This document shows, piece after piece, positions 1 through 64,000 of a stretch of DNA of 64,000 nucleotides; positions within the stretch are counted from its first letter, which is position 1; every line of letters starts with the position of its first letter. The stretch lies in contig JAFEFC010000014.1 in the NCBI GenBank assembly GCA_018240785.1, positions 47,657 through 111,656 on the forward strand. Direction: 5' to 3'. The position numbers and the translations under genes are program-made. The notes beneath the pieces were generated by a model that was not told where the DNA came from, did not search any database, and saw nothing but the letters and a program-made list of their open reading frames with translations. Source of the DNA: Pseudomonadota bacterium (GTDB taxonomy: Bacteria; Pseudomonadota; Gammaproteobacteria; Burkholderiales; Rhodocyclaceae).

Positions 1-327
1 TCGCGGCGTTGCGCCGGCGTGTGCGCGGGGCGTGAATCTGTTGCGGAGCACGATGCGCGGCTGGCGGGCGCGCTGGCGTCGACGGGGCTCAAGCGCTGGC
101 CCTGGGCAGGGGCGGTGATCGTCGCCGAGCGTCACGCGGACAGCGGGCGCGAGGCCTTCCATGCGTTCGACCACTGGTGCCACCTGGGCAGCGTCGAGCG
201 GCGCGAAGAACTGCCGGCGCTGCTTGCGGCCGCCGAACGCCGCTTCGAACTCGACACCTGGCGCATGCTCGGCCGCTGGCTGGCTGTGCCGGCTCACCTG
301 GCGGCGATCGAACCCGTCCCGGTGTGA
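1..327 (+). CDS. cho: Cho-type (UvrC-like) excinuclease, 3' end only
   Basis: This is the C-terminal 108 codons of a gene that begins before the window. The opening residues CAGVCAGRESVAEHDARL match the cysteine-rich CxGxCxGxE...EHxxRL signature just after the GIY-YIG domain in Cho, and in exonuclease-GIY-YIG fusion proteins. The later FDHWCHLGSV matches the family's conserved D-WC-LG stretch near the C terminus. Cho makes the 3' incision during nucleotide excision repair in the cytoplasm. The catalytic GIY-YIG domain itself is outside the window, so I cannot tell whether this is free Cho or the C-terminal half of a DnaQ-Cho fusion. Confidence 0.7.
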   Translation, partial: SRRCAGVCAGRESVAEHDARLAGALASTGLKRWPWAGAVIVAERHADSGREAFHAFDHWCHLGSVERREELPALLAAAERRFELDTWRMLGRWLAVPAHLAAIEPVPV

Positions 328-375
328 TGCTGCACGCCGCCACTGCGTGCGCCAGTGGCGCGACGCGCGGAATGC

Positions 376-1068
376 TCAGTGCGCAGCGCAGTTGCGCAAC
401 TGCGACAGCTTGTCGAGCACGACCCGGCGGCGCCCTTCGGTGCGGATCAGGCCGTCGCGCGCAAAGCGCGACAGCACCCGGGAAAAGGTCTCGGGCGTGA
501 GGTTGAGTTGCGCAGCGATCGTCTGCTTGTCGCTGGACAGGTGGATTTCCCACTGCTCGGCGTCTTCGGGTGCGAGCTGGGCAAGATACTGGGCGACGCG
601 CTGGGTGCTGTTCAATTGCACGCAAAGCTGCAGATGGGCCATCAGTTCGTAGGCCGCCGCGGCCAGCCGCGCGGTGATGGCCTGCGAGAAGGCGGCCGTT
701 TCGGCCATCGCCTGGCGGAAAGCGGCCACCGGAACGACCAGCAGCCGGCTGCGGCGCTGCGCCTGGATGGTCGCCATGTAGGGACGGCCGAGCAACGCCG
801 CCTCCTCGCCGCAGAGGTCGCCGGAGCCCACCAGACGCAGGAGTTTTTCGTTGCCCGTCGGCGACAGCAGGACACAGCGCACCTCGCCGTCGAGGATCAC
901 ATGTACGCCAGTGGCGACGTCCGGGGCCTGTGCGAGAATCTCGCCGCGTTCCGCACGGATCAGCTTCGAAGCCGAGATCATGCGCGCGAGGGCGGCGTCG
1001 GTGAGCAGGTCGAAAGGAGGAATGCGCTGGAGCTGGGGAATCGAAGGTGCCGGAATCTCGTAATGCAT
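376..1068 (-). CDS. Crp/Fnr-family regulator, DNR-like
   Basis: The 230-residue protein has an N-terminal cyclic-nucleotide-binding beta-roll (roughly residues 15-130), a dimerisation helix and a C-terminal winged helix-turn-helix with the recognition stretch LTPETFSRVLSRF. The N-terminal cysteine cluster that holds the Fe-S centre of FNR/ANR is absent. That places it with DNR/NnrR-type regulators, which sense NO through haem and bind FNR-like boxes. The start at 1068 is supported by an AGGAG six nucleotides upstream. It is divergent from narX and lies beside nap, so control of nitrate and nitrogen-oxide respiration is the natural role. The sensing mode is inferred only from the missing cysteines. 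Confidence 0.85.
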   Translation of the reverse strand: MHYEIPAPSIPQLQRIPPFDLLTDAALARMISASKLIRAERGEILAQAPDVATGVHVILDGEVRCVLLSPTGNEKLLRLVGSGDLCGEEAALLGRPYMATIQAQRRSRLLVVPVAAFRQAMAETAAFSQAITARLAAAAYELMAHLQLCVQLNSTQRVAQYLAQLAPEDAEQWEIHLSSDKQTIAAQLNLTPETFSRVLSRFARDGLIRTEGRRRVVLDKLSQLRNCAAH

Positions 1069-1177
1069 GTTCGTGGCTCCTGGACAGTGAGGCGCGGTGC
1101 GCGGCGATGCAGTCATGAAGTCTAGTTGCCATGCTGGCGGTATCCAATGCAGCGCCCCGGAGCATTCGTGGCATTCC

Positions 1178-1195
1178 ATACCTCGAAGGAGGTAT
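1178..1195. promoter_or_regulatory. 7-2-7 NarL/NarP-type operator
   Basis: ATACCTC and GAGGTAT form a perfect inverted repeat around GAAG. Read as NarL heptamers (consensus TACYYMT), positions 1179-1194 give TACCTCG, a two-base spacer, and the reverse complement of TACCTCC. Both heptamers match six of seven positions, in the exact 7-2-7 layout that NarL and NarP dimers use. It lies about 60 bp upstream of narX and 110 bp upstream of the divergent dnr-like gene, so it may autoregulate narXL. Binding is inferred. Confidence 0.6.
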
Positions 1196-1254
1196 TCGGG
1201 CCGAATCCAACGTGGCGGACGATCCGGCGGCCGCAGTTCGACAGGAGATTGGTC

Positions 1255-3165
1255 ATGGCGCTGAAGCTGCCGCGCTGGCTCGTCAGGCACTCGATCCTGC
1301 TGGTGGTGGCCCTGGCGCTCGTCGCGCTGGCCCTGATCGGCCTTGCCGGCATGAGTGCGTCGGTGATGGTGGCCGAGAGCATGCAGGGCAGCGCCAATGC
1401 GATCAACGTGGCCGGCAGCCTGCGCCGCCTGACCTACCGCGTCACCGCGCTCGTCGTCACCGATGCACTGAGCGACGGCGTGCCGGGCGAGCGGGTGCGC
1501 GAGGCGATCGCCGATTTCGAGCGCGACCTTGCGCATCCGGCGCTGCAGCGCTTCCTGCAGCGCGACCCGGGCGGCCTGTTTGCCGCCACTTATCGTGGTG
1601 TCGAAGCGGCCTGGCGCAGCAGCCTGCGGCCGCGGCTCGAGGAGACGGCGCGCGAAGGCGGGGCGCCGCTGGCGCGCGCCAACGTCGAGCGGCTGCTGGT
1701 GGAAATCGATCCTTTCGTCAACCAGCTCGACACGCTGGTGACGGTGCTCGAACAAGATACCGAGGCGCGCATCGCCGACCTGCGACAGATCCTCGCCGTC
1801 GCCATTGCCGCCGTCCTCGTCGTCATCGCGATGGCACTGCTGCTCCTTCATCGCTCGGTGCACCGCCCGCTGATGGAGCTGTTGCGTGCCGCGCGGGAGA
1901 TCGCGCGGGGCGATCTGTCCGCGCGCGTGGTGCATGTCGGCCATGACGAGCTGGGCCGCGTCGGCGCCACCTTCAACCTGATGGCCAGCGAGATGTCGCG
2001 CCAGTACCAGACGCTGGAACAGCGCGTGGCGGAAAAGACCGCCGAACTGCAACGCACCAACCGCTCGCTGGAACTGCTCTACCACGCCATCGCGCGCCTG
2101 TACCAGACGCCGACCGCGCCCGAAGCCTACGAGGCGACGCTGCGCGACATCGACCAGATCGCCGGCCTCGCTGGGAGCTTCGTGTGCATCGAGCCGCGCC
2201 ACGACGGCCCTGCGGCGGTGATCGCATCGACCCTCGGCGCGTGTCCGGACCGGCTCGCTGCAGGAGACGCGGCCTGCGACGCGTGCCGCAATGCGCGCAC
2301 GCCGAGCTTCGACTGGTCGGCGCGAGAAACCGAACTGCTGCGCCTGCCCTTGCGCGACCGCGAACACCACTACGGCATGCTGCGCCTCTCCCTTCCTGCC
2401 GGTGCGCGTCTTGAGGACTGGCAGTTCCAGCTCGTCGAGGCGCTGACGCGGCATATCGGCATGGCGCTCGGTGCCGCCCGCCGCGGCGAGCAGGAGCGTC
2501 TTCTGGCGCTGCAGGAAGAGCGTTCGGTGATCGCGCGCGAGCTGCACGATTCGCTCGCGCAGGCCTTGTCCTACATGAAGATCCAGGCCAGCCTGCTGCA
2601 GCCCTTGCTCGGCGAGCCGGCGCGCGCTGCGGAGGCCGCCCGCGTACTGACCGACCTGCGCGAGGGCATCAGCGCGGCCTATCGCCAGTTGCGCGAGCTG
2701 CTGGTGTCCTTCCGCCTCGAGCTGTCGGGGGATTTCCCCAGCCTGCTGCGCGAGGCGGTGCAGGAGCATGCCGCGCGTGGCGGCGTGACCGTGAAGCTCA
2801 GCACCCGGCTGGCCGACTGTGCCCTGAGTCCCAACCAGGAAGTCCACGTGCTGCAGATCGTGCGCGAAGCCCTGTCGAACATGGTGCGCCACGCCCACGC
2901 CCGCAACGCAATGGTGAGCCTGTCGTGCGACGCTGGCGACGAAGTCAGCGTGACCATCGAGGATGATGGCGTCGGGCTGGGAGAGCCGCCGGCCGATCCG
3001 TGGCAGCATCATGGTCTCGCCATCATGCGCGAGCGTGCGCGGGGCCTCGGAGGCACACTCGAGATCGGCGCCGGACCCGGCGGCGGAACACGCGTCAGCC
3101 TGCGCTTTCGCGCCGATCGCCACCAACCTGTGCCAGTCGCTCCCAGCCTGGAGAAGCCCCTTTGA
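1255..3165 (+). CDS. narX: Nitrate/nitrite sensor histidine kinase NarX
   Basis: The 636-residue membrane kinase has two N-terminal transmembrane segments flanking a periplasmic domain. That domain carries a P-box-like stretch (AINVAGSLRRLTYRV) of the kind that binds nitrate and nitrite. HAMP, a cysteine-containing GAF-like central part (ACDACRNA), the HisKA_3 box ARELHDSLAQ with phospho-acceptor His431, and an HATPase domain ending in DDGVGLG and GGGTRVSL follow. The start at 1255 has an AGGAG ten bases upstream and removes an implausible extension preceding the first hydrophobic segment. It overlaps narL by four bases, so the two are translationally coupled. NarX autophosphorylates and hands phosphate to NarL. 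Confidence 0.93.
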   Translation: MALKLPRWLVRHSILLVVALALVALALIGLAGMSASVMVAESMQGSANAINVAGSLRRLTYRVTALVVTDALSDGVPGERVREAIADFERDLAHPALQRFLQRDPGGLFAATYRGVEAAWRSSLRPRLEETAREGGAPLARANVERLLVEIDPFVNQLDTLVTVLEQDTEARIADLRQILAVAIAAVLVVIAMALLLLHRSVHRPLMELLRAAREIARGDLSARVVHVGHDELGRVGATFNLMASEMSRQYQTLEQRVAEKTAELQRTNRSLELLYHAIARLYQTPTAPEAYEATLRDIDQIAGLAGSFVCIEPRHDGPAAVIASTLGACPDRLAAGDAACDACRNARTPSFDWSARETELLRLPLRDREHHYGMLRLSLPAGARLEDWQFQLVEALTRHIGMALGAARRGEQERLLALQEERSVIARELHDSLAQALSYMKIQASLLQPLLGEPARAAEAARVLTDLREGISAAYRQLRELLVSFRLELSGDFPSLLREAVQEHAARGGVTVKLSTRLADCALSPNQEVHVLQIVREALSNMVRHAHARNAMVSLSCDAGDEVSVTIEDDGVGLGEPPADPWQHHGLAIMRERARGLGGTLEIGAGPGGGTRVSLRFRADRHQPVPVAPSLEKPL

Positions 3166-3809
3166 ACAATGAGCTGCAACGCGTCCTGATCGTCGATGAC
3201 CATCCCCTGTTTCGCAAGGGGCTGGCGCAGATGTTGCAAACGATTCCGGCCTTCCACCTTGTGGGCGAGGCTGCCGGCGGCGCCGAGGGGCTGGCGCTGG
3301 CGCAGGAGCTGCAGCCCGACCTGATACTGCTCGACCTCAACATGCGCGACGTGGGCGGCATCGAGGTGCTGCGCGGCCTGCGCGCGGCACAGCTCGAAGC
3401 GCGGGTGGTCATGATCACCGTCTCCGACCGCGCCGCCGACCTGGTCGCCGCGCTGCAGGCCGGCGCCGACGGCTACCTGCTGAAGGACATGGAGCCGGAG
3501 GCGATGATGGCCGCGTTGCGCGATGCCGCCGCGGGCCGCATCGTGGTGTCCGAGCAGCTCACCCATCTGCTGGCGGCCGCGCTGCGCGGCGACAACCGGC
3601 CGCATACCGCGGCGGCGGCGGGGCTGACCGAGCAGGAGGCGCGCATCCTGGAGAAGATCGCCGCCGGCTTGTCGAACAAGCTCATCGGGCGGGAGCTCGA
3701 CATCGCCGAGGGCACGGTGAAGGTGCACGTCAAGCACATCCTGCGCAAGCTCGAGCTGCGCTCGCGGGTCGAGGCGGCGGTGTGGGCAGTGGAGCATCTG
3801 CGCGATTGA
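3162..3809 (+). CDS. narL: Nitrate/nitrite response regulator NarL
   Basis: The 215-residue response regulator has a receiver domain starting RVLIVDDHPLF with phospho-acceptor Asp58 (LLDLNMRD), then a LuxR-type helix-turn-helix (LTEQEARILEKIAAGLSNK ... EGTVKVHVKHILRKL). The most plausible start is a TTG at 3162 that overlaps the narX stop and has GGAGAAG upstream; no in-frame ATG exists near the beginning of the receiver domain. It should act with NarX to control nap and other anaerobic genes through heptamer sites such as the one at 1178-1195. TTG initiation and overlap suggest its level is tied to narX translation. Confidence 0.93.
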   Translation: MNNELQRVLIVDDHPLFRKGLAQMLQTIPAFHLVGEAAGGAEGLALAQELQPDLILLDLNMRDVGGIEVLRGLRAAQLEARVVMITVSDRAADLVAALQAGADGYLLKDMEPEAMMAALRDAAAGRIVVSEQLTHLLAAALRGDNRPHTAAAAGLTEQEARILEKIAAGLSNKLIGRELDIAEGTVKVHVKHILRKLELRSRVEAAVWAVEHLRD

Positions 3810-3891
3810 TCCGCACGCCGCGCGGCGGCGAAGGACGCGCCGGTGCAAGCAACGAATTTCGCATGAAATAACCCATGCCGCGGGCGCAGTC

Positions 3892-3905
3892 TTGATGGGA
3901 ATCAA
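3892..3905. promoter_or_regulatory. FNR/ANR/DNR box upstream of napF
   Basis: TTGAT and ATCAA arms surround GGGA, a perfect match to the FNR consensus TTGAT-N4-ATCAA. Its centre at 3898.5 predicts a transcription start near 3940 if it is a class II site (-41.5). A weak -10-like TTCAAT lies at 3928-3933, and napF begins at 3962. Anaerobic or NO-dependent activation of the whole nap operon is therefore likely, by FNR/ANR or by the DNR-like protein at 376-1068. Confidence 0.85.
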
Positions 3906-3961
3906 TGGCCGCGTTCGCGTTATGGCTTTCAATCGTCCCTGTCGATTGCCTGGAGCTTGCC

Positions 3962-4492
3962 GTGGATACTGCGTCATTGTCGCGTCGTGGTTTCTTGCGC
4001 GGACGCGTGAACTCGGCTGCCGCCCAGCGTCCGCCATGGGCGCGGGAAGAGGTCGACTTCACTGCGCGCTGCACGCGTTGCAATGCCTGCATCGATCACT
4101 GCCCCACTCACATCCTGGTGCGCGCCGACGGCGGTTACCCCGCGGTCGACTTCAGTCGCGGCGAATGCACTTTCTGCGGCGAGTGCCTGAGCCGCTGCGA
4201 ACCCCGCGCGCTGTTGCGCACTGACGACGACGCAGTGCCGTGGCCGCTGCGCGCGCGCATCGGCGATACCTGCCTGGCGGCGCAGGGGGTCGAGTGCCGC
4301 ATCTGCGGCGAGGCCTGCCCGACCGGCGCCATCCGCTTCCGGCCGCGGCTCGGCGGCGTCGCCCTGCCGGCGCTGGAAATCGATGCCTGCAATGGCTGCG
4401 GCGCCTGCTTCGGACCCTGCCCGGTGCGCACGATTGCGATCGCGCCCACGGATCCGCGCGAATCGAGCGCCCTCACGGAGGTCAAGCAATGA
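3962..4492 (+). CDS. napF: Ferredoxin-type protein NapF
   Basis: The 176-residue cytoplasmic iron-sulfur protein has an N-terminal SRRGFLRGR and four cysteine groups (CTRCNACIDHCP, CTFCGECLSRCE, CRICGEACP, CNGCGACFGPCP), as in NapF. NapF interacts with NapA in the cytoplasm and is thought to help assemble its Fe-S cluster before Tat export. I chose the GTG at 3962, with GGAG upstream, rather than an upstream ATG at 3905 that falls within the FNR box. The gene ends in an ATGA overlap with napD. It heads the operon. Confidence 0.92.
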   Translation: MDTASLSRRGFLRGRVNSAAAQRPPWAREEVDFTARCTRCNACIDHCPTHILVRADGGYPAVDFSRGECTFCGECLSRCEPRALLRTDDDAVPWPLRARIGDTCLAAQGVECRICGEACPTGAIRFRPRLGGVALPALEIDACNGCGACFGPCPVRTIAIAPTDPRESSALTEVKQ

Positions 4493-4743
4493 AGATCGCA
4501 AGTCTGGTCGTGCGGGCGATGCCGCGCGATTTCCCCGAGGTGCAGGAGGCCCTGCGCCGCATTCCGGGCGTCGAGCTGCATGGTGCGTCGGCCGAGACCG
4601 GCAAGATCATCGTCACCGTGGAAGACGGTGAGGGCTGGTCGGTCGCCGATTCCATCGTGGCCGTGAACATGGCACCGAAAGTCCACGGCGTGACGCTCGC
4701 CTATGAATACACCGACGAAGGTCTCGAACATCTGGAGGCATGA
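4489..4743 (+). CDS. napD: NapA chaperone NapD
   Basis: The 84-residue protein starts at the ATGA overlap with napF. It has the ferredoxin-fold features of Nap[13 protein letters not shown], the GVELHGA strand-turn, and the central VTVEDGEGW. NapD binds the Tat signal peptide of NapA in the cytoplasm and prevents premature export until the molybdenum cofactor is loaded. The usual length is about 80-90 residues. napA begins one base after its stop, so the two are translated together. Confidence 0.92.
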
Positions 4744-4744
4744 A

Positions 4745-7291
4745 ATGACCATGGATCGACGCGAATTCATCAAGACCAACGCGATCGCTGCCGCGGCGGC
4801 GACCGCCGGCATCGGCATCCCGGTGGTCGCCGAGGCGCAGACCAAAGGGGCGGACGGGACCAAGGTACGCTGGGACAAGGCCGCATGCCGCTTCTGCGGC
4901 ACCGGCTGCTCGGTGCTCGTCGGCGTGCAGAACGGGCGCGTGGTGGCCACCCAGGGCGACCCCGATTCGCCCGTCAATCGCGGCCTGAACTGCATCAAGG
5001 GCTACTTCCTGTCCAAGATCATGTACGGCGAGGATCGCCTCACCAAGCCGCTGCTGCGCATGAAGAACGGCAAGTACGACAAGAACGGCGAATTCACGCC
5101 GATCACCTGGAACCAGGCGTTCGACATCATGGCCGAGAAGTGGAAGGCCGCGATCAAGGCCACCGGGCCGGATTCGATCGCGATGTTCGGCTCCGGTCAA
5201 TGGACGATCTGGGAAGGCTATGCCGCCTCCAAGCTGTACAAGGCGGGCTTTCGCACCAACAACCTCGACCCCAATGCGCGCCACTGCATGGCCTCCGCGG
5301 TGGCGGGCTTCATGCGCACCTTCGGTATCGACGAACCGATGGGCTGCTACGACGACATCGAGAACACCGACACCTTCGTGTTGTGGGGCTCGAACATGGC
5401 GGAGATGCACCCCATCCTGTGGAGCCGCATCACCGACCGGCGCCTGTCCAAGGAGGGCACCGAAGTCCACGTGCTGTCGACTTTCGAGCATCGCTCGTAC
5501 GAGCTCGCCGACAACCCGATGATCTTCGTGCCGCAGACTGACCTGGCGATCCTCAACTACATCTGCAACCACATCATCCAGACCAAGCGGGTCAACACCG
5601 CTTTCGTGAATCGCAACGTGAAGTTCAAGCTGGGCGAGACCGACATCGGCTTCGGCCTGCGCCCCAATCACGTGCTGGAGGCCAAGGCCACCAATAACGG
5701 CTATCCCGACGCCGAGGGCAAGCCCAAGGGCGACACCGGTGCCGCCAAGGACATCAGCTTCGACGAATTCGCGAAGTTCGTCTCCACCTACACTGCCGAA
5801 TACACCTCCAAGCTGTCCGGCGTGCCGGTGGACAAGCTCAAGCGCCTGGCCGAGGTCTATGCCGATCCCAACCGCAAGGTGGTGTCGTTCTGGACCATGG
5901 GCTTCAATCAGCACACCCGCGGCACCTGGGTGAACAACATGATCTACAACGTCCACCTGCTGGTGGGCAAGATCAGCGAACCCGGCAACAGCCCGTTCTC
6001 GCTCACCGGCCAGCCTTCCGCCTGCGGCACGGCGCGCGAAGTCGGCACTTTCTCGCACCGCCTGCCGGCCGACATGGTCGTCACCAACCCGGTGCATCGC
6101 GCGCATACCGAGGAGATCTGGAAGCTGCCCGAAGGCACCATCCCGGCCAAGGTCGGCCTGCATGCGGTGGCGCAGAGCCGCGCGCTGAAGGACGGCAAGA
6201 TCAAGTGCTACTGGACCACCACCACCAACAACATGCAGGCGGGTCCCAACGTCAATGGCGAGGTCTACCCGGGCTGGCGCAATCCGGAAGCCTTCGTTGT
6301 CGTGTCGGACGTGTACCCGACCGTGTCGGCGCTGTCGGCCGACCTGATCCTGCCGAGCGCGATGTGGACCGAGAAGGAAGGCGCCTTCGGCAACGCCGAG
6401 CGCCGTACCCAGTTCTGGCGCCAGCAGGTGTCCGCGCCCGGCGAGGCCAAGTCCGACCTGTGGCAGTACATGGAGTTTTCCAAGCGCTTCAAGGTCGAGG
6501 AAGTGTGGCCGGCCGAGCTGATCGCGAAGAAGCCGGAGTACAAGGGCAAGACCTTGTTCGACGTGCTGTACGCCAATGGCCAGGTGAACAGGTTCCCGCT
6601 CACCGACGTCGAGAAGGCGAACGGGCATGCCATCAAGGGCTACATGAACGACGAGTCGAAGGCACTCGGCTTCTATCTGCAGAAGGGCCTGTTCGAGGAA
6701 TACGCGATGTTCGGTCGCGGCCACGGCCATGACCTCGCCGATTTCGACATGTACCACAAGGCGCGCGGCCTGCGCTGGCCGGTGGTGGAAGGCAAGGAGA
6801 CCCTGTGGCGCTTCCGTGAGGGCTACGACCCGTACGTGAAGACCGGCGAGGGCGTGAAGTTCTACGGCCACAAGGACAACAAGGCAGTGGTGTTCGCGCT
6901 GCCCTACCAGGATCCTCCCGAGAAGCCCGACGCCGAGTTCGACATGTGGCTGTGCACCGGCCGCGTGCTGGAGCACTGGCACACCGGTTCGATGACGCGC
7001 CGCGTGCCCGAGCTGCACAAGGCGGTGCCCGAGGCGCAGATCTTCATGCATCCGGACGACGCCACCAAGCGCGGCCTGCAGCGCGGCATGACGGTGAAGG
7101 TCGCCTCGCGTCGCGGCGAGATCGTCGCCCGGCTGGAGACGCGCGGCCGCAACAAGCCGCCGGTGGGCTTGATCTTCATCCCCTTCTTCGACGAGGGCCG
7201 GCTGGTGAACAAGCTCACGCTGGACGCCACCTGCCCCATCTCGAAGGAAACCGACTACAAGAAGTGCGCGGTGAAGGTGACCAAGGTCTGA
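4745..7291 (+). CDS. napA: Periplasmic nitrate reductase catalytic subunit NapA
   Basis: The 848-residue molybdoprotein reduces nitrate to nitrite in the periplasm. A Tat signal (DRREFIK followed by an alanine-rich stretch) leads into the [4Fe-4S] motif CRFCGTGC with its fourth ligand in LNCIKGY. Cys181 in ARHCMAS is the expected molybdenum ligand between the two pterin guanine dinucleotides. The C terminus carries the typical cofactor-binding cap ([11 protein letters not shown] ... MHPDDA). Two starts are possible, 4745 (MTMDRRE) and 4751; the signal peptide is the same. It sits between napD and napG and receives electrons through NapB from NapC or NapGH. Confidence 0.97.
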
Positions 7292-7359
7292 GGAAGCGCG
7301 AGGCATGAGGCAGGCGGCGGCGTGAGCCGTCGCCTGCCGGGCAAGACGCCGCCTCGTCG

Positions 7360-7380
7360 GCCCGTCCGCCGCGGACGGGC
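7360..7380. repeat. Intercistronic hairpin between napA and napG
   Basis: GCCCGTCCGC is followed after one base by its perfect reverse complement GCGGACGGGC, giving a 9-bp stem with a three-base loop. No T-run follows, so this looks like an mRNA-stabilising or partly attenuating hairpin inside the nap operon rather than a terminator. It lies in the only long gap (125 bp) between nap genes. Confidence 0.5.
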
Positions 7381-7416
7381 GGGAGCGCGACCTTGTGCCG
7401 TGCCCGGGAAGGGATC

Positions 7417-8313
7417 ATGAGCGACCACCACACATCCAGCCAGGCCAGCGCGCAGTCGGGCGCGGTGCCGTCTTCGCGCCGCCGCTTCCTCAAGGATGCG
7501 GCCGGTGTCGCGGGCGGCGCAGGCCTGCTGGCGCTGGGCGCCGGGCTTTACGCGCGCCAGGCATCGGCCCTGCCGGCCACCGCCATCCGCCCCCCCGGGG
7601 CGCTGGCCGAAGCCGACTTCCTCGCCGCCTGCGTGCGCTGCGGGCTGTGCGTGCGCGACTGCCCCTACGACACCCTGAAGCTGGCCCGGCTGGGCGACGG
7701 CGTTGCCACCGGCACGCCCTATTTCGAGGCGCGCAAGATCGCATGCGAGATGTGCGACGACATCCCTTGCGTCGCCGCCTGCCCCACCGGCGCGCTGGAC
7801 CATGGCCTGAAGGAGATCGGCAAGGCGAAGATGGGCCTCGCGGTGCTGATCGACCAGGAGAACTGCCTCAATTTTCTCGGCTTGCGCTGCGATGTCTGCT
7901 ACCGCGTGTGCCCGGTGATCGACAAGGCGATCACCCTGGAGCGCATCCACAATCCGCGCTCCGACCGTCACGCGATGCTGCTGCCGACGGTGCATTCCGA
8001 GTACTGCACCGGCTGCGGCAAGTGCGAGAAATCCTGCGTGCTGCCGGGCGAGGCGGCGATCAAGGTGCTGCCGATCAAGCTCGCCCAGGGCTCCAAGGCC
8101 GAGCACTACCTGCGCGGCTGGGAAGAGAAGAAGGCTGCCGGTGAGTCGCTCATCGGCAAGCAGGTGGAACTGCCGGTACGCGGGCTGGAAGGCAAGGCCT
8201 ATGGCGACACCCGAGTCGCTCCGGGCGAGGGGCCAGCCGCCGGCGAGGGGGCGGTTCCCGACTACAAGCCGCCGTCCCGGCCGGGCGGCGTCGATTCCGG
8301 GTGGAAGCCATGA
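7417..8313 (+). CDS. napG: Quinol dehydrogenase ferredoxin subunit NapG
   Basis: The 298-residue protein has a Tat signal ([12 protein letters not shown]) and four [4Fe-4S] groups: [35 protein letters not shown] and [11 protein letters not shown]. With membrane protein NapH it forms a quinol-oxidising module that feeds electrons to NapC/NapB on the periplasmic side. The start at 7417 follows GGGAAGGGA. The C-terminal proline/glycine-rich tail overlaps the napH start by four bases. Confidence 0.93.
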
Positions 8314-9242
8314 GCGCCCAGGGCACCTTCGGCGAAGGCGGGCGCAAGCTGCCGCCCACCAGCGTGCGTGGCGCGGCGCGGCGCGGCGTGGCGGCGAGGC
8401 CCGGGCGCGAGGCGATCGCGGCCAAGGGCTGGCTGCCGGCGTACAAGTGGCTGCTGCTGCGCCGCCTGTCCCAGCTCGGCATCCTCGCGCTGTTCCTGGC
8501 CGGCCCCTGGTTCGGCCTGTGGATCGTGAAGGGCAACCTGTCCTCCAGCCTGACGCTGGGTGTGTTGCCCCTCACCGACCCCTTCCTGCTGGCGCAGCAG
8601 CTTGCCGCCGGTCACTGGCCCTATCGCGAGGCGCTGCTCGGCGGCGGCATTGTGCTGGCCTTCTACCTGCTGTTCGGCGGCCGGCTGTTCTGCTCCTGGG
8701 TGTGCCCGGTGAACATGGTCACCGATGCCGCGGCCTGGCTGCGGCGGCGCCTGGGCTTGAAGGGCGGCAAGGTGCCCGCGGGCAGCACGCGCTACTGGCT
8801 GCTGGGCTTCGTGCTGGTGGCGGCAGCGGCGACCGGTTCGCTGGCCTGGGAGTGGGTCAACCCGGTGTCCATGCTGAATCGCGCGCTGATCTTCGGCTTC
8901 GGCCTGGCATGGGGCATCGTCGGCGGCATTTTCCTGTACGACCTGCTCATCGCGCCCCGCGGCTGGTGCGGACACCTGTGCCCGCAGGGCGCCTTCTACG
9001 GCCTGCTCGGGCGCGCCACCCTGGTGCGCGTGTCGGCCGACCGACGCTCGGCCTGCAACGACTGCATGGACTGCTTCGCGGTGTGTCCCGAACCCCAGGT
9101 CATCCGTCCGGCGCTGAAGGGCGTCGGCCAGGACCATCCGCTGATCCTCGATGGCGACTGCACAACCTGCGGCCGCTGCGTCGATGTCTGCGGCAAGGAT
9201 GTTTTCCGTATTACGACCCGATTCAACAGGAGCGAGTCATGA
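8310..9242 (+). CDS. napH: Quinol dehydrogenase membrane subunit NapH
   Basis: The 310-residue polytopic membrane protein has four or five hydrophobic segments, the two CxxxCP motifs of the NapH/NosR/RdxA family (CSWVCPVN and CGHLCPQG), and a cytoplasmic pair of [4Fe-4S] sites at its end ([12 protein letters not shown] and [11 protein letters not shown]). It partners NapG in menaquinol or ubiquinol oxidation. The start overlaps napG (ATGA) and the stop overlaps napB (ATGA), so translation of G, H and B is coupled. Confidence 0.93.
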
Positions 9243-9691
9243 AAAAACCCACCCGTAAACTCGTGCTTGCGTTCGTGGCCGCGCTCGGGCTTGCCGCTGC
9301 GCTGCCGCCGTCCGCCAGTGCGCAGGCCGTCAAGAGCATCCGCGGCACCGATGTTTCCGCGCCGGAAGCCGCGCCCGGCGGCTTCAAGCCGATTCCCGAT
9401 CAGGCACCGATACAGCGCGACTACGTGCAGCAGCCGCCGCTGATCCCGCACAAGGTCGAAGGCTACGAAGTCACCAAGAACTTCAACAAATGCATGGATT
9501 GCCACGCCTGGAGCCGCTACAAGGAGACCGGCGCGACCAAGGTCAGCCTGACGCACTTCAAGGACCGCGACGGTGGCGAACTGTCCAACGTCTCGCCGCG
9601 GCGCTACTTCTGCATGCAGTGCCACGTGCCGCAGACCGACGCCAAACCCCTGGTGGGCAACCAGTTCCAGCGCGCGGAAGGGCTGCGCTAG
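9239..9691 (+). CDS. napB: Nitrate reductase dihaem cytochrome NapB
   Basis: The 150-residue periplasmic cytochrome has a Sec signal (KLVLAFVAALGLAAALP ... SASA) and two haem motifs, CMDCH and CMQCH. The SPRRYFCMQCHVPQ block is diagnostic for NapB. It passes electrons from NapC to NapA. Its haems need the Ccm system encoded downstream at 12.5-19.7 kb. The start overlaps the napH stop. Confidence 0.95.
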   Translation: MKKPTRKLVLAFVAALGLAAALPPSASAQAVKSIRGTDVSAPEAAPGGFKPIPDQAPIQRDYVQQPPLIPHKVEGYEVTKNFNKCMDCHAWSRYKETGATKVSLTHFKDRDGGELSNVSPRRYFCMQCHVPQTDAKPLVGNQFQRAEGLR

Positions 9692-9717
9692 GCCAGCGAC
9701 GAGATCGGGGATAAACC

Positions 9718-10341
9718 ATGAGCGACAACAACAAGACCCTGATGCAGAAGATCCGCGGGGCGGGCTGGAGCGCGATCGCCATCCTGTTCGCCGCGGGCAT
9801 CGTCTTCTGGGGCGGTTTCAACTGGGCCCTGGAAATGACGAACAGGGAGAAGTTCTGCATCTCCTGCCACGAGATGGAGGAAAACGTCTTCAAGGAATAC
9901 CGCAACACCATCCACTACCAGAACCGCACCGGCGTGCGCGCGACCTGCCCGGACTGCCACGTGCCCAAGGAGTGGGTGCCCAAGATGATCCGCAAGATCC
10001 AGGCTTCGAAGGAGGTCTACGGCAAGATCGTCGGCAGCATCAGCACGCCGGAGAAGTTCCAGGCCGAGCGCATCCGTCTGGCTCAGAACGAGTGGCGCCG
10101 CATGAAGGCGAACAACTCGCAGGAGTGCCGCAACTGCCACAACTACGAGTATTTCGACTACTCGGTGCAGGGCCGTCGCTCCAACCAGATGCACCAGACG
10201 GGCCTTGCCGCGGGCCAGACCTGCATCGACTGCCACAAGGGCATCGCCCACCAGTTGCCGCCGATCGCGCAGGACATCGGTGCCGACCATGGCGGCGTGA
10301 TGCCTGAAGTGATGCATCCGCAACCGCCGAAGGCGCAGTAA
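9718..10341 (+). CDS. napC: Tetrahaem quinol dehydrogenase NapC
   Basis: The 207-residue NapC/NirT-family cytochrome has one N-terminal membrane anchor (residues about 18-37) and four CxxCH motifs: CISCH, CPDCH, CRNCH and CIDCH. It oxidises membrane quinol and reduces NapB. FCISCHEM and TCIDCHKGIAH are characteristic. The length is normal for the family (about 200). It ends the nap operon; a hairpin 17 bases downstream probably limits read-through. Confidence 0.96.
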   Translation: MSDNNKTLMQKIRGAGWSAIAILFAAGIVFWGGFNWALEMTNREKFCISCHEMEENVFKEYRNTIHYQNRTGVRATCPDCHVPKEWVPKMIRKIQASKEVYGKIVGSISTPEKFQAERIRLAQNEWRRMKANNSQECRNCHNYEYFDYSVQGRRSNQMHQTGLAAGQTCIDCHKGIAHQLPPIAQDIGADHGGVMPEVMHPQPPKAQ

Positions 10342-10357
10342 GCTTCTCAGCTTCAAG

Positions 10358-10395
10358 GGCGAGCCCGCGGTCCGCAACCCGGCCGTGGGCTCGCC
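10358..10395 (+). terminator. Hairpin terminator candidate after napC
   Basis: GGCGAGCCC (10358-10366) pairs with GGGCTCGCC (10387-10395) across a 20-base loop. No clear T-run follows, so termination may be partial or Rho-assisted. It separates nap from the unrelated gene at 10444. Confidence 0.5.
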
Positions 10396-10443
10396 GTCGT
10401 GTTCGGCGCGCCCAGGCGCGCGGACGTGTCGAGGAGTCGCGTC

Positions 10444-12477
10444 ATGCCGGACTTCAGGACCTTGCTCCGACCCGCAGCCGTGGTCGATGCGGAGCGCCCC
10501 GAGGACATTGCCGCACGCGGCAACCGCAGGCGGCTGCGTGTGTTCCTGCTGGTGCTGCTGCCGGTCCTGCTCCTCGGCCTGGCCTACACTTTCCTGCGCA
10601 CGCCCGAATACCGCGCCCAGGCGCGCATCGCCGTCAAGCCCGCCGGCATCGTTGCCGACCTGCCCGGCACGGCTGGTGAGCGGGCGACGGTGTCGACCAC
10701 CGTGACGGACGCCGCGTCCGCCAGCCTGCAGGCCGAGGCGGGCGTGCTGTCGAGCCGGCCGGTGATCGAAGCGGCCCTTGCCGCGCTGCATCGGCAGGGC
10801 GTCGAGCTGCGCGAATACGGCGCCGAGCCGGCACAGGCGGTGCAGGCGGCGCTCAGCGTGGAGCCGGTGCCGGACAGCAACATCATCAGCCTGACGGCGA
10901 CCGGCGCGTATCCGGAGCATCTCGCCGCCGTGCTCAATGCCCTGATCGAGGCCTACTCCAGCCGGCTGCTCGACAGCTATGCGAGCGCGTCGGGCGGCGA
11001 GATCGACGCGCTGCGGCAGGAACTTGCCGACCTGAATCGCCGCCTCGAGGACAAGCGCAAGGCGCTGGAGGATTTCCGCCAGGCCAACGACATCGTGTCC
11101 GGCGAGCGCGACGAGAACCAGGTGCTGGCGCGGGTGAAGGGACTTTCCGTGTCGCTGAATCAGGCCAACGAGAAGCTCGCCAAGGCCGAGGGCCGGGTGC
11201 GTTCCCTGCGCGAATCCATCGCTGCCGGCAAGCCGGTGGTGCGCGCGCGCGACAACCCGACGCTGGCGGGCCTGGAGTCGCGTGCTGCGCAATTGCGCGA
11301 ATCGCTGGGTGAGATCGCGCGCACGCATACGCCGCAGTTCATGGACATGGATCCCGAGGCGCGTCGGCTGCGTTCGCGCCTGGCCGAGGTCGAGGCCCAG
11401 ATCGGCGAGACCCGGGCGACGGCGGGGCAGGTGTCGCTCACCGAGGCCGAGGAGGAGCTCGCCACCGCACGCGAGGAGCAGCAGACCCTGCAGGCGCAGC
11501 TCGCGCGCGACCGCGGGGCAGTGCATGCCTTCTCGCGCAGCTTCAGCACCTTCAAGTCGATGCAGGAAGAGCTGGCGCAACTCGAGGCCAGCCGCAGTAC
11601 GCTGTCCGAACGATTGCTGCGCACCGAGGCCAGCGAGCGTTCGCGCATGCCCTCGGTACAGGTCATCGAGGCGGCCACCGCGCCGCTCCGCGCCTACCGG
11701 CCGGACTATGCACGCGACGCCGGCATCAGCCTTGCCGTGGCTGTCGGACTGGCCCTGCTCGCCATGGGGCTCACCGAGCTGTTCAATCGCCCGCCGCGAC
11801 CTTCGATGGCACCGGTGATCGTGCCGCAGCCGTGGATCGCCGTCGGGCGCGAGTCCGCGCCGCCGGCCGTCGCGGCCGGCCATGCACCGCGGATTCCGGC
11901 AGCCGGGGCGCCGCGGCTCGCCTCGCCGACCGCGCTGGAGCGCGAGCTGTCCCAGGATGAGCTGGCTGCCTTGCTGGCCAACCTGCCCGCGGACGACGTG
12001 GCATGGGCGGGCCTGTTGCTGTGCGGCGCCACGCTGGACGAAGTACGCAACCTGTCGGCCACCGAGGTGGACGCGGCTGGCGGCAGCGTGCACCTCGGTG
12101 GCGCTGCCGCACGCGAGCTTCCCGTCCCCGCGGCGCTTTTCAGCAGGCTGCAAGCCGCCATCCAGCGCACGGGCGACCGCGTCGCGCTGGTGCCGGGCGC
12201 GGATGAAGAGCTGCAGCGCAGGCTGCTGTGCGCTGCGCACGACGCGGGGCTGGATAACCCGGCCGCGGTCACGCCGGGCGCGCTGCGCCACACCTGCATC
12301 GCCCACCTGGTCCGCCAGGGTTTGCGCTTCAGCGACCTGGACCGCGTCGCAGGCCCGCTGCAGGCCGACGCGCTCGCCGCCTATGCCGAGCTGTCACCGC
12401 CCGGCGTGCGCCGTTCGCTCGCCGAACTCCAGCGCTTCATGCCGGCGCTGGATCACATCGGGCGCGCCGCGGCTTGA
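10444..12477 (+). CDS. Wzz/GumC-like protein fused to a degenerate tyrosine-recombinase fold
   Basis: The 677-residue protein has a short cytoplasmic N terminus, TM1 (residues about 32-51), a long periplasmic part rich in heptad coiled coil (about 180-400), and TM2 (about 424-443). That is the layout of polysaccharide co-polymerases of the Wzz/GumC class. From about residue 500 the cytoplasmic tail resembles a tyrosine recombinase catalytic domain: LLLCGATLDEVRNLS, a strand-rich middle, TPGALRHTCIAHLV, then AAYAEL. Arg615 and Tyr647 are 32 residues apart, as are Arg247 and Tyr279 of XerD. The first arginine is Thr530, and the two histidine positions are Gly612 and Pro638, so strand exchange is unlikely. 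GAGGAG precedes the start. The tyrosine-kinase domain of some GumC homologues is absent. It interrupts nap and ccm; its function is unknown. Confidence 0.7.
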   Translation: MPDFRTLLRPAAVVDAERPEDIAARGNRRRLRVFLLVLLPVLLLGLAYTFLRTPEYRAQARIAVKPAGIVADLPGTAGERATVSTTVTDAASASLQAEAGVLSSRPVIEAALAALHRQGVELREYGAEPAQAVQAALSVEPVPDSNIISLTATGAYPEHLAAVLNALIEAYSSRLLDSYASASGGEIDALRQELADLNRRLEDKRKALEDFRQANDIVSGERDENQVLARVKGLSVSLNQANEKLAKAEGRVRSLRESIAAGKPVVRARDNPTLAGLESRAAQLRESLGEIARTHTPQFMDMDPEARRLRSRLAEVEAQIGETRATAGQVSLTEAEEELATAREEQQTLQAQLARDRGAVHAFSRSFSTFKSMQEELAQLEASRSTLSERLLRTEASERSRMPSVQVIEAATAPLRAYRPDYARDAGISLAVAVGLALLAMGLTELFNRPPRPSMAPVIVPQPWIAVGRESAPPAVAAGHAPRIPAAGAPRLASPTALERELSQDELAALLANLPADDVAWAGLLLCGATLDEVRNLSATEVDAAGGSVHLGGAAARELPVPAALFSRLQAAIQRTGDRVALVPGADEELQRRLLCAAHDAGLDNPAAVTPGALRHTCIAHLVRQGLRFSDLDRVAGPLQADALAAYAELSPPGVRRSLAELQRFMPALDHIGRAAA

Positions 12478-12522
12478 CGGACGCGATGCCGCCGCTGCGG
12501 CGAAGTCGCGATCGCGGCCGGC

Positions 12523-12528
12523 TATAAT
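12523..12528 (+). promoter_or_regulatory. -10 element of ccmA, probable leaderless start
   Basis: A consensus TATAAT ends nine bases before the ccmA ATG, which puts the expected transcription start at or within two or three bases of the start codon. No purine-rich ribosome-binding site lies between them. The -35 region (around 12500) is poor, so an activator may be needed. Confidence 0.5.
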
Positions 12529-12537
12529 CTCGCCCCT

Positions 12538-13164
12538 ATGCTCGAAGCCCACGATCTCGCCTGCCTGAAGGGCGACCGCCTGCTGTTCCGCGGCCTTGCT
12601 CTGCGCCTGCAGGCGGGCGGGTTGCTGCGCGTGGCGGGGCCCAACGGCGTGGGCAAGACCAGCCTGCTGCGGCTCGTGACGGGGCTGGCGCTGCCCGAGG
12701 CTGGTGAGGTGCGCTGGCGTAGCGTCGGCATCCGTAGCGACCGCGAGGCCCTGCACCGCGAACTGCTCTACCTCGGCCACGCGCCGGCGCTGAACGACCT
12801 GCTGACGCCGCTGGAGAACCTGCGCTTCGCCTGCGCCGCGGCCGGCGACGACGTGGACGCGCAGAGCTGCGTCACCGCACTCGCCCGCATCGGCCTCGAG
12901 AATCAGCTCGATCTGCCTGCCCGCGTGCTGTCCCAGGGGCAGCGGCGGCGCGTCGGGCTCGCGCGCCTGTTCCTGTCGACGCGGCGGCCGTTATGGGTGC
13001 TCGACGAGCCGTTCACCGCGCTCGACGTTGCTGCAGTGGCCGAGCTCGCCGCGACGCTGTCGGACCACTGCGACGCGGGCGGCATGGTCATGCTCACCAC
13101 CCACCAGGACGCGCCCTTCACGCGCGTCCCCGATGTGCTGGACGTCGGGGCCTACGCATGCTGA
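12538..13164 (+). CDS. ccmA: Haem exporter ATPase CcmA
   Basis: The 208-residue ABC ATPase has Walker A GPNGVGKTS, signature LSQGQRRRVGLARL and Walker B LWVLDEP. With CcmB and CcmC it forms the complex that releases haem-loaded CcmE in system I cytochrome c biogenesis. It starts the ccm operon from its own TATAAT promoter and overlaps ccmB by seven bases. Confidence 0.95.
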   Translation: MLEAHDLACLKGDRLLFRGLALRLQAGGLLRVAGPNGVGKTSLLRLVTGLALPEAGEVRWRSVGIRSDREALHRELLYLGHAPALNDLLTPLENLRFACAAAGDDVDAQSCVTALARIGLENQLDLPARVLSQGQRRRVGLARLFLSTRRPLWVLDEPFTALDVAAVAELAATLSDHCDAGGMVMLTTHQDAPFTRVPDVLDVGAYAC

Positions 13165-13826
13165 GCGCCTTCTTCGCCGTGCTGAGGCGCGACCTGCTGC
13201 TGGCCTGGCGCGGCCGCGCCGACGTGCTGGTGACGCTGGCCTTCTTCGTCATCGTCGTCTGCCTGTTCCCGTTCGGCGTCGGTGCCGAAGCCAACCTGCT
13301 GCGTACGATCGCCCCCGGCGTGCTGTGGGTCGCCGCGCTGCTGGCCAGCCTGCTGTCGCTGCATCGGCTGTTCGCGCAGGACCACGCCGATGGAACCCTG
13401 GAGCAGCTCCTGCTGTCTAGCGAGCCGGCCGTACTGTGGGTGACGGCCAAGGTGCTCGCCTTCTGGCTCACCACCGGTCTGCCGGTGGTGGTGGTGGCGC
13501 CGGTGCTGGGGATGCTGCTTGACCTCGAACAAGGCGCCTACCCGGTGCTGGTAATAAGTTTGGTGCTCGGCACGCCCATCCTCGCGCTGCTCGGCGCGGT
13601 GGGTGCGGCGCTGACGCTGGGGCTGCGCGGCGGTGGCATGCTGCTGGCGCTGCTGGTGCTGCCGCTGTTCGTGCCGGTGCTGATCTTCGGCGCCGGCGCG
13701 GTCGAAGCGGAATTGTCCGGCACTGGCGCGACCGCGCACCTGCTGCTGCTCGGCGGCGGCCTGGCCGGCGCGCTGGCCCTGGCGCCCTGGGCCTGCATGG
13801 CGGCGCTGCGCGTGTCTACCGAATGA
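13158..13826 (+). CDS. ccmB: Haem exporter permease CcmB
   Basis: The 222-residue protein has six hydrophobic segments, as expected for CcmB. FPFGVG and the FAQDHADGTLEQLLLS block are family-typical. It is the membrane partner of CcmA. The ATG at 13158 lies inside the ccmA 3' end (ATGCTGA), which couples the two. Confidence 0.94.
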   Translation: MLSAFFAVLRRDLLLAWRGRADVLVTLAFFVIVVCLFPFGVGAEANLLRTIAPGVLWVAALLASLLSLHRLFAQDHADGTLEQLLLSSEPAVLWVTAKVLAFWLTTGLPVVVVAPVLGMLLDLEQGAYPVLVISLVLGTPILALLGAVGAALTLGLRGGGMLLALLVLPLFVPVLIFGAGAVEAELSGTGATAHLLLLGGGLAGALALAPWACMAALRVSTE

Positions 13827-13850
13827 TGTTGTGCGACTGAACCGAACCTG

Positions 13851-14627
13851 ATGAGCAGACCCGATCGCGGCCCCAGCATCCTGCGCTTCGCCGCCCCGCA
13901 GAACTTCTACCCCCTGGCAGGCCGCCTCGCCCCGTGGTTCGCTGGCGCCGCCGCATTGCTGACCCTCGCCGGCCTGTGGCTGAGCTTCTTCGTCGCGCCC
14001 ACCGACGCCACCCAGGGCGAGGTGTATCGGGTGATCTTCATCCACGTGCCGGCAGCGTGGATGTCGATGTTCGTCTACCTGGTGATGGCCTTCTGGTCCG
14101 CCGTCGGCCTGGTCATGAACACCCGCCTGTCCTTCCTGATGAGCCAGGCGCTGGCGCCCACCGGCGCGATGTTCTGCGTCGTCGCGCTGTGGACCGGCGC
14201 GCTGTGGGGCAAGCCAACCTGGGGCACCTACTGGGTGTGGGATGCGCGCCTCACCTCGCAGGCGCTGCTGCTGTTCCTCTACCTCGGCTTCATCGCGCTC
14301 ACGCGCGCCATCGAGGATCCGCGCCGTGCCGACCGCGCCGGCGCCATCATCGCGCTGGTGGGTGCGGTCAACGTGCCGGTGATCTATTTCTCGGTCAAAT
14401 GGTGGAACACGCTGCACCAGGGCGCTTCCGTCAGCCTCACCAAGGCACCGTCGATGGCCACCACCATGCTCGCGGGCATGCTGGTGATGGCCGTCGCCGC
14501 CTGGGCCTACACGCTGGCGGTGGTGCTGTGGCGGGTGCGGCCGATGATCCTGGAGCGCGAGCGTCACACCGAATGGGTGGGTGCAGAACTGATGCGCGAA
14601 GCGCTGCGTCAGGGAGGGCGCGCCTGA
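13851..14627 (+). CDS. ccmC: Haem-handling protein CcmC
   Basis: The 258-residue membrane protein has six transmembrane segments and the tryptophan-rich WWD-type motif ([13 protein letters not shown]), flanked by periplasmic histidines ([11 protein letters not shown] and WWNTLHQG). It loads haem onto CcmE in the periplasm. Its length equals that of other CcmC proteins. The last base of its stop codon is the first base of ccmD's ATG. Confidence 0.95.
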
Positions 14628-14857
14628 TGCAGTGGGAAAGCTGGTCCGCGTTCTGGAACATGGGTGGCGCCGGTTTCTTCGTGTGGGGCAGCTATGGCCT
14701 CACTTTCGCGCTCGTCGCGCTGGAACTCGTGCTCGTGTTTCAGCGTCGGAAGGACACCGTGAATCGATTGCTGCGCTGGCGCAAGGCCGTGGGCAGGAAT
14801 GGCAGCGGCGTTGGCGCCGGCAAAGAGTCCCCGGGCGAGTCCCGGGCAATTCCGTAA
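14627..14857 (+). CDS. ccmD: Haem exporter small protein CcmD
   Basis: The 76-residue protein has a single membrane segment after [15 protein letters not shown], the family signature, followed by a basic cytoplasmic tail. CcmD is needed to release holo-CcmE from the CcmABC complex. It overlaps the ccmC stop by one base. The tail after residue 45 is longer than in many homologues and low in complexity. Confidence 0.88.
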
Positions 14858-14872
14858 CAGCCCTCGTAGTGG

Positions 14873-14888
14873 GCCGGCACGTGCCGGC
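14873..14888. repeat. 16-bp perfect palindrome between ccmD and ccmE
   Basis: GCCGGCAC followed directly by GTGCCGGC forms a perfect palindrome 16 bases upstream of the ccmE start. In RNA it would form a hairpin that could modulate ccmE translation or protect the upstream transcript. No T-run follows. Confidence 0.4.
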
Positions 14889-14904
14889 GTGGAGTTGCAA
14901 GCGA

Positions 14905-15351
14905 ATGAAACCCCGTAGCAAACGTCTGGTGCTCGTCGGCGTCGGTGTCGCGCTGCTCGTCGGTGCCGCAGCGCTGGTGCTGAACGCGTTCCAGCAGAAC
15001 CTGGTGTTCTTCCACACGCCGACCGAGGTCGCCGCCGGCAAGGCGCCGACCGGGCGCACCTTCCGCATCGGCGGCCTGGTGGAAGTCGGCTCGGTGCAGC
15101 GCGAGCCCGACGGCGTGACGGTGCGCTTCGCCGTCACCGACACCGCGAAGACGATACCCGTGTCCTACCAGGGCACGCTGCCCGATCTCTTCAAGGAGGG
15201 CAAGGGCGCGGTGGTGCAGGGCCGGCTGGAAGCCGACGGGACCTTCCGCGCCTCCGAGGTGCTCGCCAAGCACGACGAAAACTACATGCCGCCCGAGGCC
15301 GCCCACGCGGTGGAGCAGGCGCACAAGGCCGGCGCGACGGTGAAACCATGA
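14905..15351 (+). CDS. ccmE: Haem chaperone CcmE
   Basis: The 148-residue protein has one N-terminal membrane anchor and a periplasmic OB-fold. The covalent haem ligand is the histidine in [24 protein letters not shown] and [14 protein letters not shown] are typical. It carries haem from CcmABCD to the CcmF/H ligase. It overlaps ccmF by four bases (ATGA). Confidence 0.95.
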
Positions 15352-17321
15352 TCCCCGAACTTGGCCATTTCTCCCTCGTCCTCGCCTTCGTCCTGTCGCT
15401 GGTGCAGGCGGTGGTGCCGCTGGTCGGCGCCAGCCGCAACCGCTCCGCATTGATGGCGGTCGGGCGGCCTGCGGCGCAGGGCCAGTTCTTCTTCGTCGCC
15501 TTCTCCTTCGCCTGCCTGACCTGGGCCTTCATCACCAGCGACTTCTCGGTGGAATACGTGGCGCTGCATTCCAACACTGCCACGCCGCTGTACTACCGCA
15601 TCACCGGCGTGTGGGGCAGCCACGAGGGCTCGCTGCTGCTGTGGGCGCTGGTGCTGGCGGTGTGGACGGTGGCGGTGACGGTATTTTCGCGCCACCTGCC
15701 GGATGTCTTCCTTGCCCGCGTGCTGGGTGTGCTGGGCTGCATCAGCGTCGGCTTCCTCGCCTTCCTGCTGGTCACCTCCAACCCCTTCGAGCGCCTGCTG
15801 CCGGGCGCACCGGAAGGGCGCGACCTGAATCCGCTGCTGCAGGACCCGGGCATGATCATCCACCCGCCGCTCCTCTACATGGGCTACGTGGGTTTCTCGG
15901 TGGCCTTTGCCTTCGCCATCGCGGCGCTGCTGTCGGGGCGCATGGACGCCGCCTGGGCGCGCTGGTCGCGGCCGTGGACGACGGTGGCCTGGGTGTTCCT
16001 CACCGCGGGCATCACCGTCGGCTCGGGCTGGGCCTACTACGAGCTGGGCTGGGGCGGCTGGTGGTTCTGGGATCCGGTGGAAAACGCGTCCTTCATGCCC
16101 TGGCTGCTCGGCACCGCGCTGATCCATTCCCTCGCCGTCACCGAGAAGCGCGGCGCCTTCCGGAGCTGGACGGTGCTGCTGGCGATCGGCGCCTTCTCGC
16201 TGTCGCTGCTCGGAACCTTTCTGGTGCGCTCGGGGGTGATCACCAGCGTGCATGCCTTCGCCACCGATCCGAAGCGCGGCCTGTTCATCCTGTTCCTGCT
16301 CGTCGTGGTCATCGGCGTGTCGCTGCTGCTGTACGCATGGCGCGCGCCCAGGCTGTCGGGCGGCGGCAGCTTTGCCTTCGTGTCGCGCGAGACCGCGCTG
16401 CTCGGCAACAACGTGCTGCTGTCGGTGGCTTCCGCGTCGGTGCTGCTCGGCACCTTGTACCCGCTCTTCCTCGACGCGCTGGGCATGGGCAAGATCTCGG
16501 TCGGTCCGCCGTACTTCGAAGCGGTGTTCGTGCCGCTGATGACGCCGGTGGTGGTGCTGATGATGTTCGGCCCCTTCCTGCGCTGGAAGGGCGACTCGCT
16601 GGGCCCGGCGCTGCGCCGCGTGGCACCGGCCTTCGTTGCCAGCATCGCCGTCGGCGTCGGTGCGGCCTTCGCCATCGGCCATGCCACGCCACGCACCATG
16701 CTCGGTCTGGCGCTTGCCGCCTGGGTGGTGCTCGCCAGCGCGCAGCAGCTCGTCGCACGCCTCGGCGAACGCCCCGGCGCCGCGTCCGCGGCGCGCCTGC
16801 GCGGCATCCCGTCGGCGTGGTGGGGCATGTGGCTGGCGCACCTGGGCGTCGGGATCTTCATCATCGGCGTGACGCTGGTGGGCAGCCTCAACCAGAGCCT
16901 GGACGTGAAGATGCGCGAGGGCCAGCGCGCCGAGCTTGCCGGCTACAGCTTCGTCTTTCGCGGTGTGCAGGATGCGGCCGGCCCCAACTACGATGCCTCG
17001 CGTGCCACCCTGGACGTGAGCCGCGGTGGCGTCGCGATCGCCACGCTGCACCCGGAGAAGCGGCTCTACCGCGCGCAGGGCATGCCGATGACCGAGGCGG
17101 CGATCGACATCGGCCCGTTCCGCGACGTGTATGTGTCGCTCGGCGAGCAACTGCCCGACGCAAGCTGGATCGTCAGCCTGTACTACAAACCCTTCATAAG
17201 CTGGATCTGGCTGGGCTGCGCGCTGATGGCGCTGGGCGGCATCTTCGCCGCGTCCGACCGCCGCTACCGCAAGCTGGCCGAGCGCAGCGCGCCGGCCGCC
17301 GCGGCGCGGCAGGCAGCCTGA
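15348..17321 (+). CDS. ccmF: Cytochrome c haem lyase CcmF
   Basis: The 657-residue polytopic membrane protein has more than a dozen hydrophobic segments and the WWD motif [19 protein letters not shown]. Conserved histidines include those in [10 protein letters not shown] and SVHAFATDP. CcmF joins haem from CcmE to apocytochrome with CcmH and CcmI. The length is normal (about 650). The many Nap, P460 and c'-type cytochromes in this window depend on it. Confidence 0.96.
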
Positions 17322-17352
17322 GCCGGCGTCGCGCGCGCCAGCCGGAATTTTC

Positions 17353-17946
17353 ATGAAAGCAAAGTTTCTCGTTCCCCTGTTCCTGTTCCTCGGTCTGGCG
17401 GGCTTCCTCGCCTTCGGCCTTACCCTAAACCCGCGCGAAGTGCCGTCGCCATTGATCGACAAACCGGCGCCGGCCTTCACGCTGGCGCGGGTGGATGACC
17501 CCGCGCAGCAGTTCTCGCTTGCCGACATGCGCGGCAAGGTCTGGCTGCTCAATGTGTGGGCGTCCTGGTGCGTGGCCTGCCGCCAGGAGCATCCGGTGCT
17601 GGTCGATCTGGCACGCCGCAACCTGGTGCCGGTGGTCGGCCTGAACTACAAGGAAGTGCGCGGCGACGGCCAGCTCGACGCGCGCGGCATGGCGCTGGAC
17701 GCGGAAACAGGCCTCGCGGTGGAGCGCGCGCGGCGCTGGCTGGGCGAGCACGGCAACCCTTACGTGCTGTCGGTGCTCGACATCGACGGCCGCGTCGGCA
17801 TCGACTTCGGCGTGTATGGCGTGCCGGAGACCTTCCTGATCGACGGCAACGGCAAGATCCGCTACAAGCACATCGGCCCGATCACGCCGGAAAACCTGCA
17901 GCAGGTGATCCTGCCCAAGGTCGAGGAGGTACGCCGTGCCGGCTGA
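17353..17946 (+). CDS. ccmG: Thiol:disulfide interchange protein CcmG/DsbE
   Basis: The 197-residue protein has a single N-terminal anchor and a periplasmic thioredoxin fold. The active site reads WCVAC in WASWCVACRQEHP, rather than the WCPTC of E. coli. The cis-proline segment GVPETFLID is present. It reduces apocytochrome or CcmH cysteines before haem attachment. The downstream ccmH start lies 11 bases inside its end. Confidence 0.94.
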   Translation: MKAKFLVPLFLFLGLAGFLAFGLTLNPREVPSPLIDKPAPAFTLARVDDPAQQFSLADMRGKVWLLNVWASWCVACRQEHPVLVDLARRNLVPVVGLNYKEVRGDGQLDARGMALDAETGLAVERARRWLGEHGNPYVLSVLDIDGRVGIDFGVYGVPETFLIDGNGKIRYKHIGPITPENLQQVILPKVEEVRRAG

Positions 17947-18505
17947 TCGGATTTCGCTTCACCCGCGTGGCCTGCGCGCGCTGGCCCGCGCCGGCGCGCT
18001 GGCTGCGATGTTGTGGCTATCGCCGGCACATGCCGTCGATGCGCCACCTGCCGGGGAGGTCGCGCCCACTGTCGCGGCGGATCCGCGGCTCGAGGCCGAC
18101 GTGCAGGAACTGGCGCACAAGCTGCGCTGCCTGGTGTGCCAGAACCAGTCCATTGCCGAGTCGAACGCGCCGCTCGCCCTCGATCTGCGCAACCAGGTGC
18201 GCGAGCAGCTTGCCGCCGGACGCAGCAAGCAGGATGTGGTCGATTACCTGGTCGCGCGCTATGGCGACTTCGTCCTGTACGAGCCGCCGGTGAAGGGCAT
18301 CACGCTGCTGCTGTGGGGCGGGCCTGCGGCGCTGCTGCTGGCCGGCATCGGCTGGCTGGCCTACCGCGTGCGCCGGCGTGCGGTCGAATCCGCTGCGGTG
18401 ACTGCGCTCAGTGAAGCCGAGCATGCGCGCGCCCAGGCGCTGCTGGCCGGCGGCGCGCCGGGCGATGCGCCGCCATCCTCCGCAAACCGGGAGTCCCGTT
18501 CGTGA
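17936..18505 (+). CDS. ccmH: Cytochrome c maturation protein CcmH (N-terminal type)
   Basis: The 189-residue protein has a signal peptide and the redox motif LRCLVCQNQSIAES, followed by a helical bundle and one C-terminal membrane segment (ITLLLWGGPAALLLAGIGW). It corresponds to the N-terminal half of E. coli CcmH; the TPR half is encoded separately by the next gene. A GTG start at 17936 has GGAGG upstream and overlaps ccmG. It ends in an overlap with ccmI. Confidence 0.93.
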   Translation: MPADRISLHPRGLRALARAGALAAMLWLSPAHAVDAPPAGEVAPTVAADPRLEADVQELAHKLRCLVCQNQSIAESNAPLALDLRNQVREQLAAGRSKQDVVDYLVARYGDFVLYEPPVKGITLLLWGGPAALLLAGIGWLAYRVRRRAVESAAVTALSEAEHARAQALLAGGAPGDAPPSSANRESRS

Positions 18506-19743
18506 TCACCTTCATCGTCTTCGCCGGCCTGCTCGTGGCCGGCGCCCTGCTATTGGTCCTGCCGCCGCTGCTGCGTCACCGTGGCCGGGTGGAGGCCGAA
18601 CCCGAGCAGGCGGCCATCGCCCTGAGGGTGCTGCGCGAGCAGCTCGCCGAACTGGATGCGGACCTCGCTGCAGGCCGCATCGATGCCGCTGCGCACGCCA
18701 AGGGGCGGGAGGAACTCGAGCGCCGCGCCCTGGACGAGGGCGAGGCCTCCACCGCGTCCGTGGCGGCGACCGAAACGACTCCGGCGAGGCGCTGGGCGCT
18801 GGCGCTGGCGCTGGGGGTGCCCGTGCTGGCCGCGGCCACCTATGTCGCGCTGGGCAATCCCGACGGGCTGGACCCGCAGAAGGTGGCGGGGCGCCAGCAG
18901 GGCTTCACCCAGGCCGAAATTGCCGACATGGTGGGCAAGCTCGCCGCGCGGCTGGAAAAGGAGCCGGACAATGTCGAGGGCTGGATGATGCTGGCGCGCT
19001 CCTACACCGTGCTGAAGGATTATCCGAAGGCTGCCGAGACCTTCGCCAAGGTGGCCCGGCTCGCGCCGGGAGAACCGGACGTTTACGCCGATTGGGCCGA
19101 CGTCGTCGCCGCGCAGGAAGGCACGGTCGCGGGTGAGGCCGAGAAACTGGTGCAGAAGGCGCTGGAGCTCGCCCCTGATCACCCCAAGGCGCTGGCCCTG
19201 GCCGGCACCGCCGCCTACCAGCGCAAGGATTTCGCCGCAGCCGCAGGCCACTGGGAGAAGATCCTGGCGCGCATTCCGCCCGGTGAAGATCTCGCACGCG
19301 GTGTGCGCGCGAGCATCAACGATGCGCGCGCGAAGGCCGGCATGCCGCCGCTGGCGGAGATGCTGCCCGCCGTACCTGCGGCGACGGCCGCGGTACCGGC
19401 GACGGGGTCCGCGCTCAAGGTGTCGGGGCGTGTGGAGGTCGATCCGGCGCTGCGCGATCGCCTCGCGCCGGACGACACGGTGTTCGTGTTCGTGCGTGGC
19501 GAGGGCGGCGGCCCGCCGCTGGCGGCGCTGCGCCTGCGTGGCAGCGAGCTGCCGCGGGATTTCAGCTTCGACGGTGTGCAGTTGATGACGGGCGGTGCGC
19601 CTGTTCCCGCACGCGTCGTGGTCGCGGCGCGAGTGTCGAAGAGCGGAAATGCCACCGCGTCGCCTGGCGATCTCGAAGGCCGCGTCGCCGACGTGGCCGC
19701 CGATGCCTCCGACGTGAAACTGTCGATCGATACGCAGCGCTGA
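18502..19743 (+). CDS. ccmI: Cytochrome c maturation TPR protein CcmI
   Basis: The 413-residue protein starts at a GTG overlapping the ccmH stop. It has two membrane segments (about 5-25 and 95-112) and a periplasmic TPR region (MMLARSYTVLKDYPKAAETF and repeats). A C-terminal domain beginning near residue 315 carries VFVFVRGEGGGPPLAALRL. CcmI chaperones apocytochrome c to the CcmFH ligase. It is the last ccm gene. Confidence 0.92.
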   Translation: MITFIVFAGLLVAGALLLVLPPLLRHRGRVEAEPEQAAIALRVLREQLAELDADLAAGRIDAAAHAKGREELERRALDEGEASTASVAATETTPARRWALALALGVPVLAAATYVALGNPDGLDPQKVAGRQQGFTQAEIADMVGKLAARLEKEPDNVEGWMMLARSYTVLKDYPKAAETFAKVARLAPGEPDVYADWADVVAAQEGTVAGEAEKLVQKALELAPDHPKALALAGTAAYQRKDFAAAAGHWEKILARIPPGEDLARGVRASINDARAKAGMPPLAEMLPAVPAATAAVPATGSALKVSGRVEVDPALRDRLAPDDTVFVFVRGEGGGPPLAALRLRGSELPRDFSFDGVQLMTGGAPVPARVVVAARVSKSGNATASPGDLEGRVADVAADASDVKLSIDTQR

Positions 19744-19770
19744 CAGCGGCGCACCCATGCTGCCGATGAA

Positions 19771-19789
19771 GGCTCCGCATCGCGGAGCC
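19771..19789. terminator. Bidirectional terminator between ccmI and alr
   Basis: GGCTCCGC and GCGGAGCC form an 8-bp stem with an ATC loop between two convergent genes. A short T-run lies 8 bases further on the plus side. It probably serves both operons. Confidence 0.6.
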
Positions 19790-19820
19790 GGCGCGCGTTT
19801 GCCGTGATCTCGACCGCCGG

Positions 19821-20882
19821 TCAGCCGACGTATTCGAAGTGCACGCGTTTCACGTTGCACAGCAGCTCGTAGGCGATGGTGCCCGCTGCCTCGGCTACCC
19901 GATTGACCGGGATGTTGCGCCCCCACAGTTCCACCCGGCTGCCGAGCCCGGCATCGGGCAGGTCGGTGAGATCCACCGTCAGCATGTCCATCGACACGCG
20001 GCCGATCAGTCGCGTGCGCAGGCCATCCACCGCCACCGGCGTGCCATCCGGCACCACGCGCGGATAGCCGTCGGCGTAACCCATCGCCACCAGGCCGACG
20101 CGCGTGGGGCGTTCGGCGATGAAGCGCGCGCCGTATCCCAGCGGCTCGCCAGTTTCGATCTCGCGCACCGCGATGATCCTGCTCTCCAGGCTCATGACCG
20201 GCTGCAGGCCGTTGCCTTCGCCGGGCATCGGGTCGGCGCCGTACAGCAGGATGCCGGGGCGCGCCCAGTCGCGATGCGCCGCCGGCCAGCCCAGCACGCC
20301 TCCGGAGTTGGCCATGCTGCGTGCGCCCGGCAGGTCGCGCGTGGCCGCGTCGAAGCGCTCGATCTGCTCGGTGGTCGAGATCACGTGCGGCTCGTCGGCA
20401 CGTGCGAAATGCGTCATCAGCGTGATCGCCGCGACCTTGCCGCAGTCGTGCAGGCGCTGCCAGGCTGCGCGTACCGCATCGCCGACGAAGCCGGCGCGGT
20501 TCATGCCGCTGTTCATCTTCAGCCACACGTTGATCGGGCCGGGCAGCGCTGCCGCTTCGATCATGCGGAGCTGCTCCTCGTGGTGCACCACGGTCCACAG
20601 CGCTTGGCGCTGCACGTCGGCCAGATCGCTCGCCTCGAACACGCCCTCCAGCAGCAGGATGGGCTGGCGGACGCCAGCGGCGCGCAGTTGCAGCGCTTCC
20701 TCCAGGAAGGCGACGGCGAAACCGTCCGCGAGCCCTGCCAGCGCACCGGCGCATTGCGCGGCACCGTGGCCGTAGGCATTGGCTTTCACCACCGCAAGCG
20801 CACGACCCCCATGCCGGGCGCGGGCGAGCTGGTAGTTGTGGCGAAGGGCGGCAAGGTCGATCAGGGCACGGGCGGGACGCAT
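19821..20882 (-). CDS. alr: Alanine racemase
   Basis: The 353-residue PLP enzyme converts L- to D-alanine for peptidoglycan. The PLP lysine is in VVKANAYGHG. The tyrosine side includes LGYGARFIAERP, and the DMLTVDLTD and VELWGR segments mark the C-terminal beta domain. The start MRPARALIDL at 20882 gives the usual length; an upstream extension exists but does not resemble the family. It is convergent with ccmI and divergent from the gene at 21033. Confidence 0.95.
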   Translation of the reverse strand: MRPARALIDLAALRHNYQLARARHGGRALAVVKANAYGHGAAQCAGALAGLADGFAVAFLEEALQLRAAGVRQPILLLEGVFEASDLADVQRQALWTVVHHEEQLRMIEAAALPGPINVWLKMNSGMNRAGFVGDAVRAAWQRLHDCGKVAAITLMTHFARADEPHVISTTEQIERFDAATRDLPGARSMANSGGVLGWPAAHRDWARPGILLYGADPMPGEGNGLQPVMSLESRIIAVREIETGEPLGYGARFIAERPTRVGLVAMGYADGYPRVVPDGTPVAVDGLRTRLIGRVSMDMLTVDLTDLPDAGLGSRVELWGRNIPVNRVAEAAGTIAYELLCNVKRVHFEYVG

Positions 20883-21032
20883 GGGGCCGGAGAGCAGGGA
20901 AGAGGTGGAGATAGGATGGTGCAGCCAAAGCCGATGGCCCGCAATGCGCCCGACCGGATGTTTCGGAACGAAACAGACGCAACCGGCGCACGGCCACGCG
21001 GTCATCCGTAGCCATCATTACAGAGGAATCCC

Positions 21033-21437
21033 ATGAGCCCCGTTCCGACTGACCCCAGGCAGATCGCTACCCAGCTCGTCGTGCTGACCCTGGTCGCCGA
21101 CGGTCAACTCGCCAGCCGGGAGATCGATGCCATCGATCGGCTGCATATCGCCGAACTTCTTGGCGTGTCGCGCGACACACTGGTGCAGGCGGTCGCCGAC
21201 CATTGCAACGGTTTGCTCGCCGGGCCGGAAACCGATGGCGCGGTACGCGTGCTCGATCTGGAGCGTACCGAACGGCTGCTCGACCGCATCACCGATCCTG
21301 CCCTGCGGAAGCTGACCTGCCGCGCGATGCTGGTGCTGGCCAAGGCCGATGGCCGCATCGCCCTGCCCGAACAGACCCTGTTGCGCCATGCCTTGACGCG
21401 CTGGGCGCTGACGCCCGAGGCCGTTCTGGAGGATTGA
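21033..21437 (+). CDS. TerB-like helical protein of unknown function
   Basis: The 134-residue acidic, helical protein carries LTLVADGQLASREIDAIDRL near its start and LVLAKADGRIALPEQTLL later. Two ADGxL/IxxxE segments of this type are the metal-binding hallmark of TerB-like domains. No membrane segment or signal is visible. The start has AGAGGAAT upstream. It is the last chromosomal gene before the ICE junction. The function is not known; the family link is moderate. Confidence 0.6.
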   Translation: MSPVPTDPRQIATQLVVLTLVADGQLASREIDAIDRLHIAELLGVSRDTLVQAVADHCNGLLAGPETDGAVRVLDLERTERLLDRITDPALRKLTCRAMLVLAKADGRIALPEQTLLRHALTRWALTPEAVLED

Positions 21438-21475
21438 TCGTCGTCGTCGTGAAAGGGCGGTCGCAGCGCCCGACA

Positions 21476-21515
21476 AAGCACAAGGGCCAGTCCGCGAGAA
21501 CTGGCCCTTGTGCTT
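21476..21515. terminator. Strong terminator next to the tRNA fragment
   Basis: A 16-bp perfect stem (21476-21491 with 21500-21515) encloses an eight-base loop. On the minus strand it is followed by TTTG, so it could be the original terminator of a tRNA-Gly gene transcribed leftwards. On the plus strand it can also terminate the TerB-like gene. Confidence 0.8.
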
Positions 21516-21524
21516 GAATTCATG

Positions 21525-21542
21525 TGGAGCGGGTGAAGGGAA
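21525..21542 (-). other. 18-bp tRNA-Gly 3' end, ICE attachment site (att)
   Basis: On the minus strand the bases read TTCCCTTCACCCGCTCCA. That is the 3' side of a T-stem, seven acceptor-stem bases, discriminator U and CCA, as in tRNA-Gly. The rest of a tRNA is missing: homology stops abruptly at 21542. The fragment keeps the terminator at 21476-21515, so the element inserted into the tRNA 3' end and the intact gene should lie at its far end. Gene content changes here from housekeeping to ICE cargo. PFGI-1/ICEclc-type elements commonly use tRNA-Gly 3' ends, with parA/alpA toward this side. Confidence 0.75.
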
Positions 21543-21790
21543 CAGCACCCGGTCGCTAACTCGTTTATTACGAACGTTTTTTCCGATCCAAGCGTCACGG
21601 AATGGACTCGATTGTGGACTCAAGTCTTCGGCCTGGTCAACGCAGGCCGTTGCGGGTGATCCAAAGCGAGCCAAGCACATCCATCAACAGCCAGAGCATC
21701 GGATTTCATACCGAAGTCTATCTGTCCACTGGCACATCACGCCACAGGCCGCTACGGACAGGTGAGCTGCGTCCTCAAAGGATTGACTCA

Positions 21791-22687
21791 TCATCGACAG
21801 GCCCGGTCCCGCCCGCCTTTCGCGCGCTCGATGAACCGCTTCATGGGCTCCGAGGGTTCCCCCCGGCGGCGCAGCAGGTAGGTAGAGAGCACCGGTGGGC
21901 TGCCGGCCAAGGGACGAATGGAGATGTCCGGGCGCTGTAGCGTCTGCACCTGCGAGGCGATGGCGAAGCCGATGCCGTAGCCGGCGCCGACCAGGGTCAG
22001 CATCACGCCCAGGCTGGTCACTTCATCGACCAGCTTGAGCGGCGTGCCTGCGTCCTGCAGCAGCGCTTGAATCTGATGGCGGCAGCCCGATCCCGATTCG
22101 GGATGGCACAGAACCAGCGGGAACTTCAGGGCTTCGGCCAGCGGCACCTGCACGTGTGCCAGCAAGGGGTGGCGTGCGGGCACGATCACCGACAGCGGAT
22201 CGGTCCACACCGGCTCGGCGACGAGGCCATCATGTACCGCGTTTGACAACGCAAAGCCGATGTCCAGCAGATCGTCGTGCAGCGTCTTGAGCTGCTGCGC
22301 GAACGGCAGCTCGAAGACGCGAATCTCCATCTCGGGCTCCTCCTCGCGGCTGCGTGCCAGCAAGGTGGCGATGCGGGGCTGCGCCAGGCCGTCGCAGATC
22401 GCGATGCGCAGATGGCCCTGGTAGCCCTGTGCCGCCGCCTTGGCGCTCTTGACTGCCTGCTCCACGGTGGCCTGCACGCGCCGGCATTCGCCGAGGAACA
22501 CCTGGCCGGCCCAGGTCAGCCGCGTCAGGCGTGTGCTGCGGTCGAACAACTGCACGCCAAGCTGGCTTTCTAGGTCGCGCATCGCACGTGACACAGGCGA
22601 TTGCTCGATGCCCAGACGCTCGGCTGCCCGGGCCAGATGCAGTTCTTCCGCGACTGCGATGAAGTAGCGCAGCAATCTGAAATCCAA
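21791..22687 (-). CDS. LysR-family transcriptional regulator
   Basis: The 298-residue protein has an N-terminal helix-turn-helix (LRYFIAVAEELHLARAAERLGIEQSPVSR, shown here in two parts: LRYFIAVAEELHL and ARAAERLGIEQSPVSR) and a type 2 periplasmic-binding effector domain. I chose a TTG at 22687, placed five bases after AGGAGG. A GTG at 22693 would overlap that ribosome site, and the TTG start aligns with the ATG of the paralogue at 36103. The effector and targets are unknown. It is the first gene inside the ICE and is divergent from the TetR gene. Confidence 0.85.
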   Translation of the reverse strand: MDFRLLRYFIAVAEELHLARAAERLGIEQSPVSRAMRDLESQLGVQLFDRSTRLTRLTWAGQVFLGECRRVQATVEQAVKSAKAAAQGYQGHLRIAICDGLAQPRIATLLARSREEEPEMEIRVFELPFAQQLKTLHDDLLDIGFALSNAVHDGLVAEPVWTDPLSVIVPARHPLLAHVQVPLAEALKFPLVLCHPESGSGCRHQIQALLQDAGTPLKLVDEVTSLGVMLTLVGAGYGIGFAIASQVQTLQRPDISIRPLAGSPPVLSTYLLRRRGEPSEPMKRFIERAKGGRDRACR

Positions 22688-22936
22688 GGCCACCTCCTGT
22701 TCGTCTTCTTCTGGTTCGGCCTCTCGGGCGCCAGCATCTCCATCCACATCCCGCCCACTTACGCCCCGCCAGGCTTGCGATGTGCCGGCGCCCTTCCGCC
22801 AATGAGGTGCGGAGGGCGACGTTTGCGCCCGCCAGAAATCGACCGTTGGCAGCCGTCTGAGATAGCAGTTCTGCTGTTCATCGAGACCTCTTTTTCGTGC
22901 TTCCCCTCTTGCGGTCTGGCTGCACAGTGGTAAGAT

Positions 22937-22950
22937 AGTAATAGATTACT
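22937..22950. promoter_or_regulatory. Inverted-repeat operator in front of tetR-type gene
   Basis: AGTAAT-AG-ATTACT is a perfect inverted repeat 12 bases upstream of the TetR gene, in an AT-rich patch in otherwise GC-rich DNA. Its position suggests autorepression by the TetR protein and control of the exporter operon. Confidence 0.55.
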
Positions 22951-22961
22951 CACTTTTTGGG

Positions 22962-23579
22962 ATGCAAGCAATGAGCGGACACTCCAGGCATCTACCGGCT
23001 GATGAGAGGCGCGCGGCCACCGTCGAGGCAGTGGTCGACTTGGCTGCCGAACAGAACCCCAGCGACATCACGACCACGGCCATCGCGCAGCGCATGGGGT
23101 TGACCCAGGGAGCACTGTTCCGTCACTTCCCGACTAAGGACGCAATCCTGCAGGCGGTGATGTCCTGGGTTACGGAACGCCTGCTCGCTCGAGTAGACAA
23201 GGCCGCAGAAGGTGCTACGTCCCCCCTCGCAGCTCTTGAAGCGATCTTCAAGACGCACATCGACTTCGTGGCCGAGCACCCGGGGGTGCCGAGGATGCTC
23301 TTCGGCGAATTACAGCGGCCGGGGGAGACCCTGCCCAAGCAAATGGTGCAGACCTTGACCCGTCAATATGGTGAGCGGTTGCGTCGACTGCTCGAAGCCG
23401 GTAAGGCGCGAAGCGAGCTGCATTCAGAACTGGATGTGGACGCGGCCGTCGTCTTGTTCATCGGCACAATTCAAGGGCTGGTGATGCAGTCGTTGCTGGC
23501 GGGCGATGTAGCACGCATCCGCCGCGACGCGCCAGCCGTGTTTGCCATCTATCTCCGTGGCATCACGCACACCCGATGA
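22962..23579 (+). CDS. TetR-family repressor
   Basis: The 205-residue protein has an N-terminal TetR helix-turn-helix (TTTAIAQRMGLTQGALFRHFPTKDAIL) split as TTTAIAQRMGLTQGALFRHF and PTKDAIL, and an all-helical ligand domain with a C-terminal tetR_C-type segment. An alternative ATG at 22971 has a better spaced GGGA. It leads a gene set (membrane protein, HlyD, ABC ATPase, two permeases, outer-membrane channel) that resembles E. coli cecR-ybhGFSR, where the TetR protein represses the exporter. Confidence 0.88.
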   Translation: MQAMSGHSRHLPADERRAATVEAVVDLAAEQNPSDITTTAIAQRMGLTQGALFRHFPTKDAILQAVMSWVTERLLARVDKAAEGATSPLAALEAIFKTHIDFVAEHPGVPRMLFGELQRPGETLPKQMVQTLTRQYGERLRRLLEAGKARSELHSELDVDAAVVLFIGTIQGLVMQSLLAGDVARIRRDAPAVFAIYLRGITHTR

Positions 23580-23766
23580 AACGCCTTCCATCCTGCCGCC
23601 ACGCGGTTCCTCGGTCAGCCGAGAGGCACACCACGGTCATGCGATCGCGTTGCGCCTCCAGCGCGAATCCGCGTCATTCAACACTCAGCCCGACCGCCCG
23701 GCGAAATGCACACGCACGCCGCGACGACGACGAAGGCCTGGGAGTTTCCCCGATCAAGTAAAGGCC

Positions 23767-24192
23767 ATGAAGATGACCACTCATCCACAACGCAGCATCT
23801 GGCACTGGCTGATCTCCCTGCTTGCGATCGGCTTCGGTCTGCTCACTCTTCGGGAGGGCGGCGCCGTTCTGTTTGTCGACGGCGCGGCGCGCCAAGCCGC
23901 CGGCCACTATGTGCCCTTCGTGCTCTGGTTCAATTTTCTGGCCGGGTTCGCCTACATCGTCGCCGGCGTCGGCTTGTGGATGCGCCGGCGCTGGGCCGCG
24001 TGGTTAGCGATTGTCATCACGGTGGCGACCGCACTCGTGTTCCTCGCTTTCGGAGTGCATGTGGCTTTGGGTGGCGCCTGGGAGCGACGCACGGTGGTCG
24101 CCATGACGCTGCGCACGTTGGTGTGGGCTGGCATAGCGGCCATCGCCTGGCGCCGGTCAGCGGCGAATGCGCCGGTCGCACGCGAGCACTGA
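23767..24192 (+). CDS. Four-helix inner-membrane protein
   Basis: The 141-residue protein has four hydrophobic segments (about 11-30, 46-68, 74-95 and 106-124) with short loops and a charged tail. No catalytic motif is visible. It lies between the repressor and the HlyD gene and is probably co-transcribed with the exporter. The start at 23767 has AAAGG upstream. Function unknown. Confidence 0.75.
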   Translation: MKMTTHPQRSIWHWLISLLAIGFGLLTLREGGAVLFVDGAARQAAGHYVPFVLWFNFLAGFAYIVAGVGLWMRRRWAAWLAIVITVATALVFLAFGVHVALGGAWERRTVVAMTLRTLVWAGIAAIAWRRSAANAPVAREH

Positions 24193-24219
24193 GCACCTTT
24201 ATCCAGCGGAAACCCATCG

Positions 24220-25260
24220 ATGAAAACTCCAAACCTCCTCTTCAAGAAAACCCGTTGGGTCGTGATCGCCGTCGTCGTGCTCGCTCTTGGCGGCGCACTG
24301 GCGTTCTGGTTGTCGCGCGACCATGGACAACAAGATGCATTGCGCCTCTACGGCAACGTCGACATCCGCGAGGTGCAACTGGCCTTCCGTCAGCCCGGGC
24401 GCGTGATGCAAATGGCTTTCGATGAGGGCGATGCCGTCAGCGCGGGCGCGCGCCTGGCGGCGCTTGACGCGCAACCCTATCGGGAAGCACTTGCGGCAGC
24501 ACAGGCCCAGGTGCAGGTGGCGCAGGCGGAACTGGCCAAGCTGCGCCGCGGCCTGCGACCGCAGGAAATCACCCAGGCGCGCGAAGCCCTCAGGCAGGCC
24601 CAGGCGCTCGCCACCGAGACCGAGCGCAATTTCCAGCGCCAGAGTGGCCTGCTGGCATCGGGCGCCAGCAGCCAGCGCACGGTCGATGCAGCCCGCACGG
24701 CGCGCGACCAGGCAGCCGCTGGCGTCGAAGCGGCCAAGGCGGCCCTGTCGCAAGCATCCGAAGGTTTTCGCAAGGAAGACATCGCCGCGGCAGAAGCTCG
24801 CCTTGCGGCCGCACAGGCTGCCGCAGCGCGAGCCACGACAGCTTTGGCGGACACCGAGTTGATGGCGCCCAGTAGCGGCACCGTCATCGCACGAGTGCGG
24901 GAGCCCGGCAGCATGGTCGCAAGCCAGAGCGCGGTCTACAGCCTGAGCCTGGACAAGCCGGTTTACGTGCGCGCCTACGTGGGCGAGTCGGACTTGGGGC
25001 GCATCGCGCCCGGTACTGTGGTGCGCGTCAAAAGCGATTCATCAGAGAAGGTCTATCGCGGCCAGATCGGCTTCATCTCGCCGCGCGCCGAGTTCACGCC
25101 CAAGACGGTGGAGACGACGGATTTGCGCACGGATCTGGTCTACCGCCTGCGCATCGTCATCGACGAAGCCGACAGCGACAGTGCCTTGCGCCAGGGCATG
25201 CCGGTGACGATCGAGGTCGATGCGAAAGCCGGCACCCGTATCCCGGCGGGGGAGCGTTGA
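24220..25260 (+). CDS. HlyD/YbhG-type membrane fusion protein
   Basis: The 346-residue periplasmic adaptor has one N-terminal anchor (about 12-31), a lipoyl half-motif before and after (VQLAFRQPGRV ... MAPSSGTVIARVREPGSMV), a long alanine-rich coiled-coil hairpin (about 80-205) and a C-terminal beta-barrel. It should link the ABC transporter to the outer-membrane channel encoded at 29320. It ends one base before the ATPase start. The substrate is unknown; relatives export xenobiotics. Confidence 0.9.
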   Translation: MKTPNLLFKKTRWVVIAVVVLALGGALAFWLSRDHGQQDALRLYGNVDIREVQLAFRQPGRVMQMAFDEGDAVSAGARLAALDAQPYREALAAAQAQVQVAQAELAKLRRGLRPQEITQAREALRQAQALATETERNFQRQSGLLASGASSQRTVDAARTARDQAAAGVEAAKAALSQASEGFRKEDIAAAEARLAAAQAAAARATTALADTELMAPSSGTVIARVREPGSMVASQSAVYSLSLDKPVYVRAYVGESDLGRIAPGTVVRVKSDSSEKVYRGQIGFISPRAEFTPKTVETTDLRTDLVYRLRIVIDEADSDSALRQGMPVTIEVDAKAGTRIPAGER

Positions 25261-25261
25261 A

Positions 25262-27034
25262 ATGCAGGCAAGCCCTGCTATCGCCGCCGTGCCTGCGGGT
25301 GCGGGCGAAGACGCTGCCGTCGTCATCGAGGGCGTGGACAAGCATTTCGGCGACATAAAGGCGCTGCGGGGCTTGAGCGCGCGCATCCACTATGGGCGGC
25401 TGACCGGTCTGGTCGGCCCGGACGGCGCCGGCAAGACGACGCTGATGCGGATTCTGACCGGCCTCCTGGTGCCGAACGCCGGCCACGTCACCCTGGCAGG
25501 CTATGACGTGGTCAAGGACAACGACGCCATTCACGTCGCCAGCGGCTACATGCCGCAACGCTTCGGACTGTACGAAGACCTGTCGGTGATGGAGAACATG
25601 CGCCTGTATGCGCAGTTGCGCGGCATGGATGCGGACCGCAACGCCGATCTGTTTGCCGAGCTGCTGGACTTCACGCGACTGGGGCCTTTTACGAAGCGTT
25701 TGGCCGGCAAGCTCTCCGGCGGCATGAAGCAGAAGCTGGGCCTTGCCTGTGCGCTCATGGCGCGGCCGAAGGTGCTGCTGCTGGACGAGCCGGGCGTGGG
25801 TGTCGACCCGGTCAGCCGCCAGGACTTGTGGCGCATGGTGCAGGCGCTGACCGATGAAGGCATGGCCGTGGTCTGGTCCACCGCCTATCTCGACGAAGCC
25901 GAGCGCTGCGAGAGCGTGCTGCTGCTGAACCAAGGGCAGCTCCTGTTCGATGGCCCGCCGCAGGCGCTGACCGCACAGCTCGAAGGCCGCAGTTTCCGTC
26001 TGGAAGACGTCGGTGCCGAGCGCCGAGCGGTCCTGACCCAGGCACTCGACCTGCCCAGCGTGAGCGATGGCGTGATCCAGGGCGCCGGCGTGCGCGTGGT
26101 GTTGCGCGAGGGCGCTCAAGCGGAGCAGCTCCAGGCCCTGTCCGATCAGGCGCGAGTGGAGCTGGCGCAGGTGCCCGCGCGCTTCGAAGACGCCTTCATC
26201 GATCTGCTCGGTGGCGGCCCCGGCGGCACTTCGACGCTGGCCGAGCGTCTGCCGCCGGTTGAGCTGGGTTCCGACATTGCCGTGTCGTGCCGAAACCTCA
26301 CCAAGCGCTTCGGCGAGTTCACCGCCACCGACAACGTCAGCTTCGAGGTGCAAAAGGGCGAAATCTTCGGCCTGCTCGGCCCTAACGGCGCCGGCAAGTC
26401 CACCACCTTCAAGATGTTGTGCGGCCTGTTGAAACCAACTGCTGGCGAAGCGCATGTGGTGGGCCATGATCTGCGCCGCGCCACCGGCGCAGCCAAGAGC
26501 CGGCTCGGCTACATGGCGCAGAAGTTTTCGCTCTACGGCCTGCTCTCGGTGCAGCAGAACCTGGAATTCTCGGCCGGCGTCTACGGACTGGAAGGCAACA
26601 CCCGGCGCGAGCGCATTGCCGAGATGATCGAAACCTTCGATCTGGGCGACTGGCTGTCCGCCACGCCCGATTCCCTGCCGCTGGGCCACAAGCAGCGCCT
26701 GGCATTGGCTTGTTCGCTGATGCACCGGCCGCCCGTGCTGTTCCTGGATGAACCCACTTCGGGCGTGGACCCGATCACCCGGCGCGAATTCTGGACCCAC
26801 ATCAACGGACTGGCCCGCAAGGGCGTGACCATCATGGTCACCACCCACTTCATGGACGAGGCCGAATACTGCGACCGCGTGGCCATGCTCTCGCGTGCGC
26901 AACTGATTGCGCTGGATACGCCCGACGCGCTCAAACGTTCGGCGGTCAGCCCCGAACGACCCGACCCGACGATGGAGGACGCCTTCATTCACCTGGTGGA
27001 GTCGGCGGACCGCGAGCTGGAGGCCGCCACATGA
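25262..27034 (+). CDS. Tandem ABC ATPase, YbhF-like
   Basis: The 590-residue protein contains two complete nucleotide-binding domains. The first has Walker A GPDGAGKTT, signature LSGGMKQKLGLA and Walker B VLLLDEPGVGVDP. The second has GPNGAGKST, LPLGHKQRLALA (a divergent signature) and VLFLDEPTSGVDP. A linker near residues 215-345 joins them. This fused arrangement is that of YbhF. It drives the two permeases that follow and overlaps the first by four bases. Confidence 0.92.
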   Translation: MQASPAIAAVPAGAGEDAAVVIEGVDKHFGDIKALRGLSARIHYGRLTGLVGPDGAGKTTLMRILTGLLVPNAGHVTLAGYDVVKDNDAIHVASGYMPQRFGLYEDLSVMENMRLYAQLRGMDADRNADLFAELLDFTRLGPFTKRLAGKLSGGMKQKLGLACALMARPKVLLLDEPGVGVDPVSRQDLWRMVQALTDEGMAVVWSTAYLDEAERCESVLLLNQGQLLFDGPPQALTAQLEGRSFRLEDVGAERRAVLTQALDLPSVSDGVIQGAGVRVVLREGAQAEQLQALSDQARVELAQVPARFEDAFIDLLGGGPGGTSTLAERLPPVELGSDIAVSCRNLTKRFGEFTATDNVSFEVQKGEIFGLLGPNGAGKSTTFKMLCGLLKPTAGEAHVVGHDLRRATGAAKSRLGYMAQKFSLYGLLSVQQNLEFSAGVYGLEGNTRRERIAEMIETFDLGDWLSATPDSLPLGHKQRLALACSLMHRPPVLFLDEPTSGVDPITRREFWTHINGLARKGVTIMVTTHFMDEAEYCDRVAMLSRAQLIALDTPDALKRSAVSPERPDPTMEDAFIHLVESADRELEAAT

Positions 27035-28200
27035 ACGGCACCACAAAGCACAAGGACGGGAATGGACCACAGCAGACCGACCTGCGCCATTTTGATCTGC
27101 GGCGCTTGATCGCCCTGGTCACCAAGGAAAGCTACCAGGCGCTGCGCGACCCCTCGACGCTGCTGATCGCGTTCGTGCTGCCGGTGGTGTTGCTGCTGCT
27201 GTTCGCCTATGCGGTGTCGCTGGATGCGAAGGATGTCCGCGTCGGCGTGGTGCTGGAGTCGCCCGGCGCTGCAGCGCAGGAGCTTGCGGCGGCCTTTGCC
27301 GGCACAAAGTTCCTGGATGCCCACTTCGCCCATGACCGGCGCGAAGTGGCCGACCAGCTGGTCTCAGGCGACCTGCGCGGCTACGTGGTGATCCCGCAGG
27401 ATTTCGAGCAGCGGCTGGCCCAGCGTGGCAGCGAGCCGCTGGTGCAGATCGTCACCGACGGCTCCTACCCCAATACCGCCAACTACGTCGAGAACTACGC
27501 CCGCGGCGTGGTCCAGTCCTGGCGTGCCGGACTGGACGTCGGAGCACCAGCGCAGGCCGTCATGCTGGAACCGCGCTACTGGTTCAACCCCGAGCTGGAA
27601 AGCCGCCGCGCACTGATTCCCGGTGCCATCGCCATCGTCATGACCATCATCGGCACCATGCTGACTGCACTGGTGGTGGCGCGTGAATGGGAGCGCGGCA
27701 CCATGGAGGCGGTGCTGTCCACGCCGGCCTCGGTGGCCGAAATCCTGATCGGCAAGCTGCTGCCGTACTTCGTGCTCGGCATGCTGTCCACGCTGGGTGC
27801 GGCGGCGCTGGCGGTGTTCGTGTTCGGGGTCCCGATGCGGGGCTCGCTGGCGGCGCTGCTGCTGCTGTCGGCGGTGTTCATGGTGCCGGCGCTGGGTCAG
27901 GGTCTGCTGATTTCCTCCTTGGCACGCAACCAGTTCCTGGCAGCGCAGATTGCGCTGTTCACGGGCTTCCTGCCGGCCTTCATGTTGTCGGGCTTTCTGT
28001 ACGAGATCGACGCCATGCCGGCACCGATCCGCGCCATCACCTTGGTGGTTCCGGCGCGCTACTTCGTCGATTCGCTGAAGACGGTGTTCCTGGCCGGCGA
28101 TATCTGGGCCGTGTTCCTGCCCAACCTGGCGGCCATGGCGGCGATCGGGGGGCTGTTCTTCGTGATCGCCAAGCGCGCCACGCGCAAGAACCTGGAGTGA
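27031..28200 (+). CDS. ABC-2 permease, YbhS-like
   Basis: The 389-residue ABC-2 type permease has an N-terminal transmembrane helix (about 45-65), a large periplasmic domain and five C-terminal helices. The EWERGTMEAVLSTP segment is the conserved coupling region of ABC-2 permeases. It overlaps the ATPase gene (ATGA) and lies four bases before the partner permease. Confidence 0.9.
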   Translation: MNGTTKHKDGNGPQQTDLRHFDLRRLIALVTKESYQALRDPSTLLIAFVLPVVLLLLFAYAVSLDAKDVRVGVVLESPGAAAQELAAAFAGTKFLDAHFAHDRREVADQLVSGDLRGYVVIPQDFEQRLAQRGSEPLVQIVTDGSYPNTANYVENYARGVVQSWRAGLDVGAPAQAVMLEPRYWFNPELESRRALIPGAIAIVMTIIGTMLTALVVAREWERGTMEAVLSTPASVAEILIGKLLPYFVLGMLSTLGAAALAVFVFGVPMRGSLAALLLLSAVFMVPALGQGLLISSLARNQFLAAQIALFTGFLPAFMLSGFLYEIDAMPAPIRAITLVVPARYFVDSLKTVFLAGDIWAVFLPNLAAMAAIGGLFFVIAKRATRKNLE

Positions 28201-28204
28201 CGCG

Positions 28205-29323
28205 ATGTTGACTTCCGCATTCTCGTTCACCCGCCTGCGCGCCCAGTTCATCAAGGAAGTGCTCAGCGTCCTGCGCGACCCGCGCAGCCGCATGGTGGTG
28301 TTCGTGCCGCCGATCCTGCAGTTGCTGGTGTTCGCCTTTGCCGCGACGCTGGAAGTGCGCAACGTCGATATCGCCGTCTACGATCGGGATGCGGGGCGCT
28401 GGTCGCACGAGTTGGTACAGCGCCTGGACAGCGCCCGCTTCATCACCCACGTCCGGCATGTCGACAGCCAACAGCAGCTCCACGAGCTGATCGACCGTGG
28501 CGAGGTGATCGCCGCGCTCGCCATCCCGGTGGATTTCTCGCGCTCCATCGCCGCCGGCGAAAGTGGCCGCGCGCAGGTACTGGTCGATGGCCGGCGCAGC
28601 AACTCCGGGCAGATCACCGTGGCCTATCTGTCCACCATCGCCGCCGATGTCGGCGCCGAGGTCGTGCCCGACGCCCAGGCACCAACGCCCGTGGTCGTGC
28701 GCCACTGGTTCAACCCGAATCTGGTCTACCGCTGGTTCATCGTGCCCGGCCTGACGGGCATCCTGGCGCTGTTCAGCTCGCTCTTGATCACCTCGTTGTC
28801 GATCGCGCGCGAGCGCGAGCTGGGCACCTTCGACCAGTTGCTGGTGTCGCCCACCTCGACGCCCGAGATCATCATCTCCAAGTCGCTGCCGGCACTCGCA
28901 ATTGGCACCGGGCTGGGCCTGTTCATGATCAGCGCGGGCGTCTTCCTGTTCGGCATCCCGTTTACGGGCTCGTTTGCACTCCTGCTTGCCAGCCTGGTGC
29001 TGTTCATCGCCTCGGTGGTCGGCATCGGTCTGATGATTTCCGCGGTCAGCATGACGCAGCAGCAGGCCATCCTGGGAGCGTTCGCCATCGGCGTGCCGGC
29101 GGTGCTGATGTCCGGCTTTGCGACGCCTGTGGAAAACATGCCTGTCGTCCTGCAATGGCTGGCTCAGGCCATCCCACTGACCCATTTCCTCATCATCGTC
29201 GAAGGCAGCTTTCTCAAGGCCATGCCGCCCGGTGACATTCTCGCCAGCCTGTGGCCGCTGGCGGTCATCGCCCTCGCCACGCTGACCATGGCCACCGTAT
29301 TCGTCCGAGGACGCCTGCAATGA
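28205..29323 (+). CDS. ABC-2 permease, YbhR-like
   Basis: The 372-residue protein has the same topology as its upstream neighbour, including the RERELGTFDQLLVSP coupling segment. The two should form the heterodimeric membrane part of the exporter. It overlaps the outer-membrane channel gene by four bases, so all exporter parts from 25262 to 30858 are translationally linked. Confidence 0.9.
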   Translation: MLTSAFSFTRLRAQFIKEVLSVLRDPRSRMVVFVPPILQLLVFAFAATLEVRNVDIAVYDRDAGRWSHELVQRLDSARFITHVRHVDSQQQLHELIDRGEVIAALAIPVDFSRSIAAGESGRAQVLVDGRRSNSGQITVAYLSTIAADVGAEVVPDAQAPTPVVVRHWFNPNLVYRWFIVPGLTGILALFSSLLITSLSIARERELGTFDQLLVSPTSTPEIIISKSLPALAIGTGLGLFMISAGVFLFGIPFTGSFALLLASLVLFIASVVGIGLMISAVSMTQQQAILGAFAIGVPAVLMSGFATPVENMPVVLQWLAQAIPLTHFLIIVEGSFLKAMPPGDILASLWPLAVIALATLTMATVFVRGRLQ

Positions 29324-30858
29324 AATCCAAGCCCCGCACTCCCTTTCTTCGCGCAACCGTCACCGGCCTGACCCCTGGGCGCGCGCGTCCGCTCGTGCTG
29401 GCCCTGTCCTGCGTGCTGCTGACTGCCTGCGCAAGCGTGGGCCCCGACTACCGCGAGCCGCCGCCGGTCGACGTCGGCAGCGGCTGGAGCTTGCCGTTGG
29501 CAAGCGAATCTCAGTCCGCAGACTTGAGCCAATGGTGGTCTGCACTGGACGATCCCATCCTCGATCGCCTGATGGCCACGGCGCTGGCACAGAACCTGGA
29601 TCTGCGCCAGGCTGCGGCACGCATCGATGAGGCACGCGCCCTGCGCGATCGTGTGGCCGGCGAGGCATTGCCCACCGCCGCCGCTGGCGCGAGCGTCAAC
29701 CGGCGCCGTCAAAGCGAGAACGGACCCCTGCCCGTAGGTTCGATCCCCGGCCTTGACGCCACGCAGACCATCTACGACGCGGGCTTCGACGCGGCCTGGG
29801 AGGCCGACTTGTTCGGGGCCAAGCGGCGGGCGCTGGAAGGCGCCAGCGCCCGCCTGCAGGCGACCGAAGCCGAGGCGCAGGGCGTACGCATGCGCATCGT
29901 GGCCGAGGTCGCGCGCACCTGGTTCACCGCCGTCGGCGCCCGCTACGAGTTGCACGCACAACAGGCCACACTGGATACGCTGCAGCAGACCTTGGAATTG
30001 GTGCGCCTGCGGCATGCGCTGGGCGACGCGTCGGCCGCCGACGTGGAGGCGGCGTACGCCCAATGGACAGCAGTCAACGCGCTCATCCCGGATATCCAGG
30101 CGCGTCAGCGCGCCGCGATACTCAGCCTGGGCGTGCTGCTGGGCGCGCCGCCGGAGCGGGAGCTGGCACTACTGGATGGCCCCTTGACGCCGAGCACGCT
30201 GCGGGCGCTGCCGGTGGGCGGGCGCGCAGAGATGCTGCGCCGGCGCCCGGACGTGCTGGCTGCGGAACGTCGCCTGGCAGCGAGTTCCGCCGACATCGGC
30301 GTGGCCACGGCCGAGTTGTTCCCCAAACTCTCCATCGGTGTCGGCGGCGGGTTCCAAGCGCTCAGTACGGGCGATTGGTTCGATGCATCCAGCTCGCGTT
30401 TTTCCATCCTGCCGCTGATTTCCTGGCGCCTGTTCGACGGCGGCCGTGTGCGCGCCGAAATTCGGGCACGCGAGGCGGCCGAGCGGCAGGCCGCGCTGGC
30501 CTATGAGCAGGCGGTGCTGACGGCGCTGGGCGACGCCGAGCGCGCGCTGGGCGACTACCACGGCGGGCTAGACACGCTTGAGCGCCGCGGTATGGCACTG
30601 GATGCCGCGCGCACCAGCTACGGCCACGCCAAGGCGCGCTATGCGGCAGGCGACATTGCGCTGGTCGAACTGCTGGCCGCCCAGCGCAGCCTGCACGAAG
30701 CCGAAACCGCAGCCGCGCGGGCACATACCAACGCCGCCGTGCAATTGGTGGCGCTGTACAAGGCCCTTGGTGGTGGCTGGGACGTATCCACGGCGGCACC
30801 GACCGCAACCCATTCGCTTCGTGGCGCTACCGCCCCCCTCGCGTTTTCAAGCCGTTGA
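29320..30858 (+). CDS. Outer-membrane efflux lipoprotein (NodT/OprM type)
   Basis: The 512-residue TolC-like protein has a lipobox (LLTACAS) after a hydrophobic signal, then two repeats of the outer-membrane efflux domain. GLDATQTIYDAGFDAAWEADLFG and RRRPDVLAAERRLAA (each a family hallmark) are present; the first is GFDAAWEADLFG in its core. It completes the exporter as the channel to the outside. E. coli ybhGFSR lacks its own channel and uses TolC, so this is a more self-contained version. Confidence 0.93.
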   Translation: MKSKPRTPFLRATVTGLTPGRARPLVLALSCVLLTACASVGPDYREPPPVDVGSGWSLPLASESQSADLSQWWSALDDPILDRLMATALAQNLDLRQAAARIDEARALRDRVAGEALPTAAAGASVNRRRQSENGPLPVGSIPGLDATQTIYDAGFDAAWEADLFGAKRRALEGASARLQATEAEAQGVRMRIVAEVARTWFTAVGARYELHAQQATLDTLQQTLELVRLRHALGDASAADVEAAYAQWTAVNALIPDIQARQRAAILSLGVLLGAPPERELALLDGPLTPSTLRALPVGGRAEMLRRRPDVLAAERRLAASSADIGVATAELFPKLSIGVGGGFQALSTGDWFDASSSRFSILPLISWRLFDGGRVRAEIRAREAAERQAALAYEQAVLTALGDAERALGDYHGGLDTLERRGMALDAARTSYGHAKARYAAGDIALVELLAAQRSLHEAETAAARAHTNAAVQLVALYKALGGGWDVSTAAPTATHSLRGATAPLAFSSR

Positions 30859-30878
30859 CTCAACACAAGGAGACCGTC

Positions 30879-31088
30879 ATGCAAATCAACGTTGGAAGTC
30901 TCGACCGCATTGTCCGCATCGTCGTCGGACTGGTTCTGCTCAGCCTCCCGCTGTGGCTGGATTCATCCTGGCGTTGGCTGGGACTCATCGGAATCATGCC
31001 CCTCATCACCGGCCTGGCTGGCCGCTGTCCGGGCTACCGTCTGCTTGGCCTGAGCACTTGCCCGATACAAAAGAAAAAACCGGAGTGA
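30879..31088 (+). CDS. DUF2892 (YgaP-like) membrane protein
   Basis: The 69-residue protein starts MQINVGSLDRIVRIVVGL, has two membrane helices, and ends with the GRCPGYRLLGLSTCP motif of the DUF2892 family. AAGGAG precedes the start. DUF2892 proteins are the membrane part of rhodanese-like YgaP; no rhodanese domain is present here. It precedes the beta-CASP gene by seven bases and so may be the first gene of the next operon. Confidence 0.85.
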   Translation: MQINVGSLDRIVRIVVGLVLLSLPLWLDSSWRWLGLIGIMPLITGLAGRCPGYRLLGLSTCPIQKKKPE

Positions 31089-31095
31089 GCATCCC

Positions 31096-32505
31096 ATGAA
31101 ACTGCATTTTCTGGGCGCTGCGCGCGAAGTCACCGGGTCGTGTTTCTTGGTGGAAGGGCTCAACGTACGCTTCCTGGTGGATTGCGGCATGGTTCAGGGC
31201 GGCCGCACGGCGGCGGCCCGCAACCATGAGCCATTCCCGTTCGACCCGGCGTCGATTGATTTCGTGCTCCTGACCCATGCCCATATCGACCATAGTGGGC
31301 TATTGCCAAAACTCACGCGCGCCGGGTTCAAGGGGGCCATCTACGCCACTCCCGCCACGGTTGATCTGCTGGGCGTGATGCTGCCCGACAGTGCCCACAT
31401 CCAGGAGAGCGATGCAAAACGCAATGCGCAGCGACTCCGCGGAAAGGACGCACTGCCGCCTCTGTATACGCTGCAGGATGCCAGCGACTGCTTGCAGCAG
31501 GTGCGAGGCATCGAATACGACCGGGAGTTCGCGCCCCGCGTCGGGGTGCGCGCCCGTTTCCGCGATGCCGGGCACATTCTTGGGTCGGCCATCATCGAGG
31601 TCTGGGTCACCGAATATGGCTACCCGACAAAGCTCGTTTTCAGTGGCGACCTCGGCCAACCGGCGCGCCCGATACTGCGCGACCCGACAACCATCGAGGA
31701 CGCCGACATCCTCGTCATCGAGTCCACCTACGGCAACCGCCAGCACAAGGATTTCTCGGCGACCGAAGAGGAAATGATCGGCATCGTCGAAAAGACATTG
31801 TTCGAACGCGGCGGCAATGTCATCGTGCCGGCCTTCGCGGTCGGCCGAACCCAGGAAATCCTTTATCACCTGCACCGACTCACCTGCGAGGGGCGGCTGC
31901 GGCAACCGAAGGTATTCGTCGATTCGCCAATGGCCACGCAGGCCACGCGCATCACGCGAGAACATCTCGAATTGTTCGACGAACAGGCGAAACGGTTGGC
32001 AGGATGGCACGCGCGCGGCGAGAACCTCCCATACCTGAGTTTCACAGCGAGCGCTGAGGAGTCCATGGCGCTGAACCGGATCCGCTCCGGGGCCATCATC
32101 ATTTCTGCCAGCGGCATGTGCGATGCGGGACGTATCCGGCACCACCTGCGCCACAACTTGCCGCGCCGGGAATGCAGCATCTTGTTTACCGGTTTCCAGG
32201 CGCAGGGGACGCTTGGCCGACGCCTGATCGAGGGGGCCGAACGCGTGCGCATCTTCGGTGAGGACATTCCAGTACGTGCTGCAATCCACAGCGTGGATGG
32301 CCTCTCGGCGCATGCCGACCAAAAGGCGTTGCTGGATTGGGCTCGGGGTTTTATTCACCCCCCGGCGCAAACCTTCGTGGTGCATGGGGAACTGTCCGCC
32401 GCCCAGACCTTCGCCGAACTCTTGCAACAGCAACTCGGCTGGCAGGTCACGGTGCCCGAGCATGGTCATGCGCTGCGCTGGCCGGACTTTCTGGCGCACG
32501 AGTGA
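31096..32505 (+). CDS. Metallo-beta-lactamase/beta-CASP RNase-like protein
   Basis: The 469-residue protein has the metallo-beta-lactamase motif THAHIDHSG, further ligands (DAGHILGS, FSGDLG), the beta-CASP domain (PAFAVGRTQEILYHL, FVDSPMA) and the C-terminal RNA-specificity motif (SVDGLSAHADQ). This family includes RNases and the eukaryotic CPSF-73 endonuclease, so an RNA substrate is expected. It overlaps the LOG gene by one base, which links the two. Confidence 0.92.
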   Translation: MKLHFLGAAREVTGSCFLVEGLNVRFLVDCGMVQGGRTAAARNHEPFPFDPASIDFVLLTHAHIDHSGLLPKLTRAGFKGAIYATPATVDLLGVMLPDSAHIQESDAKRNAQRLRGKDALPPLYTLQDASDCLQQVRGIEYDREFAPRVGVRARFRDAGHILGSAIIEVWVTEYGYPTKLVFSGDLGQPARPILRDPTTIEDADILVIESTYGNRQHKDFSATEEEMIGIVEKTLFERGGNVIVPAFAVGRTQEILYHLHRLTCEGRLRQPKVFVDSPMATQATRITREHLELFDEQAKRLAGWHARGENLPYLSFTASAEESMALNRIRSGAIIISASGMCDAGRIRHHLRHNLPRRECSILFTGFQAQGTLGRRLIEGAERVRIFGEDIPVRAAIHSVDGLSAHADQKALLDWARGFIHPPAQTFVVHGELSAAQTFAELLQQQLGWQVTVPEHGHALRWPDFLAHE

Positions 32506-33371
32506 TGAAGCCCGCCGAAGATCTCGATGAACGCCTACGCGCCATCCGCGAGTCGCCAACGTACCGTCTTGCGTACGAAGACATCGAGCTGCTTGGCCAG
32601 GAAGAACTGCGGCCGCTGCGACTGCAGCTCGAACTGCTCAAGCCTGACCGCATCCTGCACGAGCAAGGCATTCGCTCGACGGTAGTGGTCTTCGGCAGCG
32701 CACGCGTGAGCGATGCCGAGACGGCAGAAGCCCGTCTTGGCGCGCTGGAGCGTCAGGCGCGCGTCACTCCGGAGGATGTCGGGCTGAGGCAAGAGCTTGC
32801 CCGAGCCAATCGCCGGGTCGAACAGGCACGCCACTACGAGCAAGCGCGGCGTTTCTCGGGCCTTATTTCGGCGCGTTTCCAGCAGCAAAACCGCCGTGAT
32901 TTCGTCGTCGTCACCGGGGGTGGGCCCGGCATCATGGAGGCCGCCAACCGCGGTGCTTTCGAGGTCGGCGCACGTTCGATTGGCCTCAACATCACGCTGC
33001 CCCACGAACAGGCACCCAACCCCTACATGTGCCCAAATTTGGCGTTCCGATTCCACTATTTCGCGCTGCGCAAGATGCACTTCTTGTTGCACGCCAAGGG
33101 CTTGGTGGCCTTCCCCGGTGGCTATGGAACGCTCGATGAGCTGTTCGAGGTGCTCACCTTGATCCAGACCGAAAAGATGCAGCGTATTCCGGTGGTGCTG
33201 GTCGGCCGTGCATTCTGGCGTCGCGTAGTTGATTTCGATCTTCTGCTCGACGAAGGCTATGTCTCTCCATCCGATCTGGACTTGTTCACCTGCGTAGACG
33301 AAGCCGAGGAAATCGTTAGTGCCCTCGAACGCTTTTACGTCAACAGGGCAGCAGGCGATGGGGCGACATGA
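32505..33371 (+). CDS. LOG-family (lysine decarboxylase-like) protein
   Basis: The 288-residue protein has a Rossmann-like fold with GGGPGIMEAAN and PGGYGTLDELFE, the signature of LOG cytokinin riboside monophosphate phosphoribohydrolases and related nucleotide 5'-monophosphate nucleosidases (PpnN). An extra N-terminal helical extension of about 60 residues resembles longer TIGR00730 members. Cleavage of nucleoside monophosphates is the expected activity. It is coupled to both neighbours by 1- and 4-base overlaps. Confidence 0.9.
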   Translation: MKPAEDLDERLRAIRESPTYRLAYEDIELLGQEELRPLRLQLELLKPDRILHEQGIRSTVVVFGSARVSDAETAEARLGALERQARVTPEDVGLRQELARANRRVEQARHYEQARRFSGLISARFQQQNRRDFVVVTGGGPGIMEAANRGAFEVGARSIGLNITLPHEQAPNPYMCPNLAFRFHYFALRKMHFLLHAKGLVAFPGGYGTLDELFEVLTLIQTEKMQRIPVVLVGRAFWRRVVDFDLLLDEGYVSPSDLDLFTCVDEAEEIVSALERFYVNRAAGDGAT

Positions 33372-34567
33372 TCGGCGTCGACGGGTATTGCCGGAGCCTG
33401 TGCGGCACCAAGGTGCAGCAGTCGATGCAGTGCGCCACCTTGTTGATTGCCAGTGCATTGTTCAGCCCGATTTCTGCTTTCGGTTCCGACTTCTCGCTCT
33501 CTGCAAATCCTACCTCCTGCTCGCCAGGGCAATCCCTGCGCTTGCGGGGCGGCACCCTGCGTCTGGAGAACGATTTGTTCACCGGCTCCGATCGCAACTA
33601 CACCAACGGTGTCGCGCTAACAGCAGTCTCACGCGATCTGCAAGGCGGGCTCCGTCCGGAGTGCCTGCCCCAGCCGATTGGTTTGTATGCCCGCTTCATC
33701 GGCTGGGCTGATCCAGGCTTCTGGCACGACGCCGGCGCCCACTCGTCGTCGCAAAACCTCGTTGTGCGCTTTGGCCAAGCCATGTACACGCCTGAGAACA
33801 AGACGCGCACCGATGTGATTCCAGATGACCGACCGTACGCTGGTTTGCTCTACCTGGGTTTGGCGTGGAATCGCCGCATCCACCCACAAGCCGCCAGCTA
33901 CGAAATGCTTGACGTGCGTGAGCTGACCCTGGGCGTGATCGGCCCCTGGTCGCTGGCCGAGCAATCTCAGGATCTGGTGCATCGGGCACGCGGCATTGAG
34001 CGCTTTCGCGGCTGGGACAACCAGTTGCGCAACGAGCCGGCATTTCAGATGGCCATGGAACGCAAGTTCAAGCCGTACACGGAGGGTGCGGTCCGCCCTG
34101 GATGGGGCAGCGACGTGATCGGCAGTTATGCCCTGCGGGTCGGAAACATCGAAACCGCCGCCAGTACCGGCGTGGAGTTTCGCGCGGGCTGGAACATACC
34201 GAACGACTTCGGCAGCTATCCGATCCGCCCTGGCGCGGAGAACCGCCCGCCCTCTGGTGTTGCCGATCTGCGCACGACAACGCCGCAATCGGTCCTGGCG
34301 CCCAAACCTGGGGCACATGTCTTCCTGAACCTGGAGGGTAAAGCCGTCGCCTGGGACTTCTCACTCGACGGAAACATGTTCCGGAATAGCCACCATGTCA
34401 GCCGGCGGCCTTGGGTCGCGCAAGCAGCTCTCGGCATCAGCAGCCAATGGATCGTTGCTGGACGTGGCGTGCGGCTTGCCGTGATGCGCGTTTGGAGAAC
34501 CCGCGAGTTCGACCAGCAGGCGGGCTATCACGCATTCGGATCGATCGCGCTGAGCTTGGAATTTTGA
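33368..34567 (+). CDS. LpxR-like lipid A deacylase (DUF2219)
   Basis: The 399-residue protein has a hydrophobic signal region (about 18-38) and the DUF2219 hallmark ENDLFTGSDRNYTNG, near the expected start of an outer-membrane beta-barrel. DDRPYAGLLYLG and the C-terminal aromatic residue (LSLEF) agree with a barrel protein. LpxR removes the 3'-acyloxyacyl group of lipid A. The ATG overlaps the LOG stop by four bases. The N terminus is uncertain: another ATG at residue 20 would give a cleaner signal peptide. Confidence 0.85.
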   Translation: MIGVDGYCRSLCGTKVQQSMQCATLLIASALFSPISAFGSDFSLSANPTSCSPGQSLRLRGGTLRLENDLFTGSDRNYTNGVALTAVSRDLQGGLRPECLPQPIGLYARFIGWADPGFWHDAGAHSSSQNLVVRFGQAMYTPENKTRTDVIPDDRPYAGLLYLGLAWNRRIHPQAASYEMLDVRELTLGVIGPWSLAEQSQDLVHRARGIERFRGWDNQLRNEPAFQMAMERKFKPYTEGAVRPGWGSDVIGSYALRVGNIETAASTGVEFRAGWNIPNDFGSYPIRPGAENRPPSGVADLRTTTPQSVLAPKPGAHVFLNLEGKAVAWDFSLDGNMFRNSHHVSRRPWVAQAALGISSQWIVAGRGVRLAVMRVWRTREFDQQAGYHAFGSIALSLEF

Positions 34568-34615
34568 GGACACCTGCAACCATTCGTTAGACCCAAAGCA
34601 TTCGTCACAACATCA

Positions 34616-35089
34616 ATGGAGAAATTCGTGAACCAGCCCTTGAAACCCAGATCGTTCTTCACAGTCTCGCTGTCCGTGCTCTTGGCAACCTTCGCCACGG
34701 CACTCGGTGCGCAGTCCGTAGAGGCGGCAAAGCCAATGGCGCTTCGTACCATAATGGAAAGACTCGGGCGCGACATGCAAGTCGTCACGGGCGCGATCTC
34801 CAAAGAAGACTGGCCACTGGTCGCCGAGCTAGCACCACGAATTGCCAAGCATGCCGAGCCGCCCATGTCGGAAAAGATGCGCATCCTTGCCTGGCTTGGG
34901 GCAGACGCTGGAAAGTTTCGGGGTCTTGATGGACAGGTTCATGACGCCGCGACCGCCATGGGCGAGGCTGCACAGCGGAATGACGGCCAAGCAGTCATCG
35001 CGGCTTTCTCCAAAACCCAGCAAAGCTGCCTAGCCTGCCACCAGAGTTACCGTCGCCCGTTCGTGGAAAAGTTCTATGGAAGCCGCTAG
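34616..35089 (+). CDS. Class II cytochrome c'
   Basis: The 157-residue protein has a signal peptide and one C-terminal haem site CLACHQSYR, following four predicted helices. A single C-terminal CxxCH with this spacing defines class II cytochromes, including cytochrome c', which bind NO. MEKFVNQPL is the likely start; a GTG at 34628 is possible. It follows the lpxR-like gene by 48 bases and may share its transcript. Confidence 0.87.
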   Translation: MEKFVNQPLKPRSFFTVSLSVLLATFATALGAQSVEAAKPMALRTIMERLGRDMQVVTGAISKEDWPLVAELAPRIAKHAEPPMSEKMRILAWLGADAGKFRGLDGQVHDAATAMGEAAQRNDGQAVIAAFSKTQQSCLACHQSYRRPFVEKFYGSR

Positions 35090-35179
35090 CAAGGGATGGC
35101 TACACCTGTTGACGGAAGACTAGCTTCTGTCCAATCAATATACCTCGACGCGTTTCAGGTTCCCAGGAAGCCACCCGTG

Positions 35180-35870
35180 CAGCGATCACGGGTTCCTGCT
35201 TCACCCGCGGCAGCACTCGTTGGATCTGACGTGCATGACTCCCGTATGCATGTGGGTCACCAGCACCAGCGGATAACGCAGCACCTCGTCCAGTGAGATA
35301 CGTTTGTGCTTGAGCAGCGGATGCCATGCCGGCGCCGCGACCATGAGGGGGGCGCTCCAAAGCGCCTTAGCCACGATGTCGTCACCCACTTCACCAGACT
35401 GGGCCCTAGGTCATACAGATCGCCATGCAGCCCCTTGATTTGCTGCGACAGTGACACCTCGAACAGGCGCAACTCGACGTCGGGCTCCTCCTGCCAGCTT
35501 AACGCCAGCAAGGTCGGCAAGCGCGACGGGGTGATGCCATCGGACAGCGTAATGCGTTGCTGACCGTGAAAGCCGTTGGCCGCTCCCCTCACGCTGTCGC
35601 GGGCTTGCTGCAAGACAGTGAAGAGGCGCGGCACATGTTACAGGAATTGCTTGTCCGCCCGCGTCAGCCGCTTGCTGCGACTGCTCCGGCCGCAGTGCTT
35701 CAGCAGCGCGGTTACAGGTGGCGATCTCGAATTCGCCGAACATGCCCATCGACAGTTCATCCGGCGCGATGCCCGCTGGCGCGAACTTCAGACGCTGCGC
35801 CGCCGCCCGTGTCGACAGACCAAATCGCTCGCCCTCGGGGAGTGACGTAAGACGCCGCGACTGTCTTCCT
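35180..35870 (-). pseudogene. Decayed LysR-family regulator
   Basis: Three reading frames together match the LysR proteins at 21791 and 36103. The segment around 35870-35700 recalls the helix-turn-helix. An in-frame stop lies at 35637-35639, just before HVPRLFTVLQQARDSV. The effector segment RLPTLLALSWQEEPDVELRL ends in a frameshift near 35388, where another frame continues with DIVAKALWSAPLMVAAPAWH. The product is lost. It lies between cargo and the intact paralogue. Confidence 0.75.
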
Positions 35871-36102
35871 CGGGTCGCTGCGGCCACAGAAGACTAGCCG
35901 AGGCGCGCTGGCGCGAGTGCTCTAGCTAGCCATCCGCCATGACCGCCGCCCGCGTTCAAGCAGCGTTGCAATAACTCCGGACACCATTGCCCGCGTGCTG
36001 TGAGCCGGCGACGACAGCCGCTGCAAGACATGCCGGCCTCTTCTCCGCACGCATGCGGCTCCCTACGATCATAAGGACTGGTCACGTCACGAGGGACTGC
36101 GC

Positions 36103-37014
36103 ATGAACTTACGTCATCTTCGCTGTTTCATTGCTGTAGCCGAGGAACTGCACTTCGGTCGAGCCGCTAGGCGGCTGCATATAGAACAATCTCCCCTATC
36201 ACGCACGATCCGCAAGTTGGAGACAACTCTAGGCGTGACGTTGCTCAGTCGCACGCCGCGGGGCGCAACCCTGACTTGGGCAGGGCGAGTCTTCCTCGAC
36301 GACGCCCGCCGCATCATGTTGAGCGTTGAGCAGGCAGTGGCCAGCGCGAAGGCTGCTGCCTCCGGTTCTCAGGGCATTTTGCGAATCGCGCTGTCGAGAG
36401 ACATAGGACGGGCGAGGCTATCAGCACTGCTTGCACTGTGCCGCGAAGAGTCGCCGCAGGTAAACATCCGGCTCTCCGAAGTACCGCTGACCGAACTCGT
36501 GCAGGGGCTGAACGCAAATCTGTTCGACGCCGGCTTTGCAATGGTCAATGAAGTGGAGGACGGGATCATTGCTGAGCCGCTGTGGGCCGACCCCTTGGTA
36601 GTGATCCTGCCCGCACGGCACCCGCTTGTAGCCTTCAAGGAAGTGCCGTTGCAGGAAGTGGTGAGCTATCCGCTGGTACTTTGTGATCCACGGGCATGCC
36701 AAGGTTGCGGTCGGCAGAGCGAACGACTGTTCCGCTCTGTCGATGTCCAACCGATCGTGGCTGAGTATGCCGCTTCTCACGGGCTGATGCTGACGTTGGT
36801 GGCCGCAGGGTACGGGCTAAGTTTTTCCACTGCCGCGCACTTGGCAACTTGCCAGCCGGCGGATGTTGTTGTCCGCCCGTTGGCCGGTCAGAGCGCATCG
36901 ATAACCACCTATCTGTTACGAACCGAGGGTGGCATGACGGAGCCGTTGCAGCGGTTCATCGAACGCGCCGAACGTGTATGTCATCAGGACGCAAGCACAT
37001 CACGCGCGATTTGA
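36103..37014 (+). CDS. LysR-family transcriptional regulator, paralogue
   Basis: The 303-residue protein starts MNLRHLRCFIAVAEELHFG and has the same domain order as the protein at 21791 (about half identical by eye in the helix-turn-helix). GAGGGA precedes the start. Three related LysR genes, one dead, bracket the cargo segment, which suggests past duplication or repeated acquisition. The effector is unknown. Confidence 0.88.
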   Translation: MNLRHLRCFIAVAEELHFGRAARRLHIEQSPLSRTIRKLETTLGVTLLSRTPRGATLTWAGRVFLDDARRIMLSVEQAVASAKAAASGSQGILRIALSRDIGRARLSALLALCREESPQVNIRLSEVPLTELVQGLNANLFDAGFAMVNEVEDGIIAEPLWADPLVVILPARHPLVAFKEVPLQEVVSYPLVLCDPRACQGCGRQSERLFRSVDVQPIVAEYAASHGLMLTLVAAGYGLSFSTAAHLATCQPADVVVRPLAGQSASITTYLLRTEGGMTEPLQRFIERAERVCHQDASTSRAI

Positions 37015-37568
37015 CGCAGATCTATCGAAAGGTGCGCGGCTAGTTTTCTCGGATTGCGCGATTCATCTTTGGTCTTGCGGCTGACCCGATCTGCATGGCT
37101 CATGCGCTGTACTGATTCCAGTTTCGACGCAATTGCTGCGCCCTTCCGTACTCCGGCACTCGCCTGCGGGCTCGCCGCCGCGGTCATTTCACTGACGCGG
37201 AACGCATGAGCTTTTGCTGGTTGCAAACCGGCTCATCCTGTTGACGCATTGGCACTTTACGCCGTTGGAATTCCTACGGAAAACTTTGGCCAGGTTTCGG
37301 GTAAAGCGCGGCACCCATGCTTGACTCCAGGGGAGCGCGACCACCAAGCCGCGTGCCGGTCCAAAGGCAAAGCGCCCGCATCATGGTTGAGGAGTTTCAA
37401 GCGTAGCAAGATGTAGTTCGCCCTTAGCCGGCCGTCAGCGCCGATGCAACGCTTCCTTCCACGATCCCGGCCGGTCCTGCGCTTCATCCGGATTTCTGGG
37501 CAATCGCCTCGCCCACTTGGGCGGTGCGCGTCTGCCAGAGTTCGAGCCGACGATGGGACGCACGCGAC
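37015..37568. other. 554-bp stretch without a convincing gene
   Basis: An 80-codon open frame on the minus strand (36984-37226) overlaps the LysR 3' end. It has no clear ribosome site and no recognised motif, so I do not call it. The remaining bases show no transposase, RNA gene or repeat that I can identify. This is the border between the cargo and the conserved ICE module. Confidence 0.5.
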
Positions 37569-38324
37569 ATGGAGAAATCGAGTTGCCTTGCCTTTGGCGC
37601 CAGGATCTACTACCGCCCGATCGAGGCGGCCGTCCGTTGGGCGGGACTGTTGCGCTTTGAGCCGCGGATTCTGGAAACGCTCGGGCCACGTGCCATGCCT
37701 GAGCCGAACGACTTTCCGCGCTGGCCCTTGCTGCGCCTTTTCTCCGAGCGCATCTTCGACGCATTGGCACACGATGAGCTTTCTTACGGCAAGGCAGGCA
37801 TGGCGCAGGAACCTCAGCGCCCCGCACTCGACGATCCTGCGTTGATCGTGCGCCACGTCGACCTGAAGGCGTGGATGTCGCATTACTACCCCGGTGAGCG
37901 GCCTCCATTCCTGTTCGACGGCATCGAGCGCGAACTGCATCCTTCGGTGAGCGTCGCCATGCTGAACGTGTTGCTAGCCGATCGCGAGGCCGCCAAGCTG
38001 CAGCTTGCCGAACTCGCACAACTACATGCGGCGCTGAAGGCACAGCACGAAGCGTTGGCGAAGGAGCATGCCAGTAGCATTCGTGAGGGCGATGCGAGTG
38101 AACCGGGCCTGCGCAGCGAATCGACTTACCTGAACATCATTGGCGGCCTGCTGACATTGCTGTTGGGCAAGTCCCCCGCGGGCTCTGCCTACTCGTCCTT
38201 CCGCAACATGGATGCGGTGATCAGTGCGCTACTGGCCCACCATGAAGGGCGGCCCGGCATCAGCGAGCGAACGCTGTGGAGCAAGCTGGCACAGGCGCGT
38301 CGCCACCTGGAGGCATCGCGCTGA
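37569..38324 (+). CDS. Conserved ICE protein of unknown function upstream of alpA
   Basis: The 251-residue soluble protein has a charged helical middle (QLAELAQLHAALKAQHEALA) and a C-terminal segment STYLNIIGGLLTLLLGKSP followed by ISERTLWSKLAQARRHL. Proteins like this sit immediately upstream of alpA-parA in PFGI-1-like ICEs, from memory of the family. No enzyme motif is visible. A GTG at 37524 would add 15 residues; neither start has a clear ribosome site. Confidence 0.7.
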   Translation: MEKSSCLAFGARIYYRPIEAAVRWAGLLRFEPRILETLGPRAMPEPNDFPRWPLLRLFSERIFDALAHDELSYGKAGMAQEPQRPALDDPALIVRHVDLKAWMSHYYPGERPPFLFDGIERELHPSVSVAMLNVLLADREAAKLQLAELAQLHAALKAQHEALAKEHASSIREGDASEPGLRSESTYLNIIGGLLTLLLGKSPAGSAYSSFRNMDAVISALLAHHEGRPGISERTLWSKLAQARRHLEASR

Positions 38325-38338
38325 GCCTGTAACAGCAG

Positions 38339-38373
38339 ACTGCAATTGCAGTTGCGTGTTCTGCAGTTGCAGT
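38339..38373. promoter_or_regulatory. Repeated TTGCAGT operator upstream of alpA
   Basis: ACTGCAATTGCAGT is a perfect 14-bp palindrome (38339-38352). The half-site TTGCAGT recurs at 38367-38373, exactly 21 bp (two helical turns) from the copy in the palindrome. The cluster lies about 75-110 bp upstream of alpA and looks like a binding site for a regulator of the alpA-parA-parB operon. Confidence 0.5.
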
Positions 38374-38448
38374 GAATCTCGCAGCAGCAGCATATGGAAT
38401 GCGAGGCACTTTCTGAACAACGCCATCGAGCGTCAAGGAGTGCCTCTC

Positions 38449-38667
38449 ATGTCTTCGCAGACCATCGCGCCGGCCTTGCCGCCCGAGCACCGCATCCTGC
38501 GCCGCGCCGAGGTCGAAGCCAAGACCGGCTTCAAGCGCGCGCACATCTACAGCCTCATGAAGGAAGGCAAGTTCCCCAAGGCGCTGCGCCTGGGCGTGCG
38601 CGCGGTGGGCTGGGACTCGGTGGAGATCGAACAGTGGATCGCCGATCGCCTCAAAGAACGCGCCTGA
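38449..38667 (+). CDS. alpA: AlpA-family regulator
   Basis: The 72-residue protein has the AlpA/MerR-like winged helix: ILRRAEVEAKTGFKRAHIYS followed by MKEGKFPKALRLG and VGWDSVEIEQWI. AlpA proteins activate excision and transfer promoters in ICEs and prophages. It begins at an ATG with AAGGAG upstream. It lies 40 bases before parA, so the two are likely co-transcribed. Confidence 0.9.
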   Translation: MSSQTIAPALPPEHRILRRAEVEAKTGFKRAHIYSLMKEGKFPKALRLGVRAVGWDSVEIEQWIADRLKERA

Positions 38668-38707
38668 CGCTTCTTCTCGGTTCATGCCATTCGACGAGGA
38701 GAAGCCC

Positions 38708-39574
38708 ATGCAGGTGGTGTCCATCATTTCGACCAAGGGCGGCGTGGGCAAGACCACGACGGCGGCCAACCTGGGCGGCTTCATCGCCGATGCCGGGCTG
38801 CGCGTGCTGCTGCTGGACCTGGACGTGCAGCCCACGCTGTCGAGCTACTTCACGCTGGACGTTCGCGCGCCCGGCGGCATCTACCAGATGCTGGCCTTCA
38901 ACGAGCGGCGCATCGAGCAACTGGTGTCGCGTACCGTGATCGCGGGCCTGGACCTGGTGCTCTCCAACGACGACCGCGGCGAACTGAACACGCTGCTGCT
39001 GCACGCTCCGGATGGGCGCCTGCGACTGCGCCATCTGCTTCCCGTCTTCCGCACGCACTACGACTTGCTGCTGATCGACACCCAGGGCGCGCGCAGCGTG
39101 CTGCTGGAGATGGCGGTGCTGGCGTCCGACCTGGCGCTGTCGCCGGTGACGCCGGAAATCCTCGCGGCGCGCGAGCTGCGGCGCGGCACGCTGCAACTGA
39201 TCGAGGACATCGCGCCGTATCGGCACCTGGGCATCGAGCCGCCGCCGCTGCGTCTGCTCATCAACCGTGTGCATCCTGTGTCGTCGAATGCGCGGCTGGT
39301 CCAGCAGGCGCTGCGACAGGTGTTTCAGGAACAGGCCGGCGTGCAGGTGCTGGGCACCGACGTACCGGCCATCGAAGCCTATCCGCGCGCTGCGACACGA
39401 GGATTGCCGGTGCACCGGGTGGAGTACCGGCAGCCGGCTGGGCGCACGGCGCCCGCGGCGTTGGAGACCATGCGCACGCTGGCCGGCGAACTGTTCCCCG
39501 TGTGGCGGGAGCGCTTCGCGCTGGTCACCGGTCGGGCCGATGCGGGAGGGGCCGGCCATGGCGAGCGCGCATGA
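38708..39574 (+). CDS. parA: ParA-family partition ATPase
   Basis: The 288-residue protein has the deviant Walker A STKGGVGKTTTAANLGG and Walker B LLLIDTQGAR. The ATG at 38708 follows GAGGAGAAG; an upstream ATG at 38684 lacks one. ParA/Soj of this ICE class supports maintenance of the excised circle. It overlaps the HicA-like gene by 17 bases. Confidence 0.92.
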   Translation: MQVVSIISTKGGVGKTTTAANLGGFIADAGLRVLLLDLDVQPTLSSYFTLDVRAPGGIYQMLAFNERRIEQLVSRTVIAGLDLVLSNDDRGELNTLLLHAPDGRLRLRHLLPVFRTHYDLLLIDTQGARSVLLEMAVLASDLALSPVTPEILAARELRRGTLQLIEDIAPYRHLGIEPPPLRLLINRVHPVSSNARLVQQALRQVFQEQAGVQVLGTDVPAIEAYPRAATRGLPVHRVEYRQPAGRTAPAALETMRTLAGELFPVWRERFALVTGRADAGGAGHGERA

Positions 39575-39794
39575 ACTGGCGCGCGGCCGCGAACGGCTGC
39601 GCGCGCTGATCGAGTTCGCGCTGGGCGAAGGCTGGCGCGTGGTTCGCACGTCCGGCGGGCACCTGAAATTCACGAAGCAAGGCTGCGCGTCGATCTACAC
39701 CAGCTCGACGGCGAGCGACAACCGTGCCGACCGCAATGCCCGCGCACAGCTTCGCCGCGCCGACCGGCAAGCGCAGGAGAATGGCCGTGGCTGA
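39558..39794 (+). CDS. HicA-like RNA-binding protein
   Basis: The 78-residue protein has the HicA core: GWRVVRTSGGHLKFTKQG, with the catalytic-type histidine preceded by glycine, in a small alpha-beta fold. HicA toxins are mRNA interferases normally paired with HicB. No hicB-like gene is adjacent; this gene is packed between parA and parB with overlaps on both sides. It may be a domesticated relative rather than a toxin. Confidence 0.65.
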   Translation: MASAHELARGRERLRALIEFALGEGWRVVRTSGGHLKFTKQGCASIYTSSTASDNRADRNARAQLRRADRQAQENGRG

Positions 39795-41445
39795 GCTGAC
39801 GCCGCAGGACATGGCTGCCAAGCTGCTGGCCACCGGCTTCGAGCGCAGCGGCCCTTCGGCCGCGACCTTGAGCGACCCCATCGCCGACACGCCGATGGTG
39901 GTGACGCTGGACCAGTTGCGGCCCTACGACCACGACCCACGCGTGACGCGCAACCCGGCCTATGCGGAGATCAAGGCGTCCATCCGCGAACGTGGGCTGG
40001 ACGCGCCCCCCGCGATCACGCGCAGGCCGGGCGAGGCGCACTACATCATTCGCAACGGCGGCAACACGCGGCTGGCGATCCTGCGCGAGTTGTGGAGCGA
40101 GACCAAGGAGGAACGCTTCTTCCGCATTGCGTGCCTGTTCCGCCCGTGGCCGGCGCGCGGCGAAATCGTGGCGCTGACCGGGCATCTGGCCGAGAACGAG
40201 CTGCGCGGCGGGCTGACCTTCATCGAGCGGGCGTTGGGCATCGAGAAGGCGCGCGAGTTCTACGAGCAGGAAAGCGGCCAGGCGCTGTCGCAGAGCGAAC
40301 TCGCGCGGCGACTGACTGCCGACGGCTATCCGGTACCGCAGTCACACATCAGCCGCATGAACGATGCGGTGCGCTATCTACTGCCAGCGATCCCGACGCT
40401 GTTGTACGGCGGATTGGGCCGGCATCAGGTGGACCGGCTCGCGGTGCTGCGCAAGGCGTGCGAGCGCACCTGGGAGCGGCGGGCGCTGGGCCGCACCGTG
40501 GCCGTGGACTTCGCCACCTTGTTTCAGGACGTGCTGACGCAGTTCGACACACAGCCGGACGACTTCTCGCCGCAGCGGGTGCAGGACGAGCTGGTGGGCC
40601 AGATGGCCGAGCTGCTGGAAGCGGACTACGACACGCTGGCGCTGGAGATCAACGACAGCGAAAGCCGCCAGCGTGCGCTGACCAGCGAACCGGCGGCACC
40701 GACGCCACCGGCAGCGCCTGTCGTGCCTGCTGCTCCTCCCCCGCCGGTCTCCGTGCCTCGGCAGCCACCCGCCTCGTCTGTGCCGCGCGACGCCACGCCG
40801 GTCGCGCCTCCGGCGCCAGCAGCGACACCGCCTGCATCGCCCGAAGCGCCGGAGGACCAGCACGGGCAACGCGACGAGCGCCTGCAAGGGCACATCGTGA
40901 CACCGGCACCGACCACCGAGCGCCTGCAGTCCATCCAGCGGATGGTCGCGGACCAGCTCGGCGACAAGCTGCCCGACTTCGAGGCCGATGCGCTGCGTGC
41001 GATCCCCGTGCAGGTCGGCGGGCTCTATCCCATCTCGGACGTCTGGTACGTCGAGCCGGGGCTGGACGTGCCAGATCGCCTGCGCGTGCACATCGCGCAG
41101 TTCGCGCGCGAGATCGCCGGGGAAGCGGCGGTCGCCGACCACATCGAGGCCAGCGTCGGCGGCATCGGCTTCGTCTGCGTGGCGCCGGCCTCGGGCCAGG
41201 CGAAGGCGCTGCCGGCGTTCGCGCGGGCGGTGCTGACCCTGCTGCATGCGCTGAGTGCGGCTCCGCCCTCCGCGAACGGATTGGACCGCGCGCGGCTGGC
41301 CGACGAGCTGGCGGCGCTGCTGCATGGCCACGGCGGCTCGGCCACACGCCTGAGCGATGCTGCGCTGGTGAAGCTGTTCCGTCTGCTGCGCCTGGCGCGC
41401 CGGCTGCTGGACCTGGAAGCCGGTGACCCGGGCCACGAGTCCTGA
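39787..41445 (+). CDS. parB: ICE ParB-family protein (PFGI-1 class)
   Basis: The 552-residue protein has a ParB/Srx-type nuclease-like domain at the N terminus (LRPYDHDPRVTRNPAYAEI, IRNGGNTRLAIL) and a helix-turn-helix region (QSELARRLTADGYPVPQSHISR). A proline/alanine-rich linker (about 305-370) leads to a C-terminal domain seen only in this ICE family. I prefer the GTG at 39787, seven bases from AGGAG; the ATG at 39781 is only one base from it. It probably binds the ICE centromere-like site. Confidence 0.88.
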   Translation: MAELTPQDMAAKLLATGFERSGPSAATLSDPIADTPMVVTLDQLRPYDHDPRVTRNPAYAEIKASIRERGLDAPPAITRRPGEAHYIIRNGGNTRLAILRELWSETKEERFFRIACLFRPWPARGEIVALTGHLAENELRGGLTFIERALGIEKAREFYEQESGQALSQSELARRLTADGYPVPQSHISRMNDAVRYLLPAIPTLLYGGLGRHQVDRLAVLRKACERTWERRALGRTVAVDFATLFQDVLTQFDTQPDDFSPQRVQDELVGQMAELLEADYDTLALEINDSESRQRALTSEPAAPTPPAAPVVPAAPPPPVSVPRQPPASSVPRDATPVAPPAPAATPPASPEAPEDQHGQRDERLQGHIVTPAPTTERLQSIQRMVADQLGDKLPDFEADALRAIPVQVGGLYPISDVWYVEPGLDVPDRLRVHIAQFAREIAGEAAVADHIEASVGGIGFVCVAPASGQAKALPAFARAVLTLLHALSAAPPSANGLDRARLADELAALLHGHGGSATRLSDAALVKLFRLLRLARRLLDLEAGDPGHES

Positions 41446-41464
41446 GCGCGCAGGAGGCTCCCGT

Positions 41465-42025
41465 ATGTCGGCACCGCACCCGCTCAACCAAGCCGTGATC
41501 GCCCAGGCCCTGCATGACCTGCGCAACGGCCAGTTGCGCCGCTGCAAGGCCATGGGCTTCGGCGAGGAGGAGCTGGATGCGCTGAAGCACCCCGAACTCG
41601 TGAGCATGCTGGTGAATGCCACGGTGTCGTGGTGTTCGGTGTCGGTGAACCGGGAGGTGTTGAAGCGGCTGCTGAGCCAGGTGCACGACGTGGAGCGGGA
41701 GATCGCCACGGTCGACCGCATGCTGCGCCTGGGAGCGAGCACGGAGATGGTCAGCAAGTTCTACGGACTCACGCATCAGGAAGTGGCGCTGCGCCGCGAC
41801 ATCCTCGGGCTGCCCAAGCGCAAGGGCCGGCATCCGGTGCTCGACGAGGCGCAGGACGTGGCCTTGTGGGAGCACTGGAAGGCCGGCGTCGCCGAGCGCC
41901 ATGTCGCCCTGACCGACGACACGGCGATGCTGGCGCTGACCATGGACCTGGCCGAGGCGCTGAGCCTGCCGATGTCGGTGATCTGGTCGGCGATACGGAA
42001 CTGGATCGACCAGGGGCTGGTGTAG
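41465..42025 (+). CDS. DUF2857 ICE protein
   Basis: The 186-residue protein matches DUF2857 as I remember the family: it begins with LNQAVIAQALHDLRNGQLRRC and has EREIATVDRMLRLGAS ahead of a helix-turn-helix-like TEMVSKFYGLTHQEVALRR. DUF2857 genes lie between parB and the STY4528 gene in PFGI-1-like ICEs. The start has AGGAGG eight bases upstream. A DNA-binding role is likely but unproved. Confidence 0.75.
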   Translation: MSAPHPLNQAVIAQALHDLRNGQLRRCKAMGFGEEELDALKHPELVSMLVNATVSWCSVSVNREVLKRLLSQVHDVEREIATVDRMLRLGASTEMVSKFYGLTHQEVALRRDILGLPKRKGRHPVLDEAQDVALWEHWKAGVAERHVALTDDTAMLALTMDLAEALSLPMSVIWSAIRNWIDQGLV

Positions 42026-42027
42026 CC

Positions 42028-43221
42028 ATGACCACGGGCGGCGCACCACGGCGCGATGGCCCGGTTGCGCTGTCGGCGTTGTTCGACGAGGCGCTGCGGC
42101 ACCTTGAGCCGAAGGAACCGGCGCAGGGCACGGCGCCGAACCAGGACGGTTTTCTCTACAGCGGCAACCGGCACGAGAGCGTGCCGCGCGCGCTGTTCCT
42201 CGACCGACGCCTGACGCCGCTGGAGCGCAATGCCTGGCAGGTGTTCCGCCTGCAGCTCAACGACGACGGCGTGACCGCCTTTCCCACCTACGACCAGCTC
42301 CGCCCCTATTTGGCGTCCATGCCCTGTGCGGCGCAAGCCTCGCACGAGACCGTGGCGCGCGCCTTGACGCTGCTGCGGCTGACGCGCTGGCTCAGCCTGG
42401 TGCGGCGGCGGCGCGATCCCAAGACCGGCCGCATCCAGGGGAACCTCTACGTGCTGCACGACGAACCGCTGTCGCCCTTCGAGGCGATGCAGCTCGACCC
42501 CGACTATCTGGGCCTGGTGAGCCAAGCGCTCACGCACGCGGCGAAGGCGGTGCAGGTCGTGGGCATGAACACGCTGCGAGAGATCGCCGAAGACCCCCTG
42601 CTCAGCGGACGCACGCTGCCGACCCGTCTGCAAGTGCTGGCGCAGCGCATGGCGCGGCATGGCTGGACGACGCCAGATTATCCACAGGCGGGTGCGGACC
42701 ACGAATCCGAAGAAGGCCAGGAAGCCCTGCTTCGGAATGACGCGCGCCCGTCTTCGGAATCCGAAGCAGGGCCGAAACCCGCGCTGGACAGCTCTCTTCG
42801 GATTCCGAAGGAGGACCGTACAGTACGTAATGATCGTATAAATGAAGTACGTACAGTACCGCGCGCGAGGGCCTTGCAGAACCTGCGGCTGCCCGAGCGT
42901 TTTCTGCGCTTGAAGGACGAGCAGCAGGCCGGCGCACTGGTGGCGCTGCAGCAGGTGGACGAGGCGCAGCGGCAGGCCGTTCTTGACGAGTGGGCGGCAC
43001 GCTGCCGCAACAGCGCGGTACGCAACCCGGCCGGCTACCTGTTCGGCATCATCCAGAAGGCGATCCGCGGGGAGTTCAAGGCCTGGGCCGGAGAAAGTGC
43101 ATCGGCGCCACCAGTGCCCCCGCCACCTGCGCCATCGTCACCGCCGGCATCCCGTGCGACTGACCCCGAGGTGGCACGTGCCTACCTGGCACAGCTCCGA
43201 GAAGCCTTGCGTGATCGCTGA
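42028..43221 (+). CDS. STY4528-family ICE replication protein
   Basis: The 397-residue protein has an N-terminal winged-helix-like domain (LERNAWQVFRLQLNDDGVTAF ends after LERNAWQVFRLQLND, then SHETVARALTLLRLTRWLSL) and a helical C-terminal part (LPERFLRLKDEQQAGALVAL ... AGYLFGIIQKAI). A disordered acidic linker spans about residues 220-280. The family is described as pathogenicity-island replication proteins. The DNA coding for the linker carries a DnaA box and repeats (next feature), as in the lambda O gene. It lies two bases after the DUF2857 gene. Confidence 0.82.
   Translation: MTTGGAPRRDGPVALSALFDEALRHLEPKEPAQGTAPNQDGFLYSGNRHESVPRALFLDRRLTPLERNAWQVFRLQLNDDGVTAFPTYDQLRPYLASMPCAAQASHETVARALTLLRLTRWLSLVRRRRDPKTGRIQGNLYVLHDEPLSPFEAMQLDPDYLGLVSQALTHAAKAVQVVGMNTLREIAEDPLLSGRTLPTRLQVLAQRMARHGWTTPDYPQAGADHESEEGQEALLRNDARPSSESEAGPKPALDSSLRIPKEDRTVRNDRINEVRTVPRARALQNLRLPERFLRLKDEQQAGALVALQQVDEAQRQAVLDEWAARCRNSAVRNPAGYLFGIIQKAIRGEFKAWAGESASAPPVPPPPAPSSPPASRATDPEVARAYLAQLREALRDR
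42678..42859. other. Candidate replication origin (oriV) inside the STY4528 gene
   Basis: TTATCCACA at 42678-42686 is a perfect DnaA box. The half-site TCCGAAG (or CTTCGGA) occurs six times between 42706 and 42810. Two pairs form 15-bp palindromes, CTTCGGAATCCGAAG (42752-42766) and CTTCGGATTCCGAAG (42796-42810). An AT-rich stretch (42827-42850, 17 of 24 bases A/T) follows, bracketed by direct repeats of GTACAGTAC at 42818-42826 and 42851-42859. The order DnaA box, iterons, AT-rich region is that of a theta-type origin. The encoded linker is low complexity, so the DNA could evolve as an origin. Confidence 0.6.
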
Positions 43222-43227
43222 TGTTGA

Positions 43228-43244
43228 CTATCCCCAGGGGATAG
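43228..43244. promoter_or_regulatory. 17-bp palindrome, copy 1
   Basis: CTATCCCC-A-GGGGATAG, perfect inverted repeat with a one-base centre, 108 bases upstream of the HEPN/OST-HTH gene. It is followed by CTGGAACAAACACCCTTCCG, which resembles the sequence after copy 2. Confidence 0.7.
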
Positions 43245-43351
43245 CTGGAACAAACACCCTTCCGCCGTGTTCGATTGCCGCCCGCCGAACCACCGGCGAA
43301 ACTGTCGCCTGTGAATCAGATGAGGACAGCCACGCACGAGCCCGGCCGACG

Positions 43352-44212
43352 ATGGACATGACGACTTCCCCCGCCACAAACGCACTGCAACCACTACAGC
43401 GAGAAGTTCAGCGCTTGCTGGGCAGATGCCTATTGCGCCTTCAACAATACGAGCGCCTCATGAAAGCCATCGTGGCCCACCACGAGATTTCAGGCCCGGC
43501 GCATTCGCTGGAGTCCATTCGCGCAGCGCGGATTGAAGATGCCGCGACCAAGACCCTGGGCACGTTGGTCGGACAACTGTTTGGTTCGTATGTCGTCACC
43601 GATGGAAATGGTGGCGAGGAACGCGACGACGATCTTCCCGGCGACGCGGTTTCCTTTCGCACGCGCGTGCAACTGAGCCTGTCTGCGCAGGACTACGCCA
43701 AGACCCAGGCCGATCTCAAAGACCTGGTATCGCTGCGCAACACACTGGTGCACCACTTCATCGACCAGCACGATCTATGGACCGTGGACGGGTGTCGCGC
43801 TGCACAGGACGAACTCGGTTCCGCCTACACGCGCGTCGATCAACACTTCGAGCAGCTGCGCGGCTGGGCCGAGCACATGGATCAGGCGCGGCGCCTGGCA
43901 GCGGAATTCGTCCAGTCGGACGTGTTCCACGACCTGGTGGTCAATGGCATCGCGCCGGACGGCACGGTGGACTGGTCGGCCGCCGGCATCGTTCGTGCGC
44001 TGCGCGAGGCCGCCGCGCAGTTGGCCGTCGAGGGCTGGACACCCATTGCCGCCGCTGGCCGCTGGATCGCGGACCGGCATCCCGAGCAGCTTCCAGCCAA
44101 GTACGGCTGCAGCAGTTGGCGGCAGGTGGTGCACGAGTGCCGCCTGTTTGAGCTTCGCTACCGTGAGGTGGAGGGGCAACGGGCCGCTTGGTACAGACCT
44201 CGCGAAGCATAG
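43352..44212 (+). CDS. HEPN-like / OST-HTH (LOTUS) domain protein
   Basis: The 286-residue protein has an N-terminal all-helical domain with LRNTLVHHF, where Arg129-Asn130 and His134 give the RNxxxH motif of HEPN ribonucleases. The C-terminal part (about 222-270: WTPIAAAGRWIADRHPEQL, then KYGCSSWRQVVHECRLFEL) matches the OST-HTH/LOTUS RNA-binding domain. Together they suggest an RNA-targeting protein. It sits alone behind the palindrome at 43228. OST-HTH proteins are known on related ICEs; the HEPN assignment is mine. The start is ATG 43352; no strong ribosome site is seen. Confidence 0.65.
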   Translation: MDMTTSPATNALQPLQREVQRLLGRCLLRLQQYERLMKAIVAHHEISGPAHSLESIRAARIEDAATKTLGTLVGQLFGSYVVTDGNGGEERDDDLPGDAVSFRTRVQLSLSAQDYAKTQADLKDLVSLRNTLVHHFIDQHDLWTVDGCRAAQDELGSAYTRVDQHFEQLRGWAEHMDQARRLAAEFVQSDVFHDLVVNGIAPDGTVDWSAAGIVRALREAAAQLAVEGWTPIAAAGRWIADRHPEQLPAKYGCSSWRQVVHECRLFELRYREVEGQRAAWYRPREA

Positions 44213-44262
44213 CCCCGCAACGCGGTCTCACCTCCGCGCGAGCCGCGAACACATCCGCCGAG

Positions 44263-44279
44263 CTATCCCCAGGGGATAG
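44263..44279. promoter_or_regulatory. 17-bp palindrome, copy 2
   Basis: CTATCCCC-A-GGGGATAG, identical to copies 1 and 3, 121 bases upstream of the PFL_4669-family gene. The following bases CGGCACAAACAGCCTTCCG match those after copy 1 at most positions, so the conserved unit here is about 38 bp. Confidence 0.7.
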
Positions 44280-44400
44280 CCGGCACAAACAGCCTTCCGC
44301 GCGGAACAAACCGGGCGCGCATGGGCTGCGGTTTGTTGACTGACAGCCTTCCGGCCGATGCCGATGCTGGCGACTCGCCCCTTCACCGCGAGTCGCTCAC

Positions 44401-45189
44401 ATGGCCAACGAACGCACAGAAACCCTGCAACTGAATCTCGGATCGCTGCGCAGCGCGATGTCGCTGACGCTGCACACGCACCACGCTTCGCGCATCTGGC
44501 ACGGCCGCGCGCCGACCGAGGGGCGCCCCGGCATCATCGGTCTCAACGGCTTCATCGGCGCCATGAACAAGATGAAGCGCGGCGCCGAGCAGGATGACCC
44601 GTACTCGGACTGGTGGATGTTGAGGATCGAGGACAAACTCGCCGACACCAAGACCCGTCTGCAGACCCTGCGCGAACAGGTGGACCAGGCCTTGGCCGAC
44701 GTGCCAGCGGCGCTGTCGCTGGGCGAGAACATGAACGTGCAGCCGGTGAAGCTGCCGCTGTTCGTGAACGCCCAGCTCGGTTTCATAGCGGTGTATCTGC
44801 TGGCCGACTACGACGACTTGGCACGCAAACTCATCCTGGCGCACCACACGGCGCTGATCGACCGCAGCACCTTGGAGCGCTGGCTCAATGATGGCGCGCA
44901 CGCGCTGCGCAGCCTGTTCTCGCTGGCCCAGCAGTACCGCTACTCGGGCACGACGCGCGACGACTTCGCGGCGAAGAACGCGGCGGCGCGAGCGGCGCTG
45001 GAGAAGTTCGGCGAGTTGCCGCAGGACGTGCTGGAAGGCACGCGCCGCTCGCGCTTCGCGCCACCCATCGCGCGGCGGACGAACAAGCCCGGCACGCCGC
45101 CTGCTGCGCCTGCCATCGTGCCCGATGCGCAGGCTCCCACGGGTGGCGCAGCCGATGGTGCGGCGGGCGATGAGGGTGCTGGCGCATGA
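44401..45189 (+). CDS. ICE protein, PFL_4669 family
   Basis: The 262-residue protein has HTHHASRIWHGRAP and GIIGLNGFIGAMNKMKRGAE near its N terminus, followed by a helical middle (LADTKTRLQTLREQVDQALA) and a low-complexity tail. These are features of the PFL_4669 family from PFGI-1-class ICEs, as I recall it. It starts behind palindrome copy 2 and overlaps the DUF3158 gene by four bases. Its role in replication or processing is not established. Confidence 0.8.
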   Translation: MANERTETLQLNLGSLRSAMSLTLHTHHASRIWHGRAPTEGRPGIIGLNGFIGAMNKMKRGAEQDDPYSDWWMLRIEDKLADTKTRLQTLREQVDQALADVPAALSLGENMNVQPVKLPLFVNAQLGFIAVYLLADYDDLARKLILAHHTALIDRSTLERWLNDGAHALRSLFSLAQQYRYSGTTRDDFAAKNAAARAALEKFGELPQDVLEGTRRSRFAPPIARRTNKPGTPPAAPAIVPDAQAPTGGAADGAAGDEGAGA

Positions 45190-45734
45190 CAGCATCGCCC
45201 CCTATCAGCCACTCCACGCGCTTCGTGGCGCTGGAACAGGCGGACTTCCAGCGGCTGGAACACGCAGGCTACCTAAAAGGCCTTTTACAGCCTTTTAAGG
45301 GTAAGGGGAGTCTGGAGACCTGGGCCAGCCAGTGCGCTGCGCTGCGCGACGACGTGATTGGCCTGGCACAGCGGCGCGTGCTGCCCCAGGCGCGCGCCTA
45401 TCCATTCAGTCTGCTCGACGTGCAACTGGCCCAGCAGGCCACTGGCGCAGGGACGACCTTCCTGCGCTGGCGCAACCTCGACCGTTCCTCCATGGGCGTG
45501 GCGTTGTGGGAGGCCCTGCTGGCCAACCCCGCGACGCCAGCCGCGCTGATCGACGAGCTGTACGCGATCGAACTGCAGCGCATCGTGCTGAACATGCAGA
45601 TCAGTCTGACCCACAGCATCGCTCGCCAAGCCCTGGAATGCGCCAACAAGGCCGCGCAGGCCGAAGCGGCTTACCTGCGGCGCGTCCACGGGCATACCGC
45701 GTCCGTTCCACCCACCACCAAGGAGTCACCATGA
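45186..45734 (+). CDS. DUF3158 ICE protein
   Basis: The 182-residue protein includes FQRLEHAGYLKGLLQPFKGK and TTFLRWRNLDRSSMGVALWE, typical of DUF3158 proteins found just before ssb in this ICE class. A small run of A/T-rich codons near 45270-45300 departs from local GC. It overlaps both neighbours by four bases, so PFL_4669, DUF3158 and ssb form one coupled unit. Confidence 0.78.
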   Translation: MTASPPISHSTRFVALEQADFQRLEHAGYLKGLLQPFKGKGSLETWASQCAALRDDVIGLAQRRVLPQARAYPFSLLDVQLAQQATGAGTTFLRWRNLDRSSMGVALWEALLANPATPAALIDELYAIELQRIVLNMQISLTHSIARQALECANKAAQAEAAYLRRVHGHTASVPPTTKESP

Positions 45735-46114
45735 GCACGCACTTCGTCGGCGAGGGCAACATCGGTTCTGCGCCGGACTACCGCGAATTTCCGAACGGCA
45801 ACGACGAGCCGCGCCGGCTGCTTCGCCTGAACGTCTACTTCGACAACCCGATCCCGAAGAAGGACGGCGAGTACGAAGATCGCGGCGGATTCTGGGCGCC
45901 CGTGGAGCTGTGGCACCGCGACGCCGAGCACTGGAAGACGCTGTACCAGAAAGGTATGCGGGTGCTGGTCGAGGGCCGCACCGTGCGCGACGAATGGGAG
46001 GACGCCGACGAGAACGAGCGCGTGACTTTCAAGGTCGAGGCGCGGCGCGTGGGCATCCTGCCGTACCGCATCGAGTCGGTGGCGCTCAGCGCCAAGCCGG
46101 CCGGCGGACAGTAA
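45731..46114 (+). CDS. ssb: Single-stranded DNA-binding protein, ICE type
   Basis: The 127-residue OB-fold protein begins MSTHFVGEGNIGSAPDYREF and has GGFWAPVELWHRDAEHW and GMRVLVEGRTVRDEW, as in Ssb proteins. The acidic Ssb C-terminal tail (DDDIPF) is absent, as it often is in element-encoded versions. It should protect single-stranded ICE DNA after transfer or during rolling replication. Confidence 0.88.
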   Translation: MSTHFVGEGNIGSAPDYREFPNGNDEPRRLLRLNVYFDNPIPKKDGEYEDRGGFWAPVELWHRDAEHWKTLYQKGMRVLVEGRTVRDEWEDADENERVTFKVEARRVGILPYRIESVALSAKPAGGQ

Positions 46115-46181
46115 TTCGCCCATCGCCGTTCCCCCGAGGGCGGCTGTAGCAACCGTCATACGCCCGCGATGCACCAGCGAG

Positions 46182-46198
46182 CTATCCCCAGGGGATAG
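46182..46198. promoter_or_regulatory. 17-bp palindrome, copy 3
   Basis: CTATCCCC-A-GGGGATAG, 210 bases upstream of topB. The flanks differ from copies 1 and 2, which isolates the 17 bp as the conserved core. Confidence 0.65.
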
Positions 46199-46408
46199 CT
46201 CCAAGGTCGTCCACGGAGTTCCAGCCGCCCTCCCGAAACGACGCTCTTGCTGTGCCAGCTCCTACGATCTATGCACACCGCTGCGGCAACGAACCGCCTG
46301 CCGATCACAAAGCGGTGTCTGCATCAATCGACTTCCTTGCTGCCGGCATCTCCTGGCCCCGCCAAGCTGACGCCCATCCGATGAACCGCACATTTCCAAG
46401 GAGGCTTC

Positions 46409-48424
46409 ATGCGCGTGTTCCTGTGCGAGAAGCCGTCCCAGGGCAAGGACATCGCCCGTGTGCTGGGTGCCGGTCAACGCGGCAACGGCTGCTACAGCGG
46501 CGCCGGTGTCGTCGTGACCTGGTGCATCGGTCATCTGGTGGAGGCGGTTCCACCCGAGGGCTACGGTGAGCAATACAAGCGCTGGGCCATCGAGCAACTG
46601 CCCATTCTTCCTGAGCGTTGGCGTGTCGAGCCCAAGGCGGCGACCGCAGCGCAATTCAAGGTCGTGCAGCAGCTCGTCGCCAAGGCGGGCGAGCTGGTAA
46701 TTGCGACCGACGCCGACCGCGAGGGCGAGATGATTGCCCGCGAGATCATCGACCTGTGCGGCTACCGCGGGCCGATTCAGCGCCTGTGGCTGTCGGCGCT
46801 CAACGATGCGTCGATCCGCAAAGCGCTGGGTGCGCTCAAGCCGTCCGCCGAGACGCTGCCGCTGTACTTCTCCGCACTCGCCCGATCGCGCGCCGACTGG
46901 CTGATCGGGATGAACCTGAGCCGCTTGTTCACACTGCTGGGGCGCCAGGCCGGCTATACCGGCGTGCTGTCGGTGGGGCGCGTGCAGACGCCGACGCTGA
47001 AGCTGGTGGTGGATCGTGATCGCGAGATCGCGCGATTCGTCTGCGTACCGTTCTGGGCCATCGAGGTTGCGCTTTCGCATGCAGGCCAGTCCTTCGTCGC
47101 AAGCTGGACGCCGCCGCAAGGCAGCACCGACGATGCGGGCCGCTGCCTGCAACAGCCGGTGGCGCAGCAGGCCGCCGAGCGCCTGCGCACGGCCGGCTCC
47201 GCCCAGGTGCTGTCGGTAGAAACCGAGCGCGTTCGCGAAGGGCCGCCGCTGCCGTTCGACCTGGGCACGCTGCAGGAGGTGTGCTCCAAGCAGTTGGGCC
47301 TCGACGTGCAGGAGACGCTGGACATTGCCCAGGCGCTGTACGAGACGCACAAGGCGACAACGTATCCGCGCTCGGATTCGGGCTACCTGCCCGAGAGCAT
47401 GCTGGCCGAGGTACCGACCGTACTCGACAGCCTGGTCAAGACCGACCCCAGCCTGCGGCCGCTGATCGAGCGCCTGGATCGCCAACAGCGCTCGCGTGCA
47501 TGGAACGACGGCAAGGTGTCGGCTCACCACGGCATCATCCCGACGCTGGAGCCCACCAACCTGTCGGCCATGAACGAGAAGGAACTGGCCGTCTACCGGC
47601 TGATCCGCGCTCATTACCTCGCGCAGTTCCTCCCGCACCATGAGTTCGACCGGACGGTGGCGCAGTTCTCGTGCGGCAGCCAGTCGCTGGCGGCCGTGGG
47701 CAAGCAGATCGCCGTCACCGGCTGGCGCGAGGTGCTGGCATCGCCGGCACCGGACGATGCCGATGGCGAGGATGCGCTGCGCAGCCAGGTTCTGCCCGCC
47801 CTGCATGCGGGCCTGTCCTGCCCGGTCGGAAAGGTGGATCTCAAGGCGCTGAAGACGCTGCCGCCCAAGCCCTACACGCAGGGCGAGCTGATCAAGGCCA
47901 TGAAGACCGTCGCCAAGTTCGTGACCGACCCGCGGCTGAAACAGAAGCTGCGAGATACCACCGGCATCGGCACCGAGGCGACACGCGCCAACATCATCAA
48001 CGGTCTGATCGGTCGCGGCTACCTGGTCAAGAAAGGCCGTGCCGTCCGCGCTTCCGACGCGGCATTCACGCTCATCGACGCGGTGCCCTCGGCCATCGCC
48101 GACCCCGGCACCACGGCGGTGTGGGAGCAGGCGCTCGACATGATCGAGGCCGGCCAGATGGCGTTGGACACCTTCATCGAGAAGCAGTCCGTGTGGGTCG
48201 GTCAGCTCGTGCAGCAGTACCGCGGCGCGACGCTCTCGCTCAAGCTGCCGCCGGTGCCGGCCTGCCCGCAGTGCGGCGCACCGATGCAGCAGCGCACGGG
48301 CAAGAGCGGCGCGTTCTGGTCCTGCTGGCGCTACCCGGACTGCAAGGGCACGTTGCCGATCGAGTCCCCGACGGGCCGACGCAGCGCACCGCGCAAGCGG
48401 CGCGCTGCCTCCAAGGCGTCCTGA
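46409..48424 (+). CDS. topB: DNA topoisomerase III (type IA)
   Basis: The 671-residue enzyme has the Toprim motifs CEKPSQGKDIA and IATDADREGEMIAREI. The catalytic-tyrosine region falls within KATTYPRSDSGYLPESML, and a zinc-finger-like CPQCGAPM ... CWRYPDCKG lies at the C terminus. TopB decatenates or processes single-stranded regions; such genes are constant in this ICE family. The start has AAGGAG. The 294-base leader holds palindrome copy 3. Confidence 0.94.
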   Translation: MRVFLCEKPSQGKDIARVLGAGQRGNGCYSGAGVVVTWCIGHLVEAVPPEGYGEQYKRWAIEQLPILPERWRVEPKAATAAQFKVVQQLVAKAGELVIATDADREGEMIAREIIDLCGYRGPIQRLWLSALNDASIRKALGALKPSAETLPLYFSALARSRADWLIGMNLSRLFTLLGRQAGYTGVLSVGRVQTPTLKLVVDRDREIARFVCVPFWAIEVALSHAGQSFVASWTPPQGSTDDAGRCLQQPVAQQAAERLRTAGSAQVLSVETERVREGPPLPFDLGTLQEVCSKQLGLDVQETLDIAQALYETHKATTYPRSDSGYLPESMLAEVPTVLDSLVKTDPSLRPLIERLDRQQRSRAWNDGKVSAHHGIIPTLEPTNLSAMNEKELAVYRLIRAHYLAQFLPHHEFDRTVAQFSCGSQSLAAVGKQIAVTGWREVLASPAPDDADGEDALRSQVLPALHAGLSCPVGKVDLKALKTLPPKPYTQGELIKAMKTVAKFVTDPRLKQKLRDTTGIGTEATRANIINGLIGRGYLVKKGRAVRASDAAFTLIDAVPSAIADPGTTAVWEQALDMIEAGQMALDTFIEKQSVWVGQLVQQYRGATLSLKLPPVPACPQCGAPMQQRTGKSGAFWSCWRYPDCKGTLPIESPTGRRSAPRKRRAASKAS

Positions 48425-49001
48425 TCCTCGCTTCCCCCCTGCCGCGCCGGCCACTTCACTGGCGGCGAGGCAAACGTCCCGCACCGCGCGGGACTCCAAA
48501 GCGCGCGTCTCCTTCTGCAACGGTGTGCGCGCCCCGTCTGCCCGCCATCGGGCGACGGGGCGAGAAGGTCATTGCTCCACGAATCGCGTCCGCCGCCATT
48601 CCCTTGATCGGTGTGCCTTGCCTCGGTCATGAGGGGCTTCCTGACGCCTTGCCGCCGCGCGAGCCGTGAGGAGGCCCCTTGGCCGAGGGTACTCCGTGCC
48701 GGTGCCCGCCGGCGAAACATCGGGCTCCCTTTGTGTGTGGATGCACGCCAGAGGTTTCCGGCCCCAGCCACGAAACGGGCCGGGTGCGATTGCTGACGCA
48801 GCGAACGGCTTTGACGACGGCCTGCGCTGACGCAGCCCACAGGTGGTTTTCCTTCCTCTCCAGCCGAAGGCCCGCATGGCCTTCGGCGCCCTGGTCCTTG
48901 CCTTGTCCCGTGACGCGGGCCTGCCCTAAAGCGGGCCGTCCGCGATTCGGTTTTCCCTGCGACGGCAGCCATGCCTCGCGCCCATCCTCACGCCATGCGT
49001 T
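48425..49001. other. 577-bp structured intergenic region after topB
   Basis: I see no gene. Several hairpins occur: GTCCCGC/GCGGGAC near 48476-48492, and GCCCCGTC/GACGGGGC around 48530-48561 enclosing a second stem. CCGAAGGCC/GGCCTTCGG is near 48862-48884. GCTGACGCAGC occurs twice as a direct repeat (48792-48802 and 48826-48836). The first hairpins could terminate topB transcription; the rest resemble a structured leader. Confidence 0.4.
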
Positions 49002-49070
49002 GCTGACAGTCGTCAGCGGCATGCCCTGGCAGTCTCGGTCTTCAAGACTGCAACGCGGTTCGCCGCGTTG
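49002..49070 (+). ncRNA. Three-stem structured element, copy A
   Basis: P1 is GCTGAC/GTCAGC (49002-49017). The linker GGCATGCCCTGG follows. P2 is CAGTC/GACTG (49030-49050) with an 11-base loop ending CTTCAA. P3 is CAACGCGG/CCGCGTTG (49051-49070) with a TTCG loop. It lies 133 bases before the gene at 49204. Confidence 0.6.
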
Positions 49071-49203
49071 ACCGATCCAGTCCGCTTCGCATCGCCCACC
49101 GCGGACGCTCGCCGGCCTGGCGACGATGCACTTTTCTCAACCACCCGAGGGGAACCCCATCCCCTGCGGGATGCGTGCTCCCCGACCCACCAAGGAGCAC
49201 GGC

Positions 49204-49440
49204 ATGTCTGAACCTTCCGCATCTTCCTCTGCAACCGCAGTGCGCAGTGGTGCGCTGGCGCTGGCCTGGACCGGCAAGCGTTTGCCGCTACAGGTGCTGC
49301 GCAGCGCGGCCGGCCACTACATCGGCACGCAAGACGACGAAGGCCCGGTATCGCGGGAGTCCGTCGAGTATTTCCCGAACCACCTCGCAGCACAGCGCGC
49401 CCTGGATACCCATGCCTGGACACAGCGCGCTCACCCCTGA
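49204..49440 (+). CDS. Small ICE protein of unknown function
   Basis: The 78-residue protein has ALAWTGKRLPLQVLRSAAGHYIGT (core LPLQVLRSAAGHYIGT) and ends ESVEYFPNHLAAQRALDT. The start has AAGGAGC upstream. Small proteins with this composition occur after topB in related ICEs, from memory. It has its own leader with structured element A. No enzymatic motif is visible. Confidence 0.7.
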   Translation: MSEPSASSSATAVRSGALALAWTGKRLPLQVLRSAAGHYIGTQDDEGPVSRESVEYFPNHLAAQRALDTHAWTQRAHP

Positions 49441-49465
49441 TTCCCACCCTTCAAGGAGTTCTCTC

Positions 49466-49858
49466 ATGAATCTGTCTTTACCCGAAGACGTGCTCGATCA
49501 GATGGCGCTGGAACAGGCGCACTTCGACGCTGCACCGCAGGCCTTCTTCGAGGCCTGGAAGCGCGGCGCGCAGATCGCCGGCCACGAGTGGTTCGGCGAC
49601 GGCACACGCGAAGGTCTGCAGCGTGCCACCACCAAGTGGGACCTGCGGCCCAACATGCTGATGCTCAACGACGCCTTGGGCGTGCTGAGCAGCGGTCAAC
49701 GCATGTTCCTGTCCGCGATGGTGAGCTTCTACAACTCCCGCGAGGGCGGCGCGATGCTCAAGCGTTGCGGCTTCGAGGGGCTGTCCGACTTCGGCGGCCT
49801 CGATCTGGAACGGCGCCAGGTCATCGCCGACCTCACGCTGCACTACAACGGCTGGTGA
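49466..49858 (+). CDS. ICE protein of unknown function
   Basis: The 130-residue acidic protein starts MNLSLPEDVLDQMALEQAHF and includes ALGVLSSGQRMFLSAMVSFY and RRQVIADLTLHY. AAGGAG precedes the ATG. It is 25 bases after the gene at 49204 and is followed by a strong terminator, so the two are probably a bicistronic unit. Function unknown. Confidence 0.75.
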   Translation: MNLSLPEDVLDQMALEQAHFDAAPQAFFEAWKRGAQIAGHEWFGDGTREGLQRATTKWDLRPNMLMLNDALGVLSSGQRMFLSAMVSFYNSREGGAMLKRCGFEGLSDFGGLDLERRQVIADLTLHYNGW

Positions 49859-49898
49859 GCCGCGCCTGGCAACCCACCGTCTTTTCATCCCACCCCAC

Positions 49899-49934
49899 GA
49901 GGGACATGCGTCCCCGTTCGGGGCTATGTCCCTC
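49899..49934 (+). terminator. Rho-independent-like terminator after 49858
   Basis: GAGGGACAT pairs with ATGTCCCTC, with an inner CCCC/GGGG stem, and CTTCCTTTC follows. Confidence 0.7.
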
Positions 49935-49955
49935 CTTCCTTTCGCAGGAGCGGCC

Positions 49956-49982
49956 ATGTCCCGAATCAGCATCTTCCACTGA
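49956..49982 (+). CDS. Eight-codon leader open frame (speculative)
   Basis: ATG at 49956 has AGGAG six bases upstream and encodes MSRISIFH before a TGA. It lies in the leader of the gene at 50109, upstream of GC-rich hairpins. It could be a regulatory leader peptide or chance. No repeated codon suggests amino-acid attenuation. Confidence 0.25.
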   Translation: MSRISIFH

Positions 49983-50108
49983 ACTGCACCGCCCGCCACC
50001 AGGGCGGCCCGATGCCGCGGCCGGCTGACCGGCTGCCACTTCATCCACCTACTGGGGTTCAATCCCCGGCAGGGGATTGCCTCGGCCATCCTCTGCTGGA
50101 GGAATCCC

Positions 50109-50825
50109 ATGTCTCATTCCAAAAACCCCTTCGTCCGCGGCTACGATGGCCTGTCCGTGCAGCGGCTGCTGGCGATTTCCTACGACGACGACTGCCCGCT
50201 GAGCTATCTGCCGCTGCACGTCTCGCAGTCGCACCTGCCGGACAGCCAGGTCGAGCGCCATGCCTGCGTCTTCTGCGACGACTTCGCGCTGATCACCGAG
50301 GGCCAGAACGTGCCGCCCGAGCTGGACGCGCAGTGCCCCAGCCACGGCATCGCCCGAAACCTCGTCTACGCCGTCATGGCCGAAGAAGCCGGCCAGCCGC
50401 TGCACGTCAGCGATACCTACTCCGAGGAAGCCGCGCGCGAGGTGGTACGCCGCCTGCGCTTCGAGACCGGGTTCTACAGCCGTGCTTGGGAAATCAGTTC
50501 GGCGCACATCACCGAGGAGGCCGGCCGCTATCTGGCCAACCTGGCGGACATCGCCACGCCTAGCGGTTTTCTGTTCGTCGCCTTCCGCATCCCGTACAGC
50601 CCAGCGATCGGTGTGAAGCTGATCGCCACCCCCTGGACGGATGCGAACCTGCAGCTTGTCGAGGGCATCACTGCCGAAGAGCTGCGGCAGGAGCACCGGG
50701 CCAAGGGCGTGCCGGAGTCCCTCGTGGAGGTGTTGCACCTGGCTGCGCTCGCCGACGTGCGTCTGCTGATCTTCGATGCCGACGCGCCCGTGCTGGACGG
50801 GCTGACGCTCTACGACGACGAGTAA
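50109..50825 (+). CDS. ICE protein of unknown function (238 residues)
   Basis: The protein has LLAISYDDDCPLSYLPLHVS, HACVFCDDFALITEGQNVPP and SYSEEAAREVVRRL-like blocks, with no signal peptide or membrane segment. The HxCVFC pattern could bind metal. Such proteins are a constant part of the accessory core in PFGI-1-like ICEs, from memory, and I do not know their role. A GGAGG precedes the start. Confidence 0.75.
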   Translation: MSHSKNPFVRGYDGLSVQRLLAISYDDDCPLSYLPLHVSQSHLPDSQVERHACVFCDDFALITEGQNVPPELDAQCPSHGIARNLVYAVMAEEAGQPLHVSDTYSEEAAREVVRRLRFETGFYSRAWEISSAHITEEAGRYLANLADIATPSGFLFVAFRIPYSPAIGVKLIATPWTDANLQLVEGITAEELRQEHRAKGVPESLVEVLHLAALADVRLLIFDADAPVLDGLTLYDDE

Positions 50826-50839
50826 CCCGCAACCCATTC

Positions 50840-50860
50840 GAGCCCCCCACGTCGGGGCTC
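50840..50860 (+). terminator. Terminator after 50825
   Basis: GAGCCCC/GGGGCTC stem with seven-base loop, followed by TTCTTTTG. Confidence 0.8.
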
Positions 50861-50945
50861 TTCTTTTGCGCGGAACGCGGTGCCGGCGCATTGCCGATTC
50901 CCAACGGACGGTCGCCGCCATGTGCCGCACGCTGGCCGCATGTTC

Positions 50946-51013
50946 GCTGGCGTTGCCGGCAGCATGCCCAGGCAGTCGAGACCTTCAAGACTGCGGCGCG
51001 GTTCGCCGTGCTG
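50946..51013 (+). ncRNA. Three-stem structured element, copy B
   Basis: P1 is GCTGGC/GCCGGC with one G-U pair (50946-50960), the linker is AGCATGCCCAGG, and P2 is CAGTC/GACTG with an 11-base loop ending CTTCAA. P3 is CGGCGCGG/CCGTGCTG, fully pairable with two G-U wobbles, around a TTCG loop. It lies 103 bases before the gene at 51117. Confidence 0.6.
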
Positions 51014-51116
51014 GTTGCTTCGTTCTCCGGGCGCACCCGCGTCCATCCACCTCACCCTCAAGGGACAGACCTCCCTTGCGGGCGGGAGTCCCTTGGTTGC
51101 CACAAGGAGTCTCCCC

Positions 51117-51914
51117 ATGGATACCCAAGCCATCCGCGCACAGATGCCGACGCTCGTCGTCGGTCATGTGCCTTCCAACGTCCGTTCGTTCAAGTTCAAC
51201 ATCTTCGACGGCCAGCCCAAGGTTTCGACGCTGGGCTTTCACATCGACCCGAAGCCTTTCGAGGGCAAGGTCATCGCCACCACCGACGAGGCCATCATCG
51301 TCAAGACGGCGCAGGCCGAGTTCGCGGTGCTCGATCGCACCCTCGTGACCGAGGTGCCCGACGAAGGCGCCAAGGTGCAGGTCGAACCCTATGTCAGACG
51401 CCGCTTCGACGGTCAGCGGGCGGACACGCCCGAGGAGCAGACCGAGTTCACCGCCGACGGCCAGCCCTACACGGTGAAGCGGTTCGTGCTCGGTTCCGCA
51501 CCGGCGAAGCTGCCGATCCCCGAGCCGCGCTGCCCCGAGCTGCAGGAACTGATCGTCCAACTGGAGCAGTTGCCCGCTCCCGACGGTTTCCGGCGCATCA
51601 CCCACATGCTGGTGGATGCCGGTGCGCGGGACATCACCTGGGTCGATCCGGCGCCCGCCGACATCATCCGCACGCCGCCGGCCATCGGCTTTACCGTCGC
51701 CACGATGAAGTTCCAGGGTCGCGTCACCGTGCTGTATGAGCGTGGCCTCGACCTCTACGCGGTGGAGCTGCACCGCGACGGCGAGTTGATCGAACGGGTC
51801 GATGAGGTGTTCTTCGACACCCTCGGCGAGACGCTGGAACGGCTGATCGACGACGGGAGCTGGAGACGCATCCGCGTGCAGTGCCTGTCGGGTCGCAAGG
51901 CTGTCCGGCACTGA
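51117..51914 (+). CDS. ICE protein of unknown function (265 residues)
   Basis: The soluble protein has a beta-rich N-terminal part (VVGHVPSNVRSFKFNIFDGQ, VIATTDEAIIVKTAQAEFAV) and a second part (FRRITHMLVDAGARDITWVD ... TVLYERGLDLYAVELHRDGE). No catalytic motif is evident. CAAGGAG precedes the ATG. It is a single-gene unit bounded by element B upstream and a terminator downstream. Confidence 0.75.
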   Translation: MDTQAIRAQMPTLVVGHVPSNVRSFKFNIFDGQPKVSTLGFHIDPKPFEGKVIATTDEAIIVKTAQAEFAVLDRTLVTEVPDEGAKVQVEPYVRRRFDGQRADTPEEQTEFTADGQPYTVKRFVLGSAPAKLPIPEPRCPELQELIVQLEQLPAPDGFRRITHMLVDAGARDITWVDPAPADIIRTPPAIGFTVATMKFQGRVTVLYERGLDLYAVELHRDGELIERVDEVFFDTLGETLERLIDDGSWRRIRVQCLSGRKAVRH

Positions 51915-51924
51915 CCTCCCAGCA

Positions 51925-51949
51925 GCTTCCCGCCCTCGCGGCGGGAAGC
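51925..51949 (+). terminator. Terminator after 51914
   Basis: GCTTCCCGCC/GGCGGGAAGC, a perfect 10-bp stem with a five-base loop, followed by CTCTCTTTCTG. Confidence 0.8.
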
Positions 51950-51980
51950 CTCTCTTTCTGCCTCCCTGGAGATCACACCC

Positions 51981-52346
51981 ATGACTGTTCGATTCAAAGG
52001 CACGGAGCTGCGGCCCGTGCTCGCCGAAGCGGTGGCGAATCAATGCCGCGTCATCCTGGTCAAGGATCAGGGCGTGTACTTCCTGGCCGAACGCGGCGAG
52101 CGCCGGCTCGATGGTCGCCAGAAGACCATCGCCTATGCCGCCGGCTGCAACCCGGATGTCGATGCCTTCGACGACTGGTGGGAGTTGGCGCGCGCCGCGT
52201 TCGGCGGCGATGACTTTGGCGAGTTCTTCGATCCGCAGGAGGGCGTGTTTGCGCGCATCCTGCACAGCGAGGATGACCTCGACGTGTCCGCCACCGCGAC
52301 ACACCTGTCGCTGCAGGCGGTTCCTTCCACGCCCAGCGGTAACTGA
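51981..52346 (+). CDS. DUF3085 ICE protein
   Basis: The 121-residue protein starts MTVRFKGTELRPVLAEAVAN and continues QCRVILVKDQGVYFLAERGE, which I recognise as the DUF3085 signature. The second half has DDWWELARAAFGGDDFGEFF. Function unknown. CTGGAG lies before the start. It is bounded by terminators on both sides. Confidence 0.8.
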   Translation: MTVRFKGTELRPVLAEAVANQCRVILVKDQGVYFLAERGERRLDGRQKTIAYAAGCNPDVDAFDDWWELARAAFGGDDFGEFFDPQEGVFARILHSEDDLDVSATATHLSLQAVPSTPSGN

Positions 52347-52358
52347 CCGCCCATCCCT

Positions 52359-52378
52359 GGCCCCCGCTCCCGGGGGCC
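52359..52378 (+). terminator. Terminator after the DUF3085 gene
   Basis: GGCCCCC/GGGGGCC stem with six-base loop, followed by TCTTTCTT. Confidence 0.8.
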
Positions 52379-52466
52379 TCTTTCTTCACGGCAATGCGGA
52401 CAGCCGCGAGTGCCGATTGCCGCTCGCATGCGCACCGTCCTGGCGCCACGCTTCCGGCCATGTTCC

Positions 52467-52537
52467 GCTGACGTCCGTCAGCGACATGCCCAGGCAGCCA
52501 CGATCTTCAAGGCTGCGACGCGGTTCCGACCGCGTTG
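52467..52537 (+). ncRNA. Three-stem structured element, copy C
   Basis: P1 is GCTGAC/GTCAGC (52467-52482), the linker is GACATGCCCAGG, and P2 is CAGCC/GGCTG, a paired change relative to CAGTC/GACTG in copies A and B. P3 is CGACGCGG/CCGCGTTG with one G-U pair and a TTCCGA loop. It lies 153 bases before the STY4534/DUF3577 gene. Confidence 0.65.
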
Positions 52538-52690
52538 ATCACACCAGTTCGCACCGGCATCCATGCGCGAACAGCCATTGGTTCTCGATGGCGATGCCAC
52601 CAAGCTGTTCCATCAACCCACGCGGGGGTTCCACACCTTCCCCGCCTGGGTCGGGTGTGTCTCCGCCTCATTGTTCCCAGGAGATTCACC

Positions 52691-53242
52691 ATGACCACTT
52701 CCACCGAAAAATCCTACTTCGATCTGCACATCACCGGCCTCGGGTATCTCAATCGCATCCGCGAAGTGAAGCCCAAGAAAGGCGATGCGTTCCTGGCCTG
52801 CGACATCGCGGCCCTGAACGGTCCCAGCGATGACGTCTCGTACGTGCGTTTCGACACGCGCGTATCGGGATCGGAAGCGCAGCACCTGGTGCGCCGCTGC
52901 ATTCAGGCGGTCGACGCCGAGAAGAAGGTGATGATCGGCTTCCGCCTGGGCGACCTGTGGACCGACACCTTCACCTACTCCAAGGGCAAGCGTGCCGGCG
53001 AGCAGGGTGTGAGCCTCAAGGCCCGCCTGCTGTTCGTCAGTTGGATCAAGGTCGACGGCAAGCTCGTCTACAAGGCCGAACCCAAGCTGACCGAGACCGA
53101 CGAGCGGGACCCGGAAGTCCCTGTGACGTCCGACGCGCCCGCCGCGCAGCAAGCCTCGGCACTGGAGCCTTCCAAGCCCGTCGCCGATGCTGCCGACGAC
53201 GCTGCCGATGCCCCCGCATTGGCCGTTGCCGAGTCGTTCTGA
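52691..53242 (+). CDS. STY4534-family (DUF3577) ICE replication-associated protein
   Basis: The 183-residue protein begins with SYFDLHITGLGYLNRIREVK and has AFLACDIAALNGPSDDVSYV and FTYSKGKRAGEQGVSLKARL, an OB-fold-like domain resembling Ssb. The C-terminal 45 residues are low-complexity and acidic. The family is annotated as STY4534-type ICE replication protein. Single-stranded DNA binding is the likely activity. The start has CAGGAG. Structured element C lies in its leader. Confidence 0.83.
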   Translation: MTTSTEKSYFDLHITGLGYLNRIREVKPKKGDAFLACDIAALNGPSDDVSYVRFDTRVSGSEAQHLVRRCIQAVDAEKKVMIGFRLGDLWTDTFTYSKGKRAGEQGVSLKARLLFVSWIKVDGKLVYKAEPKLTETDERDPEVPVTSDAPAAQQASALEPSKPVADAADDAADAPALAVAESF

Positions 53243-53247
53243 TCCGC

Positions 53248-53269
53248 AAGGCCCCATCCCCGGGGCCTT
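53248..53269 (+). terminator. Terminator after the STY4534 gene
   Basis: AAGGCCCC/GGGGCCTT stem with six-base loop, followed by GTCTTCTCTTC. Confidence 0.75.
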
Positions 53270-53297
53270 GTCTTCTCTTCGTCAGCAGGAGACCTTC

Positions 53298-53909
53298 ATG
53301 ATCACCATCCCCGGCCAACTGGCCATCAAGACCATCCACGGCAGGAACGGCGACTTCAACGTCGGCCGCCTGGCGACCTCGATCGGCGAGTTCGTCGTGA
53401 AGAACGCCGAACTCGATCAGTACCGCGAGGGCAAGTATGACGGTGATTTCGTCATCGCCGAGATCCGTCCCTCCACGTACAACGCCAACGGTCGCATGGT
53501 CATCGAAATCCGCGCCCATCTGGGCGGGATGACGCTGTCCAACATCGACGCCCTGAGCCGCGACGAAGTCCGCCGGCTGAGTCCGCAGGAAGTCGATCCG
53601 ATCGACGAGGAAGCGCAGACGCCCGCGCCGGCCGCGCCCAAGGTGCCGGCCAAGCCGAAGTCCCGCAACCCGCGCGATCCCCTGGTCGACACCACGCCGT
53701 TCGGCAGCGAGCCGGCCGCCGCATTCTCCGAGGCCTCGGCCGAGGCGGACGACGCGGCGCTGTTCGGTGCGCTCTGGCCGCTGGGCGAGATCGTCAAGCT
53801 CGACGCCACCGTCGATCGCCGCGTCCTGCGTCAGCAGCGCGACCGTCTTGGTGCATTGGGCTACGAGTTCGCTCCGCTGTCCCAGGACTGGCATCTCGCC
53901 CAAGGCTGA
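53298..53909 (+). CDS. DUF3275 ICE protein
   Basis: The 203-residue protein starts MITIPGQLAIKTIHGRNGDF and has FVIAEIRPSTYNANGRMVIE, the DUF3275 N-terminal domain. A proline/alanine linker (about 105-135) precedes a C-terminal ALFGALWPLGEIVKLDATVD block. CAGGAG precedes the start. Function unknown; the gene is regular in this ICE class. Confidence 0.8.
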   Translation: MITIPGQLAIKTIHGRNGDFNVGRLATSIGEFVVKNAELDQYREGKYDGDFVIAEIRPSTYNANGRMVIEIRAHLGGMTLSNIDALSRDEVRRLSPQEVDPIDEEAQTPAPAAPKVPAKPKSRNPRDPLVDTTPFGSEPAAAFSEASAEADDAALFGALWPLGEIVKLDATVDRRVLRQQRDRLGALGYEFAPLSQDWHLAQG

Positions 53910-53999
53910 TTCCAACCGCCGCGTCAGCGGCGTTCCACCACCCGCCGGGGCTCATCCCCGGTGGGGCGGGGCTCCGGTCTCTTATCCAAGGAGATCATA

Positions 54000-54827
54000 A
54001 TGCAACTCGCGTCCCGCTTCGCCCATCGCTCCCCGGTGCTGCGGTCGAATCACCCGTTGTCGGATGACCAGATCCGCACCGTCGCACCCTCCATCTTCGC
54101 GGACACCCCGCACGAAAGCCGATCCGAGCGGTACAGCTACATCCCAACGGCGGCTGTGCTGACCGAACTGCGCAAGGAGGGCTTCCAGCCATTCATGGTG
54201 TGCCAGACCCGCGTGCGCCAGGAGGACCGCCGCGACTACACCAAGCACATGCTGCGCCTTCGCCACGCAAGTCAGATCAACGGCGCCGAGGTGAACGAGA
54301 TCATCCTGCTCAACTCGCACGACGGCACCAGCAGCTACCAGATGCTGGCCGGCATGTTCCGCTTCGTCTGCCAGAACGGTCTGGTGTGCGGCGACACTTT
54401 CGCCGACGTGCGCGTACCCCACAAGGGCAATGTCACCGACCACGTGATCGAGGGTGCCTACGAGGTGCTGCATGGATTCGAGCAGGTGCAGGATTCTCGC
54501 GACGCCATGCGTGCCATCACGCTCGACGATGGCGAGGCCGAGATCTTCGCCAGATCGGCCCTGGTCCTCAAGTACGACGAACCTGGCAAGACCCTGCCGA
54601 TCACGGAAAGCCAGGTCCTGCACCCCCGTCGCTTCGACGACAACCTTGCGGACCTGTGGTCCACGTTCAACCGGGTCCAGGAGAACATCGTCAAAGGCGG
54701 CCTGACTGGCCGCAGTGCCAACGGGCGCCAGCAGCGCACCCGGCATGTCCAGGGCATCGACCAGAACGTCCGGCTCAACCGGGCACTCTGGCTGCTCGCG
54801 GAAGGCCTGCGCAAGCTGAAAGCCTGA
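54000..54827 (+). CDS. DUF932 (phage/plasmid-like) protein
   Basis: The 275-residue protein has LSDDQIRTVAPSIFADTPHE near the start, then YSYIPTAAVLTELRKEGFQP and the DUF932 core (LLNSHDGTSSYQMLAGMFR, QNGLVCGD). DUF932 proteins are widespread on plasmids and ICEs; their role is not settled. The start follows AAGGAG. It ends the conserved module in this window and is followed by a terminator. Confidence 0.85.
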   Translation: MQLASRFAHRSPVLRSNHPLSDDQIRTVAPSIFADTPHESRSERYSYIPTAAVLTELRKEGFQPFMVCQTRVRQEDRRDYTKHMLRLRHASQINGAEVNEIILLNSHDGTSSYQMLAGMFRFVCQNGLVCGDTFADVRVPHKGNVTDHVIEGAYEVLHGFEQVQDSRDAMRAITLDDGEAEIFARSALVLKYDEPGKTLPITESQVLHPRRFDDNLADLWSTFNRVQENIVKGGLTGRSANGRQQRTRHVQGIDQNVRLNRALWLLAEGLRKLKA

Positions 54828-54833
54828 CCCCCA

Positions 54834-54865
54834 AGCGGATCGTGCCCGTCGCGGCAAGATCCGCT
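54834..54865 (+). terminator. Terminator after the DUF932 gene
   Basis: AGCGGATC/GATCCGCT stem with 16-base loop, followed by CGTTTTCTTT. Confidence 0.8.
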
Positions 54866-55301
54866 CGTTTTCTTTGCCGATTTGCGGGGTGGGCTCACGG
54901 TCTCAAAACGACCCCGACCTGCCGTTCGAGCATTTCCAGACCGGACGTTCGCCGATAGAGCCAACGTCGTGCAAGCGGCCGTTGAATCCTCTCAGGACGA
55001 TGCGGGAATTTAAGCGGCAGGTTCGAAAGCGGCCCACGGGATAACGTCGAACGGCCCGCGCCCCGAAGGGATCAGCATGAACCAATCTTCTCTGGCGAGC
55101 GACGGCTGCGCAGGACAGGCTCGCAGGGATCATTGTGCCGCATGCATGACCAGGCGATCGCGCCATGGGTGATTGCCGCCTATGCGCGGTGCCAACGCAG
55201 CACCGCCTGTGCGCCGTAGACCAGAAGGCAACGCAGATCGGGATAATGTCTGTTTCATCCAACAGTGCTGCCCGCGAGGCAGCCGAAGCTCAGGAGAAAT
55301 A
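54866..55301. other. 436-bp gap between conserved module and second cargo block
   Basis: No gene, RNA or IS element is recognisable here. GC content and codon periodicity look irregular. This is where cargo joins the ICE backbone. The promoter of the AraC gene must be in its last part. Confidence 0.5.
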
Positions 55302-56129
55302 ATGGATGCGCTCGACACACTCTTTGCGCATTTCAAACCCGCGGCACGGATGTCGTTCAGCGGTGCTGTGTGCGGCATGCTCGCCGATGGACATGACGAT
55401 GGGCTGGGTCATCTGCACTTGCTGCGGGCCGGCCGCATTACGGTCCAGCCGCACGCTTCGCGGGCCTTGCATCTGGCCGAGCCTGGCGCCGTCCTGGTGC
55501 CGCGCTCCTTACCTCACACGTTGACCGCCGACGAGGGCAACGACGCCACACTGGTATGCGCCACAGTCGAGATCGGCGCGCACGCCGGCGCGCCGCTGGC
55601 GCTGGCGTTGCCTGCAGTGATTGCAATGCCCTTTTCGACCCTGCCACAGTTGCGACCTGCGCTCGAGTTACTTTTCAGTGAGTTCGATGGCGCCAACTGT
55701 GGTCGGCAGACCGCATTGGATCGGTTGCTTGAATACATCTTCATTTGCCTGATCCGTCATCAGATTGATGCGGGGGTCGTCCGCCAAGGCTTGCTGGCCG
55801 GCCTGGCCGATCCGCACCTTTCACGCAGCCTTGCTGGCATGCACGAGAATCCGCAACGCCACTGGACCTTGGAGACACTGGCCGAGGAGGCGAATCTGTC
55901 ACGTGCACGTTTTGCCGAGCATTTCCATCAGATCATGGGCTTGCCGCCGATAAGTTATCTCGCGGCCTTGCGCATGAGTGTGGCGCAGGAACTCCTGCTC
56001 CGCGGCCGGCCCGCTAAGGTGGCTGCCACGCGGGCCGGATACTCCAGCGCTGCGGCCTTTACGCGAGCGTTCGTTCGCAGCGTGGGGCAATCTCCCACTC
56101 AGTGGCTGGCCGCGCGTGCTCAATCGTAG
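55302..56129 (+). CDS. RclR-like AraC-family regulator
   Basis: The 275-residue protein has an N-terminal cupin-like domain and a C-terminal double helix-turn-helix (WTLETLAEEANLSRARFAEH ... AATRAGYSSAAAFTRAFVR). It starts MDALDTLF, as E. coli RclR starts MDALSRLL. Cys24 (GAVCG) and Cys86 (LVCATV) fall at the positions of the RclR redox pair Cys21 and Cys89, which form a disulfide with hypochlorous acid. CAGGAG precedes the start. Neighbouring msrA and msrB fit a reactive-chlorine response. The RclR resemblance is from memory of that protein. Confidence 0.75.
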   Translation: MDALDTLFAHFKPAARMSFSGAVCGMLADGHDDGLGHLHLLRAGRITVQPHASRALHLAEPGAVLVPRSLPHTLTADEGNDATLVCATVEIGAHAGAPLALALPAVIAMPFSTLPQLRPALELLFSEFDGANCGRQTALDRLLEYIFICLIRHQIDAGVVRQGLLAGLADPHLSRSLAGMHENPQRHWTLETLAEEANLSRARFAEHFHQIMGLPPISYLAALRMSVAQELLLRGRPAKVAATRAGYSSAAAFTRAFVRSVGQSPTQWLAARAQS

Positions 56130-56349
56130 CCGCGTGGCGCCACCCGTCGCGCTCGCGGGTCGGTGGCGTATACCCACGACCAGCGCGATACGTTCTCGGT
56201 GCGCCGCAATCGCTAGTCCGGGTGGAAACGGCTGCCCGAGTTGCGCACGTTAGGGCGCTGCCGCGCGGTCGTAACCCAGCACTCGAAAAAAGCGGCACTG
56301 CCCTCCGATGGCAGGCGCGTTCTCAACTCGCGGCTGGCGTTCAATCCGA

Positions 56350-56898
56350 TCACGAAGGGTCGCGCCAAAAAAACATTCGAGACAGCAGTTTGTCCTTCAA
56401 TACGAAGGCATGGAACAAGGCTGCTGCAACATGGATACCCAACAGAACCAGAAAACCAGCGATGAGCATCCTGTGCCAGTGGAACAACAGGTAGGACAGG
56501 CCGCTCTCCGGGCGGGAGACAAGGTTGTACACGGGCACCAAGGCAAATGCTTCCTCCAGGCGGCCTTCGAGCATCCGCGCCAGCCAGGGTGCGAGCGGAA
56601 TCAGCAGCGCGATGTTCAACAGCAGCGCATGCCAGAAGCCAACCCAGCCCTGTCGGAAGCAGTCGCGCCGCAACCAGAGCCACACGATCGCCAGCATGCC
56701 CACCATCAGCCCGGCCCCGCGATGCAGTGCAAAAAGCCCGTCCCGTGTCAGTATGCGCGGCGGCGAGCTGAAATCGAACGCCTCCAACCCGGTGAGCAGA
56801 GCAGTAAGCATCAAGCCGATGATGAGCAGGTGCCCCAAACGTGCGGCAATCGGCTTGATGGTTTTCGACCTCTCCGGCATCGCTCCAAAGTCGTTCAT
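56350..56898 (-). CDS. Cytochrome b561-type membrane protein
   Basis: The 182-residue protein has four hydrophobic segments and histidines placed as haem b ligands (ARLGHLLIIG, ALHRGAGLMVG, FHWHRMLIAG, LGIHVAAALFHAF). It could carry electrons from quinone to periplasmic partners such as the P460-like proteins. The start at 56898 has GGGA directly before it; 56910 is possible. It is the last gene of the minus-strand operon. Confidence 0.8.
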   Translation of the reverse strand: MNDFGAMPERSKTIKPIAARLGHLLIIGLMLTALLTGLEAFDFSSPPRILTRDGLFALHRGAGLMVGMLAIVWLWLRRDCFRQGWVGFWHALLLNIALLIPLAPWLARMLEGRLEEAFALVPVYNLVSRPESGLSYLLFHWHRMLIAGFLVLLGIHVAAALFHAFVLKDKLLSRMFFWRDPS

Positions 56899-56957
56899 TC
56901 CCAATCGCATTTCACTGCGAGAACAGCGGGGTCCTGTCCCCGATGTCCGGTGGGCGT

Positions 56958-57485
56958 TCATGTCGTCGAACGGTTGTTCTCGACCGGGCGCCGCTGCAGC
57001 TTCCAGTTGGGTCGCACAAAGTGGCAGGTGTAGCCGCCGGGGTTGCGCAACAAATAGTCCTGGTGCTCGGGCTCTGCCTGCCAAAATTCGCCGGCGGGCC
57101 GCACCTCGGTCACCACCTTGCCAGGCCAGAGGCCGGAGGCCTCGACATCGGCGATGGTGTCGATGGCGATCTCGCGCTGGACCTCGCTGGTGTAGTAGAT
57201 GCCGGAGCGATACGACGCGCCACGGTCATTGCCCTGCCGGTTGGTCGTAGTGGGATCGTGGATCTGGAAGAAGAATTCCAGGAGGTCGCGATATTTCAGT
57301 TTGCGGGGATCGAACACCACTTCGATCGCCTCGGCGTGACTGCCATGATTGCGATAGGTGGCGTTGGGAACGTCACCGCCGCTATAACCCACGCGCGTGC
57401 CCGTTACGCCGGGCAGCTTGCGGATCAGATCCTGCATGCCCCAGAAGCAGCCTCCCGCAAGGATCGCAGTTTCGGTCGTATTCAT
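56958..57485 (-). CDS. msrA: Peptide methionine sulfoxide reductase MsrA
   Basis: The 175-residue enzyme has the catalytic motif [10 protein letters not shown] and the [12 protein letters not shown] and [14 protein letters not shown] blocks, which identify MsrA. It reduces the S epimer of methionine sulfoxide. It has no signal peptide, so it acts in the cytoplasm. GGAG lies before its start. msrB is on the opposite strand in the same block. Confidence 0.96.
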
Positions 57486-57497
57486 GGTGAACTCCAA

Positions 57498-58484
57498 TTA
57501 CTTCAATGTCGCAAGGTAGGCGACGATCGCATCGCGTTCGTCGGTCGCGGCGACGCCCTTGAAGAAGCGCCCCATCAGGTTGCCGGGGATGAAGCCGCGT
57601 GTATCGGCCAGATGCTTGACGAGATTCCCGGGCGACCAGACCACGCCAGAGTTACGTAATACACCGGAGTATTGATAACCCGGTGCGCTTCCGGCCGTAC
57701 GCCCCATCACCCCGAACAGCGATGGCCCGGTGCCGTGCTCGTTGGCGGTGGCCGAGTGGCAGGCGGTACAGGTCTGCATGAACAGTTGCTTGCCCATGGC
57801 CACCTTTGGCTGCTCGTCCGTCAATTGCGCGCCGCTGGTCGTGGCCTTGATGCGATGCCCTTCGTCCGGTTTCAGACCTCCGCTGCGCGCGGCCTCGGGG
57901 GTGAACTGCAGCGCCTTTTCGCCGAGCGCTGGATAGGCGTAGACGTAGATCCAGTCCATCGCTTTGGCCGGAACGTGACATTGGAGGCAGTCGGTCTTGT
58001 AGTTTGTGGCGATTTGCTTTGAGCGATCCTTCGGATCGAACTGTGCCCAGCCCCAGCCATCACCCCACAACGGGTTGGCTGGGAAGCGCCCCTTGACGTC
58101 CTTGACCATGACGAACCAGGTTTTTCCATGAGCGCCCCAGAAGGCCTTCCCGGTCGTATGGGCAGATCCGATGGCCTCGAGCACCTCCTTGATGATCACG
58201 GCCCCGTCGGGGAACGCGCCGCTACGGCGGTAATGCGCCACGTCTTCGGGGCGCGCATAGACGACGTGCGTGTCGGCCACACCATCGGCTCCGGCCACCG
58301 CCCAGGAGCCGATGTGCACGTAGCCGCTGGGGAAATGCGCGGGGAAGGTGATGTTGCCACCGGCGTCGACGAGGGAGCTGAAGGATGCCTCCTCCCCTCG
58401 CCGAGCCGATGAATCCGCGGCTGCGGCCGTCGCCGCCACGATGGTGGCCCCGAATAGGACGTAACGAACGCAGCTTTGCATCAT
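57498..58484 (-). CDS. Cytochrome P460-like domain fused to cytochrome c
   Basis: The 328-residue periplasmic protein has a signal peptide, then a cytochrome P460-like domain (GYVHIGSWAVAGADGVADTH ... GAVIIKEVLEA) ending at the haem site CLQCH. A class I cytochrome c domain with CTACH and a methionine near the end (GNLMGRFF) follows. P460 enzymes oxidise hydroxylamine or NO-linked substrates. Three starts lie in a row; ATG 58484 is six bases from AGGAG. It has a paralogous P460-like neighbour. Confidence 0.85.
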   Translation of the reverse strand: MMQSCVRYVLFGATIVAATAAAADSSARRGEEASFSSLVDAGGNITFPAHFPSGYVHIGSWAVAGADGVADTHVVYARPEDVAHYRRSGAFPDGAVIIKEVLEAIGSAHTTGKAFWGAHGKTWFVMVKDVKGRFPANPLWGDGWGWAQFDPKDRSKQIATNYKTDCLQCHVPAKAMDWIYVYAYPALGEKALQFTPEAARSGGLKPDEGHRIKATTSGAQLTDEQPKVAMGKQLFMQTCTACHSATANEHGTGPSLFGVMGRTAGSAPGYQYSGVLRNSGVVWSPGNLVKHLADTRGFIPGNLMGRFFKGVAATDERDAIVAYLATLK

Positions 58485-58509
58485 CACTTTCTCCTAGGTC
58501 GTAGCGCGC

Positions 58510-59175
58510 TTAACGAGGAAGCGGATTCAGGATCGGCTTGTAGAGCCTGACGTACACCATGTCTTCATCGGCGTTCGCAATGTGGCAGCCTGCGCACTCC
58601 CCGACCGGGCGCAGCGACGCCGCCTTCAGGTAGGGCGGTGCGCTGTGGTTGAAGTTGAAGAAGCCCCAGTTCTTGCTCTCGGCGAAGCGCTTGCTGTCCT
58701 TGACGGACACGTCCAGGCCGTTGACAGCGCCCGGGAAATAGCCCCGGCCAGAGGGCTCGAAGCGCGAACCGTCCGGAAACTCGGCCGGCCCGTCGACCAA
58801 CTGCAGCTCTTTGACCATCATGGTTCCTTCAGGCCACTTGCCGGTTGCGCGGTAGGCCTTGAACGCCGACGGTTGCACGTACACGTTATGGAACTCAGGG
58901 AAGTTGGCCTTGCCGTTGTTCAGCCCGTGCGGCGTCAGCGGCGCGCCGATGAACACCCACTGGCGGAAATCCACCGGCTGCACCAGTTCGCCCTTGGCGT
59001 TGAACTCCGGCGCATATTCGATCTGCGGATAGGCGGAGTTTTTCGACATCGCAGCGTCTGCGGCCACGGCAGATCCTGCCGTGAGCGCGGAAAGCGCCAC
59101 GATGCTGCAGGCCAATGCCTTCGCGGGTGTCGATGCCGTCATCCGATGTCCGAATATTGCTGTCATGGGTGTCAT
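58510..59175 (-). CDS. Cytochrome P460-family protein
   Basis: The 221-residue protein has a signal peptide and a P460-like domain (DFRQWVFIGAPLTPHGLNNG, WPEGTMMVKELQL) ending in a single haem motif CAGCH. In P460 a lysine crosslinks to the haem; lysines are present but I cannot assign one. It is the first gene of the minus-strand operon and precedes the fused paralogue by 25 bases. A ribosome site AAGGAAAGGGG lies upstream. Confidence 0.83.
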   Translation of the reverse strand: MTPMTAIFGHRMTASTPAKALACSIVALSALTAGSAVAADAAMSKNSAYPQIEYAPEFNAKGELVQPVDFRQWVFIGAPLTPHGLNNGKANFPEFHNVYVQPSAFKAYRATGKWPEGTMMVKELQLVDGPAEFPDGSRFEPSGRGYFPGAVNGLDVSVKDSKRFAESKNWGFFNFNHSAPPYLKAASLRPVGECAGCHIANADEDMVYVRLYKPILNPLPR

Positions 59176-59396
59176 GATCACCCCTTTCCTTCTCTGTGAT
59201 GGTCGTCCCGCCGCGCCCGGCGTGCGCCGCTGCGTCTCGGGTGAAGGAATACTGACACCTGCAACGGATTCAATTGTCTCGAATGCTTTGCCGTTCGTCT
59301 CGGACCAACCTGCGGCGACGAACGCCCACACCGTGCATCCCCATTCGACGTAATCGCATTCAAGATAACCAGCGGTTCCGATCAGACGATTGATCA

Positions 59397-59416
59397 AACC
59401 AAACAGACCATTGGTT
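59397..59416. promoter_or_regulatory. Inverted repeat between divergent P460 and ZIP operons
   Basis: AACCAA and TTGGTT are separated by eight bases in the 315-bp divergent intergenic region. The region drives two stress-related operons, so a shared operator is plausible. The binding factor is unknown. Confidence 0.45.
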
Positions 59417-59490
59417 CCTGGCGCGTCCTAGGCTGCAAGGAGCCTCTCTCTCGTCCAAAGCGTAAATCCGAAACGGGAGCTTTGTCGCAT

Positions 59491-60264
59491 ATGGATTCGC
59501 CGATTTTTCACCTCGCGTCCGCCCTCGGTTGGGGGCTGGTATCCGTCGCTGGCCTCGCGGTGGGCGCCTTTATTGGGTTGTACGGGAGTCTGACGCATCG
59601 GTCCGTGGCGGCGACCATGGCGGTGGCTGCCGGCCTTCTGCTGGCGGCGGCCACGGTGGAGTTGGCCGCGAACGCCATCGGGATTGTGCCGTCCGCCGCC
59701 GCCGGGCTATTGGCCCTGCTCGTCGGAGCCCTCGCATTCAGCGGCGCCAATGCCGCCCTGGCTGCACGCGGCGCGGCAGACAGGAAGCGCTGCGGGGAGT
59801 GTGTCGCCCAGCCTCAGGAGGCGCTCGCGCCGGGCAGCGGGCTCGCGATTGCGCTCGGCACGGCGATGGATGCCATTCCCGAAGCGCTGGTGCTTGGACT
59901 GACGCTGAAAAGTGTTGGACCGCAGATGGTGCTGATCACTGCCATCTCGCTGGGCAATCTGCCCGAAGCGTTGTCGGGCTCGGCGGGGATGCTCGCGGCA
60001 GGTCGAAAGCCGGGCTGGATCCTGTCGGTGTGGGGGGGCGTGGCCATCGCTACGGTGGCGGTTACGGGCGTGGGCTTCGTTCTGGCCGACAGCATTTCAC
60101 CCGGCACATCGGCCGTCCTGGAGTTGTTCGGCGCCGGCGCACTGATCGCGATGGTGACCGAGACGATCATCCCCGAGGCCGTGCATGGCACGCCGCGATT
60201 TGCCGGCACCGTTGCCGCCGTTGGTTTCGGCGCCCTGCTGCTGGTTGGTCAGTTGGCCCATTGA
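59491..60264 (+). CDS. ZIP-family-like metal transporter
   Basis: The 257-residue membrane protein has seven or eight hydrophobic segments and the sequence AMDAIPEALVLGL, matching the ZIP metal-binding helix (HxxPEG in canonical ZIPs; here with a Glu and no His). ISLGNLPEALSGSAG is a second partial motif. A cysteine-containing loop (KRCGECV) is unusual. ATG 59491 is preferred over a TTG at 59482. Substrate unknown. Confidence 0.75.
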   Translation: MDSPIFHLASALGWGLVSVAGLAVGAFIGLYGSLTHRSVAATMAVAAGLLLAAATVELAANAIGIVPSAAAGLLALLVGALAFSGANAALAARGAADRKRCGECVAQPQEALAPGSGLAIALGTAMDAIPEALVLGLTLKSVGPQMVLITAISLGNLPEALSGSAGMLAAGRKPGWILSVWGGVAIATVAVTGVGFVLADSISPGTSAVLELFGAGALIAMVTETIIPEAVHGTPRFAGTVAAVGFGALLLVGQLAH

Positions 60265-60310
60265 GGGCCATACATTGCATCCGGCGAGTGGCTTTTTTGG
60301 AGAGATCGAG

Positions 60311-60754
60311 ATGCACCAATGGACTGACGTTATTTCACGCGCCCAGCAGGGCAATCCCGCGCCCGACCGGCGCATCGAGAAGACACCCGACGAGTGGCGC
60401 AAGCAACTCACGGCCGAACAGTTCCGCGTCACTCGCCTTGCCGGCACCGAGCGTGCATTCAGCTCAGCCATGTGCAGCCTGTTCGAGCCCGGACGCTACC
60501 GCTGCGTATGCTGCGGCACGGAGTTGTTTGACGCTGCGAACAAGTTCGAATCGGGCACCGGCTGGCCCTCGTTCACGCAACCGCTGAGCGATAATGTCGT
60601 TGCCTACATCTCCGACGGCAGTCATGGCATGCAGCGCATCGAGACCCGCTGCAACGTCTGTGCCGCGCATTTGGGTCACGTGTTTCCGGACGGACCACCG
60701 CCTAGCCGGTTACGTTACTGCATCAATGCAGTCGCGCTGGAGAAGGAGAAATGA
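60311..60754 (+). CDS. msrB: Peptide methionine sulfoxide reductase MsrB
   Basis: The 147-residue enzyme has two zinc CxxC pairs (CVCCG and CNVC) and the catalytic RYCINAVAL. GTGWPSFTQPL is the family hallmark. It reduces the R epimer of methionine sulfoxide, complementing MsrA across the divergent promoter. It has no signal peptide. It is translationally coupled to the next gene (ATGA overlap). Confidence 0.95.
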   Translation: MHQWTDVISRAQQGNPAPDRRIEKTPDEWRKQLTAEQFRVTRLAGTERAFSSAMCSLFEPGRYRCVCCGTELFDAANKFESGTGWPSFTQPLSDNVVAYISDGSHGMQRIETRCNVCAAHLGHVFPDGPPPSRLRYCINAVALEKEK

Positions 60755-61281
60755 AGCGGCCTGTGCACGAGTTGGGGATCGTGGGGCAACTCGCCCCGGC
60801 CTGGTCGGCGCAGCGCTGGGTGGATGCCCAGGGACGGCCGCGTGCGCCGCTGACCCTGTCCAATCTGAGCGGACGATGGAAAATTCTGTTCTGTTTTCAG
60901 AGTTGGTGTCCGGGTTGCCACTCGCACGGCGCGCCGACGATGCGGGCGCTGGTGCAGGGTTTGGCCGGACAAGACAGCGTCGCGTTGCTGGCCGTGCAAA
61001 CCGTGTTCGAAGGCTTTGAGGTCAACACCTACGACGCGATGCTCGGTTTCCAGGCCGAGCAGCGCCTGTCCATTCCCTTCGCGCATGATCCCGGCGATGC
61101 GGCTACCGGCCTGAGGTCGGATATCCTGATGCGCTACCGCACCGGCGGCACGCCATGGTTCATCGTGATCGACCCGCAGGATCGGGTAGTGTTCAACGAC
61201 TTCCACGTTGACGCCGACGGCCTAGTGCGGCAGGTGGCGCCAGGGGTGGATTCAGCCAGCGGGGAGGAGCCGCTCGCTTGA
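60751..61281 (+). CDS. Thioredoxin-like protein (WCPGC)
   Basis: The 176-residue protein has a thioredoxin fold with the redox motif FQSWCPGCHSHG and a cis-proline segment GTPWFIVID. No signal peptide is visible, so it probably acts in the cytoplasm, possibly recycling MsrA or MsrB. It overlaps msrB by four bases and lies 19 bases before the MOSC gene. Confidence 0.85.
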   Translation: MKRPVHELGIVGQLAPAWSAQRWVDAQGRPRAPLTLSNLSGRWKILFCFQSWCPGCHSHGAPTMRALVQGLAGQDSVALLAVQTVFEGFEVNTYDAMLGFQAEQRLSIPFAHDPGDAATGLRSDILMRYRTGGTPWFIVIDPQDRVVFNDFHVDADGLVRQVAPGVDSASGEEPLA

Positions 61282-61300
61282 AGCGGTGCGGCGCACGTTA

Positions 61301-61822
61301 ATGGGAAGTCTGCGCGAATTGATATCGGCCGGACCCCAGCCCGGCCGCATCGAGACCATCGTGCTGCGTCCGGCACGCGGAGTGGCTGCGGTCGTAGTGG
61401 ACGAGGCAGAGTTGGTCGAGGGGCGGGGGCTGCTGGGCGACCGGCACGCCGCGCGCACCGCACTGGGCGTCAACGGGCAGGCGCGCGCCCTGACGCTGAT
61501 CCAGGCCGAGCATTTGCCGCTGCTGGCGCGCTGGACGGGGGGCGAGCGGATCGATCCTGCGTTGTTGCGGCGAAATCTTGTCGTCTCCGGGCTGAACCTG
61601 CTGGGCCTGCGGTCGCCATTTGCCGATCAACCGCGGCTGTGGCGGATCGGACCATCGGCGGTCATCGAAGTGAGCGGCCCGTGCGAGCCGTGTTCACGCA
61701 TGGAAGACGTGCTCGGCCCGGGCGGATACAACGCGATGCGCGGTCACGGCGGCGTGTACGCGCGTGTCGTGAAGGGAGGGCTATTGCGTCGGGGCGATCT
61801 GTTACAGGCACTGGGTGGATGA
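61301..61822 (+). CDS. MOSC-domain protein
   Basis: The 173-residue protein has the MOSC pattern: GLLGDRHAARTAL, RNLVVSGLNLL and the conserved cysteine in GPCEPCSRM. MOSC proteins bind molybdenum-sulfur centres or help in sulfur transfer; YiiM-like members reduce N-hydroxylated compounds. ATG 61301 is preferred over a GTG at 61286. It ends the plus-strand stress operon. Confidence 0.88.
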   Translation: MGSLRELISAGPQPGRIETIVLRPARGVAAVVVDEAELVEGRGLLGDRHAARTALGVNGQARALTLIQAEHLPLLARWTGGERIDPALLRRNLVVSGLNLLGLRSPFADQPRLWRIGPSAVIEVSGPCEPCSRMEDVLGPGGYNAMRGHGGVYARVVKGGLLRRGDLLQALGG

Positions 61823-62053
61823 CATGCCTGTCTCAGCCAATCAAGACCACCACTATCCCTGTACCAGCGCTGCTCCGGGCCGAGCAGGCGCCTCATTTCG
61901 CGGTGGCCGCGGATTCCCGCGAGCGCCGCGACTGTATCAGATTTCTGGCAGTCGGAATGGTAGTAGCTGGCCCACCAGCAGCTCCCGCCGTCGTATAAGG
62001 GATTCTGCCGCCGCGCACAACCTCAGCCGACACAAAAACGGATTCTTCGCGCA

Positions 62054-62183
62054 ATTTCGTGTCTCGCAGGGTGACAACGTGGTTAAACACTGCTGCCCTT
62101 GCGCGGTGCTCGTGCCGGTCGCTAACGAAGTAGCCGAACCGCTCAAACTGCATACGGACGACCCTTGGCGCCAAAGGAGTCAA
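62054..62183 (-). pseudogene. Fragment of glutaminyl-tRNA synthetase gene (glnS)
   Basis: The minus strand encodes MQFERFGYFVSDRHEH, then AAVFNHVVTLRDTK. This matches the C-terminal anticodon-binding end of GlnRS (FERxGYF...D...VFNRTVxLRD). The upstream catalytic part is absent and the frame ends in unrelated sequence. The fragment was probably picked up with flanking DNA from another genome. The rest of 61823-62283 holds no gene. Confidence 0.7.
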
Positions 62184-62283
62184 ACGTTGAGCAGATATCC
62201 GCGGTTTCCTGGCCTTCTGGAAAGGGGGGCGGATCGTCGACTGAGTCGTTGTCAGTCACCCCATTGACGATGAGGAGAACCGT

Positions 62284-63249
62284 GTGTCGTTTGCCCTGAG
62301 CGCTATCGCCGTCGCCTTTGCTGTCGGTTTCGCCATGAAGCGGGCCGGTCTGTGCACCTATGCGGCGGCGGAAGACATTGTCCAGCACGGCGATCCGGGT
62401 CGTCTGCTGGTATTTGTCGGCGCCACCGCCTGGGCGGCGTTGGTGGTGGTGCCCCTGAACTGGCTGTTTCCTGGGTTATTTGCCCTGTCGGACAGCCACG
62501 GCCTGTGGCTCACCGCGCTGCTGGGCGGCTTAGTGATGGGTCTGGGCGCCCATCTGAACCGGGGCTGCATGTTCGGCACCTTCGTCCAGCTGGTGAGCGG
62601 CAACCTGACCTACCTGGGGACCCTGGCCGGCTTATCCCTTGGGGTGATCCTGGTGGATCAGTTGCTGGGTTTGGTGGCGCCCGCTCTGAACCGGACCTCC
62701 GCCTTGGTCGGCCCCGGTGCCGCGGCCGCCTTGTGGCTAACCCCACTGGGGCTGTTCGCTCTTGCAATGTTGGTGCGTCCCGCGGTGATTGAGCGGCTGT
62801 GGGCGCGCTCCGAGACGGCGGTCGCGACGGTGTTGGTAGCCGGAATCGGAGGCGGCACGCTGTACGTCGCGGTGGCCGGCTGGGACTACGCCAGTGTGGT
62901 GGCCGGCACCACCCGAGTTGCACTCGATGCCAGGGTGTCGGGGCTTACGCTGTTGGCCGCCTCTTGCACCCTGGCACAGATCGTCGGCGGGATTGTCGCG
63001 GCGCTCAGCAGCGGTAGTTTCCGGCTGCAGTGGCCGCGATCGCGGCCGTTGATCGGCAACATCTTGGGGGGCACGCTAATGGGCGGCGCGGCCGCAATGG
63101 TCCCCGGCGGCAACGACGGCATGCCGCTGACCGGTATCCCCAGCCTGGCGCCCCACTCGATCATCTCCTTCAGTTTCATAGTCATCGCCATGCTTGCGCT
63201 GGTTTACCTGCTGCACAGACGGCCGGTGAAGCAAACACAACCGGAGTAA
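62284..63249 (+). CDS. YeeE/YedE-family sulfur-compound transporter
   Basis: The 321-residue membrane protein has nine or so hydrophobic segments and the family cysteine motifs KRAGLCTYAA and LNRGCMFGT, plus VPGGNDGMPLTGIP. TsuA (YeeE) imports thiosulfate, with conserved cysteines relaying the ligand. A GTG start at 62284 has GAGGAG. It stands alone after the glnS remnant; a link to the sulfoxide-repair genes is only positional. Confidence 0.85.
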   Translation: MSFALSAIAVAFAVGFAMKRAGLCTYAAAEDIVQHGDPGRLLVFVGATAWAALVVVPLNWLFPGLFALSDSHGLWLTALLGGLVMGLGAHLNRGCMFGTFVQLVSGNLTYLGTLAGLSLGVILVDQLLGLVAPALNRTSALVGPGAAAALWLTPLGLFALAMLVRPAVIERLWARSETAVATVLVAGIGGGTLYVAVAGWDYASVVAGTTRVALDARVSGLTLLAASCTLAQIVGGIVAALSSGSFRLQWPRSRPLIGNILGGTLMGGAAAMVPGGNDGMPLTGIPSLAPHSIISFSFIVIAMLALVYLLHRRPVKQTQPE

Positions 63250-63388
63250 AAGATGCGCTAACAAGTCACCTTCAGGAACATCCGCTTCAACCCAGACATT
63301 TCCTCCTTTCACGAGCCCATTTTCCTGTGACCGACGTGACCAGACAGATACCGTCATATCACCTGCTCGCGCGGCTGTTGCGCGGCTG

Positions 63389-63604
63389 TTGTTGCACTGG
63401 ATCATCGCCCCCGTTGAAATTCTGGAGCAGAACTTGTTGATCGGTCGTCCGGTTGCGAATAGCGAACGCGAACTGGTGATCGGCCGTCGTTCGCATGGAT
63501 ATTTGATCTTGTATCGCCATGTCCCCGGGATTCATACGGTGTTCGTGCTGGTGATCTGCCGCCAGAGCGAGGCCGGCTACTCCGAGCGAGATTCGGCCGG
63601 GTAA
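63389..63604 (+). pseudogene. C-terminal remnant of a RelE/ParE-type toxin
   Basis: The open frame contains RPVANSERELVIGRRSHGYL, ILYRHVPGIHTVFVLVICRQ and EAGY, which match the last 60 residues of ParE-type toxins. The N-terminal helix pair is missing, and a related stretch in another frame just upstream suggests a frameshift. No antitoxin gene is visible. Confidence 0.6.
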
Positions 63605-63889
63605 AGCTCTTACTACCGTATTGCAGAGCTGACTCTTGTGGTGGTTAGTCTGAACGCTCCGGACGTCGGGTTCAGGGTCGGCTTTATGTCATTCTCGCTA
63701 CCGCATTCTTCCATACGGCTACGTCTCTTGATGGCTAGACCGAGAGCTCGGGTAGGCGATGGCCAACGTCTGCAGCGCTCGGAAGGCTGCCCCTTGCCTG
63801 CGAAAAGTCGAGTAGCCAGGCGAATGGCGGCTTACGGGGGCACCGTCCACTCAAGGTCGGCTTTGGGGAAAAATCGCCACCGGCAGGAC

Positions 63890-63923
63890 ATGGCCGTTAT
63901 GATCAGCTATCCATAACGGCCAT
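63890..63923. promoter_or_regulatory. 12-bp inverted repeat near window end
   Basis: ATGGCCGTTATG and CATAACGGCCAT are perfect complements separated by 10 bases. Three CAGTT copies follow (63932-63952). It looks like an operator of a gene beyond the window. The interval 63605-63889 has no convincing gene. Confidence 0.5.
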
Positions 63924-64000
63924 TATGCCCAGTTACCAGTTATGAACAGTTGCGGTGCGGGCCGCGTCATCGTACGAGCGCAGCGTTTGTGCGCGATGCC

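Follow-up and report, generated by a model that had tools for sequence, protein, structure and literature searches.

ICEs that carry STY4528 are common, one contig scan having recovered 306 stretches that encode relatives, and their multiplication after excision has been reported differently for different members, as relaxase-dependent in the available text on ICEclc (PMC6561031) and as plasmid-like in that on SGI-4 (PMC7716197). The element described here appears to carry an origin hidden in the gene of its probable recogniser, which could explain plasmid-like multiplication after excision and, if true, the plasmid life of some members without a recognised replicon type. The window, which is the whole stretch of 64,000 nucleotides that was analysed, contains an STY4528-family gene, a candidate replication initiator, and positions 42678 to approximately 42864 within it are probably (at about 0.8) the vegetative replication origin (oriV) of the ICE, bound by the product of the same gene. 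This reading is well supported by comparative, as distinct from experimental, evidence. With a bounded origin and a named initiator, the manner in which such elements multiply becomes testable with a 1.2-kb construct.

The STY4528 gene and its module

The gene lies at 42028 to 43221 on the forward strand, encodes 397 amino acids and belongs to the STY4528 family, scoring 412.4 bits against NCBIfam NF040582 (curated cut-off 130). The module has the order ParA, ParB, DUF2857, STY4528, LOTUS-domain gene, PFL_4669, DUF3158, ssb and topB. Its members on the forward strand include a ParA-family ATPase (38684 to 39571, by profile match), the ParB-family protein ICE_PFGI_1_parB (39724 to 41442; TIGR03764, 401 bits), the DUF2857 protein between ParB and STY4528 (41423 to 42022; PF11198), the PFL_4669-family protein (44401 to 45186; TIGR03761), a single-stranded DNA-binding protein with an approximate start (45732 to 46111; NF006039, 243 bits against a cut-off of 70) and DNA topoisomerase III (topB, 46409 to 48421; TIGR01056). 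The TIGR03764 model starts at residue 49 of the ParB frame, the true start of which may be further in, and the NF006039 match begins at residue 134 of the frame at 45332 to 46111. No match to the STY4534 family was obtained among the nine window frames examined. From gene order, the element in the window is taken here to be ICEclc-like. The host genome (4.7 Mb) contains four STY4528 genes with a ParB gene near each, and ParB was present in 26 of the 29 STY4528-bearing genomes or records searched, the misses being G154 (95% complete, 240 contigs), G208 (87%) and G370 (a 4.7-kb record).

AF2 models of the STY4528 protein, for which L036 was dropped from the structure alignment, predict a winged-helix domain at residues 64 to 143 (42217 to 42456, forward strand) with the order helix-helix-helix-strand-strand and a recognition helix at residues 106 to 118 (42343 to 42381, forward strand), followed by a linker at residues 221 to 281, predicted to be disordered (pLDDT below 50) as the original prediction had held, and a C-terminal helical domain at residues 290 to 346. 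Mean pLDDT was 65.6 for the whole protein and 77.4 for the N-domain. A PDB fold search gave nothing significant for the full AF2 model or the N-domain, the best viral fold hits, to helix-turn-helix and unnamed proteins, reached E 0.002 and superposed poorly, and no PDB sequence relatives were found at E up to 1.

Motifs and selection in the linker-coding DNA

The original prediction had placed an origin at 42678 to 42859, and all the motifs that it listed were found in place, the repeats and the DnaA box exceeding chance expectation. The DnaA box TTATCCACA (42678 to 42686, forward strand) is the sole exact copy in the window, where 0.08 are expected. The half-site TCCGAAG occurs six times, three per strand, at 42706(+), 42730(-), 42752(-), 42760(+), 42796(-) and 42804(+), so that 6 of the 13 copies in the window sit within 105 bp; the shuffled expectation is 7.84 per 64 kb, which by hand calculation is approximately 0.013 per 105 bp. 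Two copies stand singly (42706 to 42712, forward; 42730 to 42736, reverse), and the others form two 15-bp palindromes of the form CTTCGGA[A/T]TCCGAAG, the palindromic iterons CTTCGGAATCCGAAG (42752 to 42766) and, 44 bp away, CTTCGGATTCCGAAG (42796 to 42810). The half-sites do not share a single reading frame, and a repeated peptide is therefore no explanation for them. Beyond the iterons, an AT-rich stretch and candidate DNA-unwinding element (42827 to 42850) is bordered on the left and right by the repeat GTACAGTAC (42818 to 42826 and 42851 to 42859, both forward), which has no further copy in the window (0.03 expected), and a GC-rich block (42859 to 42865) lies past the right border. The lowest-GC 30-mer of the gene overlaps the AT-rich stretch, with a GC fraction of 0.30 vs 0.53 for the lowest elsewhere and 0.68 for the gene. 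Within the host genome the 15-bp palindrome occurs in 8 places only, two in each of the four STY4528 genes, and a reversed control pattern has zero copies. Against synonymous shuffles the window alone is unremarkable in its inverted repeats (2 vs 1.04, p 0.24) and its best 7-mer (p 0.10), and the evidence is comparative.

The close-relative set comprised the best 80 of the 306 stretches (L005-L084) together with the window, L004, L085 and L086, giving 84 sequences of which 76 were distinct; L001, a copy of the window, was left out. One of the six search peptides falls in the linker, and the degenerate back-translation used means that synonymous codons were not selected by the search. Among the 76 distinct sequences the observed to expected ratio of synonymous differences was 0.117 for the motif codons (29 codons), 0.606 for the linker codons between them (33) and 1.121 for the rest of the gene (335), or 0.35 across 42678 to 42859 and 1.12 elsewhere; the minimum among 213 other windows of the same size was 0.85 and 0 of 20,000 random codon sets reached 0.35. 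Parsimony counts on a tree built without the linker gave mean changes per base of 0 to 0.71 for the motifs, 1.67 for the AT-rich stretch, 3.57 for the other linker bases and 2.58 for the rest of the gene, so that frozen motif words stand amid a linker whose other bases are more changeable than the remainder of the gene. The two single half-sites showed zero changes, and the values per base were 0.33 for the DnaA box, 0.27 and 0.60 for the iterons CTTCGGAATCCGAAG and CTTCGGATTCCGAAG, 0.44 and 0.67 for the left and right borders and 0.71 for the GC-rich block. By conservation, the block reaches a few bases beyond the predicted end at 42859, to approximately 42864. Codon 217 encodes G, S, D or T, but its third base, with which the DnaA box begins, is conserved.

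Retention among the best 80 of the 306 relatives was high: the exact DnaA box was found in 76 (and is missing in 4), at least three TCCGAAG in 79, at least three CTTCGGA in 74, two TTCGGAWTCCGAA in 73, two GTACnGTAC in 74 and at least one GTACnGTAC in all 80. In 65 of the 80 the exact box is combined with three or more half-sites on each strand and with two GTACnGTAC repeats, so the repeats did persist in close relatives as the original prediction had anticipated. The elevated synonymous conservation that it had also anticipated proved to be extreme, centred on the motifs and repeated in an independent clade, consisting of 12 STY4528 genes of Erwiniaceae plasmids with a different palindrome (GGTTCGGAATCCGAACC type) and the border words TTACGTACGTA and ACATACGTAC. 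Here the synonymous ratio was 0.09 for the motif codons (26), 0.81 for the linker codons between (25) and 1.08 for the rest (340), with 0.41, 1.69 and 1.13 changes per base, respectively. Judged by these comparisons, the 182-bp block is almost certainly a DNA-level element under strong selection.

A wider set of 44 genes, close to distant and with a few near duplicates, had a mean of 2.5 inverted repeats in the linker vs 0.65 after synonymous shuffling and 0.69 (scaled) in the rest of the gene. Individually, 16 of the 44 reached p below 0.05 by hand count, and the window did not (p 0.24); six had linkers that lacked any perfect inverted repeat. In 40 of the 44, among them the window, it is the linker that contains the most AT-rich 30-mer, and the spacing between detected palindromes is exactly 44 bp in 18 (hand count), with 45 and 54 recurring too. 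In many distant STY4528 genes the linker likewise has an AT-rich stretch with the gene's own palindromes next to it: GAGTTCGG..CCGAACTC in P. aeruginosa pY89, GTTCGG..CCGAAC in Salmonella, Klebsiella, Serratia, Citrobacter and Pantoea, arrays of AGTTCC..GGAACT in the STY4528 gene of ICEHin1056, and the further types AGTTCAAA..TTTGAACT and ACTTCAAA..TTTGAAGT. In the genes inspected, GTAC words or GTAGTAG..CTACTAC mostly flank the AT-rich part. The exact DnaA box, with the pattern applied here, is absent from most distant genes. The region has two sequence features of an iteron-type theta origin, namely repeated initiator-type sites under DNA-level selection and an adjacent AT-rich stretch.

Probable recognition by STY4528 and rival readings

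Two residues at the start of the predicted recognition helix covary with the palindrome, which makes STY4528 itself its likely binder, a strong pointer rather than proof. Half-site labels were set by hand in 33 of the 44 genes (L087, L089-L094, L096, L097, L100 and L102 being unlabelled), with L098 and L099 each labelled from a single half-site. Residue 106 predicts the outer half-site base in 33 of the 33 labelled genes, three of its residues being singletons and the sequences sharing ancestry, so that the result rests on few independent changes; when L092, L093 and L096, which have single half-sites, are included it is right in 35 of 36 (hand count). Histidine at this position goes with CTTC, arginine or lysine with GTTC, glutamate with CTTC in L088 and threonine with TTTC in L101. 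Among 347 STY4528 columns residue 106 ranks second, the first being residue 261, which is coded by the palindrome itself. Residue 107 predicts the inner pair, glutamate occurring with GG and other residues with other pairs, and shares the first rank with residue 65. Residues 106 and 107 together with the half-site offer a sequence handle for sorting members by replication specificity.

Sites for parS are often palindromic, and the linker palindromes might be parS sites for the ParB of the ICE, with a role in segregation and not in initiation. ParB is encoded in the same module, and its presence in 26 of 29 genomes or records means that ParB and the palindromes are rarely apart and that the absence of ParB is unusable as a test of this reading. 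Against it, the half-site bases track residues 106 and 107 of the STY4528 helix (STY4528 columns only having been compared), the array adjoins the AT-rich stretch in most genes, and a second palindrome class is found at intergenic spots of the module, which together make a parS role for the linker palindromes improbable. This second class (CTATCCCCAGGGGATAG; CTATCCCC class) is present directly past the STY4528 stop codon (43228 to 43244) and, by sequence match, upstream of the PFL_4669 gene (44263 to 44279) and of topB (46182 to 46198); it has one to three copies in each stretch of the best 80 of the 306 relatives and 9 copies in the host genome, all on the four module-bearing contigs. By location, the CTATCCCC class is the better parS or operator candidate, as opposed to an iteron.

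The palindromes could also mark a plasmid origin that was once real and is now vestigial, the ICE replicating only from oriT by its relaxase, as the drop in ICEclc copy number in traI and oriT1 mutants might suggest (available text of PMC6561031). This is rated unlikely, since motif bases that are nearly frozen in a fast-changing linker indicate recent selection, and plasmid replication is reported for SGI-4 in the available text of PMC7716197. An intragenic operator, bound by STY4528 or another regulator and controlling transcription, would fit sites that are palindromic, and initiators often regulate themselves, but the site is 650 to 840 bp into the coding region, and the AT-rich stretch and, in the close clade, the DnaA box have the layout of an origin, leaving an operator a very unlikely explanation. 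Still harder to credit is an RNA structure in the mRNA. The segment 42690 to 42870 folds with a z of -5.6, and 0 of 200 shuffles fold equally well, but palindromes pair by construction, and outside the motifs the 29 predicted pairs have 6 double-change cells among the 76 sequences, with pairing lower there, at 92.1% vs 99.1%; an RNA element was rejected, the fold being explained by the palindromes, without covariation. An Rfam search of 41400 to 45400 at E up to 1 gave no match at the block and one sub-threshold match at 41501 to 41557. The least credible reading of all is protein-level constraint or chance repeats. At the amino-acid level the linker does show fair conservation in close relatives, but the constraint is on synonymous sites, as at codon 217, and protein constraint is ruled out by synonymous-site conservation in both the close relatives and the independent clade, as chance repeats are by the motif counts against expectation and the confinement of the palindrome to the four host STY4528 genes.

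Proposed replication and related replicons

The preferred reading, an origin inside its own initiator gene, draws its support from synonymous conservation, retained repeats and equivalent arrays in many distant relatives. STY4528 would be made in the excised element, where its N-terminal winged helix, judging from the covariation, would bind the TCCGAAG sites, namely the two full palindromes 44 bp apart and the two single half-sites. In elements with a neighbouring DnaA box, DnaA may then dock there, and the stretch between the GTACAGTAC repeats, by its position and composition, would open. Held on the flexible linker, the RepC-like C-terminal domain could help to recruit the helicase, presumably host DnaB here and an element-coded DnaB in SPI-7-type and Haemophilus elements. 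Theta replication would yield a few copies and keep the element from being lost while excised. The host genome contains four modules that share the palindrome, and the site is therefore probably silent, or not incompatible, in the integrated state.

The origin of phage lambda lies inside gene O, with dyad iterons in the linker-coding DNA followed by an AT-rich stretch, and the O protein has a DNA-binding N-domain and a separate C-domain. The analogy with lambda O that had been drawn fits in layout, the window having iterons in the linker, an AT-rich stretch and separate N- and C-domains, but not in sequence membership: the window protein matched no O-like PHROGs, and of six proteins scanned L113 and L120 matched weakly (E 0.028 and 0.036). 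RepC of repABC plasmids is the nearer precedent. The C-terminus of STY4528 has profile similarity to RepC, residues 311 to 352 (42958 to 43083, forward strand) aligning by hhalign to RepC C-termini with a probability of 92.5 and an E of 4.9e-7, compared with 0.1 and 0.2 for cross-domain controls. The full-length protein aligned to the RepC profile through the winged helices (E 1.3e-4, probability 54), and the N-domain alone gave a probability of 2.3. Pfam RP-C_C scored 14.2 bits on the window protein, under the gathering cut-off of 32.6. Of eight genomes or records searched at E up to 1, five gave sub-threshold matches on STY4528 genes, namely ICEHin1056 (3.8e-4), pY89, pTM3, G242 and the host genome, where all four copies matched; the match in G122 lay elsewhere than STY4528, and none was found in pSGI4 or pRHBSTW-00903_3. 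At this limit 5 of 14 control genomes matched too. Membership of the RepC family is not claimed.

The available text on Rhizobium etli p42d places oriV inside repC, where silent changes in the AT-rich region abolish replication, and describes this repC as having neither iterons nor DnaA boxes and as failing to be complemented when supplied in trans (PMC3155836). The window shares with repABC the order ParA-ParB-initiator, an origin in the initiator coding sequence (here a probable one, by sequence evidence), an AT-rich region and similar C-terminal segments; it differs in having both iterons and a DnaA box, in the DUF2857 gene between ParB and the initiator, and in its low RP-C_C score. The same source, as available, names pAD1, pSX267, pAMbeta1, pLS32, pSK1 and pSK41 as having an iteron origin inside rep (PMC3155836). 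These pAD1-type plasmids likewise have recognisable iterons within the initiator gene but use other initiators, and sites of the window type are palindromes of 15 to 17 bp, often 44 bp apart. On balance, the whole STY4528-bearing ICE superfamily (SPI-7, pKLC102/PFGI-1, ICEclc/PAGI-2 and ICEHin1056 types) may be built on one repABC-like replicon, a distant RepC relative with its origin in its own linker-coding DNA, in which the specificity of the protein (two residues of one helix) and that of the site are passed on as one cassette and change in step. Replication specificity could thereby drift without separation of the two.

Related elements have been described as replicating by several routes. 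SGI-4 is an STY4528-bearing ICE that, in strain BBS 1406, the source of pSGI4, is reported as a plasmid with 2.36 copies per cell predicted from sequencing (available text of PMC7716197). The pSGI4 record (L120, L133, L134) carries the same module with four palindromic STY4528 sites of the GTTCGG type, one imperfect. In the PLSDB table, which is incomplete, no classical Rep is listed for the circular plasmids pSGI4 and pRHBSTW-00903_3, and the replication-labelled genes of both are STY4528, dnaB-PI and an STY4534-family "ICE replication protein". Both plasmids thus have an STY4534-family protein and their own DnaB, and STY4528 is not their only replication-labelled gene; it is the best initiator candidate in the two, although not the sole one. 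As far as the text of PMC6561031 is available, ICEclc copy number after excision depends on the relaxase TraI and oriT1, and a very small share of four-focus cells was left in mutants, which its authors took as possibly pointing to further mechanisms. A relaxase-dependent route and an oriV route may coexist. Up to 30 circular copies are reported for pKLC102 (available text of PMC7685784).

The original prediction knew of no origin described at this site. The accessible parts of two papers qualify this, as putative oriVs have been proposed in the sister ICEs PFGI-1 and ICEHin1056, neither origin being there placed inside an initiator gene, nor STY4528 named as the initiator (PMC2647930, PMC2258188). 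Neither STY4528 nor its product name appears in a title or abstract of the literature found under those names. The ICEHin1056 oriV was proposed from iteron-like repeats (PMC2258188), and this element resembles the window in its gene neighbourhood and in the AGTTCC..GGAACT arrays within STY4528. The putative oriV of PFGI-1 is described as approximately 1.1 kb directly upstream of PFL_4669, with four palindrome copies, in an element that according to its authors encodes no Rep protein (PMC2647930). As described there, PFGI-1 has the same gene neighbourhood and a palindrome with the core TTCGGAATCCGAA, common to the window, but its oriV also takes in downstream direct repeats. The STY4528 gene of PFGI-1 should, from the gene order, be PFL_4668. 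In a phage collection STY4528 had three matches, namely a Salmonella record (6e-3) and two faecal scaffolds, at E 1e-54 and 2e-44; the scaffold with E 1e-54 is sequence L125, in which the exact PFGI-1 palindrome lies inside an STY4528 reading frame at 3592 to 3615.

Palindromes shared by the modules of one genome

The host genome contains four STY4528-ParB modules, located on contigs C5, C9, C29 and C30, and the 15-bp linker palindrome is common to all four; four elements with one candidate origin type coexist in this genome. A second palindrome, CTATCCCCAGGGGATAG, is found in the window in intergenic positions of the module at 43228-43244, 44263-44279 and 46182-46198. A search of the whole host genome returned nine copies, every one on the four contigs that carry the STY4528 modules, and this palindrome is a candidate parS site or shared operator. 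The LOTUS/OST-HTH-domain gene (43352-44212) is bracketed by 38-nt near-repeats (92 % identity) at 43228-43265 and 44263-44300, a layout that looks as if the gene had been inserted between two repeat copies.

Other STY4528 loci

The AT-rich stretch in the linkers of L088, L095 and other distant STY4528 genes starts with TAGTAGTAG runs, which to us are reminiscent of DnaA-trio elements. The STY4528 frame is shortened to 1113 nt at loci L036 and L037 (one in Pseudomonas, one in Stutzerimonas), with the early stop lying within the C-terminal tail and the linker motifs complete. At locus L113, 57-bp tandem repeats (8 copies found) occupy 6286-6912, directly 3' of STY4528, and this region contains GTGATGCGGCCCGCATCAC palindromes. 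These repeats are probably the oriV repeats of pKLC102, or perhaps a counterpart of the CTATCCCC palindrome class.

Replication-labelled genes and possible cargo

In the SPI-7-type elements (L120, L124 and their records), topB is followed by a STY4534-family "ICE replication protein"; no STY4534-family member was seen among the nine window frames examined. Upstream of the module, genes for NapA (periplasmic nitrate reductase) and cytochrome c biogenesis (4703-7288 and neighbours) are perhaps cargo. The protein encoded at 31096-32502 is of the beta-CASP metallo-beta-lactamase type and scored 399 bits against the NCBIfam type VII Cas14 model, under its 800-bit cut-off.
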